Assembly (NCBI RefSeq): GCF_949987515.2
Contig: NC_082689.1
Span: forward strand, 105,996,957-106,060,956
Direction of reading: 5' to 3'
DNA length: 64,000 nucleotides
Origin: Delphinus delphis
Lineage: Eukaryota > Chordata > Mammalia > Artiodactyla > Delphinidae
The notes below the pieces were generated by a model. That model was not told the origin of the DNA and searched no databases. It was given only the letters and a program-made list of their open reading frames with translations. The position numbers and the translations under genes are program-made. Each line of letters starts with the position of its first letter. Within the stretch, counting starts at the first letter, position 1. Positions 1-64,000 of the stretch are shown in pieces.

Positions 1-3000
1 ATGGCCATTCTGACTGGTGTGAGATGATATGTCATTGTAGTTTTGATTTGCATTTCTCTAATGATTAATGATGTTGAGCATTCTTTCATGTGTTTGTTGA
101 CAATCTGTATATCTTCTTTGGAGAAATGTCTATTTAGGTGTTCTGCCCATTTTTGGATTGGGTTGTTTGGTTTTTTTTGTTATTGAGCTGCATGAGCTGC
201 TTATAAATTTTGGAGATTAATCCTTTGTCACTTGCTTCATTTGCAAATATTTGATCCCATTCTGAGGGTTGTCTTTTGGTCTTGTTTATGGATCCATTGC
301 TGTGCAAAAGCTTTGAGGTTTCATTAGGTCCCATTTGTTTATTTTTGTTTTTATTTCCATTTCTCTAGGATGTGGGTCAAAAAGGATCTTGCTGTGATTT
401 ATGTCATAGAGTGTTCTGCCTATGTTTTCCTCTAAGAGTTTGATAGTTTCTGGCCTTACATTTAGGTCTTTAATCCATTTTGAGCTTATTTTTGTGAATA
501 CTGTTAGGGAGTGTTCTAATCTCATACTTTTACATGTACCTGTCCATTTTTCCCAGCACCACTTATAGAAGAGGCTGTCCTTTCTCCACTGTACATTCCT
601 GCCTCCTTTATCAAAGATAAAGTGACCATATGTGCATGGGTTTATCTCTGGGCTTTCTATCCTGTTCCATTGATCTATCTTTCTGTTTTTGTGCCAGAAT
701 CATACTGTCTTGATTACTGTAGTTTTGTAGTATAGTCTGAAGTCAAGGAGCCTGATTCCTCCAGCTCCATTTTTCATTCTCAAGATTGCTTTGGCTATTC
801 AGGGTCTTTTGAGTTTCCATACAAATTGTGAAACTTTTATTCTAGTTCTGTGAAAAATGCCAGTGGTAGTTTGATAGGGATTGCATTGAATCTGTAGATT
901 GCTTTGAGTAGTAGAGTCATTTTCACAATGTTAATTCTTTCAATCCAAGAACATGGGATATCTCTCCATCTATTTGTATCATCTTTAATTTCTTTCATCA
1001 GTGTCTTATAATTTTCTGCATACAGGTCTTTTGTCTCCTTAGGTAGGTTTATTCCTAGATAATTTATTCTTTTTGTTGCAATAGTAAATGGGAGTGTTTT
1101 CTTGATTTCATTTTCAGATTTTTCATCATTAGCGTATAGGAATGCCAGAGATTTCTGTGCATTAATTTTGTATCCTGCTACATTACCAAGTTCATTGATT
1201 ATTTCTAGTAGTTTTCTGGTAGCATCTTTAGGATTCTCTATGTAGAGTATCATGTCATCTGCAAACAGTGACAGCTTTACTTCCTCTTTTCCGATTTGGA
1301 TTCCTTTTATTTCATTTTCTTCTCTGATTGTTGTGGCTAAAACTTCCAAAACTAGGTTGAATAAGAATGGTCAGAGTGGGCAACCTTGTCTTGTTCCTGA
1401 TCTTAGTGGAAATGCTTTCAGTTTTTCACCATTGAGGACGATGTTGGCTGTGGGTTTGTCATATATGGCCTTTATTATGTTGAGGAAAGTTCCCTCTATG
1501 CCTACTTTCTGCAGGGTTTTTATCATAAATGGGTGTTGAATTTTGTCAAAAGCTTTCTCTGCATCTATTGATATGATCATATGGTTTGTCTCCTTCAATT
1601 TGTTAATATGATATATCACGCTGATTGATTTGCATATATTGAAGAATCCTTGCATTCCTGGAATGAAGCCCACTTGATCATGGTGTATGATCCTTTTAAT
1701 GTGCTGTTGGATTCTGTTTGCTAGTATTTTGTTGAGGATTTTTGCATCTATATTCATCAGTGATATTGGCCTGTAGTTTTCTTTCTTTGTGACATCCTTG
1801 TCTGGTTTTGGTAGCAGGGTGACGGTGGCCTCGTAGAATGAGTTTGGGAGTGTTCCTCCCTCTGCTATATTTTGGAAGTGTTTGAGAAGGATAGGTGTTA
1901 GCTCTTCCCTAAATGTTTGATAGAATTCTCCTGTGAAGCCATCTGGTCCTGGGCTTTTGTTTGTTGGAAGATTTTTAATCACAGTTTCAATTTCAGTGCT
2001 TGTGATTGGTCTGTTCGTATTTTCTATTTCTTCCTGATTCAGTCTTGGCAGCTTGTGCACTTCTAAGAATTTGTCCATTTCTTCCAGGTTGTCAATTTTA
2101 TTGGCGTAGAGTTGCTTGTAGTAATCTCTCATGATCTTTTGTATTTCTGCAGTGTCAGTTGTTACTTCTCCTTTTTCATTTCAAATTCTATTGCTTTCAG
2201 TCTTCTCCCTTTTTGTCTGGATGAGTCTGGCTAATGGTTTATCAATTTTGTCTATCTGCTCAAAGAACCAGCTTTTACATTTATTGATCTTTGCTATCAT
2301 TTCCTTCATTTCTTTTTCATTTATTTCTGATCTGATCTTTATGATTTCTTTCCTTCTGCTAACTTCGGGGTTTTCTTGTTCTTCTTTCTCTAATTGCTTG
2401 AGGTGCAAGGTTAGGTTGTTTATTCGAGATGTTTCCTGTTTCTTAAGGTAGGATTGTATTGCTATAAACTTCCCTCTTAGAACTGCGTTTGCTGCATCCC
2501 ATAGGTTTTGGGTCGCCGTATCTCCATGGTCATTTGTTTCTAGGTATTTTTTTATTTCCTCCTTGATTTCTTCAGTGATCACTTCGTTATTACGTAGTGT
2601 ATCGTTTAGCCTCCATGTGTTTGTATTTTTTACAGATCTTTTTCTGTAATTGATATCTAGTCTCATAATGTTGTGGTCAGAAAAGGTACTTGATACAATT
2701 TCAATTTTCTTAAATTTACCAAGGCTTGAGTTGTGACCCAAGATATGATCAGTCCTGGAGAATTTTGCATGAGCACTTGAGAAAAATGTGTATTCTGTTG
2801 TTTTTGGGTGGAATGTCCTATAAATATCAATTAAGTCCATCTTGTTTAATGTATCATTTAAAGCTTGTGTTTCCTTATTTATTTTCATTTTGGATGATCT
2901 GTCCATTGGTGAAAGTGGGGTGTTAAATTCCTCTACTATGAATTTGTTACTGTCGATTTCCCCTTTTATGACTGTTAGTATTTGCCTTATGTATAGAAGT

Positions 3001-3358
3001 GTTCCTATGTTGGGTACATAAATATTTACAGTTGTTATATCTTCTTCTTTGATCGATCCCTTGATCATTATGTAGTGTCCTTCTTTGTCTCTTCTAATAA
3101 TCTTTATTTCAAAGTCTATTTTGTCTGATATTAGGATTGTTACTCCAGCTTTCTTTTGGTTTCCATTTTCATGGAATATCTTTTTCCATCCCCTTCTGTT
3201 CAGTCTGTATGTGTCTTTAGGTGTGAAGTGGGTCACTTGTAGACAGCATATATATTGGTCTTGTTTTTGTATCCATTCATCCAGTCTGTGTCTTTGGTGG
3301 GAGCATTTAGTCCATTTACATTTAAGGTAATTATCGACATGTATGTTCCTATTCCCAT
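1..3358 (-). pseudogene. L1-a ORF2 (endonuclease/reverse transcriptase), broken and cut by window edge
   Basis: The start codon is at 3358-3356, followed by MGIGTYMSIITLNVNGLNAP, the usual N-terminus of L1 ORF2. An apparent one-base loss soon after, in the KRHR region, breaks the frame. Endonuclease-like sequence then runs through 3236-2181 (GVTILISDKIDF, an SRTDHILGH segment and a SDHN motif). The reverse transcriptase follows in 2132-1371 ([51 protein letters not shown]). The catalytic FADD motif is at 1265-1254. The C-terminal domain begins around 525-286. Stops and frame changes separate these blocks. The known family role is target nicking followed by target-primed reverse transcription. 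No complete protein can be made from this copy. Confidence 0.93.
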
Positions 3359-3416
3359 TTTCTTTATTGTTTTGGGTTCGTTATTGTAGGTCTTTTCCTT
3401 CTCTTGTGTTTCTTGC

Positions 3417-4310
3417 CTAGAGAAGTTCCTTTAGCATTTGTTGTAAAGGTGGTTTTGTGGTGCTGTACTCTCTCAGCTATTGCTTGTCTGTAAAGGTTTT
3501 AATTTCTCCATGAAATCTGAATGAGATCCTTGCTGGGTAGAGTAATTTTGGTTGCAGGTTTTTGTCCTTCATCACTTTAAATATGTCCTGCCAGTCCCTT
3601 CTGGCTTTCAGAGTTTCTGCTTAAAGATCAGCTGTTAACCTCATAGGGATTCCCTTGTGTGTTATTTGTTGTTTTTCTCTAGCTGCTTATAATATGTTTT
3701 CTTTGTATTTAATTTTTGACAGTTTGATTAATATGTGCCTTGGCATGTTTCTCCTTGGATTTATCCTGTATGGGACTCTCTGTGCTTCCTGGACTTGATC
3801 AACTATTTCCTTTCCCATATGAGGGAAGTTTTCAACTATAATCTCTTCAAATATTTTCTCAGTCCCTTTCTTTTTCTCTTCTTCTTCTGAAACCCCTATA
3901 ATTCGAATGTTGGTGCATTTAATGTTGTCCCAGAGGTCTCTGAGACTGTCCTCGGTTCTTTTCATTCTTTTTTCTTTATTCTGCTCTGCAGTAGTTATTT
4001 CCACGATTTTATTTTCCAGGTCACTTATCCGTTCTTCTACCTCAGTTATTCTACTATTGATCCCATCTAGAGTATTTTTAATTTCATTTATTGTGTTGTT
4101 CATTGCTGCTTGTTTCATCTTTAGTTCTTCTAGTTCCTTGTTAAATGTTTCTTGCATTTTGTCTATTTTGTTTCCAAGATTTTGGATCATCTTTACTATC
4201 ATTATTCTGAATTATTTTTCAGGTAGACTGCCTATTTCCTCCTCATTTGTTTGGTCTGGTGGGTTTTTATCTTGCTCGTTCATCTGCTGTGTGTTTTTCT
4301 GTCTTCTCAT
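3417..4310 (-). pseudogene. L1-a ORF1 (RNA-binding chaperone), three nonsense codons
   Basis: ORF1 runs 298 codons from ATG at 4310-4308 (MRRQKNTQQM) to a TAG at 3419-3417. That is the same length as ORF1 of L1-b, so it has no net indel. An N-terminal region leads into a Lys/Glu-rich coiled coil (around KIDKMQETFNKELEELK), then an RRM-like domain (around RDLWDNIKCTNIRIIGV) and a C-terminal RNA-binding domain (QEAQRVPYRINPRRNMPRHI). Nonsense codons are visible at 4214-4212 (codon 33), at 3689-3687 and in the C-terminal part near 3625. In the family, the protein forms trimers that coat L1 RNA in cytoplasmic particles. The longest uninterrupted piece here is 171 residues. Confidence 0.92.
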
Positions 4311-6325
4311 TTTGCTTATCTTACCGTGTTTGGGGTCTCCTTTTTGCAGGCTGCAGGTTCGTAGTTCCCGTTGTTTTTGGTGTCTGTCCCCAGTGGCTAA
4401 GGTTGGTTCAGTGGGTTGTGTAGGCTTCCTGGTGGAGGGGAATAGTGCCTGTACTCTGGTGGATGAGGCTGGATCTTGTCTTTCTGGTGGGCAGGTCCAC
4501 GTCTGGTGGTGTGTTGTGGGGTGTCTATGGACTTATTATGATTTTAGGCATCCTCTCTGCTAATGGGTGAGGTTGTGTTCCTCTCTTGCCAGTTGTTTGG
4601 CATAGGGTGTCCAGCACTGTAGCTTGCTGGTCGTTGAGTTAAGCTGGGTGCTGGTGTTGAGATGGAGATCTCTGGGAGATTTTTGCCATTTGATATTATG
4701 TGGAGCTTGGATGTCTCTTGTGGACCAGTGTCCTGAAGTTGGCTCTCCCACCTCAGAGGCACAGCATTGACTCCTGGTTGCAGCACCAAGAGCCTTTCAT
4801 CCCCACCGTTCAGGATAAAAGGGTGAAAAATGTAGAAAGAAAGAAAGAAAGGAAGGAAGGAAGGAAGGAAGGAGGAAGGAAGGAAGGGAAGAAAGAGAAA
4901 GGAAGGAAAATACAGACAAAATAAAATACAGTTATTAAAATAAAAAATAGTTATTAAGAAAAAAATATTTTTAAAAAAGAAACAAAAAATGGATGTATAG
5001 AATCCTAGGACAAATGGTGAAAGCAAAGCTGTACAGATGAAATCTTACACAGAAGCATACACATGCACATTCACAAAAAGAGGAAAAGGGAAAAAAATAA
5101 TATATCTTGTTCTCAAAGTCCACCTCCTCAATTTGGGATGACTCGTTGTCTGTTCAGGTATTCCGCAGACGCAGGGTACATCAAGTTGATTGTGGAGATT
5201 TAATCCGCTGCTTCTGAGGCTGCTGGATGGGATTTCCCTTTCTGTTCTTTGTTCGCGCAGCTCCCAGGGCTCAGTTTTGGATTTGGCCCTGCCTCTGCGT
5301 GTAGGTTGCCGGAGGGCGTCTGTTCTTTGCTCAGACAGAACGGGGTTAAAGGAGCCGCTGATTCGGGGGCTCTGGCTCACTCAGGCCGAGGGGGGAGGGA
5401 GGGGCACGGAGTGCGGGGCCAGCCTGCAGTGGCAGAGGCTGGCGTGACGCTGCACCAGTCTGAGGCACGCCATGCGTTCTCCCGGGGAAGTTGTCCCTGG
5501 GTCGTGGGACCCTGGCAGTGGCAGGCTGCACAGGCTCCCCGGAAGGGTGGTGTGGATAGTGACCTGTGCTCGCACACAGGCTTCTTGATAGCGGCAGCAG
5601 CAGCCTTAGTGTCTCATGCCCGTCTCTGGGGTCCGTGCTTTTAGCTGCGACTCGTGCCCATCTCTGGAGCTCCTTTAAGCAGAGCTCTTAATCCCCTGTC
5701 CTCACGCACCAGGAAACAAAGAGGGAAGAAAAAGTCTCTTGCCTCTTCAGCAGGTCCAGACTTTTCCCCGGACTCCCTCCCAGCTAGCCATGGTGCACTA
5801 ACCCCTTCAGGCTGTGTTCACACTGCCAGCCCTCTCCCTGAGTTCTGACCGAAGCCAGAGCCTCAGCTCCTAGCCCCGCCCGCCCCGGCGGGTGAGCAGA
5901 CAAGCCTCTCGGGCTGTTGAGTTCCGGTGCCGATTGGCACCGATCCTCTGTACAGGAATCTCTCCGCTTTGCCCTCCACACCCCTGTGGCTGTGCTCTCC
6001 TCCACGGCTCCGAAGCTTTCCCCCTCCACCAGCCTCCACACTCTCCACCAGCGAAGGAGCTTCCTAGTGTGTGGAAACCTTTCCTCCTTCACAGCTCCCT
6101 CCCACTGGTGCAGGTCCCGTCCCTATTCTTTTGTCTCTGTTTATTCTTTTTTCTTTTGCCCTGCCCAGGTGCGTGGGGAGTTTCTTGGCTTTTGGGAGGT
6201 CTGAGGTCTTCTGCCAGCGTTCATGAAGTAGGTGTTCTGTAGGAGTTGTTCCACGTGTGGATGTATTTCTGATGTATCTGTGGGGAGGAAGGTGATCACC
6301 TCTTACTCTTCTGCCATCTTCCCCC
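4311..6325 (-). promoter_or_regulatory. L1-a 5' UTR, CpG-rich internal promoter region
   Basis: About 2 kb of leader upstream of ORF1. The stretch 5180-6240 is clearly GC- and CpG-rich compared with the AT-rich surroundings. The terminal bases at 6325 match the G-rich start expected of full-length L1 copies. L1 5' UTRs carry an internal RNA polymerase II promoter; I infer that function here from position only. The leader also contains a GGAA/GAAA tract at 4835-4910, which corresponds to the pyrimidine tract of L1-b at about 51120-51215. Open frames on the opposite strand are described in the findings. Confidence 0.75.
4835..4910. repeat. (GAAA)n/(GGAA)n purine tract inside L1-a leader
   Basis: Nearly pure purine run of GAAA and GGAA units in the L1-a 5' UTR. 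A homologous tract is present on the opposite strand in L1-b, so it is part of the element that has changed length independently in each copy. Confidence 0.9.
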
Positions 6326-6332
6326 TAGGCTC

Positions 6333-6822
6333 TAAAAATTTTTATTGGAGTATAATTGATTTACAATGCTGTGTCAATTTCAGGTGTACAAAAAAGTGAA
6401 TTATATATATATATGTATATATATATACACATATATATACATTATTTTTCATATTTTTTTGCATATGTTATTAAAGAATATTGTGTAGAGTTCCCTGTGC
6501 TTTACAGTAGGTGCTTGTAAGCTACCTATTTTATATATAGTAGTGTCTATATATTAATCCCAATCTCCTAATTTATCACTTCCCCCCATGTTTCCCCTTC
6601 AGTAACTATAAGTTTGATTTCAAGATCTGTGAGTCTGTCTCCATTTTATAAAAACAGATCATTTGTATCATTTTTATTAGATTCCACATATACATGATAT
6701 CATATGATATTTGTCTTTGTCTGTCTGACTTAGTTTGATCATTTCTAGGTCCAGAATGTATAAAGAAGATGTGGAACATATTTACAATGGAATATTACTC
6801 AGCCATAAAAAAGAATGAAAAT
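6333..6822 (-). mobile_element. 5'-truncated L1 fragment with 5' inversion (twin priming)
   Basis: From 6333 to about 6753 the sequence is the complement of an L1 3' UTR and the end of ORF2, beginning with an A/T-rich tail and ending in the complement of codons reading MDLEMIKLSQTDKDKYH. From about 6755 to 6822 the strand flips and reads forward as ORF2 codons MWNIFTMEYYSAIKKNE, which lie just upstream of the previous segment in a normal L1. A truncated L1 whose 5' portion is inverted is the classic result of twin priming. L1-a was inserted right beside the tail of this fragment. Confidence 0.8.
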
Positions 6823-7479
6823 AATTATTAAATACTGAAAATCCATGAAAACCATTGCTAAAACATTGGCCATTGAGAAATTAAAGTGAAAAATGTCTTT
6901 GAGGTAGACATGTCAATGGAAACATAGCTATGAGCTAAATGTGAAGAAGGAGTAGAAAACCAGGAAATTTGTGAGTGAAATTGCCATGAAGAGATGGAGA
7001 AGGTGTGGAGAGAATATCACAAGCAGCAGGGAAGTAGTTCTGAAGGAGAATGGAGCCCTACCTTTAGCATTTTCATTAGTAACAGTAAGTGTCTGTAACC
7101 TAAGCTAACACATCTCCAGAAAACTGTGCTTATTTTCTGTACACATATATATTTATTCGTATCAACAACCATTTAATTAAACTCAGAAGTATTGACAGTA
7201 TTATTAGTAATAGTACAAAACTAGAAATAAACTGAATGTTTAACAATAAAAATATATAACAGCATGTACACTCAATGAACTATTAGGCTGTTGATTCAAG
7301 TGGTCATTCATATCTGATAATTACATGTGAACATAGCTATGATGTATGATTATAAAGTTAATGTGGTTGTATTTGGATATCAAACTATGATCTTTTTAAA
7401 AATTTGTTTGAGGGTACTTATCCAATTATTTTAACAAATTTTGAAAGAAATATACAGTAGCAATAAAAACAACATAACA
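6823..7479. other. AT-rich sequence, nothing recognised
   Basis: No convincing coding frame or named repeat. The part after 7150 may be a further degraded piece of the old L1 that follows it. Confidence 0.5.
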
Positions 7480-7970
7480 TGTTGAATGTATATTCAAGTG
7501 AAAGAAGCTAATTGGAAAAGGTTACATAATGTATGGCTCCAACATATGACATTCTGGAAAACGCAAAACTATGGAGATGGTAAAATAACAAATCAGTGGC
7601 TACCAGGGGTTGGAGGAGTGAGAAGTGAAGGATAAATAGGCAAATAGGTGAAACACCAAGAATTTTTTGGGCAGTGAAAATACTCTGTATGATTCCATAT
7701 GATGAATACATGTTATTATACATTGGTTCAAAATCATAGACTGTACAACACCAAGATAGAACTGTAATGTAAATTATGAACTTTGGGTGATTATGATGTG
7801 CCCATGTAGGTTTATCAGTTGTAACCAATATGGGGAATGTTGATAACGGGTGGCCTGTGCATGTGTGGAGGCAGGGGGTATGTGGGAATCTCTATATCTT
7901 CCCTTCAACTTTTCTGTGAATCTAAAACTTCCCTGAAAAGTAAAGTATTACTGAAAAACAAAAACAAATG
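7480..7970 (+). mobile_element. Ancient L1 3' UTR remnant (L1M type)
   Basis: This has the characteristic old mammalian L1 3' end: a CTACCAGGGGTTGG segment near 7598, GGACTTTGGGTGATTATGATG-like text near 7780, a GGGGGTATGTGGGAATCTCT segment near 7873, and AATCTAAAACTTCCCTGAAAAGTAAAG before an A-rich end at about 7960. The subfamily was not determined. Confidence 0.7.
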
Positions 7971-8107
7971 TTAATATGGGTTTCATTAAAACACATTAGT
8001 TAAAGTTATAGCTCTAGGTGCTATTCCAAATAAGCCCCCAAACCCTAGGGTTTTAATATAAAACTTTATAGTGATTTTATACTATTTTTCATTTAAAATA
8101 ATGTAAT

Positions 8108-8455
8108 ATTTATTTATTTATTTATTTATGTTTTGGCTGCATTGGGTCTTTGTTGCTGTGTGCAGGCTTTCTCTAGTTGTGGTGAGCGGGGGCTACTCTT
8201 GGTTGTAGTATGTGGGCTTCTCATTTTGGTGGCCTCTCTTTGTCACAGAGAATGGACTCTAGGCGCACAGGCTTCAGTAGTTGCGGCACATGGGCTCAGT
8301 AGTGGTGACTCGTGGGCTCTAGAGTGCAGGCTCAGTAGTTGTGGCACATGGGCTTAGTTGCTCCGCAGCATGTGGGATCTTCCTGAACCAGGGCTCGAAC
8401 CCATGTCCCCTGCATTGGCAGGCGGATTCTTAACCACTGTGCCAGGGAACTCCCA
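8108..8455 (-). mobile_element. CHR-1-type tRNA-derived SINE
   Basis: The complement starts GGGAGTTCCCTGGCACAGTGG. It contains the A-box and B-box-like tRNA half (GGTTAAGAATCC and GGTTCGAGCCC), then the long CHR-1 body with repeated CAACTACTGAGCC units, and ends in a TAAA-type tail at the left. Flanks 8095-8107 and 8456-8468 match at 12 of 13 positions and look like the target site duplication. About 350 bp, the full CHR-1 length. Confidence 0.9.
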
Positions 8456-8499
8456 AAAATAATATAATTTTTAAACTTGTAGAAATCAACACCATCATG

Positions 8500-8720
8500 C
8501 CTCTAGAGCCTAATGTAAGTGCTTTACATATGCTATATACAATTTCAGAAACACATGCCTATACAGGTTATTACATGTTCTTTACAAATTAGGAAACAAA
8601 GCCTTGAAAACCTTAAGTAACTTACCCGCGATCACACTGCAATTAACTAGCAAAGCCTGGATTCAAATCTTAATCTGTGTGACTCCAAGTTCACGTCCCT
8701 CTTCACCCAGAATCATTGAC
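8500..8720 (-). repeat. MIR SINE remnant
   Basis: Reads as a degraded MIR in reverse: AAGTGCTTTACATATGCTAT, then AGGAAACAAAGCCTTGAAAA, AGTAACTTACCCGCGATCAC, and GCAAAGCCTGGATTCAAATC. These match the order of the MIR core and its surrounding segments. Confidence 0.7.
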
Positions 8721-10598
8721 TCACTGTTCATCCATTCATAAGCCAGTATCTTCACAGTGACAAAAAGGAAACTCAAGAAGACATTGCTCAAGGCTTCATC
8801 CATGATGCTTTTAGAAAGAACGCAGTCTATCTTCACTTTAGCCAGGGTTGGGAATTGTTTTCACAAAACTTTAACTCCCTACTGTGGGAAGACCTCCATC
8901 CGATTAGCTATCACCATCCCTTGATTTACAATAGCCATTCATTGGGGTTGCTCAGTTTTACAGCCATCCACGTTCCAGTGAAGTGATTTGTCCATGGCCA
9001 TATATAATTATAGTCCAATTGGTTCAGGCAGGGACCATCCAACTGCCCAGACATTCATTTTATTATCAGCCTTGATTTGAGCTTTAATTAAATAATAATT
9101 TATTCAGTCCCTCCTTCAAAGAAGTCTGCTGCAATTAATACCCATATATCTCTCCAAGTGTCTATATATATATACTGTGGAAACTCAATAAATGGTGCTA
9201 ACTTCAGGCTTGGCAGAAAGAGAAATGCTGTTGAGGCAGATGAGGTGGAAACAAACCCAGCAGTGTGATATGTACAATTGAAGCAGTTGATCTTTCATTG
9301 GTTAATGCAGGGACACAGCCAGGCATCAGATGAGAGACAGCAATCCAGAGCCATGTGATATCAGAAACAGCTGCATAACCTTAACTGCTGTGCCCACTGG
9401 CTTATTTCCCTTGTCATTGGAAAGATCAGCTATGGCATCTCCACAAGCATACTGACGTTTGACATAGCAGGCTTCCCTGGGGGTTAGTTGTGTGGTGGTC
9501 CCGGGCTTAAGCCCTAACAGCCACTGCAAGACAGCACTCCTTTTCCTCAACACTGGCATCCACACAAGAAGCATGGCAAGGGCATTCTGGTTGTCGTTAA
9601 TGACACCACACTGTTTATTTCTAGGAAAAGGAGTTAAAATGCATCTGTAGTGGAGGGGGAACACTAGCCTAGTGCACACCATCTGCATTCTGCAGATAAG
9701 AATATAAGCACCCAATTATAAATAAAACAAATGAAGGTAGTCAGATCACATACACATGTATGTATAGTCAGCCATACATAAGGAGGCACAAAGCATTAAC
9801 CGTTATAATTGAGAAGTCTAAATGGAAATGAATATTTAAGAAAGGACTTACCTACATCAATGGGTCAAATAGATAAAGAGCGTGTGATTTATCACCAGAA
9901 TTACTCTTAGGTAAATATGCAGCACACGAGAATGGATTAATACACAGGACCATCTCTTATTTGTACCTTTCAATGCTTTGCTTCTGGGGGATGCAGAGAT
10001 TATTCTGCTCCCTTATTTACCATTCCCAAGACCTCCCTATACTCTTTCTCACCAAAGAAAACTACGATTCCTCTTGCCACAGACAAACATCTCATGTTTC
10101 TTTTTTATCCTCTCAGGTCAGCCATAAGCTTTATTTAATCATAGAGTTCCATGAACTCCTGAGAAATGGGGCTAAGGAAGGTAGTAACAGAGAGCAACAT
10201 TGGATTATTTTCTTATGTGAGGTTAGAGATCCTTGGAAAGTCAGGGACTCCAAAGCCTTATCTCTGTCCTGGGTTGTCTGTTTTCATACACTTCTTTGCA
10301 ATGATGCCTGCCATACTCCATTCAGACCTGCCCCAGTTTTCAGTCCTCACCGTAAATCTCCACCTGGTTGATTGAGCTCTGGCTACCCACAATCAGAATT
10401 CACTGGATCCTGACACTGACAGCCTGTCTAGGATTTTGTATAATCTGTATATATTAATACAGTAACATTCTTGTGTTTCAGTTGTATATAGAGCATATTC
10501 AGCACTTAAACTAACATCCTGGATGCTATAGAAAACTTACCCATCCTACCTGCTGTTAATGGCCGCAACTTCCAAGCAATGTGTTCTGCCTTTTGGAT
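8721..10598. other. No gene or repeat recognised
   Basis: About 1.9 kb of mixed-composition sequence. It contains two moderately long open frames, 9715-9326 on minus (129 codons) and 9961-10371 on plus (136 codons). Neither shows a recognisable domain, signal peptide or codon pattern, so I do not call them genes. A short TA run lies near 9163-9175. Confidence 0.5.
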
Positions 10599-10601
10599 GA
10601 G

Positions 10602-10649
<48 letters not shown>

Positions 10650-10694
10650 CGCTCGCTCTCTCTCTCTCGCTCTCGCTCTCGCTGTCTCACTCTC
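10602..10694. repeat. (CT)n microsatellite with CGCT variants
   Basis: An almost uninterrupted CT dinucleotide run with interspersed CGCT and CTCG units, followed by a TTTG repeat near 10720-10736. Confidence 0.95.
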
Positions 10695-10873
10695 CCTCTA
10701 TCTCTGTATCTGTTGTTTTTTGTTTGTTTGTTTGTTTTTTCAGAAAACGAGCCTGGCCTCTGCCTACCTAGATAGTTCTTATAAGCTCCTGAGAAATTTA
10801 TCCAGAATTACAAAGCTGTGGATGGCACTGTGAACTCCAGAGAGTCTAACCAGGGAGTATAATAATGACCATC

Positions 10874-11000
10874 GGGACTTCCCTGGTGGTCCAGTGGTTA
10901 AGACTCTGCGCTCCCAATGCAGGGGGCACAGGTTCGATCCCTGATCAGGGAACTAAGATCCCACATGCCACATGGCCAAAAGCAAAGAAACAAAGAAAAT
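10874..11000 (+). mobile_element. Short CHR-type tRNA-derived SINE
   Basis: Starts GGGACTTCCCTGGTGGTCCA and has a tRNA-like B box (GGTTCGATCCC near 10931). It ends in GCCACATGGCCAAAAG plus an A-rich tail. The CHR-1-type body is absent, as in the short subfamily. Target duplications are not clear. Confidence 0.88.
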
Positions 11001-11259
11001 ATATATGCCATATGAATAAATTTGGAAATTACACTGAGAATTAATGGAACCCATTGAAAAACTTAAAATAATAATGACCATTCCCTTCCTTTTGCTCTAA
11101 CATTTATTCAAGCTTCATAACAGAAGGACCTATGACTAAGATGATTGTTTGGAATCCGTAAGCATAGCAGTAATAGTTTACAAGTTATGGAATTCTCTAA
11201 AAATTCTCCTTTGCCAGTAGTCCTCATTTTGGTAAAGGGCAATTCTATTTCACCAGCTG

Positions 11260-11735
11260 TTCAAAGTCAAGAACACTGGAATCCTTGATTCCTTTTCCTC
11301 TCTCTTACCATGCATCAGAACCATCAGCAAATCCTGCCAGCTTTGCCTCCAGAATGTGTCCTCCATCGGTTTACTCCTCCCTGTGTATCCTGTCACCAGC
11401 CTAACTCAAGCTTCTGTCATCCCTTGCCTGGGCTGTTGGCAATGACATCCAAACTTATCTTTCTGTTTCCAACATGGCCACCCTACACTCTGTTCTCAAC
11501 ATATGATCAAGCACTCTTTTTTTAAAACATCGATTATATTAAGTGACCCATTTGCTCAAAACCCTTTAAGAACTTTGATCCCATTTAAAGTAAACACAAA
11601 GACCTTATCATGATCTAAAAGACCCTCAGAGATCTGGCCCCTGCCTGCCTTTTGGACCTGACTTATGTGCCCTTGCTCCCCCTTGCCTTCTTACTCAGAC
11701 GGGTCTCCTGTCCCAGGCATTCTCCCACCTCAGGG
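11260..11735 (+). mobile_element. L2 LINE fragment
   Basis: Follows the L2 3' region in order: CATCAGCAAATCCTGCCAGC, CTTGCCTGGGCTGTTGGCAA, a TCTCAACATATGATCAAGCA segment, ATTTGCTCAAAACCCTTTAA, a TGATCTAAAAGACCCTCAGA stretch, and CTGCCTTTTGGACCTGACTT. It is diverged and joins directly to the ancient L1 on the right. Confidence 0.75.
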
Positions 11736-12984
11736 TTGTTGTTGTTGTTTGTATTTTATTTTCTAAATATGAGAGTTTTCTGCAAGGGTTATCTACACAT
11801 TCATGAAGTTGTGCATTCATCCCTACTCTCTATGTCCAGAGCATCATCCCAAGCAGAAACTTTGTATCAATTAAATAATACTTCCCTACTACTTTCCTCC
11901 CCCAAGGATCTCACAATCTCTATTCTATCTTCTGCCTTTATGAAGTTACTACTTCTAGGTATCTCATATAAGTGGAATCATAAAATATTTATCCTTTTGT
12001 GTCTAACTTATTTCACCTGGCAATTTTTTCAAGGTTCATGTATGTCAGATCATGTATCAGAATTTTATACATTTTTAAGACTGAATAATATTCCATTGTA
12101 TGTGGATATCACATCTTGTTTATTCATTCATTGGTTGATGAGTATTTGGGTTGTTTCTAACTTTTGGCTGTTGTGAATAATGTTGCTATAGAGCACATAA
12201 GTATGTGATCAAGTCTCTGCTTTCAATTCCTTTGGGTATATACCTATAAGTGGAATTGCTGAATCATATGGTAATTCTATGTTTAACTTTTTGAAGAACA
12301 ACGAAACTGCAGCTGCACAAGGGGTTCAATTTCTTCATATCTTCATTAACTCTTATTATTTTCCATTTTGTTGATAATGGTTATCCTAAAGGGTATAACA
12401 TATTATAATATTGTGGTTTTTATTGTTATTTGTATTTACTTAATGACCAGTGATGCTAAGCATCTTATCCTGAGCTTATTGGTCATTTGCGTATCTTCTT
12501 TAGATAAATATCTATTTAAATACTTTGCCTATTCTTAATTTGGATTATTTGTTCTTCATCATTGAGTTTTAGGATTTTTTACATAGTTTGGTTTATAACC
12601 TTTATAAAATAAGTGATCTGAAAATATTTTTTTCCATTCCACATGTAGTTTTTTGCCAATATTGATAGCGTACCTTGAGGCACAATTTTTTTTTTCTTTT
12701 TTAAAATTTTGATGACTTTTAGTTTATTATTTTCTCTTGTTGCTTGTGCTTTTGGTGTCATATCCAAGAAATCATTGCCAATTTCAATGTCATGAACATT
12801 TTCCCCTATGTTTAATTGTAAGAGTTTTATACTTTTACTTACACTTTGGTCTTTGATCTATTTTCAGTTAAGTTTTGTGTGTGCCATCATAGAAGGGTGC
12901 AAATTCACTTTTTACATGTTGATACCCAGTTTTCTAGGTTACCTTTTCCCCATTGAATGGTCTTGGCACCCTTGTTGAAAATCT

Positions 12985-13105
12985 TTCTTTTCCTTCCTTT
13001 TCTCCCTCCCTCACTCCGTTCCTCCCTCCCTCCCTTTTTTCTTCCCTTCCTTCCTCCCTCCCTCCCTTCCTTCCTTCCTTCCTTCCTTCCTTCTTTCTTT
13101 CTTTC
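12985..13105. repeat. (TTCC)n/(CCCT)n pyrimidine tract
   Basis: About 120 bp of nearly pure pyrimidine with tandem TTCC and CTCC units, ending in TTTC. It interrupts the ancient L1 ORF2. Confidence 0.92.
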
Positions 13106-14172
13106 GACTAATAGTTGCGGCTAAAAGTCTCAATACTATTTTGAACAGAAGTGGTTAAAGAGAGCATCCTTGTCTTGTTTCTGAACTTGGGGAAAGCTTT
13201 CACCTCTCACCATTGTACATGATATTGGCTGTTGACTTTTCATAGGTGATTTTTATCATGTTTAAGTAATTTCCTTCTACTCCTAGTATGTTGAGTATTT
13301 TTTTATATTTTAAAATTTTCTTTAAGGTTTTTTATTTCTTTATATTTTAGTTTTGATGGATTGTGTTCTTCTAGGAATTTGTCTGTTTCGTCTTGGTTAT
13401 CCAATTTGTTGGAGTAGATTTGTTGATGGTACACTCTTATAATCGTTTTTATTTCTGTGAGTTCAGGATGGCTGTACTCATATTCACTTCTGATTTTAAA
13501 AGTTTGAGTCCTCTCTCTTTTTTAGTCAATCTGTTTTTTAAATATTGTTGATCTCTTCAAAGAAACAACTTTGGTTTCATTGATTTTTCTCTATTTTCTA
13601 TTATTTATTTTAAAGATCTTGCTCTAAACCTATTCTTTCTTCTGCTAGTTTTGGGTTTAATTAGCTCTTCTATTTCTAGTTCACTATGGTATAAATTTAG
13701 GTTTAACTTATGCATTTACAGATATAAATATTCTTCTTGTCACTGCTTTCACTGCATTCCATAAGTTTTGGTGTGCTGTGACTTCACTTTCATTTGTCTC
13801 CAGGTATATGATAATTTTTATTGTTTTTTTCTTTGACTAATTGGTTATTTTAGGTGTGTTGTTTAATTTCCATATATTTGTGACTTGTCCAGTTTTCTTC
13901 TGTTATTGAGTTTTGGCTTCATTTCATTGTGGTCACAAAAGATACCTTTTAAGATTTCAGTCTTTTACAAATTTTTGAGACTTATTTTGTGGCCTAACAT
14001 AAGCTCCATCTGGAGAATGTTTACAGTGCACTTTAAAAAAGAAAGTTGGGTGGATTATTCTATATATGTCTGCTAGGTCTACTTTGTTTATAATTGTGTT
14101 CAATCCTCTTTTTCCGTACTGGTATTCTGTCTAGGTGTTCTATCCATTATGGAAACTTGTGCATTGAAGTTT

Positions 14173-14427
14173 CTAACTATTACTGTAGAACTGTCTATTT
14201 CTCCCTTCCATTCTATCAATGTTTACTTCATGGATTTTGGGGCTCTGACATCTGACATATATGTTTGTTTCATCTTCTTGGTGAATTGACCCTTTTATCA
14301 ATGCATAATATCTTTTTTCCTTCTTTAAAAATGTTTTAATGTAAAATCTATTTTGTCTGATAGCCACCACAGCTATCTTTTTGTGATTATTTGCAGGGAA
14401 TATATTTTTTAATCCTTTCACCTTCAT
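14173..14427 (-). pseudogene. Ancient L1 ORF2 endonuclease remnant
   Basis: An 84-codon open piece. GLKNIFPANNHKKIAVVAI aligns to the GWKKIFHANGNQKKAGVAI segment of the younger L1 endonucleases in this window, and ALIKGSIHQEDETNIYV aligns to IMIKGSIQEEDITIVNIYA. It is a fossil in the same strand and order as the surrounding ancient L1. Confidence 0.75.
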
Positions 14428-16639
14428 CCTATTTGATCTATTCAGATCTATTTAGATTTATTTAGAACTAAAACACTTTCTTGTAGACAGAAGATAGTTG
14501 GATCGTGAATATTTGTCTATTCTACCAATTTTTGCATTTTCATTGTAAAAAAATACATTTCCATTTTAAGCAATTACTGATACAGAATAAATGACTTCTG
14601 CCATTTTACTATTTGTTTTATGTATGTTTTATAGCTTTTGTCCTTTAACTCCATTACTGCCTCTTCTCATGTTTAGTTGTTTCTTACAATGATACATTTT
14701 GATTCCCTTCTTATTTCATTCTGTGGATATTCTATAGATATTTTATTTCTGGGTAGTACGGGGATGACATGACATCTTAAAATTATAACAATCTATTTTG
14801 AATTGATGCCAACTTAACTTCAATTGCATACAAAAACTGTACTCCTGTTCAGCTACTTCCCCATCCCTTTGTGTTACTGATTTCACAAATTACATTTTTA
14901 TACATTGTGCACCTGATAACATTGATTTATAATTATTTTACATATTTGTATTTTAAATTCTATAATAAATAAAAAATGAGGTTACAAAACAAAATTGCAA
15001 TAATCACTTTTTCATTTGCCCATGTATTTACCTTTACCATAGATCTTTATATCTTTAGATGGATTTGAGTTATTGTGTAGCATCCTTTCATGATGTAGCT
15101 TGTGTAGCTGATAGGCTAGGTCTTGTGGTGTTGAACTCAGTCAGCTTTTATCTGGAATTATCTTAATTTCTCCTTTGTTTTTGAAGGACAGTTTTGTTGG
15201 ATATAGAGTTTTCAATGACAGACCTTTTCTTAGCACTTTAAGTACATTATCCCACTGCCTTCTAGCCTCCAAGTTTTCTGATGAGAAATTGACTGAAAAA
15301 ATCATTGACAACCCCTTGTATTTGAGTCACTTTTCTCTTGCTGCTTTCAAGATTCTCTCTTCATCTTTAGTGTTTGACAATAATGTATCTTGGGTTATAA
15401 TGTATCTTGGTGTGGGTATCTTTGAGTTTATTCTAGGTGGAATTTGTTGACCTTGTTGACTTTGTAAAATTTAGCCTTTCATAAAATTTAGGAAGTTTTC
15501 AGCCATTATGTCTTCAAATATTCTTCTGTCCCTTTATCTCTGTTTCCCTTTTGGGATTCCCACAATGTGTATTGGTCTGCTCTATGGGATTTTACAAGTC
15601 ATACAGCCTTTCTTCACTTTTCTTCATTATTTTCTCTTTCTGTTCCTCAGATGTGGCAGTTTCATTTGTCATTCTACTTTAATATTTGTTTCCTTCTCTC
15701 AGTTTCTCTAATCTTCTTCTGAACTCCTCTTGTGTAATTTCCATTTCAGTTATTGTGCTTTTTAGCTCCAGAATTACATTTTAGCTCCTTTTAATAATAT
15801 ATATATATCTTTATTAATATTATCATTTTGTTTATACATTTTTCTGTCTTTGCCCATGTCTTTCCTTAGTGCTTTGAAGGCTTTTAAACAATTGTTTTGA
15901 AGTCTTTGTCTAGCAAGTCCAATATCTCAGTTTCTTCACATATATTATCTGTTGATTTATTCTGTTCCTTTGAATGAGCCAAGCTTTCTTATTTCTTTGT
16001 GCGCATTGTGATTTTATGTTGAAAACTGGACGCTGGAACCTTATAATGTGGTAACTCTACAGATCAGATTCTCCCTGTTCCCAAGGGTTTGCTGTTTGTT
16101 GACTATCATAGGGATCAGCCTGAGGTGAAAGTTTAAGGTCTTCTCAGGTTTCTTCTGAGCCTATGATTCTTTCTCAGCACTTAACAGTGCCTTTATAAAA
16201 TCCCTATGCACGTTGTTATTTTTGAATGTCCACTAAAACATATATAGCTCCTTGAGATCTTCTGGAAGCCACTTCAGTTGGTGTGGGTTGACACAGCGGC
16301 AGTCATCCTCTGTATCTGCACCCCTGTGATCAGAAGCAGGAGTCTGCAATTCAGCACAGAACTCCAACATTTAGAGGACATGGTGCTTATTGCCCATGCT
16401 ACCTCCAGCAAGCCATGCCAGAAACATGATGCCCATCCCCACAGATGTCCGCCACAAGCCTGTGGGGAAGGGGCTGAGTAGATGCTACCACTCTGAAGGC
16501 TCACATTGACCAGGCTCAACCACAGATTCCCATCCAGGCTTTCCTTAGAAACTGACAGTGCTCAAAGGAAATAAAGAGTTCCAAAACAGTCACTTTTGAC
16601 ACTTTCTGCCTGGATAATTGATGCTTATTTTGTTGGTTT

Positions 16640-16925
16640 GTTTGTTTTAATTTTTGAATTTTATTTAATTTATTTTTTTGTACAGCAGTTTCTTATTAGT
16701 TATCCATTTTATACATGTTAGTGTATATATGTCAATCCCAATCTCCCAATTCATCCCACCATCACCACCCCCCCCCCCACCACTTTCCCCCTTTGGGGTC
16801 CATACGTTTGTTCTCTACATCTGTGTCTGTATTTCTGCCCTGCAAACTGGTTCATCTGTACCATTTTTGTAGGTTCCACGTATATATGTTAATGTACGAT
16901 ATTTGTCGATGTTTTTTTCAATGGT
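16640..16925 (-). mobile_element. 5'-truncated L1 3' fragment
   Basis: A T-rich left end followed by the complement of the L1 3' UTR: TTAGTTATCCATTTTATACA, TATATATGTCAATCCCAATC, a C-rich run at 16768-16779, CTGCAAACTGGTTCATCTGT. It matches the 3' end of L1-c (33700-33948) rather than L1-b, so it belongs to that 3' UTR type. Confidence 0.85.
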
Positions 16926-16979
16926 TCTGTATGGGAATGAGAACTTGTAGAGTCTTAGTCTGCCATTTTGCTTTTTGCT

Positions 16980-17280
16980 TACTTTTGAATTTATTCAGAT
17001 CTCTGTTCAATGTCATCTTAATGGAACTATCTTCCCTGAAACTTCTCTATAAAAAAATAACACTCTCCTTTGACATGCATGTTCTTTTGCTGCTTCATAT
17101 TTGTTTTTTCTCACATTCGTCCTACCATGTATATTTATCTGTTCATTGTCACCAATTTCTCTAAAATGAAAGTTTCATGCAGGCAAGGACATTTTATCCT
17201 CTTTCAACAGCATAGCTCAAAGACCAGAAGAGTGCCTGACTCTTCCTCGGCACTCAGGACAATTTTGCTGAATGATGATC
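16980..17280 (+). mobile_element. L2 LINE 3' fragment
   Basis: Diverged L2 end: TTCAATGTCATCTTAATGGA, AATGAAAGTTTCATGCAGGC, AAGGACATTTTATCCTC, and CAGAAGAGTGCCTGAC then ATTTTGCTGAATGATGAT. This is the usual L2 terminal order. Confidence 0.65.
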
Positions 17281-17450
17281 ATTGTTCACATGTGACACAT
17301 ACCTTTGCCTTTTTTGAAGTGCATGTGTTTAGGCAAAACAAGTTCTTTCTTTTTTTGTTTCTCTTTTCACTGTTTTTCACTTTCCATTTCACTCCTTCAC
17401 ATACACATTGATGAGTAAGTTTAATTCAGGGGTATTAGAGGCAGAGTCGA

Positions 17451-17453
<3 letters not shown>

Positions 17454-17487
<34 letters not shown>

Positions 17488-17530
17488 CTATCTATCTATC
17501 TATCTATCTATCTATATATATATATATATT
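17454..17530. repeat. (TA)n-(TCTA)n-(TA)n compound microsatellite
   Basis: TA repeat, a short AAATC break, about seven TCTA units, then TA again. It adjoins the SINE poly(T) run, so it probably grew from the SINE tail. Confidence 0.92.
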
Positions 17531-17734
17531 TTTTTTTTTTTTGCGGTACGCGGGCCTCTCACTGTTGTGGGCTCTCCCATTGCGGAGCACAGGCTCTGGA
17601 TGTGCAGGTTCAACAGCCATGGCTCACAGGCCCAGCTACTCCATGGCATGTGGGATCCTCCCGTACCAGGGCACGAACCTGTGTCCCCTGCATTGGCAGG
17701 CAGACTCTCAACCACTGTGCCACCAGGGAAGCCC
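17459..17734 (-). mobile_element. CHR-2-type SINE with microsatellite tail
   Basis: The complement starts GGGCTTCCCTGGTGGCACAG at 17734 and ends with a poly(A) (T run 17531-17542). This is followed by alternating TA and TAGA repeats. The flank GAAGATATAT occurs at 17449-17458 and again at 17735-17744, which I read as the target duplication. That places the whole microsatellite inside the insertion. Confidence 0.9.
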
Positions 17735-19151
17735 GAAGATATATTTTTAAATTTAATTTTGTGGGAATTATCAGTTGCTTGCTCATCAGTGAGTCAAGTT
17801 GATATTTAAACATCATTTGGCTTGACAAAACTTATCCTGAAACTCACACAAAATTTATACTAAACTAAAAGACATTAGAAACCCAAGAAAAAGATAAGGA
17901 AAGATCTGTGTGTTAAGGTAAATATTCAGTAGTGTTTGGCAGCACTGGCCAATATAATTTGAGGAAGAAGAAATGAGGTTTAAATGTTGGTAAGAGAAGG
18001 CTATCATTATTAATAGTTATCTATTAATATTCAAGACTACAAACTGTAAGCTATTAGAACTAATGAGTATTTAGTAAATTGCCAGGATATAAGATAAATC
18101 TTAGGAGAATCAAAAGCTCTCATTGAAATAATCAATTATAATTTTTAACTTCAAAAAGATGCAATTTATAATGAAGTTAAAATCAGCAGGGTTAACAAAT
18201 GTTAAAAATTACCTGTCAATAAAATTGAAAAGAAGATCTAAAGAACTATTAAATATAGTAAAGACAAAAAATAACTTAATAAACAGAAAAGTCATCATAC
18301 TTCTACATGAAAAATCTCAATGTTAAAGTATGTTAAATATTTCAAAATCTATAAATGTATGCACTTCACATTAAAATCTTTGTAGTATAATTTATGAAAT
18401 TTGTATGATTATTTATGTAAGAATATCTACATTTTCTTAATAGAATAATAAAGAGAATTGCATTTTCAAGTATTAACACACAGTATGAAGCTATGTTAAT
18501 TAAAATTGTGGGATATGATTCAAAACTGACAATTTTGTCAATAGAACAGATTAGAGAATCTAAAATATGTAGAATTAGCTGCATTATAATGGTGGCAGTT
18601 CTAATTAGTGGCAAGTAGATTGACTTTTCAATATGTGTCATTGGGATATTTGGCTAAATTTTTAGAAAAAATATTAATTCCTACCTTACCCATACTCAAA
18701 ATAAATGGTGGATGGATTTTAAAAATCAAATGTAAAAAATATAATCATAAAATCATCAAGAAAAATTTAGCAAATTGCACATTGAGCTTGAGGATAAGTA
18801 AGGCCTTAGCAAGTAAGACAAAATTTTAGAAACTATAAAAAAGATTAAGAGATTTGCCTATAAAAAAACTAAAAGAGCTGGGAAGTGAAAGGTACCATAA
18901 ATAAAATAAGAACCCATATACTGGAATAAAATACTTTCTGCTGGTACAGCTAATGGCTATGCAAATTAATATCTAAACTTATAAAATAATTCTGTCAATA
19001 AAAGAAGAAATACAAATAACCCAACAGGTAAGTCAACAAAGGATAAAATCTGACAATTCACAAAGTAAGACATTTATATGGTCAATGAATAGATGAAAAT
19101 ATGCCCAACTTTACTAGCAATTAAAGAAAAGCAAATTAAAATAGCAAAGTC

Positions 19152-19350
19152 GGGCTTCCCTGGTGGCGCAGTGGTGGAGAGTCCGCCTGCCAATGCAGGG
19201 GACACGGGTTTGTGCCCCAGTCCGGGAAGATCCCACATGCTGCGGAGCAGCTGGGCCCGTGAGCCATGGCCACTGAGCCTGCACGTCCGGAGCCTGTGCT
19301 CCGCAACGGGAGAGGCCACAACAGTGAGAGGCCTACATACAAAAAAAAAA
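19152..19350 (+). mobile_element. CHR-2-type SINE, locus A
   Basis: Starts GGGCTTCCCTGGTGGCGCAG, contains a B-box-like GGTTTGTGCCCCAG, and ends in 10 or more A residues. The 14-bp sequence AAAATAGCAAAGTC is present exactly at 19138-19151 and 19351-19364, a perfect target site duplication. The SINE therefore inserted into the ancient L1 here. It shares several variants with the SINE at 25943 (CCCCAGTCCGGG, CATGCTGCGG, GGCCACTGAG). Confidence 0.95.
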
Positions 19351-19355
19351 AAAAT

Positions 19356-19891
19356 AGCAAAGTCTATGCAGATTGGTAAGATTTTTCAGAGTTTGACAAT
19401 ATTGAGGGTTGCCATCAGGATGTGGAGATGGTGTCACTATTTTCACAAATTGTAGATACAAAGTGAAAATTAGTTCAGCCCCTTTGGGTTTTAGATGTGC
19501 ATAGCCTTTGACTCAGAAATTGTATTTTTCAGAGTTCATCTAGGGAAATATGTATGCACATGAACATGAATATGTGTGTGTGGTACCCCATTGTTTTGAA
19601 CAGTGAAATTGGAAATAATCTGTGAGAACAAACTGAGCACAGGAAAATAAATTATAATACAGCTGTTGTTAGGAATAATATGGAGTCATTAAGAGGAATG
19701 TATTGTCTGTATGTACTGACACAGAAATGTAGGTAAGCTTTAATATTAGAGTATAAAGCAGAGTGGTAGAGGTATACAAATACCAAGATCCCCTCTGTGC
19801 CTAGAACAAAGAAGTTCAGAAAGATGTTCTCCTATTAACAGTAGTTACCTCTAAAATTAGTGTTTGAAGACAGGGAATAGGCTCGAGAGAA
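19356..19891 (+). repeat. Duplicated segment A (source copy)
   Basis: 536 bp of ancient L1 sequence directly after the SINE. It recurs at 26155-26690 with about 13 substitutions counted by eye and no indels. Beyond 19891 the two copies share nothing. This copy keeps both target duplications and continues into L1 3' UTR on the right, so it is the ancestral locus. Confidence 0.95.
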
Positions 19892-20105
19892 TAGAAAAGG
19901 AGCTGAAGAGAAATTATTATTTTCTCTCTGGATTTTTCTACATCATTCTTACCATAAGCAAGTATTTGTCCTATAATTAAAATGAAAAAGCTCACAAATT
20001 AAAAAACAATATGAACTAATGATAGGCATGTACTGAGTGTTAATAAAGGACAGAGGAGGTCTCAGAGTAGCAGACAAAAGTTCCCAGGGAAGTTGGTTTA
20101 AAGAT

Positions 20106-20207
20106 AATACATGTGGCTGATTCACTTCACTGAACAGCAGAAACTAACACAACATTGTAAAGCAACTATACTCCAATAAACAAATAATAAAAATAAAGAT
20201 AAAGAAC
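20106..20207 (+). mobile_element. L1 3' terminal fragment
   Basis: GCTGATTCACTTCACTGAAC, GCAGAAACTAACACAACATT, GTAAAGCAACTATACTCCAA and TAAA-rich tail. This is the last 100 bp of a standard cetartiodactyl L1, severely 5'-truncated. Confidence 0.85.
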
Positions 20208-20302
20208 CGGGAATTCCCTGGAGGTCCGGGGGTTAGGACTTTGTGTTTCCGCTGCAGGGGGCACGGGTTCAATCCCTGATCAGGGAAATAAGATCCCAAA
20301 TG
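20208..20302 (+). mobile_element. Partial CHR-type SINE
   Basis: The tRNA-like half only: GGGAATTCCCTGGAGGTCCG, GCAGGGGGCACGGGTTCAAT, CCCTGATCAGGGAAATAAGA. The tail is missing, so it is truncated or diverged at 3'. Confidence 0.8.
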
Positions 20303-23115
20303 CTTAATTACCTGTGGATATCCTAAGTTCCTACTTGCCTATATCCTTGCATTTTATCATACATTCCTGTATGACATTACAGAATTTGTCTGTGAGTGTG
20401 ATTCTGTTTGTGTGGGTTCATGAATTGAAGAATTAGAAAATTTCAAAAATATATTGCTTATTTATCACTTATTGTTTCAAGGCAGCAGTTAGGTAGAACC
20501 TCATAGCATTACCTCTTTAACCTGTGCCTCTTCAACTTAACTACTCTTGAGGACTGGTAATGTTTATTTGCAATGTAAATTATGGGTATAAAACAGCAAA
20601 GGAGTGATGTTTCCCCTAAATACGTAGCAATTTCAAAAACAGCTTTTGATCATTTTGGAAAAACTGAAATTCTTCTGTCTCCATTAAATGAGTGTATTTT
20701 TTTCCTCTAAGGCAACTAGGTAGTTGTAAGATTGTAAGACTGACTACCACCAGCTCTCCCCAGGTGTATTTATTGAATTTAATATTTTCATTTTGTTGCC
20801 AGAAATGTCGTAATTGTGGAGAATGGCAAGAGATAATAAAATATAGATAGAACCAGCCTAATCCTGTCATCCCTGGAAATGTTTTTCATACACCTTAAAT
20901 TTGGATCCTGGCTCCATTTCAGTCTGTTCAATGTTGATGGAACAATGAAATGCAGACCTTACTAGCCAAGGAAAATACTACTTCAATCATCAGGTAGGTG
21001 TGGCAGGCAGCCATACAGGAATTCAAACTCAATAAATCTAAAACTCCATACAAACAGTGAGACAGGGAGCCCCAGAACACTGCTGCCTTAGACAGCATGT
21101 TCATTTTGCCAATCACCGAAGGCAAGTTCAATGCTCTGCAGCTCTTGAGATAGCTGAGTACACGAGATTTTTCACTTATTTCAGATAGATCTAGCCTGGA
21201 AGTGTTATCTGTCTCTTACTCAGTTTCTGACCCAAACTGCTTTTCTTTAGTGTGAAAAGTAGTTGGCTTACAGTGACTTCTTTTTAGTTAAATATTTCTC
21301 AAAGTGCTAACATTTCAAATCCATGCAGTATCAGGAAAGATTATTTATCTTCCATATTTTAGAGACAGGACACTCCCACACATTAGAGTTTACATGGCTT
21401 GCCTAGAGTAATAACAGAAAGTTTTGTCTCATAGTCTGGAACTTTCTTTGGAACCACACTAGTTTACCCTAATGAAGTGTGAAGTCCCCAAAGCATTAAC
21501 AAACAGCAAAAAACAAAAGAATGAATTGAGAGAAAGGGGGACAGAGAAGGAAGGAAAAAAGCGTACTGGGGGAAAGGGAAAATGAGAAGAAAAATAAGAG
21601 GAAATTCGATCATAAATTTGAAACCAAAATGAAATAAATCCATTATTAGGTGCTGTTACAATAATAGAATATAAAAGCTCAGGCATCATTCTTTAATCCA
21701 TAATTAACTCCAGAAAACTGTACTGAGGACCCACGATGCTGGATAAAATAGATAACAAAAGAACCCCAAAATATAAGACTAAGATACAATCCACCCAACA
21801 AGGAAGACAAACAGCAAGACAGCAATTTTCTGTCCAATCAATGTCATCAAGCCTTTCCAAATAATTCAACTTAGTTTTTATAACATAAAAAAGTAAGAAG
21901 AAGAAGGGCAGAGAGGGGAGGCTGTGGGGAGGAGAGAGAGAGAGAGAAAGAGGAGGAAAGACATCTGTTCTTTAATGCACTCATTTGAAATTTGTTTATG
22001 GAACATTTAATTAAATTATGTAAAGCACGAAAGTTTTGGAAACAATCACATCCAATGAGAGGAGGATGGTTCAGCCATATTAGACAAGAACTTACTAGCA
22101 GGGAGTATTCAGGATTCTATTAACATCTGTCTGTAAGGTTTACAGAGTGTAGATTACTTCAGTGCATTATTAAGTTGAAGTCAGTTCAGAGAGCTTCTAT
22201 TGTAAATGACCGATAACAATCTGTTGTCTTTTCAGCACTCGCTTTCTGAAATTGTTCTGGAAGTGAACTCAGTTGGGAGGCATTCTTCTAAGTGATTTAA
22301 AATAATGGATTTAGAAACCTCAAATGTATGCCCGCTGTGAATAAACCCTCTTGTAAATCCAGAAAGGATTATTTTCTCCTGTAGATAAGATTCCTCATTG
22401 AGGGAAACCCCATCTTCTACCAGCCATTCAGGGTAATTCAGCAGCACCATCAGCACACAATTAGGATTGTAGGCTCTAGGTGGGGAATTCTTTCCTATGA
22501 TATCTGTAAGATGAGAACCAAGCTTTTTCATGCTTTTCTCCAACTTTAAGGCAATGTAGCTGAGTTAAATGCAAGATGAGTTGTCCAAAATTATTCTTGG
22601 ATCACAGGGCATTCTTGGTGATAGAAAACATAAATTTGATAGAAATTAGCTCAAAGCTTCCAAAGAAGGAGGTAAAAAAAACAATGTTTTCCAGAATCTG
22701 ATTACTATGGCCAAATATGTGTGCATTTGTGTCTACACCTGTATGTGTTCATGTGTGCATGTGTGTCTGGTCTTTTCTTTATAAAAGCCACTACTTAATA
22801 ATCCAAAGAAGCTAAGCAGTAATTGAGGAAAATAATCGTTTTACAAAATATTCATTAAATATTTGTTGAAATAAAAAGCTCATATATATACTTGCTGTTT
22901 GACTGAAACACAGCTTTCTAGCACATCAGTTTAAATAATTTGGACTTGATGCCCACCATTAATCCACAGGGAATATAACTGAAGGATAATAAACTTTAGG
23001 GAGACACATCTCCATTGGAAATATTTACCCTAGACCCTTCTTACTTTACTTCTATTGTTTTTTTTTCTTCTCCTATCCAGTCTCATCATGCATTTGAATG
23101 GAATTATTATTCAAT
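20303..23115. other. AT-rich DNA, nothing recognised
   Basis: About 2.8 kb without a recognised repeat or a plausible coding frame. It includes a short purine-rich run with GA repeats at 21895-21960. It may be unique sequence or very old repeats. Confidence 0.5.
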
Positions 23116-23119
23116 TACC

Positions 23120-23310
23120 AATCATTGAGCACTAACTACTGTACTGAGTAGTTGAATAATACATATGCCTTTGAATTTTAAAGAATTTTGAGACACCTCA
23201 TTTTCTAGTTGAGGGGGAAAAAAAGCAACTTGTCTGATGTTACACACAATCACAGCTGGAACCAATATCCTCCTAACTCCAAAACCCATGGTTTCCCAGG
23301 TCGATCCTTA
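23120..23310 (-). repeat. MIR remnant
   Basis: Reverse MIR order: ATTGAGCACTAACTACTGTA, then CTCATTTTCTAGTTGAGG, GCAACTTGTCTGATGTTACA, CACAGCTGGAACCAATATCC, CTAACTCCAAAACCCATG. Confidence 0.65.
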
Positions 23311-24300
23311 GCTTCCCCAAGGACTTGGGATTTCACTCACTATTTACTTTCCCTAATTTAGATGCATATGAGTAATTTACCTTAATGTCAGCCTTCTGGA
23401 AAAGAAAAGTCTGGCTCTATTTCTATATTTCTTGTCTAAAAGGTTCCACCATTGTAGGACTAGAATAGTAAAATACAGAATATGTCTGCAATTAAAAAAA
23501 AAGCACTAAGTGAGTTCTGAGATTTTCTTTTGTTTGCTATACAATTTAAAGACACCTTTAAATTCCCTGCTATTTGTGAATCTGAGGTATATAGGGATGT
23601 GGCAGAAAATGATCAGGTCATGATGCTTTTATACAAATTGTTCCAAAAGATTATACTTGGGTTAGTGCTTTTAATTCAGTTTTGTCCCATGGAGTTCAAA
23701 TATGAGAGTTCTATCTACAACTTATGTGAAATAATTCATCAAAGGTAAAGGGATTAATGGTATGTCTTGCTCTATACTCACTCCTACATTTGACATTCAA
23801 CAAATGTGCATGACTGTCTCCTAATTTGGGGATGGCATCATGTCCAGGGGCTTAATATGGCTACATTGCTTATACTGAGGTTCACCTAGGAGCTGTGCTG
23901 GTCGAAAGTTAATTTAAAACATAAGCTTCATGAAAATAAAAGTATCTTCTTCCATTTGTTCTGGTAGGAGAGTGATCTTGCATTCCTTGTGATCCCCATG
24001 TCACTGTTTAATAATGTATATTGTGAGTGATTGGCTAGTATCCTACCCAAAGGAAGATGATTTTAGAATTTGGGCTTTTTTTCTGTTAATAAATGGAAGG
24101 ATTTTACATCTGCAAGAAAGCTTAGGTACTTCTGTTCATTCATTGTGCATATATTTTTACCATTTTTTAAACAAAGAGTTCTATTTAATTTTTTACATAA
24201 GAATGTAAAGCTTCTCTGTGTCAAAATGTACTATAAGCTAAACAGGAGACACTAGGAAAAAATGCTTGCTAACATGTATAAAACAAAGTTGCTATTCTTA
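23311..24300. other. Nothing recognised
   Basis: About 1 kb, AT-rich. Open frames up to about 72 codons near 23530-23748 show no known motif. Confidence 0.5.
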
Positions 24301-24525
24301 TTTTAAAATTTTTATTGGGGTATAGTTGCTTTACAATGTTGTGTTAGTTTCTGCTGTAAAATGAAGTGAATCAGCTATATGTATACATATATCCCTTCCC
24401 TCTTGGACCTCCCACCCCCCACCCATCCCTCCTATCTAGGTCACCACAGAGCACTGAGCTGAGCTCCCTGTGCTATACAGCAGGTTCCCACTAGCTATCT
24501 ATTTTACACATGGTAGTGTGTTGTT
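24301..24525 (-). mobile_element. 5'-truncated L1 3' UTR fragment
   Basis: Complement of an L1 3' end: TTTATTGGGGTATAGTTGCT, GTGTTAGTTTCTGCTGTAAA, GAAGTGAATCAGCTATATGT, GACCTCCCACCCCCCACCC, CTCCCTGTGCTATACAGCAG. Confidence 0.9.
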
Positions 24526-25065
24526 ACAATGTTACAAATGTTACAAGTCATGAGAAATACATTCCAAAATAAAAGGAGGAAAAGATATTAGTGTGTAAAA
24601 TGCACAAAAGTGTGAAAAAATGTAAACCTTTACTAATAATAGAAGAAATGCAAATTAAGGTAAAAATGGGCTTCTCTTTCTCTTTATCAAATGGGCATTA
24701 TGTTTTTCCAAAGGAAGATACTTAATGTTGACAAGAGTACATAAATTTTGGTATTCACGGGGCAGGGGGGGGGCAAATGTTCTGGAACCAATCTCCTGTG
24801 AATACTGAGAGAGGGCTATGTTTAGGCTTATTTTCAATTCTCTGGCATCAGTCAGTTTTTACTTACCTACAATGTATGAAAAGGGGAATAAATGGACCTA
24901 GAGTCTTTTATGTGGCCTTAGGAGGGTTGCCAGAAAAAAAAAAAAGACAAGAAAACTTGTCAGAAATCACTAATTCACACTTGCCACTTACTCAGCTGAA
25001 TGTTAGCAACTCTGAGGTGTTATTCCTAAAATTCAAGGAGCTCTTTTGTATACATCTTATCTAAA
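24526..25065. other. Nothing recognised
   Basis: Short AT-rich interval with a G run at 24763-24771 and an A run at 24936-24947. A 95-codon open frame at 24777-25064 has no recognised feature. Confidence 0.45.
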
Positions 25066-25069
25066 ATAA

Positions 25070-25290
25070 CTGCACCCGTCTCTTATGTCACCATTCTATG
25101 ATTTTGCTTTTCTTTCTTTTTATTCAAAGTATGTGTCAGTGCCTGAAATTTTAAATTAATTCATTTACTCATTTATCATCTTTCATCTTCTTTAAGAAGG
25201 AAAACTGTATAAAGACATCAGTGTCTTATCTTGTTTACCACTAAATTCCCAGTGTCTAAACAGTGGCTGGCACAGGGTCAAAAATAATTA
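25070..25290 (+). mobile_element. L2 LINE 3' end fragment
   Basis: CTTGTTTACCACTAAATTCC, CAGTGTCTAAACAGTGGCTG and GCACAGGGTC are the diverged L2 terminal sequence. Confidence 0.65.
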
Positions 25291-25422
25291 TATATTATTT
25301 TATATTGTTATTAATCTATATAAACATACGTAAATACATAAAATATATATAATATAAATATACATTAAATATATCCTTAATTTGAAATATATATAATTAA
25401 ATATATATAATATATATTGTTC
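25290..25422. repeat. AT-rich low-complexity tract
   Basis: Over 100 bp of almost only A and T with many TATATA palindromic blocks, followed directly by a purine-only tract. Confidence 0.85.
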
Positions 25423-25566
25423 AGAAAGAATGAAAGAGGAAGGGAAGAAAGAAAAGCAAGAGAAAAACAAGGAAGGAAGTTACAAGAATGAGGAATGGAG
25501 AAAAGGAGAAAGGAAAGATACAAGGAAGAAAAAGAAAGACACAAAAAAGAAAGAAAAAGAGGGCGA
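25423..25566. repeat. Purine-rich GA/AAG tract
   Basis: About 140 bp that are nearly all A and G on the plus strand, with degenerate GAAAG, GGAAG and AAAGA units. Frames through it are lysine/glutamate-rich artefacts. Confidence 0.88.
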
Positions 25567-25942
25567 AATCTTGAGTGTCTTATACTTCTTTGTACGCTTG
25601 ACAATTCTCAGCATAGTGTTTAGCACAGTGTCATTCACATATAGGACAATAACTTGAAAATAACCTAAAGTCACAAAAAAAAAACCCACTAAAAACTGGA
25701 TTTAAACTTTTTGGGAAATTAAGATCTTTAAAAACCATTGTGCATATGAGGGAAAAAATTTTAAAGCACATACACAGTTCCAAGCAGGACATATGCCCCA
25801 AAAAGGCATGAGACAGTCTTAAGCCTTCACCTTGGGCTGAACTGAAAGCTTAGAACATGCTGTTAATTGGTGAAGTTCTGAGAGAGGTAGCTATTTTCTC
25901 AGTTTTGAAACAAACATCTTTAGACAAAAAAACTGGGAAAGA

Positions 25943-26154
25943 GGGCTTCCTTGGTGGTGCAGTGGTTGAGAGTCCGCCTGCCGATGCAGGGGACACGGGT
26001 TCATGCCCCAGTCCGGGAAGATCCCACATGCTGCGGAGCGGCTGGGACCGTGAGCCATGGCCACTGAGCCTGCGCATCCAGAGCCTGTGCTCCACAATGG
26101 GAGAGGCTGCAACAGTGAGAGGCCCATGTACCAGAAAAAAAAAAAAAAAAAAAA
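25943..26154 (+). mobile_element. CHR-2-type SINE B1
   Basis: Starts GGGCTTCCTTGGTGGTGCAG and has a poly(A) of about 20. It then continues without a target duplication into the sequence that follows the SINE at 19152. It shares the locus-A variants CCCCAGTCCGGG and GGCCACTGAG. Confidence 0.93.
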
Positions 26155-26690
26155 AGCAAAGTCTATGCAGATTGGTAAGATTTTTCAGAGTTTGACAATA
26201 TTGAGGGTTGCCATCGGGCTGTGGAGATGGTGTCATTATTTTCACAAATTGTAGATACAAAGTGAAAATTAGTTCAGCCCCTTTGGGTTTTAGATGTGCA
26301 TAGGCTTTGACTCAGAAATTGTAGTTTTCAGACTTCATCTAGAGAAATATGTATGCACATGAACATGAATATGTGTGTATGGTACCCCATTGTTTTGAAC
26401 AGTAAAATTGGAAATAATCTGTGAGAACAAACTGAGTACAGGAAAATAAATTATAATACGGCTGTTGTTAGGAATAATATGGAGTCATTAAGAGGAATGT
26501 ATTGTCTGTATGTACTGACACAGAAATGTAGGTAAGCTTTAATATTAGAGTATAAAGCAGAGTGGTAGAGATATACAAATACCAAGAACCCCTCTGTGCC
26601 TAGAACAAAGAAGTTCAGAAAGATGTTCTCCTATTAACAGTAGTTACCTCTAAAATTAGTGTTTGAAGACAGGGAATAGGCTCGAGAGAA
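26155..26690 (+). repeat. Duplicated segment B (derived copy)
   Basis: Same length and order as 19356-19891. It begins exactly at the SINE poly(A) and ends at CTCGAGAGAA, with unrelated sequence after. The left target duplication found at locus A is absent here, so this copy was made from locus A after the SINE had landed there. Confidence 0.93.
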
Positions 26691-26696
26691 GCTCAA

Positions 26697-26907
26697 GGGC
26701 TTCCCTGGTGGCGCAGTGGTTGAGAGTCTGCCTTTCGATGCAGGGGACATGGGTTTGTGCCCCTGTCCAGGAAGATCCCACATGCTGCGGAGCGGCTGGG
26801 CCTGTGAGCCATGGCCGCTGAGCCTGCACGTCCGGAGCCTGTGCTCCGCAACGGGAGAGGCCACAACAGTGAGAGGCCCATGTACTGCAAAAAAAGAAAA
26901 AAAAAAA
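26697..26907 (+). mobile_element. CHR-2-type SINE B2
   Basis: Full-length: GGGCTTCCCTGGTGGCGCAG to GTACTGC, with an A-rich tail interrupted by G. Left neighbour GAGAAGCTCAA and right neighbour AAAAGTGGGAAAA do not match, so it has no duplication of its own. Confidence 0.93.
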
Positions 26908-26920
26908 GAAAAAGTGGGAA

Positions 26921-28592
26921 AATACAGGCCCTTCAAAGGAACAAAATAAATCTCCAGAAACCATCTCTGAAGAAACACAGGCATCAGACTTTCTAGACAA
27001 AGAGTATAAAACAACTGTCTTAATATGTTTAGAGAACTAAAGGAGAACATGAACACAGAACTATAGAATATGAAATAGGAAGAAAATGAGAATATCAAAA
27101 AAAGATAAATATCATTAAAAAGAAGAGTCAAACAAATTTTGGAGCTGAAAAATACAATAACTCAATTGTAAAATTCATGAAAGAAAACTCATAAGTCTTT
27201 AGGCAGAAAAAAACAATCAGCCAACCTAAGGATAGGACAATTGAAATTCCTGAGTCTGAGAATAGGGGGAAATAGACTCTAGAATAGTAATGTGGTGTAA
27301 GAGATTGTGGGACACCATAAAGTCAACCAATATATGGATTATGGGAGTCCTAGAAGGGAAAAAATATAGAGAAAGGGCAGTGATTATTTGAAGAAGTAAT
27401 GGCCAGAAACATCCCAAATTTGAGGGAAGACATGAATCTACAAATTCAAGAAGCCAATGAAATCCTAGTAGGATAAGTCCAAAGAGGCCCACACAGTGAG
27501 ATATTAAAAGCAAACAACTGGACAACGACTTGAAAGCAGCAAGAAAATAGTAATTTGTCACTTAAAAAGGAATTTTAAGGAAAATTACTAGCAGATTTAT
27601 TAGCAGAAACCTTGGAGGCCCGGAGGCAGTGGTATGATATATGTAAAATAGCTAAAGAAAAAATAAAAAAACGCTAAAAATCAAGAATTCTATATCTGAT
27701 AAAACTGTCCTTCGAATATGAGGGAGAAATTAAGACATTCCAAAATAAGCAAAATTTGAGGGTGTTCATTACCACTACATCTGCCCTACTAGAAATGCTA
27801 AATGCCGTTCTACTAGTTGAAATGAAAGGATACTAGACTGTTACTCAAAGTCATATAAAAATATTATATATAGTTTATTTTAAAGTTATATACATGGACA
27901 AATATAAAAACCAGTATAATTGTAATTCTGATTTGTAATTCCACTTTTCATTTCTACAGAATTTTAAAGATAAATGCATATAAAATAACTTAAAATCTAT
28001 GTTAATGAGTACAAAATGAATATAGATGTAGTTTGTAACATCAGTAACATAAAGTAGGGGAGAGGTTCAGGTATAAGTAGAGATTTTGAATGCAACTGAA
28101 GTTAAGTTGGTATCAATTTAAAATAAATATTAAAAATTTTAGGATGTTATATCAAATCTCTATGGTAACCCTAAAGACTATTGCTATAGAATATATGGAA
28201 AGGAAAGAAAAGGGAATCAAAATAATCACTGCAAAAGAAAATCTTTAAACAAATAAGAAAGCAGTAGCAGAGGAAATGAAGGACAAAAGAGCTAAAAGAC
28301 ATGCACAAAACAAATAACAAAATATGAAAACTCTTTCCATATCAGTAATTACTTTAAACATAAATGGATTAACTTCTCCAATCAAAAGATGTAACTGGAA
28401 GAATGAGTAAAAAAATGAGATCCACTACAAGCTATCTGCAAGAGTCTCAGTTTAGGTTTAAGAATATTCATACAAGGGAACTGAAAACAATTTAAAAGAT
28501 GTATTCCATACAAATATTAATCAAAAGAGAGCAAAATAAGGATGGTGATACTAATGTCACACAAGAGACTTTAAGTCAAAAACAGTTACATT
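26921..28592 (+). mobile_element. Ancient L1, 5' half (ORF1 and start of ORF2)
   Basis: A diverged plus-strand L1. ORF1-like text appears around 27000-27660 (AGAGCTGAAAAATACAATAA-like, AGCAGAAACCTTGGAGGCC, TCAAGAATTCTATATCTGAT, CATTCCAAAATAAGCAAA). The ORF2 start is near 28335 (TCAGTAATTACTTTAAACAT, AAATGGATTAACTTCTCC) and runs into the endonuclease until interrupted at about 28592 by L1-c. The missing continuation begins at 33955. Frames are closed throughout. The CHR block at 25.9-26.9 kb lies at its left edge and may also be inside it. Confidence 0.8.
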
Positions 28593-28782
28593 AGTTTTTT
28601 ACTGAACTCTACCCACCAGAGCAACAGCCAGCTCCACCCACCACCAGTCCCTCCCATCAGGAAACTTACACAAGACTCTTAGATAGCCTCATCCACCAGA
28701 GGGCAGACAGCAGAAGCAAGAAGAACTACAATCCTGCAGCCTATGGAACAGAAAAAACCACATTCACAGAAAGATAGACAAG

Positions 28783-29684
28783 ATGAAAAGGCAGAGGGCT
28801 ATGTACCAGATAAAGTAACAAGATAAAACCCTGGAAAAATAACTAAATGAAGTGGAGAGAGGCAACTTTCCAGAAAAAGAATTCAGAATAATGATAGTGA
28901 AGATGATCCAGGACCTCGGAAAAAGAATGGAGGCAAAGATGGAGAAGATGCAAGAAATGTTTAACAACGATCTAGAAGAATTAAAGAACAAACAAACAGA
29001 GATGAACAATACAATAACTGAAATGAAAAATACACTGGAAGGAACCAATACTAGAATAACTGAGGCAGAAGAATGGATAAGTGACCTGGAAGACAGAATG
29101 GTGGAATTCACTGCTGCAGAACACACTGAAGAAAAAAGAATGAAAAGAAATGAAGACAGCCTAAGAGACCTCTGGGACAACATTAAATGCAAAAGCATTC
29201 ACATTATAGGGATCCCAGAAGGAGAAGAGAGAGAGAAAGGACCCAAGAAAATATGTGGAGAGATTATAGTTAAAAACTTCCCTAACAACATGGGAAAGGA
29301 AATAGCCACCCAAGTCCAGGAAGCACAGAGAGTCCCATACAGAATAAACCCAAGGAGAAACACGCCAAGACACATAGAAATCAAAGTGGCAAAAATTAAA
29401 GAAAAATTATTGAAAGCAGCAAGGGAAAAATGACAAATAACATACAAGGGAACTCCCATAAGGTTAACAGATGATTTCTCAGGAGGAACTCTACAAGCCA
29501 GAAGGGAGTGGCATGATATACTTAAAGTGATGAAAGGGAAGAACCTACAACCAAGATTACTCTACCTGGCAAGAATCTCATTCAGATTTGATGGAGAAAT
29601 CAAAAGCTTTACAGACAAGCAAAACTAAGAGAAGTCAGCACCACCAAACCAACTTTATAACAAATGCTAAAGGAACTTCTCTAA
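28783..29684 (+). pseudogene. L1-c ORF1, frameshifted
   Basis: ATG at 28783 is followed within a dozen codons by a stop. A long open stretch of 193 codons then starts at 28852 (MERGNFPEKEFRIMIVKMI). It covers the coiled coil (MEAKMEKMQEMFNNDLEELK), the RRM-like region (RDLWDNIKCKSIHIIGIPEG) and VPYRINPRRNTPRHIEIKV. A TGA at 29431-29433 ends it. The C-terminal codons up to the TAA at 29682-29684 lie in another frame, consistent with the total length not being a multiple of three. Confidence 0.9.
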
Positions 29685-29742
29685 GTGAGAAACACAAGAG
29701 AAGAAAAGGACCTACCAAAACAAATCCAAAACAATTAAGAAA

Positions 29743-32700
29743 ATGGTAATAGGAACATACATATTGATAATTACCTTAAACGGGAATGGATTAAATGCTC
29801 CAACGAAAAGACATAGGTTTGCTGAATGGATACAAAAACAAGACCCATATATGTGCTGTCTACAAGAGACCCACTTCAGACCTAGGGACACATACAGACT
29901 GAAAGTGAGGAGAAGGAAAAAGATATTCCATGCAAATGGAAATAAAAAGAAAGTTGGGGGGCTACCCTGGTGGCTCAGTGGTTGAGAGTCCACCTGCCTT
30001 TGCAGGGGACATGGGTTTGTGCCCCGGTCCGGGAGGATCCCACATGCCACGGAGTGGCTGGACCCGTGAGCCATGGCTGCTGAGCCTGTGCGTCCAGGGC
30101 CTGTGTTCCACAATGGGAGAGACCACAACAGTGAGAGGCCCGCGTACCACAAAAAATAAAAAAAAGAAAGCTGGAGTGGCAATACTCATATCTGATAAAA
30201 TAGACTTTAAAATAAAGAATGTTACAAGAGACAAGGAAGGTCACTACAAAATGATCAAGGGATCAATCCAAGAAGAATATATAACAATTATAAATATATA
30301 TGCACCCAAAATAGGAGCACCTCAATACATAAAGCAACTGCTAACAGTTATAAAAGGGGAAATTGACAGTAACACAATAATAGTGGGGGACTTTAACACC
30401 TCACTTACACCAATGGACAGATCATCCAAACAGAAAATTAATAAGGAAACACAAGCTTTAAATGACACAAGAGACCAGATAGATTTAACTGATATTTATA
30501 GGACATTCCATCCAAAAACAGCAGATTACACTTTCTTCTCAAATGTGCATGGAACATTCTCCAGGATAGATCACATCTTGGGTCACAAATCAAGCCTCAG
30601 TAAATTTAAGAAAATTGAAATCATATCAAGCATCTTTTCTGACCACAACACTATGAGATTAGAAATCAATTACAGGGGAAAAAAAACGTAAAAAACACAA
30701 ACACATGGAGGCTAAACAATACGTTACTAAATATCCAAGAGATCACTGAAGAAATCAAAGAGGAAATCAAAAAATACCTAGAGACAAATGACAATGAAAA
30801 CACGATGATCCAAAACCTATGGGATGCAGCAAAAGCAGTTCTAAGGGGGAAGTTTATAGCTATACAAGCCTACCTCAAGAAACAAGAAAAATATGAAGTA
30901 AACAATCTAACCTTACACCTAAAGGAACTAGAGAAAGAAGAACAAACAAAACCTAAAGTTAGCAGAAGGAAAGAAATCATAAAAATCAGAGCAGAAATAA
31001 ATGAAATAGAAACAAAGAAAACAATAGCAAAGATCAATAAAACTAACAGCTGGTTCTTTGAGAAGGTAAACAAAATTGATAAACCATTAGCTAGACTCAT
31101 CAAGAAAAAGAGAGAGAGGACTCAGCTCAATAAAATTAGAAATGAAAAAGGAGAAGTTACAACAGACACAGCAGAAATACAAAGCATCCTAAGAGACTAC
31201 TACAAGCAACTCTATGCCAATGAAATGGACAACATGGAAGTAATGGACAAATTCTTAGAAAGGTATAACCTTCCAAGACTGAACCAGGAAGAAACAGAAA
31301 ATATGAACAGATCAATCATCTTCCAACAAACAAAAGTCCAGGACCAGACGGCTTCACAGGTGAATTCTATCAAACATTTAGAGAAGAGCTAACACCCATC
31401 CTTCTCAAACTCTTACAAAAAATTGCAGAGGAAGGAACACTCCCAAACTCATTCTATGAGGCCACCATCACCCTGATACCAAAACCAGACAAAGATACTA
31501 CAAAAAAAGAGAAAATTACAGACCAGTATCACTGATGAATATAGATGCAAAAATCCTCAACAAAATACTAGCAAACAGAATCCAACAACACATTAAAAGT
31601 ACTGTACACCATGATCAAGTGGGGTTTATCCCAGGAATGCAGGGATTCTTCAATATAAGCAAATCAATCAATGTGATACACCATATTAACAAATTGAAGA
31701 ATAAAAACCGTATGATCATCTCAATAGATGCAGGAAAAGGTTTTGAAAAATTCAACACCCATTTATGATAAAAACTCTCCAGAAAGTGGGCATAGAGGGA
31801 AGCTACCTCAATATAATGAAGTCCATATATGACAAACCCAGAGCAAACTTCATTCTCAATGATGAAAAACTGAAAGCATTTCCTCTAAGATCAGGAACAA
31901 GACAAGGATGTCCACTCTCACCACTATTATTCAACATAGTTTTGGAAGGTCTAGCCAGGGCTATCAGAGAAGAAAAAGAAATACAAATTGGAAAAGAAGT
32001 AAAACTGTCACTCTTTGCAGATGACATGATACTATACATAGAGAATCCTAAAGATGCCACCAGAAAACTACTAGAGCTAATCAATGAATTTGGTAAAGTT
32101 GCAGGATACAAAATTAATGCATAGAAATCTCTTGCATTCCTGTACACTAATGATGAAAGAGAAATTAAGGAAACACTCCCATTTACCATTGCAACAAAAA
32201 GAATAAAATACCTAGGAATAAACCTGCCGAGGGAGACAAAAGACCTGTGTGCAGAAAACTATAAGCCACTGATGAAAGAAATTAAAGATGATACCAACAG
32301 ATGGTATATTGATTCTTCCAATCCATGTTCTTGGATTGGAAGAATCAATATTGTGAAAATGACTATACTACCCAAAGCAATCTACAGTTGCAATGCAATC
32401 CCTGTCAAATTACCAATGGCATTTTTTTACGGAACTAGAACAAAAAGTCTTAAAATCTGTATGGAGACACAAAAAGACCCGGAATAGCCAAAGCAGTCTT
32501 GAGGGAAAAAATGGAGCTGGAGGAATCTGACTTCAGACTATACTATAAAGCTACAGTAATCAAGACAGTATGGTACTGGCACAAAAACAGAAATATAGAT
32601 CAATGGAACAGGATAGAAAGCCCAGAGATAAACCCATGCAGATGTGGTCAACTAATTTATGACAAAGGAGGCAAGAACTTACAATGGAGAAAAGACCTCC

Positions 32701-33735
32701 ACTTCAATAAGTGGTGCTGGGAAAACTGGACAGCTACATGTAAAAGAATGAAATTAGAACACTCCCTAACACCATACACAAAAATAAACTCAAAATGGAC
32801 TAGAGACCTAAATGTAAGACCGGACACTATAAAACTCTTAGAGGAAAACATAGGAAGAACACTCTTTGACATAAATCACAACAAGATCTTTTTTGACCAC
32901 CTCCTAGAGTAATGGAAATAGAAACAAAAATAAACAAATGGGACGTAATGAAACTTAAAGGCTTTTGCACAGCAAAGGAAACCATAAACAAGATGAAAAG
33001 ACAACCCTCAAAATGGGAGAAAATATTTGCAAATGAATCAACGGACAGAGGATTAGTCTCCAAAATATATAAACAGCTCATGCAGCTCAATATTAAAAAA
33101 AGCAAACACCTCAATCCAAAAATGGACAGAAAAGCTAGACATTTCTCCTAAGAAGACATACAGATGGCCAAGAAGCATATGAAAAACTGCTAATATCACT
33201 AATTATTAGAGAAATGCAAATCAAATCTGCAATGAGGTATCACCTCACACTAGTTAGAATGGGCATCATCAGAAAATCTATAAACAACAAATGCTGGGGA
33301 GAGTGTGGAGAAAAGGGATCCCTCTTGCACTGTTGGTGGGAATGTAAATTGATATATCCACTATGGAGAACAGTATGGAGGTCCCTTAAAAAACTAAAAC
33401 TAGAATTACCATGTGACCCAGCAATCCCACTATTGGACATATACCCAGAGAAAACCATAATTCAAAAAGACACCAATGTTTATTGCACACCAATGTTTAT
33501 TGCAGCACTATTTACAATAGCCAGGTCATGGAAGCAACCTAAATGCCCATCAACAGATGAATGGATAAAGAACATGTGGTACATATAAACAACAGAATAT
33601 TACTCAGCCATAAAACGGAACGAAATTGGGTCGTTTGTAGAGACATGGATGGATCTAGAGACTGTCATACAGAGTGAAGTAAGTCAGCAAGGGAAAAATA
33701 AATATCGTATATTAAGGCATATATGTGGAACCTAG
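29743..33735 (+). pseudogene. L1-c ORF2, interrupted by a SINE and several frameshifts
   Basis: The start codon is at 29743 (MVIGTYILIITLNGNGLNAP). The endonuclease is split by the CHR SINE at 29958-30160, then continues to 30691 with KAGVAILISDKIDFKI, VGDFNTSLTPMDRSS, FSRIDHILGH and [12 protein letters not shown]. The linker (30805-31392) and reverse transcriptase follow: [48 protein letters not shown], and the FADD catalytic motif at 32014-32025. The C-terminal region ends around HICGT and a TAG at 33733-33735. Part of the region before the palm, around 31320-31540, is in shifted frames. The active-site motif is intact, but the protein is not translatable as one unit. Confidence 0.92.
29958..30160 (+). 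mobile_element. CHR-2-type SINE inside L1-c ORF2
   Basis: Starts GGGCTACCCTGGTGGCTCAG and ends GCGTACCAC plus an A-rich tail. The flanks AAAAGAAAGTTGG (29945-29957) and AAAAGAAAGCTGG (30162-30174) differ at one base and form the target duplication. This is the third level of nesting. Confidence 0.93.
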
Positions 33736-33954
33736 GAAAATGGTACAGATGAACTGGTTTGCAGGGCAGAAATTGAGACACAGATGTAGAGAACAAATGC
33801 ATGGACACCAAGCGGGGAAAGCAGCAGGGGTGGGGGTGGGGGTGTGATGAATTGGGAGATTGGGATTGACATATATACACTAATATGTATAAAATAGATG
33901 ACTAATAGGAACTTGCTCTATAAATAAATAAATAAAAATTCAAAAAATAAACCT

Positions 33955-34506
33955 GTAACATGAGACAGAGAATGACATTCTATAATGATAAAAGGATAAG
34001 TTCACCAAAAAGATATAAGAATTAAAAAATACATATACCAAACATTAAAGTTCCAAACTATATGATGAAATTAAACAATAATAGCTATACAATAGTACAA
34101 GGGAACTACTCCTTTCCATAATGGATAGACCAACTAGATAGAATATCAGTAAGGATATAGAGGACTGTAACCAATTGGATCTAACAACATTTGACAAAAT
34201 TCAACACTCTCTTCTGATAAAAATACAATATACCCAGAATAAAAGAAAAGTTCCTTAACGCAATAAAGGACAGTTTGGAAAAAGCCACAACCAACATTAT
34301 ACACAAGATTGAAAAATGATTTCCCTAAGATCAGGAACAAGACAATGGTTCTTGCTTTTCCAGTCTTTTTTAACATAGTACTAGAAGGCCTAGCCAGATC
34401 AAGTAGGCAAGAAAAAGAAATTTGTAAAAAATTCAATTTGGATGGGAAAAGGTAAAGTTATTTCTGTTTGTAAACTACATGATCATATATGTAGAAAACT
34501 CTAGAG

Positions 34507-34541
<35 letters not shown>

Positions 34542-36400
34542 ACAACTGTTAGAGGTAAATTCTATAAAATTACAGGGCACAAAATCAACACGCAAAATTC
34601 AGTTTCCTTTCTATACACTAAAAGTGAAACATCCAAACATAAAATTAAGAAAACAACTCCATTTACAAAGCATCAGCAAGAATAAAATTCTTAGGGGTAA
34701 ACTTAACCAAGGAGGCAGACATATGTACTGAAAACTACAAAATATTGTTGATTGAAATTTTAAAAGACACCAATAAAAGAAAAGACATTCTGTGTTCATG
34801 GGTTAGAAGACTTAAATTCATTAAATGTCAATACAACCGAAATGATCTCTATATTCAATGCTAAACTTATCAAAATTATTTTTTTTTGCAGAAATATAAA
34901 TATCCATCCTAAAATTCGTATGTAATCTCAAGGAATCATGAGTAGCCAAAACAATTTTAAAAAGTAACAAAGTTGGAGGCCTCACACTTCCTGTTTCTTA
35001 ACCTTCTACAAAGTTGTGGTAATCAAAAGAGTATGATGCTGGTACCAAGAAGACCTGTAGACCAATGGTATACAATAGAGAGCCCAGAAATAAAACCTCA
35101 CAGTAATGGAAAAATGATTCTCATCAAAAAGTTTTATGACCATTCAATGGGGATTGGTCTTAAATGGTCTTTATTTTTAATAAATGGTGCTGGAAAAACT
35201 GGATATCCACATGTAAAATAATTAAGTTGGGCCCTTACCTTATGCAATATACAAAAATCAACTGAAAATGGATTACATTTAGATGTAAGAACTAAAACTA
35301 TAAATCTCTTAGACTAAAACAGGGGGAAAGCTTCATGACGTTGGGTTTGGTAATGATTGACAACATAGGCACAGACGACAAAAGAAAAAGATAGACAAAC
35401 GGGAGGTCATTAAAATTTAAAATGTTTGCACCTTAAAGAATGCTATCAACAGATTTAAAAAGCACTTAAAGGATTTGAGTTTGTGTATCCACTAGGGAAC
35501 AATATCCAGTATGTACAGAAGACTCCTAAAACTCAACAACAATAAACAACCCAATTCAAAAGTGGGCAAAGGACGTGAATAGCCATTTCTCCAAAGAATG
35601 TATACAAATGGCTGGCAAACACGTGAAAAGATGTTCAACATTAATAATCATTAGGAAAATGTAATCAAAACTGCAATGAAATATAACTTCATGCCCACTG
35701 GGATGGATGGCTATTACAAAAACAACAGAAGATAGGTTTTGGTGAGCCTGTGGAGTGTCTGGCATCCTTGTGCACTGCTAATGGAAATGTAAAATGGTGT
35801 GGCTGCTATTGGAAACCATATGGAGATTCCTCATAAAATTAAACATAGAATTACCATATTATCCAGTAATTTTCTTTCTGGGTGTATCCCCAAAAGAATG
35901 CAACACAGGGACTCAAATAGATATTTGTACACTTGTGTATATAGCAGCATTATTCTCAGATGCAGCTCACAAATGCCATCGACCGATGAATGGATAAATA
36001 AAATATCATATATAAAGCAATAGGGTTTTTTCAGCCCAAAAATGTAACACAGTTCTTATACATTCTCCAGAATCAATGAATTGTCAGGGTATTATGATAT
36101 GTGAAATATGCCAGTCACAATGGTACAACTATTTATGTTGATTCCACTTATTTGAGGTACCTAGAGTAGTAAGAATCACATAGACAGAAAGTAGAATGCT
36201 GGTTGCCAGGGTCTGGAGAAAGGAGGCATGAGTCGTTGTGTTTAATAGGTACACAGCTTCAGTTTGGGAAGATGAAAATGTTCTGGAGGTGGATGGTGGT
36301 GATGGCCGCCCAACAATGAGAATATACTTAATGCCAGTGCCACGCTAAAGAACAGTTAAAATGATAAGCTTAAAATCCATAAATGTAACTCGTATAAAGG
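33955..36400 (+). mobile_element. Ancient L1, 3' half (continuation after L1-c)
   Basis: Resumes the endonuclease (AATGACATTCTATAATGATA, AAAAGGATAAGTTCACC). After an internal loss it runs into the reverse transcriptase (ACATTTGACAAAATTCAACA near 34188, AAGATCAGGAACAAGACAAT near 34327, the diverged polymerase block near 34460-34500) and the C-terminal region (34680-36010, including AATGGTGCTGGAAAAACTGG). It ends with an old 3' UTR (GGTTGCCAGGGTCTGGAG near 36204, GTTCTGGAGGTGGATGGTGG near 36280). All frames are broken. A CA run at 34510-34543 sits inside. Confidence 0.82.
34510..34543. repeat. (CA)n microsatellite in ancient L1
   Basis: About 14 CA units with one GA variant, within the reverse transcriptase region of the ancient L1. 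Confidence 0.93.
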
Positions 36401-37865
36401 AGTTTGCAATCTATTGGGAGATGCAAACTCACACATCTTCAGGGATTAGGGGATGGAACACAGTGGAACAATAAGGATGATGTTATAAATGAAGAATGGT
36501 TTTTCCACTTAATAGCACTCAACTGAAACAAACAAACTCTGTATCAGCTAAACAAAATAAGTCAGTAGATTATATTCAACTCATAAGTCTTAAATTTAAG
36601 CCCCCTAGTCTAGCCTTAGATTTAAAAAGAGAGAAATAAAAAGGAGATGTAAAGGGTGTGTATGTAATTAGTTGCAGGAAAAAAAAAAAAACAAACAACT
36701 GTAGTGATACAATGCTGAATGCATTCAGAAGAGGGAAGGGAGCTCACTCCAGGCTGGGTAGCAAGGTTTTCTGGCAGGCTGAGCTCTACACTGTGTCGTA
36801 ATGGGTTGTCCAAACCTTTTCTCCTCTGTATCTGGTGCAGTGCAAACAGTCTTTTGCTAGATGGTCAGGTAATATGTATTGGATTGTATATATTGAATTC
36901 CATCTGTACAATCACTTCTTGACATCCATGCCTGATTCAATTCCTTTACAGCTCATCCTGTTTCTCTGCAGCTAAAGACCTAAACTCTAAATTGGCAATT
37001 CCCAAAATCATTCTGAAATCCTTTAATGTGAAAAAGGCCCAGCATAAACCCAGCTCTCTCTTGCTCCATTCTGGGCTCACATAAGCAGCTCTGTGGGGTT
37101 AATAATGTGACATAAAGAGACATTTTTTCAGTGTTTACAGTTTAAAGGGTCTTTGTGTAAAATCAGTAAAATTAAACTCACGGGGGTAAAATTCAGGCAT
37201 TAACAGAGCTGTACCATTGCTCACTCAGTTCTACCCTCCTTTAAGCAGAGATTTTACACTTACTCTGCCTATTTCTTTGTCTGTTAATAAAGAAAATTAT
37301 AGAACTCCCTTTATAACTGATAATTATAATGACCCTTGAAATGTACTGATTAGGCCAATCCTGCTTCCTGTCTGCTTCAGAAAAAAAAGTCAAGGCTGTA
37401 AATATGGCTGTTTGAAGTGGTGTCCAGGAGGTAGGCATCATAGATTTCCGCCCCTTGCTCTTATTTATTTTTATTTTAGAAAAACATTTACAGAAACAGC
37501 ACGCCCACTAATCCTTTGCACCCAACCTCGCCCACTAGAATTAATATAAATGTATTTCTTGATTTGATCTATGTCTCTCTGGGATCTTTGGCATGACTCA
37601 TGCCCAGAGAAAGTCCCTCTCCCCTCAGCATTGTCCTTGCTAACCCTCATGTGCCAATTTTGGCACATGTGCCAAAATTCTCATGCAAATAAGAGGTAAT
37701 TCTGATGCAAATTTGAGCTTGTAGACACTGCTTTACTTTGCACTGAGTTCTCAGACAGGTTTCACATTATCATCTGCCATCCTTCCTGTACTCCTGAGGT
37801 CTTATTTGCTAATTCATTAGAAGTATAGTTCTTATTATATATAGCTCTTGAAAATATATTCATAT
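36401..37865. other. Nothing recognised
   Basis: About 1.5 kb, AT-rich, with an A run near 36678-36690. The longest frames are about 67 codons and have no recognised motif. Confidence 0.5.
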
Positions 37866-38330
37866 TTATTTTTATTGGGTATAGTTGCTTTATAATGTGT
37901 TAGTTTCTGTTGTACAACGAAGTGAATCAGCTATATGTGTATATATATCCCCTCCGTCTTGGACCTCCCCCCCCCCCACCATCCTATCCATCTAGGTTTG
38001 CAAACAAAGCAACTGATGAGGGATTAATCTCCGAAATATACAAACAGCTCATGCAGCTCAATATCAAAAAAAACAACCCAGTCAACAAATGGGCAGGAGA
38101 CCTAAATAGACATTTCTCCAGAGAAGACATACAGATGGCCAAGAGACACAAGAAAAGATAATTATTAGAGAAATGCAGATCAAAACTACAATGAGGTATC
38201 ACCTTATGCCAGTCAGAATGGCCATCATCAAAAAAGTCTACAAACAATAAGTGCTGGAGAGGGTGTGGAGAAAAAGGAACCCTCTTTCACTGTTGGTGGG
38301 AATGTAAATTGATACAGCCACTGTATTCTT
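37866..38330 (-). mobile_element. L1 fragment with 5' inversion (twin priming)
   Basis: 37866-37998 is the complement of an L1 3' UTR end (TTTTTATTGGGTATAGTTGC, AGTGAATCAGCTATATGTGT, a C run). At about 37999 the sequence switches to forward ORF2 C-terminal codons up to 38330 ([20 protein letters not shown], then [23 protein letters not shown] and [19 protein letters not shown] text). The opposite orientations of 3' and 5' pieces, with sequence missing between them, fit a twin-primed insertion. Confidence 0.85.
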
Positions 38331-38489
38331 GTTTTAAGAAGAAAAAGTATAAGAATCTAATCACTCAGTTTTGGGGATTAGAGACAGCATAGATTTGGAG
38401 AGATTTAGGGGCAGAAAAGCCTTCACAAAATGACGTTAAAGCTAGCCTCTTTCCCCGAGAAGTCAATGTTGCTTGACTATTATTAATTT

Positions 38490-38710
38490 TGGAGCCAGAC
38501 TGTTTGGGATTACTTCCCTGAGGTAACATTTCTAGCTGTGTGACCTTGGCAATGTTGCTTGCCTTCTCTGTACCTTATTTTCTTCACCTATAAGGCTAAC
38601 CACAATAATAATTAGATCAAATGACTTTTTAACAAGGAGCCAATGAGTAACTCACATAAAAAAATTTAAAAGGGTGTTTGACAGAGAGGATGCTCTCAGT
38701 AAATTTCTAG
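38490..38710 (+). repeat. MIR remnant
   Basis: Forward MIR order: TTTGGAGCCAGACTGTTTGG, CTAGCTGTGTGACCTTGGCA, ATGTTGCTTGCCTTCTCTGT, TTTTCTTCACCTATAAGGCT. Confidence 0.8.
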
Positions 38711-38744
38711 TTGCAATAATCATACTTATTTTCTTAATCAGGCA

Positions 38745-38960
38745 GCTTTGGTTCAAATCCCAAAATAACTTCCTATTAATTTAACTGCATTAATCCTTAG
38801 TTTTCTCATCTGATAAACAGACAAAAAATGTTATGTAAGGAGTCAATGGGTTAAGATTTTTAGTACAATGATGGACATCCAATATTGAATCACTTTTGAT
38901 TAACATGATGACAATGTATTTAAAATAAGAGGTCAGTATGAAGTCAATACTCAATAAATA
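38745..38960 (+). repeat. Second MIR-like remnant
   Basis: AGCTTTGGTTCAAATCCCAA, TTAGTTTTCTCATCTGATAA and a TACTCAATAAATATTAG end resemble the MIR core and 3' part. More diverged than its neighbour. Confidence 0.55.
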
Positions 38961-39380
38961 TTAGTTTTCTGTCTCGGTGGTTCTAACCTCCTGCTCTGTC
39001 AATAACTTCGGCCTATGTAAAAGATGTGACACATAGAAAAACAGATTATTTGACCCAGATTAGCTAAGATATTTTGTAAATCAAAATGAACCCATTTTTG
39101 AAATTAATGAGTATATTAGTCACCACTTACTGATCATCCTCTTACTGCTTCACACATCACCTTGGTGCTTCATAGAGTCTTAGAAACCGATTATTATATA
39201 ATAATTATTAGGCCTGCTTTTCTTATAGATAAACCAAGATTCAGACAATGAACCAACTTGTGCACAGACTAATGCGTGGCATGAATTGGCTTTAAAGCAG
39301 AAGTGTCTCTATTCTTTTTGTGACACCTGCTCCTAATTGAAAGTAAATAGCCTCTTTAAAGTAAATGGCCTCTTTAAATA
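38961..39380. other. Mostly unrecognised, possible reverse MIR-like piece
   Basis: 39220-39340 (GATAAACCAAGATTCAGACA, then ACCAACTTGTGCACAGACTA) is loosely MIR-like in reverse. The rest is not recognised. Confidence 0.35.
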
Positions 39381-39400
39381 TTATATATATTTTTAAAAAT

Positions 39401-39744
39401 AAATTTATTTATTTATTTTTGGCTGTGTTGGGTCTTCAGTGCTGTGCACGGGCTTTCTCTAGTTGTTGTGAGCGGGGGCTACTCTTCATTGCGGTGCATG
39501 GGCTTCTCATTGACGTAGCTTCTCTTGTTGAGGAGCATGGTCTGTAGGCAAGCAGGCTTCAGTAATTGCAGCACGCGGGCTCAGTAGTTGTGGCTCGTGG
39601 GCTCTAGAGCACAGGCTCAGTAGTTGTGGCACATGGGCTTAGTTGCTCTGTGGCATGTGGGATCTTCCTGGACCAGAGCTCGAACCCATGTCCCCTGCAT
39701 TGGCAGGTAGATTCTTAACCACTGCACCACCAGGGAAGTCCCTA
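39401..39744 (-). mobile_element. CHR-1-type tRNA-derived SINE
   Basis: The complement starts GGGACTTCCCTGGTGGTGCAG-like text at about 39742. It contains GGTTCGAGCTC and the long body with CAACTACTGAGCC units, and has a TAAA tail at left. The flanks TATATATATTTTTAAAAAT near 39382-39400 and 39745-39764 are closely alike, consistent with a target duplication in AT-rich DNA. Confidence 0.9.
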
Positions 39745-39764
39745 TATATATATATTTTTAAAAA

Positions 39765-40470
39765 ATAAATTAAATATTCATGTTCAGGCCCCACAGCCCT
39801 TTTCTATAAATTTTCCCAAATATTATAAAAATAGAGACTAATTCCATTCTGAAATACTAGCAGTATATTTAGGAAGCAAGTGAACATATTTAATGAGATG
39901 GTGACAGAGGAAGAATCGTAGAACCACCTTCGACTGGTAATTATCTGTGGAACAGCCATCTTTCTTTAAGCAAACAGGCTGGCTGCAGATTATGAAATGA
40001 TGGCCAGCCCAGAGAAAATCACGGCTGTTGAACAGTTAAAAGGGACTGGCCTCTCCACTGTTTGAAATGTCTGTAAGCTTGGAGAAAGTAGTAGCAATTA
40101 TAAAATGTCTTTTTCTTTCTAATACTGAGACCTATTGATGAAGTGAATAGTATGTAATTACTGACAGCTCCCTTCATACACTAAGAAGGGATAGGTTGTG
40201 AAATTTTAAAATTACAGTCAGAAACAATTGTGATATTTGAATTAAATTAAATTAAAAACAACAACAAAAACAGCTTTGAAGAACAGAGAGTCTGGCCTAC
40301 CTTTGAATAAGTTTTAAAATGGTCTTTTGAATAAAAGTGTCAGAGAAGAAGATCAAGTTTTGTATATTTATACTTAGGTAAATCAGAAGGAATTTAATTC
40401 CACCTCTGACAAACCCCCTTTAAAGTTGGTCACTTGATCAAATCTATCCAACCCTAACATAATTCAGTTC
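39765..40470. other. Nothing recognised
   Basis: AT-rich interval without a recognised repeat or plausible frame. It contains an AACAAC-type low-complexity run near 40255-40275. Confidence 0.5.
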
Positions 40471-40610
40471 AACCACCATTCAGTGTTGGCTTTACTGCCA
40501 GGCACCTGCCATTCTGCTTGGCCGTAAGGATTCAGCAATGACTAAGACAGTGTCCTTATCCTCAGGAAGCAGACAGCCTGGTTTGGCAGAATCTCTAGTC
40601 TGCTAGAAAT
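40471..40610 (-). mobile_element. Possible L2 fragment
   Basis: ACTGCCAGGCACCTGCCATT, GATTCAGCAATGACTAAGAC and CCTCAGGAAGCAGACAGCCT follow the reverse order of an L2 3' region. Diverged. Confidence 0.45.
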
Positions 40611-41006
40611 AAGTGTGAAGATTTTCCTTCCATCTGACATTTGCTTTAGTGAAGGAGGATGGAAATATTCATAGACCATTTCTCAGGATATGCTGCTGAG
40701 ATGACCTGAAATTCCATATTGCCCTATTAATATTCTCTTTCATGTAGTGCTTAGGTCTCAGAGAAATTTGGCAGGTCAAGGGCAACTGAGAACTTAATTC
40801 TTCTGATAAGCATTTAAGATCCATTGTAGAACTGATGGAATGTGTTGCCAAGGTTATAGTGAAATAGGGCAACTCTGATGTTAATGTCCCCATCCCTTAA
40901 CGTCTACAGAGCATTGTTCACACTCCCATTCCATCCCCTCTAGAAATGTTCCTACTTTCTGTATATTCCCAGGAATTTTCTGTTTCTACGTTCATCCTGG
41001 TTGAGT

Positions 41007-41145
41007 TTTTTTTTTTACTTCTTTATTGGAGTATAATTGCTTTACAATGGTGTGTTAGTTTCTGCTTTATAACAAAGTGAATCAGTTATACATATGTTCC
41101 CATATCTCCTCCCTCTTGCGTCTCCCTCCCTCCCATCCTCCTATA
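41007..41145 (-). mobile_element. Short 5'-truncated L1 3' end
   Basis: A T run followed by the complement of the L1 3' terminus: TTTATTGGAGTATAATTGCT, GTGTTAGTTTCTGCTTTATA, AAGTGAATCAGTTATACATA, CTCCTCCCTCTTGCGTCTCC. It matches the 3' UTR of L1-b closely. Confidence 0.92.
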
Positions 41146-42245
41146 CATAACTGTGTGTCAGGTCAAGGTTAGGTCCCCAATGGCCCCTTTCCAATCAGCC
41201 CTGCTTTTTAGCTCTTTCTACTGAAAGTTTGCGGTTGTGGAGAGATTATATTGCAGCAGTGTCAACAACTTTAAATTCAGTATTAGTCATTTCCATAGGT
41301 AAAAATCCAGTCTTGCTTCCCAAATTCAGACTACAGATATTTTACATGTCCTCTTTTCTCTTTCCATGTTTTAATCTTCTCTATTAACACCCAGGCTCTA
41401 GTACCTGTTCATTTCTAATGCAGGTGATTTATTCTTGTATTAATGTTGATTTATTCCTTTGTCCAAACTAGAGATAATTTAGGCTCCTCAAGTTGCACCT
41501 CCTCTTTCAAGCATCATTTAATGATATTTCTAAAACAGAGAGAAATTATGAGCACTCATTCAAGATAGTATATGGTTTTGCTCTTCTACAATATGGAAAA
41601 CACAGATGATGGAGCCATAAAAGTCACATATATACCTTGTCTCCCAGATGGACTCTAAAAATTTATATGTTAAACTCCTTTGAATCCTCTTTTCATTTAA
41701 CGTAGCACTCTCAATGTGCTACTCATGGAAGGCAGAGGATGCTCTCTAGGCTAAGAAAACATACATTGTCCTTTCGGTTGCAACAGCAGAATGTAGACGG
41801 TAAAATGCTATGGAAAATCAGGCTTTCTTGGTAAACTCTGTTAGCTGCTTACCGCACAGATTGGGGGTACATCATATAACTGTACTGAGTTTTAGTGTCT
41901 TCATTTGCCAAATTGATTTTATATGTCACAGTAATGTTGTGAGCACTAAATAAGGTAAGAAATTAAAATAGAATTTTGTGTCTTCTCTTCACAGTATATA
42001 GTTTTGTGAGTGTTTTAAAAAGTATAAAATGAAAAGTTTCACGTACTCTCCATGCCCATCATGCAAATGTAAAGGGAAACTTCCAGTTGATTGAGAGTCT
42101 GGGCGTTATGTCTCAGTTGCCCTTCAACCAACTTGGTTTTATTTCTAGTGGACAATGGGATATTAACCACGTTTCTAGTCTGTCAACTTGATACTTTAAT
42201 AGCTGCCCTACGAGTATATGCCAGACACGCTTGTTCTGGGAAAAC
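41146..42245. other. Nothing recognised
   Basis: About 1.1 kb without a recognised repeat or plausible gene. Confidence 0.5.
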
Positions 42246-42720
42246 TGATAATATGCTTCAGTCACCTGGTTTGGGCTCCCTTTCTCCTTAGGAGGAGCCC
42301 TTCACAGGAGGGCATGGTTTTCAGATACAAAGCATTCAACCTAGAGTCCGCACCCCCAGCCACCTCCTTTATTAGGCCCTCAAACTCCAGCCACCATACG
42401 CCTGTACTAATCACCCTAGGGTCAGGTACCAAACAACTAGAGACAGCTCCTGTGCCCTAGAGCCTGTGAGATTATTCAAATAGCTGACCCAGAGCCTGCT
42501 TACCTTGCCTCACATGTTTTGTTCCTCTGGAAGTGACAATAAAGACTCTTGCCCATAATTCTTCCCACTCCCTCTACCTCGCGACCAGCCCTGGTGATTT
42601 CCCGTTTGCCCCCACCCTGCCATGGCATGATATATACTCCTTCTTGTGGGATCTTTAAACACAGCAAACTATCTTTGCAATAATAATCGTCCCCTGATCT
42701 GTGGTCTTTACCATGCCTTA
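42246..42720 (+). mobile_element. Putative solo LTR of an old endogenous retrovirus
   Basis: A less AT-rich block of about 475 bp between AT-rich flanks. It begins TGATAATATGCTTCAGTCAC and has a polyadenylation signal AATAAA at 42538-42543. It continues through a pyrimidine-rich region and ends near TCTTTACCATGCC. The layout (signal then about 180 bp to the end) resembles U3-R-U5 of a class I LTR; a MER34-like family is possible from memory. No internal retroviral genes adjoin it, and the exact ends are not proven. Confidence 0.45.
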
Positions 42721-42949
42721 AATTTTCTAGTAATACCCTTTATTTTTAAATGTCAGCATATTTTAAAATGTCAGCATAATGGGAACATCGGATTCTTGTT
42801 GTGCCATTAAGCCAATTGGTGCCACTGACTTTCTCTCTTAGCTAGATTTCTGCAAATGAATTATGGCTTATGGTTACTTGCTTTGTTTATAAAGAACTCT
42901 CAGTAGCTGGTTGCTTGTTGGACCTTAATATTATTATTTATTTTTGAAT

Positions 42950-43190
42950 ATATAATGAACACACAGATTCTCATGGAACTCAAAAACCAGGAGGGGAAAC
43001 AGAATAATCAAATACCAGACAAATATATGTAAACTTACATTTGTGAAGATTGCTACAAAGAAGAGTCATGTGAAATATGGGGATTTTTCACCTCATTTGG
43101 AAGGTCAAGGAAAGATTCCCTGTGGAGGTGACACCTGAGCTGGGATCTGAAGGATAAGTAGGACTGAAGTGTCAAGAAAAGGGAGGTCTC
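42950..43190 (-). mobile_element. L2 fragment
   Basis: Reverse L2 text: GGAAAGATTCCCTGTGGAGG, GTGACACCTGAGCTGGGATC, TGAAGGATAAGTAGGACTGA. Confidence 0.65.
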
Positions 43191-43589
43191 TCTTCACTGG
43201 GTATATGATAGACAAAAAAAACTTTGCTGCTTCTCCCTTATCATCCATAGCATCTTCTATAAAACCAAAACCAAAACCAAACAAACAAAAAACTTAGAAA
43301 GCAATACAACGTGTACAGTTTAAGTCCACAGAAATTTGCTCAACTGGTACAGTTTTGATATGAAATTTGATAAAGACATCTTTGTACAAATTAATGACCA
43401 ATGGCCCATGTTGAGTATAGTCTGAAATAAAAAAATAACTATATAAATTAACACTAATACAATATTATAATACTAAAGTTGAAAATGGAACTAACTGGAA
43501 ATAAAATATTTCTTCTTATATTGTACTGGGCAGATGTTACAGTAATATATGTTCAATGTGCAGGTACCACCATATCCATTCACCTGCTC

Positions 43590-43870
43590 ATATATAAAAT
43601 ATTTACTGAGCAGTTACTAAGTTATAGATATACCGGATGTGATGAAGGGTCAGATTGCCTAATCTAAGGAGCTGACAACAGAGGTGAGGGTACAAAGAGA
43701 CACAGGATTATAACACAAGAACAGCTGTACTCAGAAGGTTTTTGAGGAGACCCCAAGGAAGAAAATTATATCAGAGAGCCTCAATGGACTTTCTAAAGGA
43801 AAAGACACTTAAGATAAGCCTTAAAGAATTGAATGATGTTATGCCCCTAACACCTAAGCCAGGGAGACAG
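43590..43870 (-). mobile_element. Possible diverged L2 fragment
   Basis: TTTACTGAGCAGTTACTAAG and TAAGATAAGCCTTAAAGAAT are L2-like in reverse. The middle is too diverged to align by eye. Confidence 0.35.
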
Positions 43871-43929
43871 GCTGAGAATGCAAGGAAATGAGGAAACTAG
43901 GGATATCTTTTAGAGAAATGTTCATACGA

Positions 43930-44095
43930 TTTCATAGTCAGAACCTCAGCAACTCATTCCTCGTTTTGCAGATGAGGATTTGCTGAGACCTGACGAGGTC
44001 AAGTGCCTTGCTACAGACTGCACAAGTAATTAGCTCCTTAGCCAGAACCAGACTCCACCTTCTGACTTCACAGCTTGGGGCAGGAACTGAGGCCA
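43930..44095 (-). repeat. MIR remnant
   Basis: Reverse MIR order: GTTTTGCAGATGAGGATTTG, ACGAGGTCAAGTGCCTTGCT, then GCACAAGTAATTAGCTCC and CCAGAACCAGACTCCACC. Confidence 0.7.
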
Positions 44096-44795
44096 CACAG
44101 GAAAAGTGAAAGGACTGTAACATGATGGTGAGGTATTTTAGGGACATGTTCTCATCTTGGAGTCTTTTTCAAGGCTTTGTGGTGTCAAGTGTGTTTGGGA
44201 ATAGATTTGTTTCCCTGTCCCTGTGTAGCCACAGGAGGTTACTCTGCAATTGACCCCACTAGGAAAAACCCACAGGTGACAGGAAACTATTACTCTACAA
44301 AGAAATCAGCTCACCTGGGGGGTTACTAAAGGGAGAAAATAAAACTTTAAATAAAGGTTAGAGGAGTTTTCTTAAACAGTCAGAAACTAGGAAAACTAAT
44401 ATTATATTGATTTCTTAGTTTCTTCTGTCATTCTTCCCATAGCACATGTTAGCACAATAGAGGAACAGAAAGTAAAAGTTGTTGTTGTTGTTTGTTTGCT
44501 CGTTTCCATTTTTGCCCACAGGTCCCATGTAGGGACTGGAATTTCATCTTAGTTTTGTGAGCTACATCTTCAAAAGAGTGAAATCAAGTGTCTTGAATAG
44601 CGTATAACTGTCCCTTACCTAAATAGCACTTCTGTTAATCAGTTAATGCATTCACTCAGAAAATAGTAATTGAGTACTTACCATTGAAATTAACATTGTG
44701 CTACCATTTAAGATAGACCATGGTTCTTGATCACTGAGAGCTTGATACCTCTTAAGGTTGGAAAGAAAAATACTAAAGCAATCTATTTCTCAGCC
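44096..44795. other. Nothing recognised
   Basis: About 700 bp without a recognised repeat or gene. It has a short GTT repeat near 44480-44492. Confidence 0.5.
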
Positions 44796-44799
44796 TGTG

Positions 44800-45345
44800 A
44801 AACCAACCCATCCTGGTCAGCCCTGGTTGGCCTTACTCTTATGATTCCTTAAGGTTCAGCTCAAGTATCACCTCGTCTTCCTTTTCTTTCTTGGCCTGAC
44901 CTTTCCCAAATGGATCATGCGTTCTTCATCCCTTCTCTGGCATTGCACTATATTTCAAATATAGTACTGGGCACATCATATTGTGATCATCAGCTTATGT
45001 GCTTTTCTCCCTCATTAGACTGTAGACTCTTTTTCTTCATGTTTTTGTTTTTGTTTTTTTTTTTTTTGCTGTATGCGGGCCTCTCACTGTTGTGGCCTCT
45101 CCCGTTGCGTAGCACAGGCTCCGGACGCGCAGGCTCAGCGGCCATGGCTCACGGGCCCAGCCGCTCTGTGGCATGTGGGATCCTCCTGGACCGGGGCACG
45201 AACCCGTGTCCCCTGCATTGGCAGGCAGACCCCCAACCACTGTGCCACCAGGGAAGCCCCAGACTGTAGACTCTTGAAGGTCAAAGACTACGTTTTATTT
45301 ATCGTTATGTTTGAAATATAAGAATATAGAGCATTGTAAATGTTC
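44800..45345 (+). mobile_element. L2 3' fragment split by a SINE
   Basis: GGTTCAGCTCAAGTATCACC, TCTTTCTTGGCCTGACCTTT, CCCTCATTAGACTGTAGACT; then, after the SINE, CTTGAAGGTCAAAGACTACG and TGTTCAAGCAATGTTTAAGT. This is the usual L2 3' order with the SINE in the middle. Confidence 0.75.
45032..45260 (-). mobile_element. CHR-2-type SINE in the L2
   Basis: The complement starts GGGCTTCCCTGGTGGCACAG-like text at 45258 and ends in a poly(A) (T run 45054-45068) preceded by a T-rich stretch. AGACTGTAGACTCTT occurs exactly at 45017-45031 and 45261-45275, a perfect 15-bp target duplication. Confidence 0.95.
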
Positions 45346-46285
45346 AAGCAATGTTTAAGTGAAGAAAATTAAACACATGCCAAATAGCTGCACCTTTTAT
45401 GGGAGTGGATATCATGTCATATTCATGTTTTCGTCCAGAAGTACTCTGGACTTGACATAGAGTTAGGGATTCATAAGTTCAATGAATAAATGTGAACGAA
45501 TAGAAGGTAGACTGAGGGGGAAAGCATTATATGTAACTAACAATAAAGAAGGAAGATATCGATGTTAACTAGAAAAACACAACAAAAAAGAAAGTCTGTA
45601 AATAATAAGAAGGTGTCAGCTGGACTTTGGAAAACCCTAAATTTTGATGGAGATAGAGGAAAGAAGCAGGAATTTCAAGTGTGAGAAAACTTATATGAAG
45701 ACATATTAATGAGCATTAACCTAGCATATTTGAAGACAGGTCAGTTAGAATATTGCCGTATGGATGGGCAAGGCCAGTCAGTCAAGCCTACATGAGATTC
45801 ACAAGGCATAATTTATAGGCCCTTGATGTTGTATTATAAGAAATATTAAGTAAATACATATTAATACTCCAACTTTAGTCAATCAAGCACAGTGAAGCAA
45901 CTACAAGTTTCTACAACAATCTTCAGATGACATTAAAGCTTTCCTCTCCTAATTAATGCTAAATGGAGATGAAGATTTGTTAATGACAGGGTTTTCACAC
46001 TCCACGAGGTGTAGCAATGTACAAAATTTGTAGTTAATAAAATGTCTTTGGCAATATTATCTAAAAATACATAAGGTCTCATGAACATGATTTAATGGGA
46101 CACTGACTTTTTGGCCCAAATATGCAGCTTCTGCTAAAGTCGATTAAAGAAATGTATGGAACGAGAAGATTTAGATCTTGCCTTTCCATGACTGTACAAT
46201 CTAACTATGCTATCTCTAAGGATATTAAGGATATCTTAAGTAAAGATACTTACTTAGAAAAGTATACCTAAGGATATACTTCCTC
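45346..46285. other. Nothing recognised
   Basis: AT-rich interval, about 0.9 kb, without a recognised repeat or gene. Confidence 0.5.
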
Positions 46286-46289
46286 CAGA

Positions 46290-46530
46290 AAAGCCAGTGT
46301 ATGCACTGGAACCAGATGGGTCTTCATTCCAGTACTTTCTTTACTACTTAAGTACAAAAGATATTTAGCACTCTTGAGCCTAATTTTCCTCTAAATGCCT
46401 ACCTTGCAATACTTACCTCAAATACTTACCCTAAAGGATTGCAGTTAAGAGTAAAAGAAATAATTTGCACAAAGTGTTGAATATAGTATCTGGAATATAG
46501 TAGATAGCAGTAAATGCTATTTTTAACAAT
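46290..46530 (+). repeat. MIR-like remnant
   Basis: Forward MIR-like text: TTTAGCACTCTTGAGCCTAA, TTTTCCTCTAAATGCC, ATTGCAGTTAAGAGTAAAAG, and AATATAGTAGATAGCAGTAA at the end. Confidence 0.55.
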
Positions 46531-46549
46531 TCATTGATTTTATTTATTA

Positions 46550-47490
46550 TAATTCAGTATTCATTGCCATTCGTCTATTTCTTTATGCATTCATACATCT
46601 ATTGTGTGGTAACTATGTCTTTGGTTCTATTGTATGTGCTAGTGACATGCCAGTCAATTAAACCAACAACAACAAAATCATCCCTATTCTTATTTGCTTA
46701 ATCCCTAACCTTGTTCTCTACTGGGGAGAGGGAGAAGAAATAACAATTAGGCAAATAAATAAGTAAACTATATAGTATCTAATATAAGTGATAATTACTA
46801 GGAGAGCAGAGCATCTAAGGAAAGGAATAGAGAGTGCCAGAGGTAGAGGAGTTAATTTTAAATAAGGGAGTCAGAGAGTGATTTGCTAAAATATGACACT
46901 TGGCCTAGACTTTTAAGAGGATGCAAGGGTGGTTATTCCCTGGTTGTCCAGTGGTTATGACTCCATGCTTCCATTGCAGGGGGCACAGGTTCGATCCCTG
47001 GTCCAGGAACTAAGATCCCACAAGCCACATGGCATGGCCAAAAAAAAAAAAAACATGAAGGAGTGAGCCATTCAGGTGTCTGAGAAGATGCATTTGAGTC
47101 ATAGAAAAAATCAAATGCTCCAGCCTTGAGATGGGGTTGGTGGGGGCCTAACCTAAGAACAGCAAGGAAAATGGCATGGTTGGAACAGAGGGAGCTGGGG
47201 AAGCTGAAGATGAATTCAGAGAGGGATTGGGCCAGACATCTAAAAAGCTAATGACTTTGGCTCTATTTCTGTGTGACATGGGAAGAATGGAGGGTGTTGA
47301 GCCGAGGAAGCATGATCTGACAGCTGACATCCTTTAATAAGGTGGTTTGGCTACCCTGTGAAAGCAGACTGCATAGGAGGAAGAACAGCTAGTTGGGGTC
47401 AGGGTGGGGGCAAAGGAAGGACTGAACGGGGGTCAGACTCTGGATACATCACAGATATAGTAGACAGAGAGTGTGAAAGAAAGAACAGTA
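46550..47490 (-). mobile_element. L2 fragment, long, split by a SINE
   Basis: Reverse L2 over about 0.8 kb: TGTGTGGTAACTATGTCTTT, TTCTCTACTGGGGAGAGGG, AATAAATAAGTAAACTATAT, GGGAGTCAGAGAGTGATTTG; then, after the SINE, ATGAAGGAGTGAGCCATTCA, GGGTGTTGAGCCGAGGAAG, CATGATCTGACAGCTGACAT, and CAGACTCTGGATACATCACA near the end. Confidence 0.75.
46929..47053 (+). mobile_element. Short CHR-type SINE in the L2
   Basis: GTTATTCCCTGGTTGTCCAG, GCAGGGGGCACAGGTTCGAT, CCCTGGTCCAGGAACTAAGA, GCCACATGGCATGGCC plus an A tail. Its head is diverged and I see no clear target duplication. Confidence 0.88.
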
Positions 47491-49208
47491 CAAGCCTCAC
47501 CCACTAAAGAACGGGGAAGATGCTGGAAGGAAGAGCTATGTCCTTCTACAGCCCCAGGCTTTCCCAGGAAAACCGTAAGTTCTGCAAAGGCCACCCCAAG
47601 TCTATATCCCACTTATATGGCTAACAGGCCCAGAAAGAAAACATGAGTCTTACGTAGCCAGTGGTCAATAAATACTTCAACAGAAAAGGAACTAACTTTT
47701 GCTTTGACTTCTCTATGTCACCTCAGTATGTTAAACACTTCAGATACATTATTTTATTTAATGTTTGAAGGGTTTTGTGACTTTTTTGTTTTTAAGTAAA
47801 ACTTGAGATTCTGGTCTGCCTACACTTTCCACAGAAATTATCTGTGAGCTCTGGCTTCGGAAGCATATAATGTTATTATTCCAATGCACCCTAGATCTAT
47901 AGAATCAGAATTCCTTCTTTTGAGCCTGAGGAATCTGAATTTTTAACAAGGATGTATGATGACTCTAATACACGCTGAACGTTTAGAATCATTATTCCAA
48001 AGCTGGCTGACTGATTGACAATGGAAAAAGAATAAGGTGATAAAGTAGATACATCTTCCATGGTAACTATAACTGCACTCCACTACTGCTCTGGTTCTAG
48101 CCATTTTGTTTGTATTTCGCATATTTAAATATGGATGTCTGTAGAACATATCTGTCATGGTTCCTTACTTCACCACCAAAAAGTTGTGTCAATATAGGTA
48201 AGTCACAATCTCCCCAAAGAAGGAAGAATAATACCTCCTAGATTTGGTAAGAGGATTATATGTAAAGTGTCCAAACCATACCTCTGTTTACAGCTGAGAA
48301 AAAAAATAGTTGGCTTACCACATAGTATATTCTTCTTGTAAAGGAAAAACAAACTCACAAGTGATATATGTTCTTAACATTATTTTATAATAATCAATGT
48401 TTAATAGACTTTAGTAGCTTCAAAAAATAACCAAAACTTCTGAAAATTTTCAGTGCAACATTTTTTTTTTAAACATCAGAATTAAGTATTAACTGTTGAG
48501 GAAAAAAAAAGAATTCATCATAAAGAAACAGAAGGTAATTATTACATAAAGTAAAAATAGAGGAACTATCTTTAGTTTTGTTCTCTGGCTGCTTTGTGAA
48601 TCACTCCCTGTCTACCACACATCATGCTCACTCATTGTTTGAATTAAAAAACCACAGGCCTATCCTGGCTGCAGATTTAACTCTGCAAACAATCCAGATA
48701 GTTTTGATAACATTAGGAGTTTAATGAAAATCCTTCTAACATGCTCACCTACGGCAGTCTGATATTGGAAGACTGAGTACAGTCTGTGCTTGTAACCTCT
48801 CCTTCTAGATCCAGATGAAGCTTCAACAATGATTGACGTTCTCCCCTGCACATTATAGTTTCCACTCAACAAGACCTTCATTTATTTACTAGAGCAGACT
48901 TTTCTGATTTGTATTCTAAGAGACACTAGTTCCAGACAATGCCCTGAGGTCAAGAGAAATTAGGAAATAGATTTTTCTCTTAGAGTATACCATACACTTT
49001 AGCAAAATAAAGGATCTGATACATCCTGCAGCAAAATTGTTTACCCCATTGTTACCAATCTTACTGTTCCAGGAAACCATTTTTTTTCTCCCAATACTGA
49101 AGTGAAACTGAGTATATTTAAACACACTTGGAAAGCACTATTGTTCTTAGCTTAATTTGTAGGTAACTCTTAGGGCTGGTCTCTGCTCTTTCCCCCTAAG
49201 GGTCCTGG

Positions 49209-49209
<1 letters not shown>
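47491..49209. other. Nothing recognised
   Basis: About 1.7 kb of AT-rich sequence. Small open frames (up to 73 codons) have no recognised motif. Confidence 0.5.

Positions 49210-49275
<66 letters not shown>
49210..49275. repeat. (CA)33 microsatellite
   Basis: An uninterrupted CA dinucleotide run of about 66 bp. Confidence 0.97.
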
Positions 49276-49278
<3 letters not shown>

Positions 49279-49438
49279 GCATGCACACACAACATCCTGA
49301 AACTAAACCAGGAGCTGTTGCTGCTCCTTTGGCCGGACTCTCCCACGGTAGCACTTGAGCCAACTGCTCCAATCTGCTCCAGACGTAGTGTCCATAAAGG
49401 AGTTATATGGTTTCATAGTCATGTGAAGAATTCTTCTC

Positions 49439-49648
49439 GGGCTTCCCTGGTGGCGCAGTGGTTGAGAGTCCGCCTGCCAATGCAGGGGACACGGGTTCGT
49501 GCACCGGTCCGGGAAGATCCCACATGCCGCGGAGCGGCTGGGCCCGTGAGCCAAGGCCGCCGAGCGGGCGCGTCCGGAGCCTGTGCTCCGCAACGGGAGA
49601 GGCCACAACAGTGAGAGGCCCGCGTACCGCAACAAAGAAAAAAAAAAA
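49439..49648 (+). mobile_element. CHR-2-type SINE, well preserved
   Basis: GGGCTTCCCTGGTGGCGCAG through GCGTACCGCAACAAAG to an A tail. It retains many CpG sites (CCGCGGAGCGG, GAGCGGGCGCGTCCGG), which suggests it is among the youngest copies here. The flanks AAGAATTCTTCTC (49426-49438) and AAGAATTCTTTTC (49649-49661) differ at one base. Confidence 0.95.
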
Positions 49649-49661
49649 AAGAATTCTTTTC

Positions 49662-50152
49662 CAATCAATACATTTTTGGCAAATTGTTCTGTTACCACCA
49701 AAGTCGGGGATAAGACAGGTCTTTCCATGTACCTCCCATTTTCTTCTCTTCAGGATATGTTACTATATTGACCCAAAGTGGCCATCAGAGAACTCTGTTT
49801 GCTAGGTTGGAAAAATAAATGTGTTTGACACTGATACACTTCTATTATTCTCTCTTCTGGTTTTTATATACCCAGCTCAGTTTGAGAAGGAGGTGTCTAG
49901 CTATTCCCGGTTCCCTAAATCCCTCTGCTTTGGGGATCTTCTCGGTCATTTTAACTTTACTGGTGTGTCTGTTCTAAAAATTGTCTTCTCCTTTTCCTCT
50001 GTGTCAAATGCTCATTTCTGTGGTAAGGTGCTATAAAGAAATATGCTTGATTAAACTAGTCTGTGTTAAGGTGTGAATGACTCATAATTCATTTGGTGCA
50101 CCAATGGATAGTACATCTTAATGAACACCTTTCGGGCAATGATAGTGAAAGT
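49662..50152. other. Nothing recognised
   Basis: About 490 bp between the SINE and L1-b. Possibly unique DNA. Confidence 0.5.
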
Positions 50153-50168
50153 AAAGAATTTCATGAGA
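50153..50168 (+). repeat. Target site duplication, left copy, of L1-b
   Basis: AAAGAATTTCATGAGA occurs here and again at 56232-56247 immediately after the L1-b tail: 16 bp, exact. It marks the true ends of the insertion. Confidence 0.95.
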
Positions 50169-51727
50169 GAGGACTGGGGCTGGCGGCGTGAACACACCTG
50201 CACGGGGTTAGTGCACCACGGCTAGCCGGGAGGGAGTCTGGGTAAAAGTCTGGACCTGCCAAAGAGGCAAGAGACTATTTCTTCCCTCTTTGTTTCCTGG
50301 TGTGCGAGGAGAGGGGATTAAGAGCACTGCTTAAAGGAGCTCCAGAGACGGGCTCGAGCCGCGGCTAAAAGCACGGACCACAGAGACGAGCATGAGACGC
50401 TAAGGCTGCTGCTGCCGCCACCAACAAGCCTGTGTGCGAGCACAGGTCACTATCCACACCCTTTTCCGGGGAGACTGTGCAGCCCGCCACTGCCAGGGTC
50501 CTGGGATCCAGGAACAACTTCCCCGGGAGAACGCACGGCGCTCCTCAGACTGGGGCAACATACTAATGGCCTCTGCCGCCACAGGCTCGCCCCGCACTCC
50601 GTACCACTCCCACCCCCCGGCCTGAGTGAGCCAGAATACCCGAGTCAGCTGCTCCTTTAACCCCGTCCTGTCTGAGCGAAGAACAGACGCCCTCCGGTGA
50701 CCTACACGCAGAGGCGGGGCCAAATCCAAAGCTGAGCCCCGGGAGCTGTGAGAACAAAGAAGAGAAAGGGAAATCTCTCCCAGCAGCCTCAGGAGCAGCG
50801 GATTAAACCTCCAAAAACAACTTGATGTACCCTGCATCTGTGGAATACATGAATAGACAACGAATCATCGCAAATTGAGGAGGTGGACTTTGATAGCCAG
50901 ATTTATTATTATTCCCCTTTTCCTCTTTTTGTGAGTGTGTATGTGTATGCTTCTGTGTGAGATTTTGTCTGTATAGCTTTGCTTCCACCATTTGTCCTAG
51001 GGTTCTATCTGTCCGTTGTTTTGTTTTTTTTTTCCTTTAAAAAACATTTTTTTCTTAATAATTATTTTTTTATTTTAATAACTTTATTTTATCTTCCTTT
51101 ATTTTATTTTATCTTCTTTCTTTCCTCCCTTCCTTCCTTCCTTCCTCCCTCCCTCCTTTCTTTCTTTCTTACTTTCTTTCTTTCTTTCTTTTTTCCTTTC
51201 TTTCTACTTTTTCTCCCTTTTATTCTGAGCCGTGTGGATGAAAGGCTCTTGGTGCTGCAGCCAGGAGTCAGTGCTGTGCCTCTGAGGTGGGAGAGCCAAC
51301 TTCAGGACACTGGTCCACAAGAGACCTCCCAGCTCCACATAACATCAAACAGCAAAAATCTCCCAGAAATCTCCATCTCAGCACCAGCACCCAGCTTCAC
51401 TCAACGACCAGCAAGCTACAGTGCTGGACACCCTATGCCAAACAACTAGCAAGACAGGAACACAACCCCACCCATTAGCAGAGAGGCTGCCTAAAACCAT
51501 AATAAGTCCACAGACACCCCAAAACACACCACCAGAAGTGGTCCTGCCCACCAGAGAGACAAGATCCAGCCTCATCCACCAGAACACAGGCACTAGTCGC
51601 CTCCACCAGGAAGCCTACACGACCCACTGAACCAACTCTAGCCACTGGGGACAGACACCAAAAACAACGGGAACTATGAACCTGCAGCCTGCAAAAAGGA
51701 GACCCCAAACACAGTAAGATAAGCAAA
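50169..51727 (+). promoter_or_regulatory. L1-b 5' UTR (truncated)
   Basis: A CpG-rich leader at 50170-50800, then an AT- and pyrimidine-rich stretch, then a region ending just before ORF1. The first roughly 490 bp of the full leader are missing, so the internal promoter may be damaged. Confidence 0.7.
51113..51215. repeat. (TTCC)n/(TTTC)n pyrimidine tract in L1-b leader
   Basis: About 100 bp of pyrimidine-only tandem units, the counterpart of the purine tract of L1-a. Confidence 0.9.
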
Positions 51728-52621
51728 ATGAGAAGACAGAAAAACACACAGCAGATGAAGGAGCAAGGTAAAAACTCACCAGATCTAACAAATGAAGAAG
51801 AAATAGGCAGTCTACCTGAAAAAGAATTCAGAATAATGATAGTAAAGATGATCCAAAATCTTGGAAATAGAATACACAAAATGCAAGAAACATTTAGCGA
51901 GGGCCTAGAAGAACTAAAGATGAAACAAGCAACGATGAACAACACAACAAATGAAATTAAAAATACTCTAGATGGGATCAATAGCAGAATAACTGAGGCA
52001 GAAGAACGGATAAGTGACCTGGAAGATAAAATAGTGGAAATAAGTACTGCAGAGAAGAATAAAGAAAAAAGGATGAAAAGAACTGGGGACAGTCTCAGAG
52101 ACCTCTGGGATAACATTAAACACACCAACATTTGAATTATAGGGGATCCAGAAGAAGAAGAGAAAAAGAAAGGGACTGAGAAAATATTTGAAGAGATTAT
52201 AGTTGAAAACTTCCCTAATATGGGAAAGGAAATAGTTAATCAAGTCCAGGAAGCACAGAGAGTCCCATACAGGATAAATACAAGGAGAAATACACCAAGA
52301 CACATATTAATCAAACTGTCAAAAATTAAATACAAAGAAAACATAATAAAAGCAGCAAGGGAAAAGCAACAAATAAAACACAAGGGAAGCCCCATAAGGT
52401 TAACAGCTGATCTTTCAGCAGAAACTCTGCATGCCAGAAGGGACTGGCAGGACATATTAAAAATGATGAAGGACAAAAACCTGCAACCAAAATTACTCTA
52501 CCCAGCAAGGATCTCATTCAGATTTCATGGAGAAATTAAAAACTTTACAGAGAAGCAAAAGCTGAGAAAGTTCAGCACCACCAAACCAGTTTTACAACAC
52601 ATACTAAAGGAACTTCTCTAG
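51728..52621 (+). pseudogene. L1-b ORF1, full length with a single nonsense codon
   Basis: 298 codons in one frame, from ATG 51728 (MRRQKNTQQMKEQGKNSPDL) to TAG 52619-52621 (HILKELL then stop). The only lesion I see is TGA at 52133-52135, where L1-a has an Arg codon (NIRIIGV); a CGA to TGA change is a typical CpG decay. The domain order is N-terminal segment, coiled coil (about residues 45-110), RRM-like domain (about 115-210) and C-terminal RNA-binding domain (QEAQRVPYRINTRRNTPRHI to KELL). The gene is otherwise intact, which argues for recent activity of its source. Confidence 0.93.
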
Positions 52622-52677
52622 GCAAGAAACAGAAGAGAAGGAAAAACTACAATAACCAATCCAAAACAATTAAGAAA

Positions 52678-55600
52678 ATGGGAATAGGAAGATAGATATT
52701 GATAATTACCTTAAATGTAAATGGACTAAATGCTCCCACCAAAAGACACAGATTGGCTGAATGGATACAAAAACAAGACGCATATATATATGCTGTCTAC
52801 AGGATACCCACTTCAGACCTAGAGACACATACAAACTGAAAGTAAGGGGATGGAAAAATATATTCCATGCAAATGGAAACCAAAAGAAAGCTGGAGTAGC
52901 AATTCTCATATCAGACAAAATAGACTTTAAAATAATCAAAGAAGGACACTATATAATGATCAAGGGATTGATCCAAGAAGAAGATATAACAATTGTAAAT
53001 ACTTATGCACCCAACATAGGAGCACCTCAATACATAAGGCAAATACTAACAGCCATAAAAGGAGAAGTCAACCGAAATAAATGAAAAAGAAATGAAGGAA
53101 ATGATAGCAAAGATCAATAAAACTAAAAGCTGGTTCTTTGAGCAGATAGACAAAATTGATAAACCATTAGCCAGACTCATCCAGACAAAAAGGGAGAAGA
53201 CTGAAAGCAATAGAATTTGAAATGAAAAAGGAGAAGTAACAACTGACACTGCAGAAATACAAAAGATCATGAGAGATTACTACAAGCAACTCCATGCCAA
53301 TAAAATGGACAACCTGGAAGAAATAGACTAATTCTTAGAAATGCACAACCTGCGGAGACTGAATCAGGAAGAAATAGAAAATACGAACAGACCAATCACA
53401 AGCACTGAAATTGAAACTGTGATTAAAAATCTTCCAACAAACAAAAGCCCAGGACCACATGGCTTCACAGGAGAATTCTATCAAACATTTAGGGAAGAGC
53501 TAACACCTATCCTTCTCAAACACTTCCAAAATATAGCAGAGGGAGGAACACTCCCAAACTCATTCTACGAGGCCACCATCACCCTGCTACCAAAACCAGA
53601 CAAGGATGTCACAAAGAAAGAAAACTACAGGCCAATATCACTGATGAAGATAGATGCAAAAATCCTCAACAAAATACTAGCAAACAGAATCCAACAGCAC
53701 ATTAAAAGGATCATACACCATGATCAAGTGGGGTTCATTCCAGGAATGCAAGGATTCTTCAATATATCCAAATCAATCAGCGTGATATACCATATTAACA
53801 AATTGAAGGAGAAAAACCATATGATCATCTCAAGAGATGCAGAAAAAGCTTTTGACAAAATTCAACACCCATTTATGATAAAAACCCTGCAGAAAGTAGG
53901 CATAGAGGGAACTTTCCTCAACATAATAAAGGCCATATATGACAAACCCACAGCCAACATCGTCCTCAATGGTGAAAAACTGAAAGCATTTCCACTAAGA
54001 TCAGGAACAAGACAAGGTTGCCCACTCTGACCATTCTTATTCAACCTAGTTTTGGAAGTTTTAGCCACAACAATCAGAGAAGAAAATGAAATAAAAGGAA
54101 TCCAAATCGGAAAAGAGGAAGTAAAGCTGTCACTGTTTGCAGATGACATGATACTCTACATAGAGAATCCTAAAGATGCTACCAGAAAACTACTAGAGCT
54201 AATCAATGAACTTGGTAATGTAGCAGGATACAAAATTAATGCACAGAAATCTCTGGCATTCCTATACGCTAATGATGAAAAATCTGAAAATGAAATCAAG
54301 AAAACACTCCCATTTACTATTGCAACAAAAAGAATAAATTATCTAGGAATAAACCTATCTAAGGAGACAAAAGACCTGTATGCAGAAAATTATAAGACAC
54401 TGATGAAAGAAATGAAAGATGATACAAATAGATGGAGAGATATCCCATGTTCTTGGATTGGAAGAATTAACATTGTGAAAATGACTCTACTACTCAAAGC
54501 AATCTACAGATTCAATGCACTCCCTATCAAACTACCACTGGCATTTTTCACAGAACTAGAATAAAAGTTTCACAATTTGTATGGAAACTCAAAAGACCCT
54601 GAATAGCCAAAGCAATCTTAAGAACGAAAAATGGAGCTGGAGGAATCAGGCTCCTTGACTTCAGACTATACTACAAAACTACAGTAATCAAGACAGTATG
54701 ATTCTGGCACAAAAACAGAAAGATAGATCAAGGGAACAGGATAGAAAGCCCAGAGATAAACCCATGCACATATGGTCACTTTATCTTTGATAAAGGAGGC
54801 AGGAATGTACAGTGGAGAAAGGACAGCCTCTTCTATAAGTGGTGCTGGGAAAAGTGGACAGGTACATGTAAAAGTATGAGATTAGAACACTCCCTAACAG
54901 TATTCACAAAAGTAAGCTCAAAATGGATTAAAGACCTAAATGTAAGGCCAGAAACTATCAAACTCTTAGAGGAAAACATAGACAGAACACTCTATGACAT
55001 AAATCACAGCAAGGTCCTTTTTGACCCACCTCCTAGAGAAATGGAAATAAAAACAAAAATAAACAAATGGGACCTAATGAAACCTCAAAGCTTTTGCACA
55101 GCAACGGAAACCATAAACAAGACCAAAAGACAACCCTCAGAATGGGATCAAATATTTGCAAATGAAGCAAGTGACAAAGGATTAATCTCCAAAATTTATA
55201 AGCAGCTCATGCAGCTCAAAAACAAAAAAACCAAACAACCCAATCCGAAAATGGGCAGAACACCTAAATAGACATTTCTCCAAAGAAGATATACAGATTG
55301 TCAACAAACACATGAAAGAATGCTCAACATCATTAATCATTAGAGAAATGCAAATCAAAACTACAATGAGATATCATCTCACACCAGTCAGAATGGCCAT
55401 CATCAAAAAATCTAGAAACAATAAATGCTGGAGAGGGTGTGGAGAAAAGGGAACACTCTTGCACTGCTGGTGGGAATGTGAATCGGTACAGCCACTATGG
55501 AGAACAGTATGGAGCTTCCTTAAAAAAGTACAAATAGAACTACCATATGACCCAGAAATCCCACTACTGAGCATATACCCTGAGAAAACCATAATTCAAA

Positions 55601-55901
55601 AGAGTCATGTTCCAAAATGTTCATTGCAGCTCTATTTACAATAGCCTGGAGATGGTAACAACCTAAGTGTCCATCATTGGATGAATGGATAAAGAAGATG
55701 TGGCACATATATACAATGGAATATTACTCAGCCATAAAAAGAAACGAAATTGAGCTATTTGTATTGAGGTGGATGGACCTAGAGTCTGTCATACAGAGTA
55801 AAGTAAGTCAGAAAGAGAAAAACAAATACTGTATGCTAACACATATATATATGGATTTAAGGAAAAAAAGTCATGAAGAACCTAGGGGTAAGACAGGATA
55901 A
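52678..55901 (+). pseudogene. L1-b ORF2 with EN-RT junction deletion
   Basis: The expected ATG at 52678-52680 is followed by a stop after four more codons. Endonuclease text then runs to about 53072 (ILISDKIDFKI, YAPNIGAPQYIRQILTAIKG). It jumps directly into the linker (EINEKEMKEMIAKINKTK-like) at about 53075, skipping roughly 0.6 kb that L1-a retains, including the SDH-type end of the endonuclease. The reverse transcriptase is mostly open at 53341-54564: [33 protein letters not shown], then a TGA at 54028-54030, and FADD at 54136-54147. The C-terminal pieces run to EEPRGKTG and a stop at 55901. It cannot encode a working endonuclease. Confidence 0.9.
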
Positions 55902-56231
55902 AGACACAGACCTACTAGAGAATGGACTTGAGGATATGGGGAGAGGGAAGGGTAAGCTGTGACAAAGCGAGAGAGTGGCATGGACATATATACACTACCA
56001 AACGTAAAATAGATAGGTAGTGGGAAGCAGCCGCATAGCACAGGGAGATCAGCTCGGTGCTTTGTGACCGCCTGGAGGGGTGGGATAGGGAGGGTGGGAG
56101 GGAGGGAGATGCAAGAGGGAAGAGATATGGGGACATATGTATAACTGATTCACTTTGTTATAAAGGAGAAACTAAGACACCATTTTAAAGCAATTTTACT
56201 CCAATAAAGATGTAAAAAAAAAGAAAAAGAA

Positions 56232-56247
56232 AAAGAATTTCATGAGA
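56232..56247 (+). repeat. Target site duplication, right copy, of L1-b
   Basis: AAAGAATTTCATGAGA, identical to 50153-50168. Confidence 0.95.
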
Positions 56248-58555
56248 AGGGAGTAGAAAGTACCTGCCTGAAATTTTCTAAAGTGCATAACTGAACTGTG
56301 CTTTTCAAAGTGTTTGTCTTTAGTCCAGGACTTTACAGTGAATACAAAATTTGAGGTAACTTTAAAGAAAAAGGGAGAGAGGAAGAGAGGGAGAGAGAAA
56401 GAGAGCTAAAAGTATTTGCATCCAGAATGATCTCTATAATTTTTTCAATTCTGTTTCATTTTGGCTTCTCATAACTGGCTTTACCAAGAAAAAGACTTCT
56501 GTCAGAAGCGAAAATTAACAATTCCAACAGAGCAGTGAAACTCTAAGAAGTATAGCTATTGGGGAAGCTATACAAAAATAATGAGCTATGAGTTTCAATC
56601 ATTGTCAAGCTAATGCTGCATCCTTATGACAGAAACACTAATCAAGTTTAGAACATCAGGTTCATTTCCAATTTTTTTCTTAAATAACCAAATTAGTCAC
56701 CCGTACAATATTAAATCTCCTGTTTATTATCCATAAAATGTTTTGCTTTATTTGGGGATAGAAATTAATTGCCGAAATTAAACAGAGAGTGACACATAAA
56801 GTTATAACTAGTTTTTCTGTAAATGAATGTCTTAGTATGGCATATTTTTTCCCTTTCTTACGTGGAATTGGCCTTACACACATCATAATTCCTGCAGCAA
56901 ATTCAATTTTGATACTCAAAACAGAAACATTCCTGAGGTTTTATTGTCCTGTATTATCTAGTACAATTTTCTATCTTTCTGAAGATTGAGTTGCTTTGCT
57001 AAAAAAAGGAACCAACTGAATTGGTTATCCTCTTGCTAATTTAGGTGTGAGTGTGCATGTGTATGTTGGATATTTAATGGAGGATCAGAGTTAGACTTGG
57101 GTCAAAGTCAGGACCATGCCTCAACATCACTGAAGCTAAGTCAGGATCTAATTCTCTGGGCTATCGCTGCATGTGCTGGAGATTAAGGGAAAGGAGGGGA
57201 AGTGGATAGCAGAGTAGGAAACTATGTTTTTGTAATGCAGGCTTGGGATAGATGAAGCAGCTGATACAGGGCAGGAGGCCAACTCGCTTCATACAAGGGA
57301 TGTGGTCAAGAGAGGCTGTCCTTTCTGCACTGTTTGCTGGAGGAAGGAGCGTTGGGTAACCCTGCATGCCTGATAGTGGGAGAAGATTGCTGTTCTGAGT
57401 CTCTGCCTAGTGCACCTTTGAAAGTAATGTGAGCAAATGAAAGATATAAATTTACGTTGTATATCTATCAAGAGTTTCCAGATTGCCTCTAAGGCTGTAC
57501 TTCCTGAGAGAGGAAGGCATGGTTAGTCACTAGGAGAATTCCACACCAGCTTTTGTCCCAAGCAACATATTAAATACCAAAGGACTCCTATTTGTTGACT
57601 TGAATGCGTGTATCTGCCATATTGAGCATCTCTCTTGCATGGTATAGGATATGGTGCTGCTCTTGCCTCTTCTTTCTTTTGTTCTTGATGTTTCCTGCCC
57701 CTACCCGATACTCTTTCTTTAGTTACATTAAGGTCACTCTTTAAGCTACAGCCAAGTAGCTGTTTCTGTCCATTCAGGAAATGCTCTGATTCTTCTTAGA
57801 TATTAAGAATTTACTTTGTGAAAATGACAACAATATTTTCTTTATCTCCGAGTGTTTGGAAAGCACAAACTTTTATCCCCAGATATTGCATTTGGTGGCC
57901 AAAATCCTCTGGTTTCTAAACAGTGTTATAGACACTTAGATTCCCAGTGCAGTCAGAGCTGCCACATTCTATTGACAGACTAGAGGGTTGTTCCATTTTA
58001 GATACAGCTTTAATGAACAGCATTATACACCGCCCACTGACCTCATAAAAACATCCAATGTCATCCATCTTTCCTTTTGCAACCTCTAAGCAAGGTTGAT
58101 TGCCATAAGAAGTTCACAGAGAACCCCAGACTATTGGATTATAGTGGGAAATGTCATCCACAATTGGTAACATCATAAAATTGCACTAAAGGCAGCTGGG
58201 CCCCACTGAGCCTCAGCATCCATTTCATTCATCCCCAGTTGGCTTCTGAATACCTCTGGCAGGGGTGATTCACTATCCCCAAACCTGAGATCTTCTCCCC
58301 CTGGTGAGGTAACACTTTACTAGCACCTCCTTAAGACTCCCTAGGTCTTTCTACATAACTTTTTTACATCAAAATGATTTTTCTTATCTATTTTATCTTT
58401 CCTTCAATCCTTCTTTTCTTTCCCCTCCTCTGTTTTTCCTTTATGCTTCATTCCATTTTTAATTTAAATTTAATAAGCATCTATTTTGGCTTTATTAATC
58501 CAGGGATTTAGAATCTGATACAAATTCCCTGCTGTCTCAAAAGAAGTCCTCCTCT
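56248..58555. other. Nothing recognised
   Basis: About 2.3 kb. A GA-rich run lies at 56370-56405. No recognised repeat, exon or convincing frame. Confidence 0.5.
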
Positions 58556-58559
58556 TCTT

Positions 58560-58830
58560 CCTAAAATGAGACTTAAAGACTCAAATCAGGTGAAATTTCT
58601 TCCAAGAAGTGTTCTCTGAGCTCTTTAGGCTAACTTGGTTCTCCCTTTCTGTGCAACTGGAGACCACAGGCTGACCTCTTCCCTTATGCGTCTCCATTGC
58701 AATTGGCATTTACTGTTCTGCTGGATTCACTCACCTGTGATCTCATGGAAGAAAGCATCTGCCTTTGGTCATTCCTATGTTTCTCATAGCATTAGGTACA
58801 AAGCAAGTTCTCGATAATATTTATTGAATC
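58560..58830 (+). mobile_element. Possible L2 3' fragment
   Basis: CAAATCAGGTGAAATTTCTT, GAAGTGTTCTCTGAGCTCTT, TAGCATTAGGTACAAAGCAA and a TATTTATTGAATCACTAA end are arranged like a diverged L2 terminus. Confidence 0.5.
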
Positions 58831-58910
58831 ACTAAAACATACAAAAACAAAATATTTTAGAATTCTCACTATGCTTGTTTATGCTTGACCTGGCTGAATA
58901 TATTATTCCC

Positions 58911-59479
58911 TGTCTTTGCCTGGAACACACCATCTTCCTACTGGTAAAAAGTGCAAGCTTACACTGCTCACCACATGACAGGACAATAAATCAAGACATG
59001 AGGTGTTGGGGTAAGGAATAGTGACTTTGTTCAGAAAGCCAGCTGACCAAGAAGAAGGTGGATGAGTGTCCCAAATAACCATCTTATCCAAGACAGAATT
59101 CAGGCTTCTTTTGTACTAAAAGGGGAGGGGGTGTGGCTGGTTGTTGCAAACTTCATGGTGCCAGAATCCTTTGTTCTTGCAGTTGTCCAAATTGATCAGG
59201 TCACCATGTTCTTATAAACCTCCAATAAGACAAATGCTATTCTCTGTTTTGAAACTTTTTATCTCTATGTGAATGAAAACATGTTATACCTTTAAAGGTC
59301 AAGCCTGGGAGGCAGAGCTTTGAGAATGGATTATCCTGTATATTTCAGGCTATAGGCAACATTCTTTTACAAAAGGTGCAGAGCCAGCATGACTAAGCAC
59401 GGACAAGAGGACACAAAGGTTAGAGCTCAAGGAGTAGATCCAATATGGAGTCAGGCTTGTTCTTCTCCGTTATATTACC
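58911..59479 (-). mobile_element. Putative solo LTR, copy 1
   Basis: A roughly 570-bp block. Its right part (from about 59100) shares several near-identical stretches with 63590-63902: AGAATCCTTTGTTCTTGCA, GCTATTCTCTGTTTTG against GTTATTCTCTGTTTTG, GGCTATAGGCAACATTCTT, AATATGGAGTCAG. Read on the minus strand, the shared part would be U3, followed by a weak AATAAA-like site and a different U5. The ends are not certain, and no retroviral coding sequence adjoins it. Confidence 0.5.
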
Positions 59480-60095
59480 ATCCTTTTTATTTTTCTTTAA
59501 CTTACACATGTGCTTAATTTTCCCCTATTAAAAAGTCTTTTTCTTGATTCTCCTAATAACTCAAACTGTCCCTCATTTGAGGGGGGGATAATTTGTATTT
59601 GTTGCCTCTAATTTATCACTTATAATTCATAACTGGAAAAAAACTGGAGTAGAATTGTGAATTGTGGTTCCCAGATGGGCATCAGTGACATCCCTGTGAA
59701 ATTGTTACACATGCAAATTTTTGGTCTCTATCCAAGAGCTAATTGATCAGAAACCCTAGGGTGGGGCCCAACTGTCTATGTTTTGTTACCTCCTCCCAGT
59801 GATACAAGTGCATGCTGATGTTTGAAAACCACTGCCCTTGAGTTGTTTTTCCTATGAGATTAGAGACTTTGATTTGGTTGTCAGATTAGATACCACTTTT
59901 TAGTTCTCCTCCTAATGGATATTTAGAAAATATTCATACAGCTCGATAACAAAGCACACACTACAAACAACGCTTATGACATACAGCTAAAATAGTACTT
60001 AGAAGAACCTTTGTGCCATTAATTAAAATTATCAAAAGACGGATTATTTTTCTCCTTAAGTATTTATAGTGACTTTAAGTTTCTAAATATTTGAG
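59480..60095. other. Nothing firmly recognised
   Basis: Mostly unrecognised. 59945-60050 has weak similarity to the L1 linker region, too short to call. Confidence 0.4.
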
Positions 60096-60099
60096 GGAA

Positions 60100-60620
60100 G
60101 TTTTTTTATTGTTTTCTAACTTTATTTTATTATTATCAGAAAACTATATGTGTGTGAATTGATTCTTTGTTGGTTTTGGACATTTTCTTTGTGACCAGTA
60201 CATGATCATTGTTCTTTGGTGCTTGAAAAGAATGTGTATTCTATGATTGTTTGTTATAGGTCTCTATCTATGCTATACTAAGCTTGATGATAGGGTTGTT
60301 CAGACCTTCTGTGACCTTACTAGGTTGTTGTCGTATGGAAATCAATATTATTCACAATATTAATTGTGGGTTTGTTAATTTCTACTTCAAATTATGTTAC
60401 TTTTTGCTTTGCATATTTTGAGACTGTATTATTATGTATATACAAGTTTAGAATTTTCATATTTTACTGATACATTTCTTTTTCATTATTTAGTTACCCT
60501 CTTTATCTAAATATATTTTGCCTTACTATATATTATTATAGCTATGCTAATATTATCTTGGTTGTTATTGTTTTGCTAAATCTTTTTTTCACCTTTTATT
60601 TTTATATGTGTGTTTTAGAA
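60100..60620 (-). mobile_element. Ancient L1 fragment, endonuclease region
   Basis: Complement of old L1 ORF2: TGGTGCTTGAAAAGAATGTG, TATTCTATGATTGTTTGTTA, AGGTCTCTATCTATGCTATA, TTGTTCAGACCTTCTGTGAC. These parallel the younger copies (for example near 2766-2830) at low identity. Confidence 0.6.
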
Positions 60621-63054
60621 GAAATTGGTAACATGAATTCAAACAAGTAAAACAAGTGCTTACCATAAAAAATAATTGTATGCTAAGTTTAAAACTGGAG
60701 AGTTTCTTCTTGGTGGAGGTGTTAGAGAATGAAAAACAAAGTACTCTTTATTATAAGAATAAAAGTTAAAATCAGTAAGGGAAGAAATGGGTGCACTAAA
60801 AATTGAAATGCTGAAATAGAAAAGGGGCTTGAAATGCTTAAAGTTAATGCAGAGGAAAAAGACAAGGAGATTAATGGAAATAGAATATAATAGATGTGGA
60901 GGCCAAGAAAGAACAAATGGTCGACTTTATCCCCAGCTCCTGGCACTCCAAATGAAATAAGCACTAAGAATTAAACCTTGGATATGATGAGGGGAGTCCC
61001 AAGTGGTCAGAGCTGTTCTTTGGAGGAGGACGGATGTGAGACTGAACAGCAGTCATGGGAGAATGAGAAACATGCAGACAGCAAGTACAGGAAAATTTTA
61101 TAAACTTCCAAAATAATTTTTATAAATGTTTAAGTTATTCAGTCATATAAATTAATTCACTTCTAAGGAGAAACATAAGTGTAGTCTGCCAGAAGAAAGT
61201 GGATTGACATGAAAGGAAGGAAAATAATTGTGGGCAAATTATACTCCCAGTCAATCTTTTATTGATTAATAAAGGTCATAAAAGATATAATCAAATGTGT
61301 AATAACTTGGTAGTACAGGTTGTATGCATGCCACTTTCTTTAAAAAAAAAAAAAAAAGACAAAATCCAGACAACCTAAATGGCTGTGGTAAAAGTGCTCT
61401 CTTAACCACAGAGAACATGAGGCCACATGTCTAAGTAGCTATGCAATTTTAAATGGTCCAAGAAACTTTTATTTAGACAAGTTTTCCTTTTATGTAAAAA
61501 ACAACATTCATATAGTCTTAATAATGCAAGAATTCATTGTATACCAAATATGACCCATTTTTAAAATAGCTATATTGTGATAAACTAGGAAACATATAAA
61601 CCAAAATAAATGACTGAGGAATGGAAAAGCTACAGCAAACAAACCAGCAAAGAATATTGAATCCTGTGAGATTTTGAAATTAGATTAAAACCATCTGGTA
61701 ATTAAACGTATAGAAAAGGAAGCAAATGTACTGAGATCTAACAGAGTTAATTTTTTTCTTAATTTTAGCTAAAAAAATACAAAAGTCAGAGGATGAAAGA
61801 TGTGAGAAATCTTATGGAGGCTATTTCTTCAAGTTCTGAAGTAGGAAGAAAATTGCTATTTGTAAAATTGAAACATGTAGTTAATGTGAAATCATTGTGA
61901 GTGCAAAATACTAATGATTTTCATAATAATTAACTTTAAGAGATATTTTAGAAATCAATATTTTTGCGTTGATTAAATATTTATCTTATGTTTATCAATT
62001 TTTTTGAATTTCATCTCTATCAAGTTAAAGTAAATGTGATAATGTATATGAAGTCATATAATTTATTTTATAAAATTATTTCTAACTGCCTATTAAGGTA
62101 TTTACAAATGCTTATAAGTCTCTTTCAGTATATACCCATTAAAAAGATTTTTGGAATGTTAATAATAATTTATACCAGGTGATGAGTTTTTGTCCCTCAT
62201 TTTTTGGTACTTTTCAATACTATTGAGGTTTTTGTTATTGTCCTGGTTAATAACGAGCAGGAGTCAACATTATAAAATTATAGCATCAATTTTTATTAAA
62301 AATAATTTGTTTGTTGTCAAATAAATTTTGAAAACACAAAGAAAAGAATACAAGCCTTTTGTATTCATTTCACCTGTCACCAGATTTACTTTCTTAGCAA
62401 ATTCCAGCTTCCCTCCACCATCCTCAGGATAAAGCTACAGTGACCCTCCAAGTCAAAGGCAAGGCTGTCAAACCCATTTCATCTCTCCTGGTACTGAAAT
62501 GGGTCAGTCTGCCTTGAGTTGGTAAAATTAGAATGTATTTATTCAAGGGACTGTAGAGCTACTAACTCCCTTCCACTCATTTTTTTAAATAGAGATGCCA
62601 CTTACATAAGTCAGTTATTCAGGAGATGAGCTCATATTGGCAGAGAAGAAAAAAGGATAACATAAGTTTCTGATCCAGTGGACTCAAGGTGATGCTAGAG
62701 AAGTAAATGGGTGTCGTGTGGGCAATAGAAAATGCAGGGTAGGGTGGGAGGTCAGGGCTGGCACTCTAAATTAGAGCCTGTGAGAACAGTGAGTTCTCCC
62801 AAGGTTTCCAACTGCTGTGTGGAGGTCGGGTCAAGTGGGGAGAGTCTCCAAAAGCTACTGGCTTGGGTGAGCATCACAGGATGTAATGATATCCTACTTC
62901 CTATCAGTAGCTTCTTCCTGACAGTCATTAGAGGGCTGCCCCATATGTACATTCTAGAGGGGATCTTCAGTCTTTCAGACAACATGGACTAGTGTGTAAA
63001 ATTACCACATATAAGCAAACATCAGTGGAAAACAATTGTATTTTTATCAGAAAT
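60621..63054. other. Nothing recognised
   Basis: About 2.4 kb, very AT-rich, with an A run at 61341-61356. If the flanking LTR-like elements belonged to one provirus, gag or pol remnants would be expected here; I see none. Confidence 0.5.
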
Positions 63055-63902
63055 TGTTACCGAACAAAAGCTTGTGTGCGCAATGCACAGTGAGGCCAAA
63101 CAAACTGAAATGTCAGAGTTTGGAGCAGAGAAGGGTTTATTGCCAGCCCATGCAAGGAGAACGGGTGGCTCATGCCCCCCAAAACCCCAAACTCCCTGAA
63201 GGGTTTCAGCAAAGCATCTTTATATTTTTTTAAAATTTTTATTAGAGTTGATTTACAATGTTGTGTTAGTTTCTGCTGTACAGCACAGTGATTCAGTTAT
63301 ACATATTCATGTATCCACTCTTTTTTAGATTCTTTTCTCACATAGACCATAACAGAGTAGTGAGTACAGTTCCTTCTGCTATACAGTAGGTCCTTATTAG
63401 TTATCTATTTTATATACAATAGTGTGTATACGTCAATCTCAATATCCCAATTTATACCCCCCTCCCCCCTAGTAACCATGTTTGTTTTCGACAGCTGGGA
63501 CTCTATTTCTATTTTGTAAGTTCATTTGTATCATTTTTTTAAATTCCACATATAAGCAACATCTCAGCAAAGCATCTTTAAAAGCAAGGTGAGGGAGGGT
63601 TGTGGTTGGTTGGTGCAAACTTCTTGGTGTCAGAATCCTTTGTTCTTGCAACTGTCCACTCAGTTCACGATGTTCCTGTAAATCCCCAACAAGATAAATG
63701 TTATTCTCTGTTTTGCAACTTTTTATCTTTGTATGAATGAAAAAGTGTTATACCCTTCAAGGTGAGAGCCTTGAGAATGGGCTATCCTGTATATTTCAGG
63801 CTATAGGCAACATTCTTAACTCAAAGCAAAAGGAAAAGAATACAAGGTTAAAGTAAAAGAAACAGATTTAATATGGAGTCAGATTTGTTCTTCCCTATTA
63901 CA
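63055..63902 (-). mobile_element. Putative solo LTR, copy 2, with nested L1
   Basis: The ends read TGTTAC and TTACA, so the minus-strand element begins TGTAA and ends TAACA, as LTRs do. On the minus strand, CAATAAACCCTTCTC (from about 63142 downward) provides an AATAAA polyadenylation signal. A short U5 follows, rich in CACTGTGC and GCACAC motifs. Without the nested L1 and one copy of its duplication the element is about 490 bp. A 4-of-5 match of the flanks (GAAAT and GAATT) is compatible with a target duplication but weak. No primer-binding site adjoins the left end, so it is solo. Confidence 0.6.
63223..63563 (-). mobile_element. 5'-truncated L1 inside LTR copy 2
   Basis: A T-rich left end, then the complement of the L1 3' UTR (TGTTAGTTTCTGCTGTACAG, CTATACAGTAGGTCCTTATT, GTATACGTCAATCTCAATAT), ending in ORF2-end sequence. 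TCAGCAAAGCATCTTTA is present exactly at 63206-63222 and 63564-63580, a perfect 17-bp target duplication. Confidence 0.95.
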
Positions 63903-64000
63903 GAATTTTAAGTATTAGGTTAGTCTTCTTTTTCTTGTGGTGGTATATATAATAGTTTTAATATTTCTTTCAAGTTTTGTAGATCTGTGTCAGGATAATC

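What the first reader, a model, noticed from the sequence alone, without database searches (positions are those of the whole stretch)
25928..26920. SINE / L1-tail / SINE chimera: probable template-switch retrotransposition of a SINE read-through transcript
Seen: the 536 bp after SINE B1 repeat the 536 bp after the SINE at 19152 with about 13 mismatches and no gap. At locus A that SINE has a perfect 14-bp target duplication; at B the left duplication is gone and the homology starts at the SINE itself. The copied part stops at CTCGAGAGAA, then six unrelated bases, then a complete second SINE with its own tail. Only the outermost flanks (25928-25940 and 26908-26920) look like a duplication. Inference: a transcript starting at the locus-A SINE promoter ran through its poly(A) into the flanking ancient L1. 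During L1-driven reverse transcription that began on another SINE RNA, the enzyme switched to this transcript. The result is one insertion carrying 536 bp of transduced DNA. Template switching is established for L1 enzymes (U6-L1 chimeras, for example); SINE-initiated transduction of this size with a second SINE as the 3' donor is, as far as I know, not commonly described.
Basis: partly seen in the sequence, partly recalled or inferred. Interest (0 to 1): 0.78.

Follow-up and report, generated by a model that had tools for sequence, protein, structure and literature searches.

The report
Nearby DNA copied between two SINEs
A stretch of about 535 bases was copied from one place to another 6.8 thousand bases away and now lies between two short repeat elements; it most likely got there by local DNA repair using the repeats as landing pads rather than through an RNA copy, so it is a neat but probably not extraordinary genome scar.

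Summary
The 535 bp after SINE A (19357-19891) recur after SINE B1 (26156-26690) with 13 mismatches and no gap, followed by GCTCAA and a full-length SINE B2. A is the source: it keeps a perfect 14-bp target duplication, and B has only the downstream side. B's outermost flanks match at 12 of 13 bases, but a shared word as long as their 7-base core arose in 210 of 20,000 random pairs.

The proposed mechanism fits less well. A Pol III transcript from SINE A would meet five runs of four or more T, the first 28 nt past the tail. The donor lies 6.8 kb away on the same strand; a random donor would do so about 3 times in a million (assumed genome size). I favour local DNA-templated copying with SINE/SINE homology setting the left limit, either at a pre-existing SINE or while SINE B2 was being inserted. 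RNA template switching is not excluded: B2 starts exactly at its first base, as newly inserted SINEs usually do. SINE variants cannot decide where B1 comes from. The window's own genome did not answer in ten calls and no relative's genome was examined, so the empty-site test was not run.

The parts
19138..19151 (+). left copy of the 14-bp target duplication of SINE A
   Evidence: identical to 19351-19364
19152..19354 (+). SINE A with A-tail, at the donor locus
19351..19364 (+). right copy of the target duplication of SINE A; its last 8 bases GCAAAGTC also follow the tail of B1
19357..19891 (+). donor segment (probably part of an ancient L1) copied to locus B
   Evidence: 13 mismatches in 535, no gap; L1 nature: recall plus a weak frame match
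19382..19386 (+). first T5 run after SINE A, expected stop of a Pol III transcript
   Evidence: termination statement from a PMC9599045 passage
25928..25940 (+). left outer flank, candidate target duplication
   Evidence: 12 of 13 identical to 26909-26921; 7-base core about 1% by chance
25943..26155 (+). SINE B1 with A-tail
26156..26690 (+). copied segment at locus B
26691..26696 (+). junction bases GCTCAA (filler, or a diverged end of the copied segment)
26697..26908 (+). SINE B2, full length, with A-rich tail
26909..26921 (+). right outer flank, candidate target duplication

Best explanation
Local DNA-templated copying. A single SINE sat, or was just being inserted, at locus B. A broken or newly made strand that carried the start of this SINE paired with the related SINE A 6.8 kb away, copied on through its tail and 535 bp of flank, came off and was joined back to the start of the SINE at B with a few filler bases. 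This leaves a SINE (5' part from B, 3' part from A), the copied flank, then the complete SINE of B inside its own target duplication. Shown: source and direction, the copied segment, the SINE start as left limit, the junction bases, same strand and closeness. Inferred: that the template was DNA, the place of the switch inside the SINE, and the stage. The exact start of B2 at its first base is most easily explained if the event took place during B2's own insertion, when a free end lies exactly there.
For: Donor 6.8 kb away on the same strand (offsets 6791 and 6799). The copied part begins at a SINE start, and the presumed partners A and B2 are 94% identical over 182 bp. Six junction bases. Published human repair-mediated duplications: 824 of 1,136 with the donor within 5 kb; all 39 inspected proximal ones had repair signatures and none a poly(A)/T tract, while 6 of the 39 rows list a target duplication (PMC2671141, sections 6 and 7 read); in primates their rate follows L1 activity (passage). 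No transcript through five T runs is needed. Non-CpG divergence A-B1 in the SINE (3/144) equals that of the flank (13/535), compatible with one copying event.
Against: If the SINE at B was old, the return exactly to its first base is a coincidence, roughly 0.3-1.5% on target sizes that I assumed. The donor distance falls in the 'distant' class of PMC2671141, in which 17 of 29 inspected cases (all on other chromosomes) had a poly(A)/T tract; the insert with B1 (about 750 bp) exceeds the 619-bp maximum of the proximal class; and that survey filtered out nested transposons and transductions, so it is a biased yardstick for a SINE-bearing block. No variant pattern shows a B2-like 5' part and an A-like 3' part in B1: A-B1 share 4 and A-B2 share 5 mutated CpG states (my count), and B1 and B2 alone share CATGTAC just past the compared core, at the 3' end.
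Confidence: 0.55

Rival explanations
1. RNA template switching by the L1 enzyme: reverse transcription began on SINE B2 RNA, jumped at its 5' end with six untemplated bases onto an RNA holding SINE A and its flank, and inserted everything at once.
For: B2 and B1 both start exactly at the first SINE base, as 4,472 of 5,554 Alu insertions in one survey do (PMC2912911 passage); extra junction bases; outer duplication preceded by an A run; 452 Alu/L1 chimeras bounded by target duplications are reported (PMC13174262 section 12), so such joins occur.
Against: Five T runs in the supposed transcript; a donor 6.8 kb away on the same strand is about a 3-in-a-million coincidence for a donor drawn at random; no T run at the donor's end, the next being at 19920. 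A Pol II transcript would not be expected to start at the SINE.
Confidence: 0.2
2. Unequal crossing over between SINE A and a SINE at B made a 6.8-kb tandem duplication, and a later 6-kb deletion removed all but 535 bp of the second copy.
For: Same-family SINEs in direct orientation at both ends; explains the left limit and the outer duplication.
Against: Two events; the deletion must end at the first base of the SINE; no other stretch between A and B recurs at 93% or more over 80 bp. Matches of 77-89% from 20107-20298 and 24293-24519 to places elsewhere look like older repeat copies.
Confidence: 0.13
3. A haplotype of locus A once carried a second SINE after AGCTGAAG; the whole SINE-flank-SINE block then replaced the SINE at B by gene conversion, or moved by retrotransposition from the second tail.
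For: AGCTGAAG (19901-19908) lies just past the copied end, one mismatch from the bases before B2; 1.8% by chance.
Against: Locus A has no SINE there now; a loss of about 10 bases at B is needed as well.
Confidence: 0.05
4. Independent events: a copied segment, then SINE B2 as a separate later insertion.
For: The outer duplication is weak.
Against: B2 shows no shared word with its own immediate left flank, whereas the outermost flanks share 12 of 13 bases.
Confidence: 0.07

Closest known systems
Repair-mediated duplication by capture of proximal DNA (PMC2671141; abstract, sections 6, 7, 12 and some passages seen)
   Same: Short direct copy of nearby DNA, with filler at a junction, in repeat-rich sequence
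   Different: Donor 6.8 kb rather than under 5 kb, insert with B1 longer than the 619-bp maximum of the proximal class, and limits at SINE starts inside a candidate target duplication
L1 chimeras by template switching (U6/L1, Alu/L1; PMC13174262, abstract and sections 10 and 12 seen)
   Same: Two unrelated segments in one insert, bounded by a target duplication and a tail
   Different: Here the 3' partner is a SINE, the 5' partner includes 535 bp of genomic flank, and the donor is local
Class 1 and class 2 templated sequence insertions (PMC5110952, passages seen)
   Same: Genomic segment copied into a new place; class 1 with target duplication and tail, class 2 with repair junctions
   Different: Those are templated from distant regions; this block carries two SINEs and a neighbour's DNA
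Alu-Alu template switching and tandem Alu insertion (recalled; only search listings seen)
   Same: Repeat homology sets a limit of the rearranged piece
   Different: Here at most one limit is set by homology; the other is a blunt join with extra bases

Membership tests
Repair-mediated duplication (PMC2671141) | insert interrupts a transposable element | tested here: inconclusive
   B flanks match the stretch 15500-16900 (minus strand, L1-like) on both sides in the same order (right E 2e-35, left E 2e-4); joined flanks carry the match 17 nt into the left flank, bit score 135 against 133; but a short joined flank was matched or beaten by 85 of 1,000 random left flanks
Repair-mediated duplication (PMC2671141) | donor within 5 kb on the same chromosome | tested here: not met
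   6.8 kb; the 5-kb limit is the authors' own ad hoc cut-off
Repair-mediated duplication (PMC2671141) | microhomology, filler or deletion at the breakpoints | tested here: met
   six bases GCTCAA at the right junction; they could instead be a diverged end of the copied segment
Repair-mediated duplication (PMC2671141) | segment found at only one other place in the genome | not testable with these tools
   one other copy in the window; the genome did not answer in ten calls
L1-driven template-switch chimera | target duplication around the whole insert | tested here: inconclusive
   12 of 13 bases; 7-base core in 210 of 20,000 random pairs
L1-driven template-switch chimera | tail at the 3' end | tested here: met
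   A-rich tail of B2
   the start fits the SINE start, but five T runs lie inside and none at the end
L1-driven template-switch chimera | all parts absent together in an orthologous empty site | not testable with these tools
   no relative's genome was examined

The most novel reading that the evidence does not exclude
Insertion-coupled capture: while SINE B2 was being inserted by L1, the second strand, already begun on the new SINE, moved to the homologous SINE A nearby, copied its 3' part and 535 bp of flank, and then jumped back to the free end of the B2 cDNA. This would make SINE insertion itself a cause of short local duplications bounded by two SINEs.
Probability: 0.3. Interest if true: 0.55.

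Novelty: new variant of a known kind. Interest (0 to 1): 0.3.

Why it matters
If SINE insertion can pull in neighbouring DNA through SINE homology, dense SINE families would generate short local duplications, and SINE pairs inside one outer duplication could be read as records of repair during insertion. In the ordinary case it is one more local repair copy, useful as a caution: SINE-bounded duplications with local donors should not be read as RNA transductions without a comparison of donor distances.

Tried and rejected
Testing B1's origin by SINE variants: 7 full-length copies compared; the 4 partial hits (8444, 39741, 10875, 46936) and the weak short one at 20249 were left out. A-B1 differ at 3 non-CpG and 12 CpG sites, A-B2 at 3 and 8, B1-B2 at 4 and 16, so likeness does not tie B1 to A rather than to another SINE. 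Dating the outer duplication: at 2.4% divergence, at least one mismatch in 14 is expected in 29% and at least two in 4% of cases, which does not decide. Larger duplication: no other pair between A and B at 93% or more over 80 bp. Origin of the filler: AAGCTCAAGG occurs nowhere else in the window. A 26-base piece of the segment had no exact match in genome contigs, which says little because that collection is of bacteria and archaea. A search for six phrases on SINE or Alu transduction gave two papers, one from another field; this does not show that the thing is not in print. Mismatches cluster in the first 305 bp (11 of 13, p 0.051); not pursued. Passages of PMC12016303 gave nothing on local donors.

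Full report
What is there. SINE A starts at 19152, between perfect 14-bp duplications (19138-19151, 19351-19364). The 535 bp from 19357 to 19891 recur at 26156-26690 with 13 mismatches and no gap. Before the copy lies SINE B1 (25943), after it GCTCAA and SINE B2 (26697), all on the plus strand. Beside this pair, a search for pairs of at least 93% identity and 80 bp in the window listed only a 2.3-kb L1-like pair and one SINE pair.

Direction. A is the source. It keeps both copies of its target duplication, while B has only the last bases of the right copy (GCAAAGTC) after the tail of B1. A reading frame from 55186, which I take for L1, matches the left flank of A (E 2e-6) and, when the SINE is taken out, continues about 70 nt past the join (E 1e-6); the extension is weak, with 35% identity over the whole match.

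One insert at B. The outer flanks match at 12 of 13 bases (25928-25940, 26909-26921), five of them an A run. A shared word of 7 in such a place occurred in 210 of 20,000 random pairs. B2 shows no shared word with its own immediate left flank. An L1-like stretch on the minus strand at 15500-16900 matches the right flank well (E 2e-35) and the left flank weakly (E 2e-4), in the same order; joining the flanks carries the match 17 nt into the left one, with hardly any gain in score (135 against 133 bits). Against this, a short joined flank was matched or beaten by 85 of 1,000 random left flanks. So the single-insert reading is likely but not proved.

Age and SINE bodies. Non-CpG divergence A-B1 in the SINE (3 of 144) equals that of the flank (13 of 535), as expected if both were copied together. 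But A-B2 is also 3 of 144, and CpG sites differ more between A and B1 (12 of 38) than between A and B2 (8 of 38). A and B1 share two states seen in none of the other five copies (68A, 121A); B1 and B2 alone share 41G and CATGTAC just past the compared core. These are at CpG sites, where chance sharing is easy. The SINE bodies neither support nor exclude that B1 comes from A.

Why not a SINE transcript. Five runs of four or more T lie on the sense strand of the segment in both copies, within 243 nt of the tail of SINE A, the first a T5 28 nt past the tail. [quoted passage not shown] That the SINE here behaves like Alu is inferred, and how often Pol III would read through five such runs was not measured or looked up. 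The donor's end at 19891 has no T run; the next T4 is at 19920. A Pol II transcript could run through, but would not be expected to start at the SINE.

Why local DNA copying. Locus A is 6.8 kb from B and on the same strand. With a genome of 2.3-2.7 billion bases (assumed), a random donor would lie so near and in this orientation about 3 times in a million. In the human genome, 824 of 1,136 insertions found by one survey had a donor within 5 kb; the 39 proximal ones inspected all had repair signatures and none a poly(A)/T tract (PMC2671141). Two cautions: that survey removed nested transposons and transductions beforehand, and by its cut-off 6.8 kb counts as distant, a class in which 17 of 29 inspected cases, all with donors on other chromosomes, did have such a tract. 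The paper links the rate in primates to L1 activity (passage).

What stays open. B2 starts exactly at its first base. Copying into an old SINE would hit that base only by chance; an RNA switch, or an event during B2's insertion, gives it for free, since most new Alu copies start at the first nucleotide (4,472 of 5,554; PMC2912911 passage). I therefore hold DNA copying at 0.55 in all, with about half of that for the insertion-coupled form, and RNA switching at 0.2. The bases before B2 may not be filler: AGCTGAAG begins 10 bases past the last copied base in the donor (1.8% by chance).

Limits. The window's genome did not answer in ten calls, relatives were not examined and no other whale sequence was at hand, so no empty site, no intermediate and no count of similar blocks could be obtained.

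Noticed in passing
1-2327 and 53074-55400: An L1-like pair in opposite orientation, 98.2% identical over 2.3 kb, probably younger than most repeats around; pieces at 28609-33724 match others at 79-85%.
   Followed up: no
19357-19891 / 26156-26690: 11 of the 13 mismatches lie in the first 305 bp (p 0.051); possibly chance or a later exchange between the copies.
   Followed up: partly
45259-45042 (minus): Another SINE of the same family with a 15-bp target duplication AAGAGTCTACAGTCT, a normal single insertion for comparison.
   Followed up: partly
19892-19931: Donor sequence just past the copied end holds AGCTGAAG, one mismatch from the bases preceding SINE B2.
   Followed up: partly
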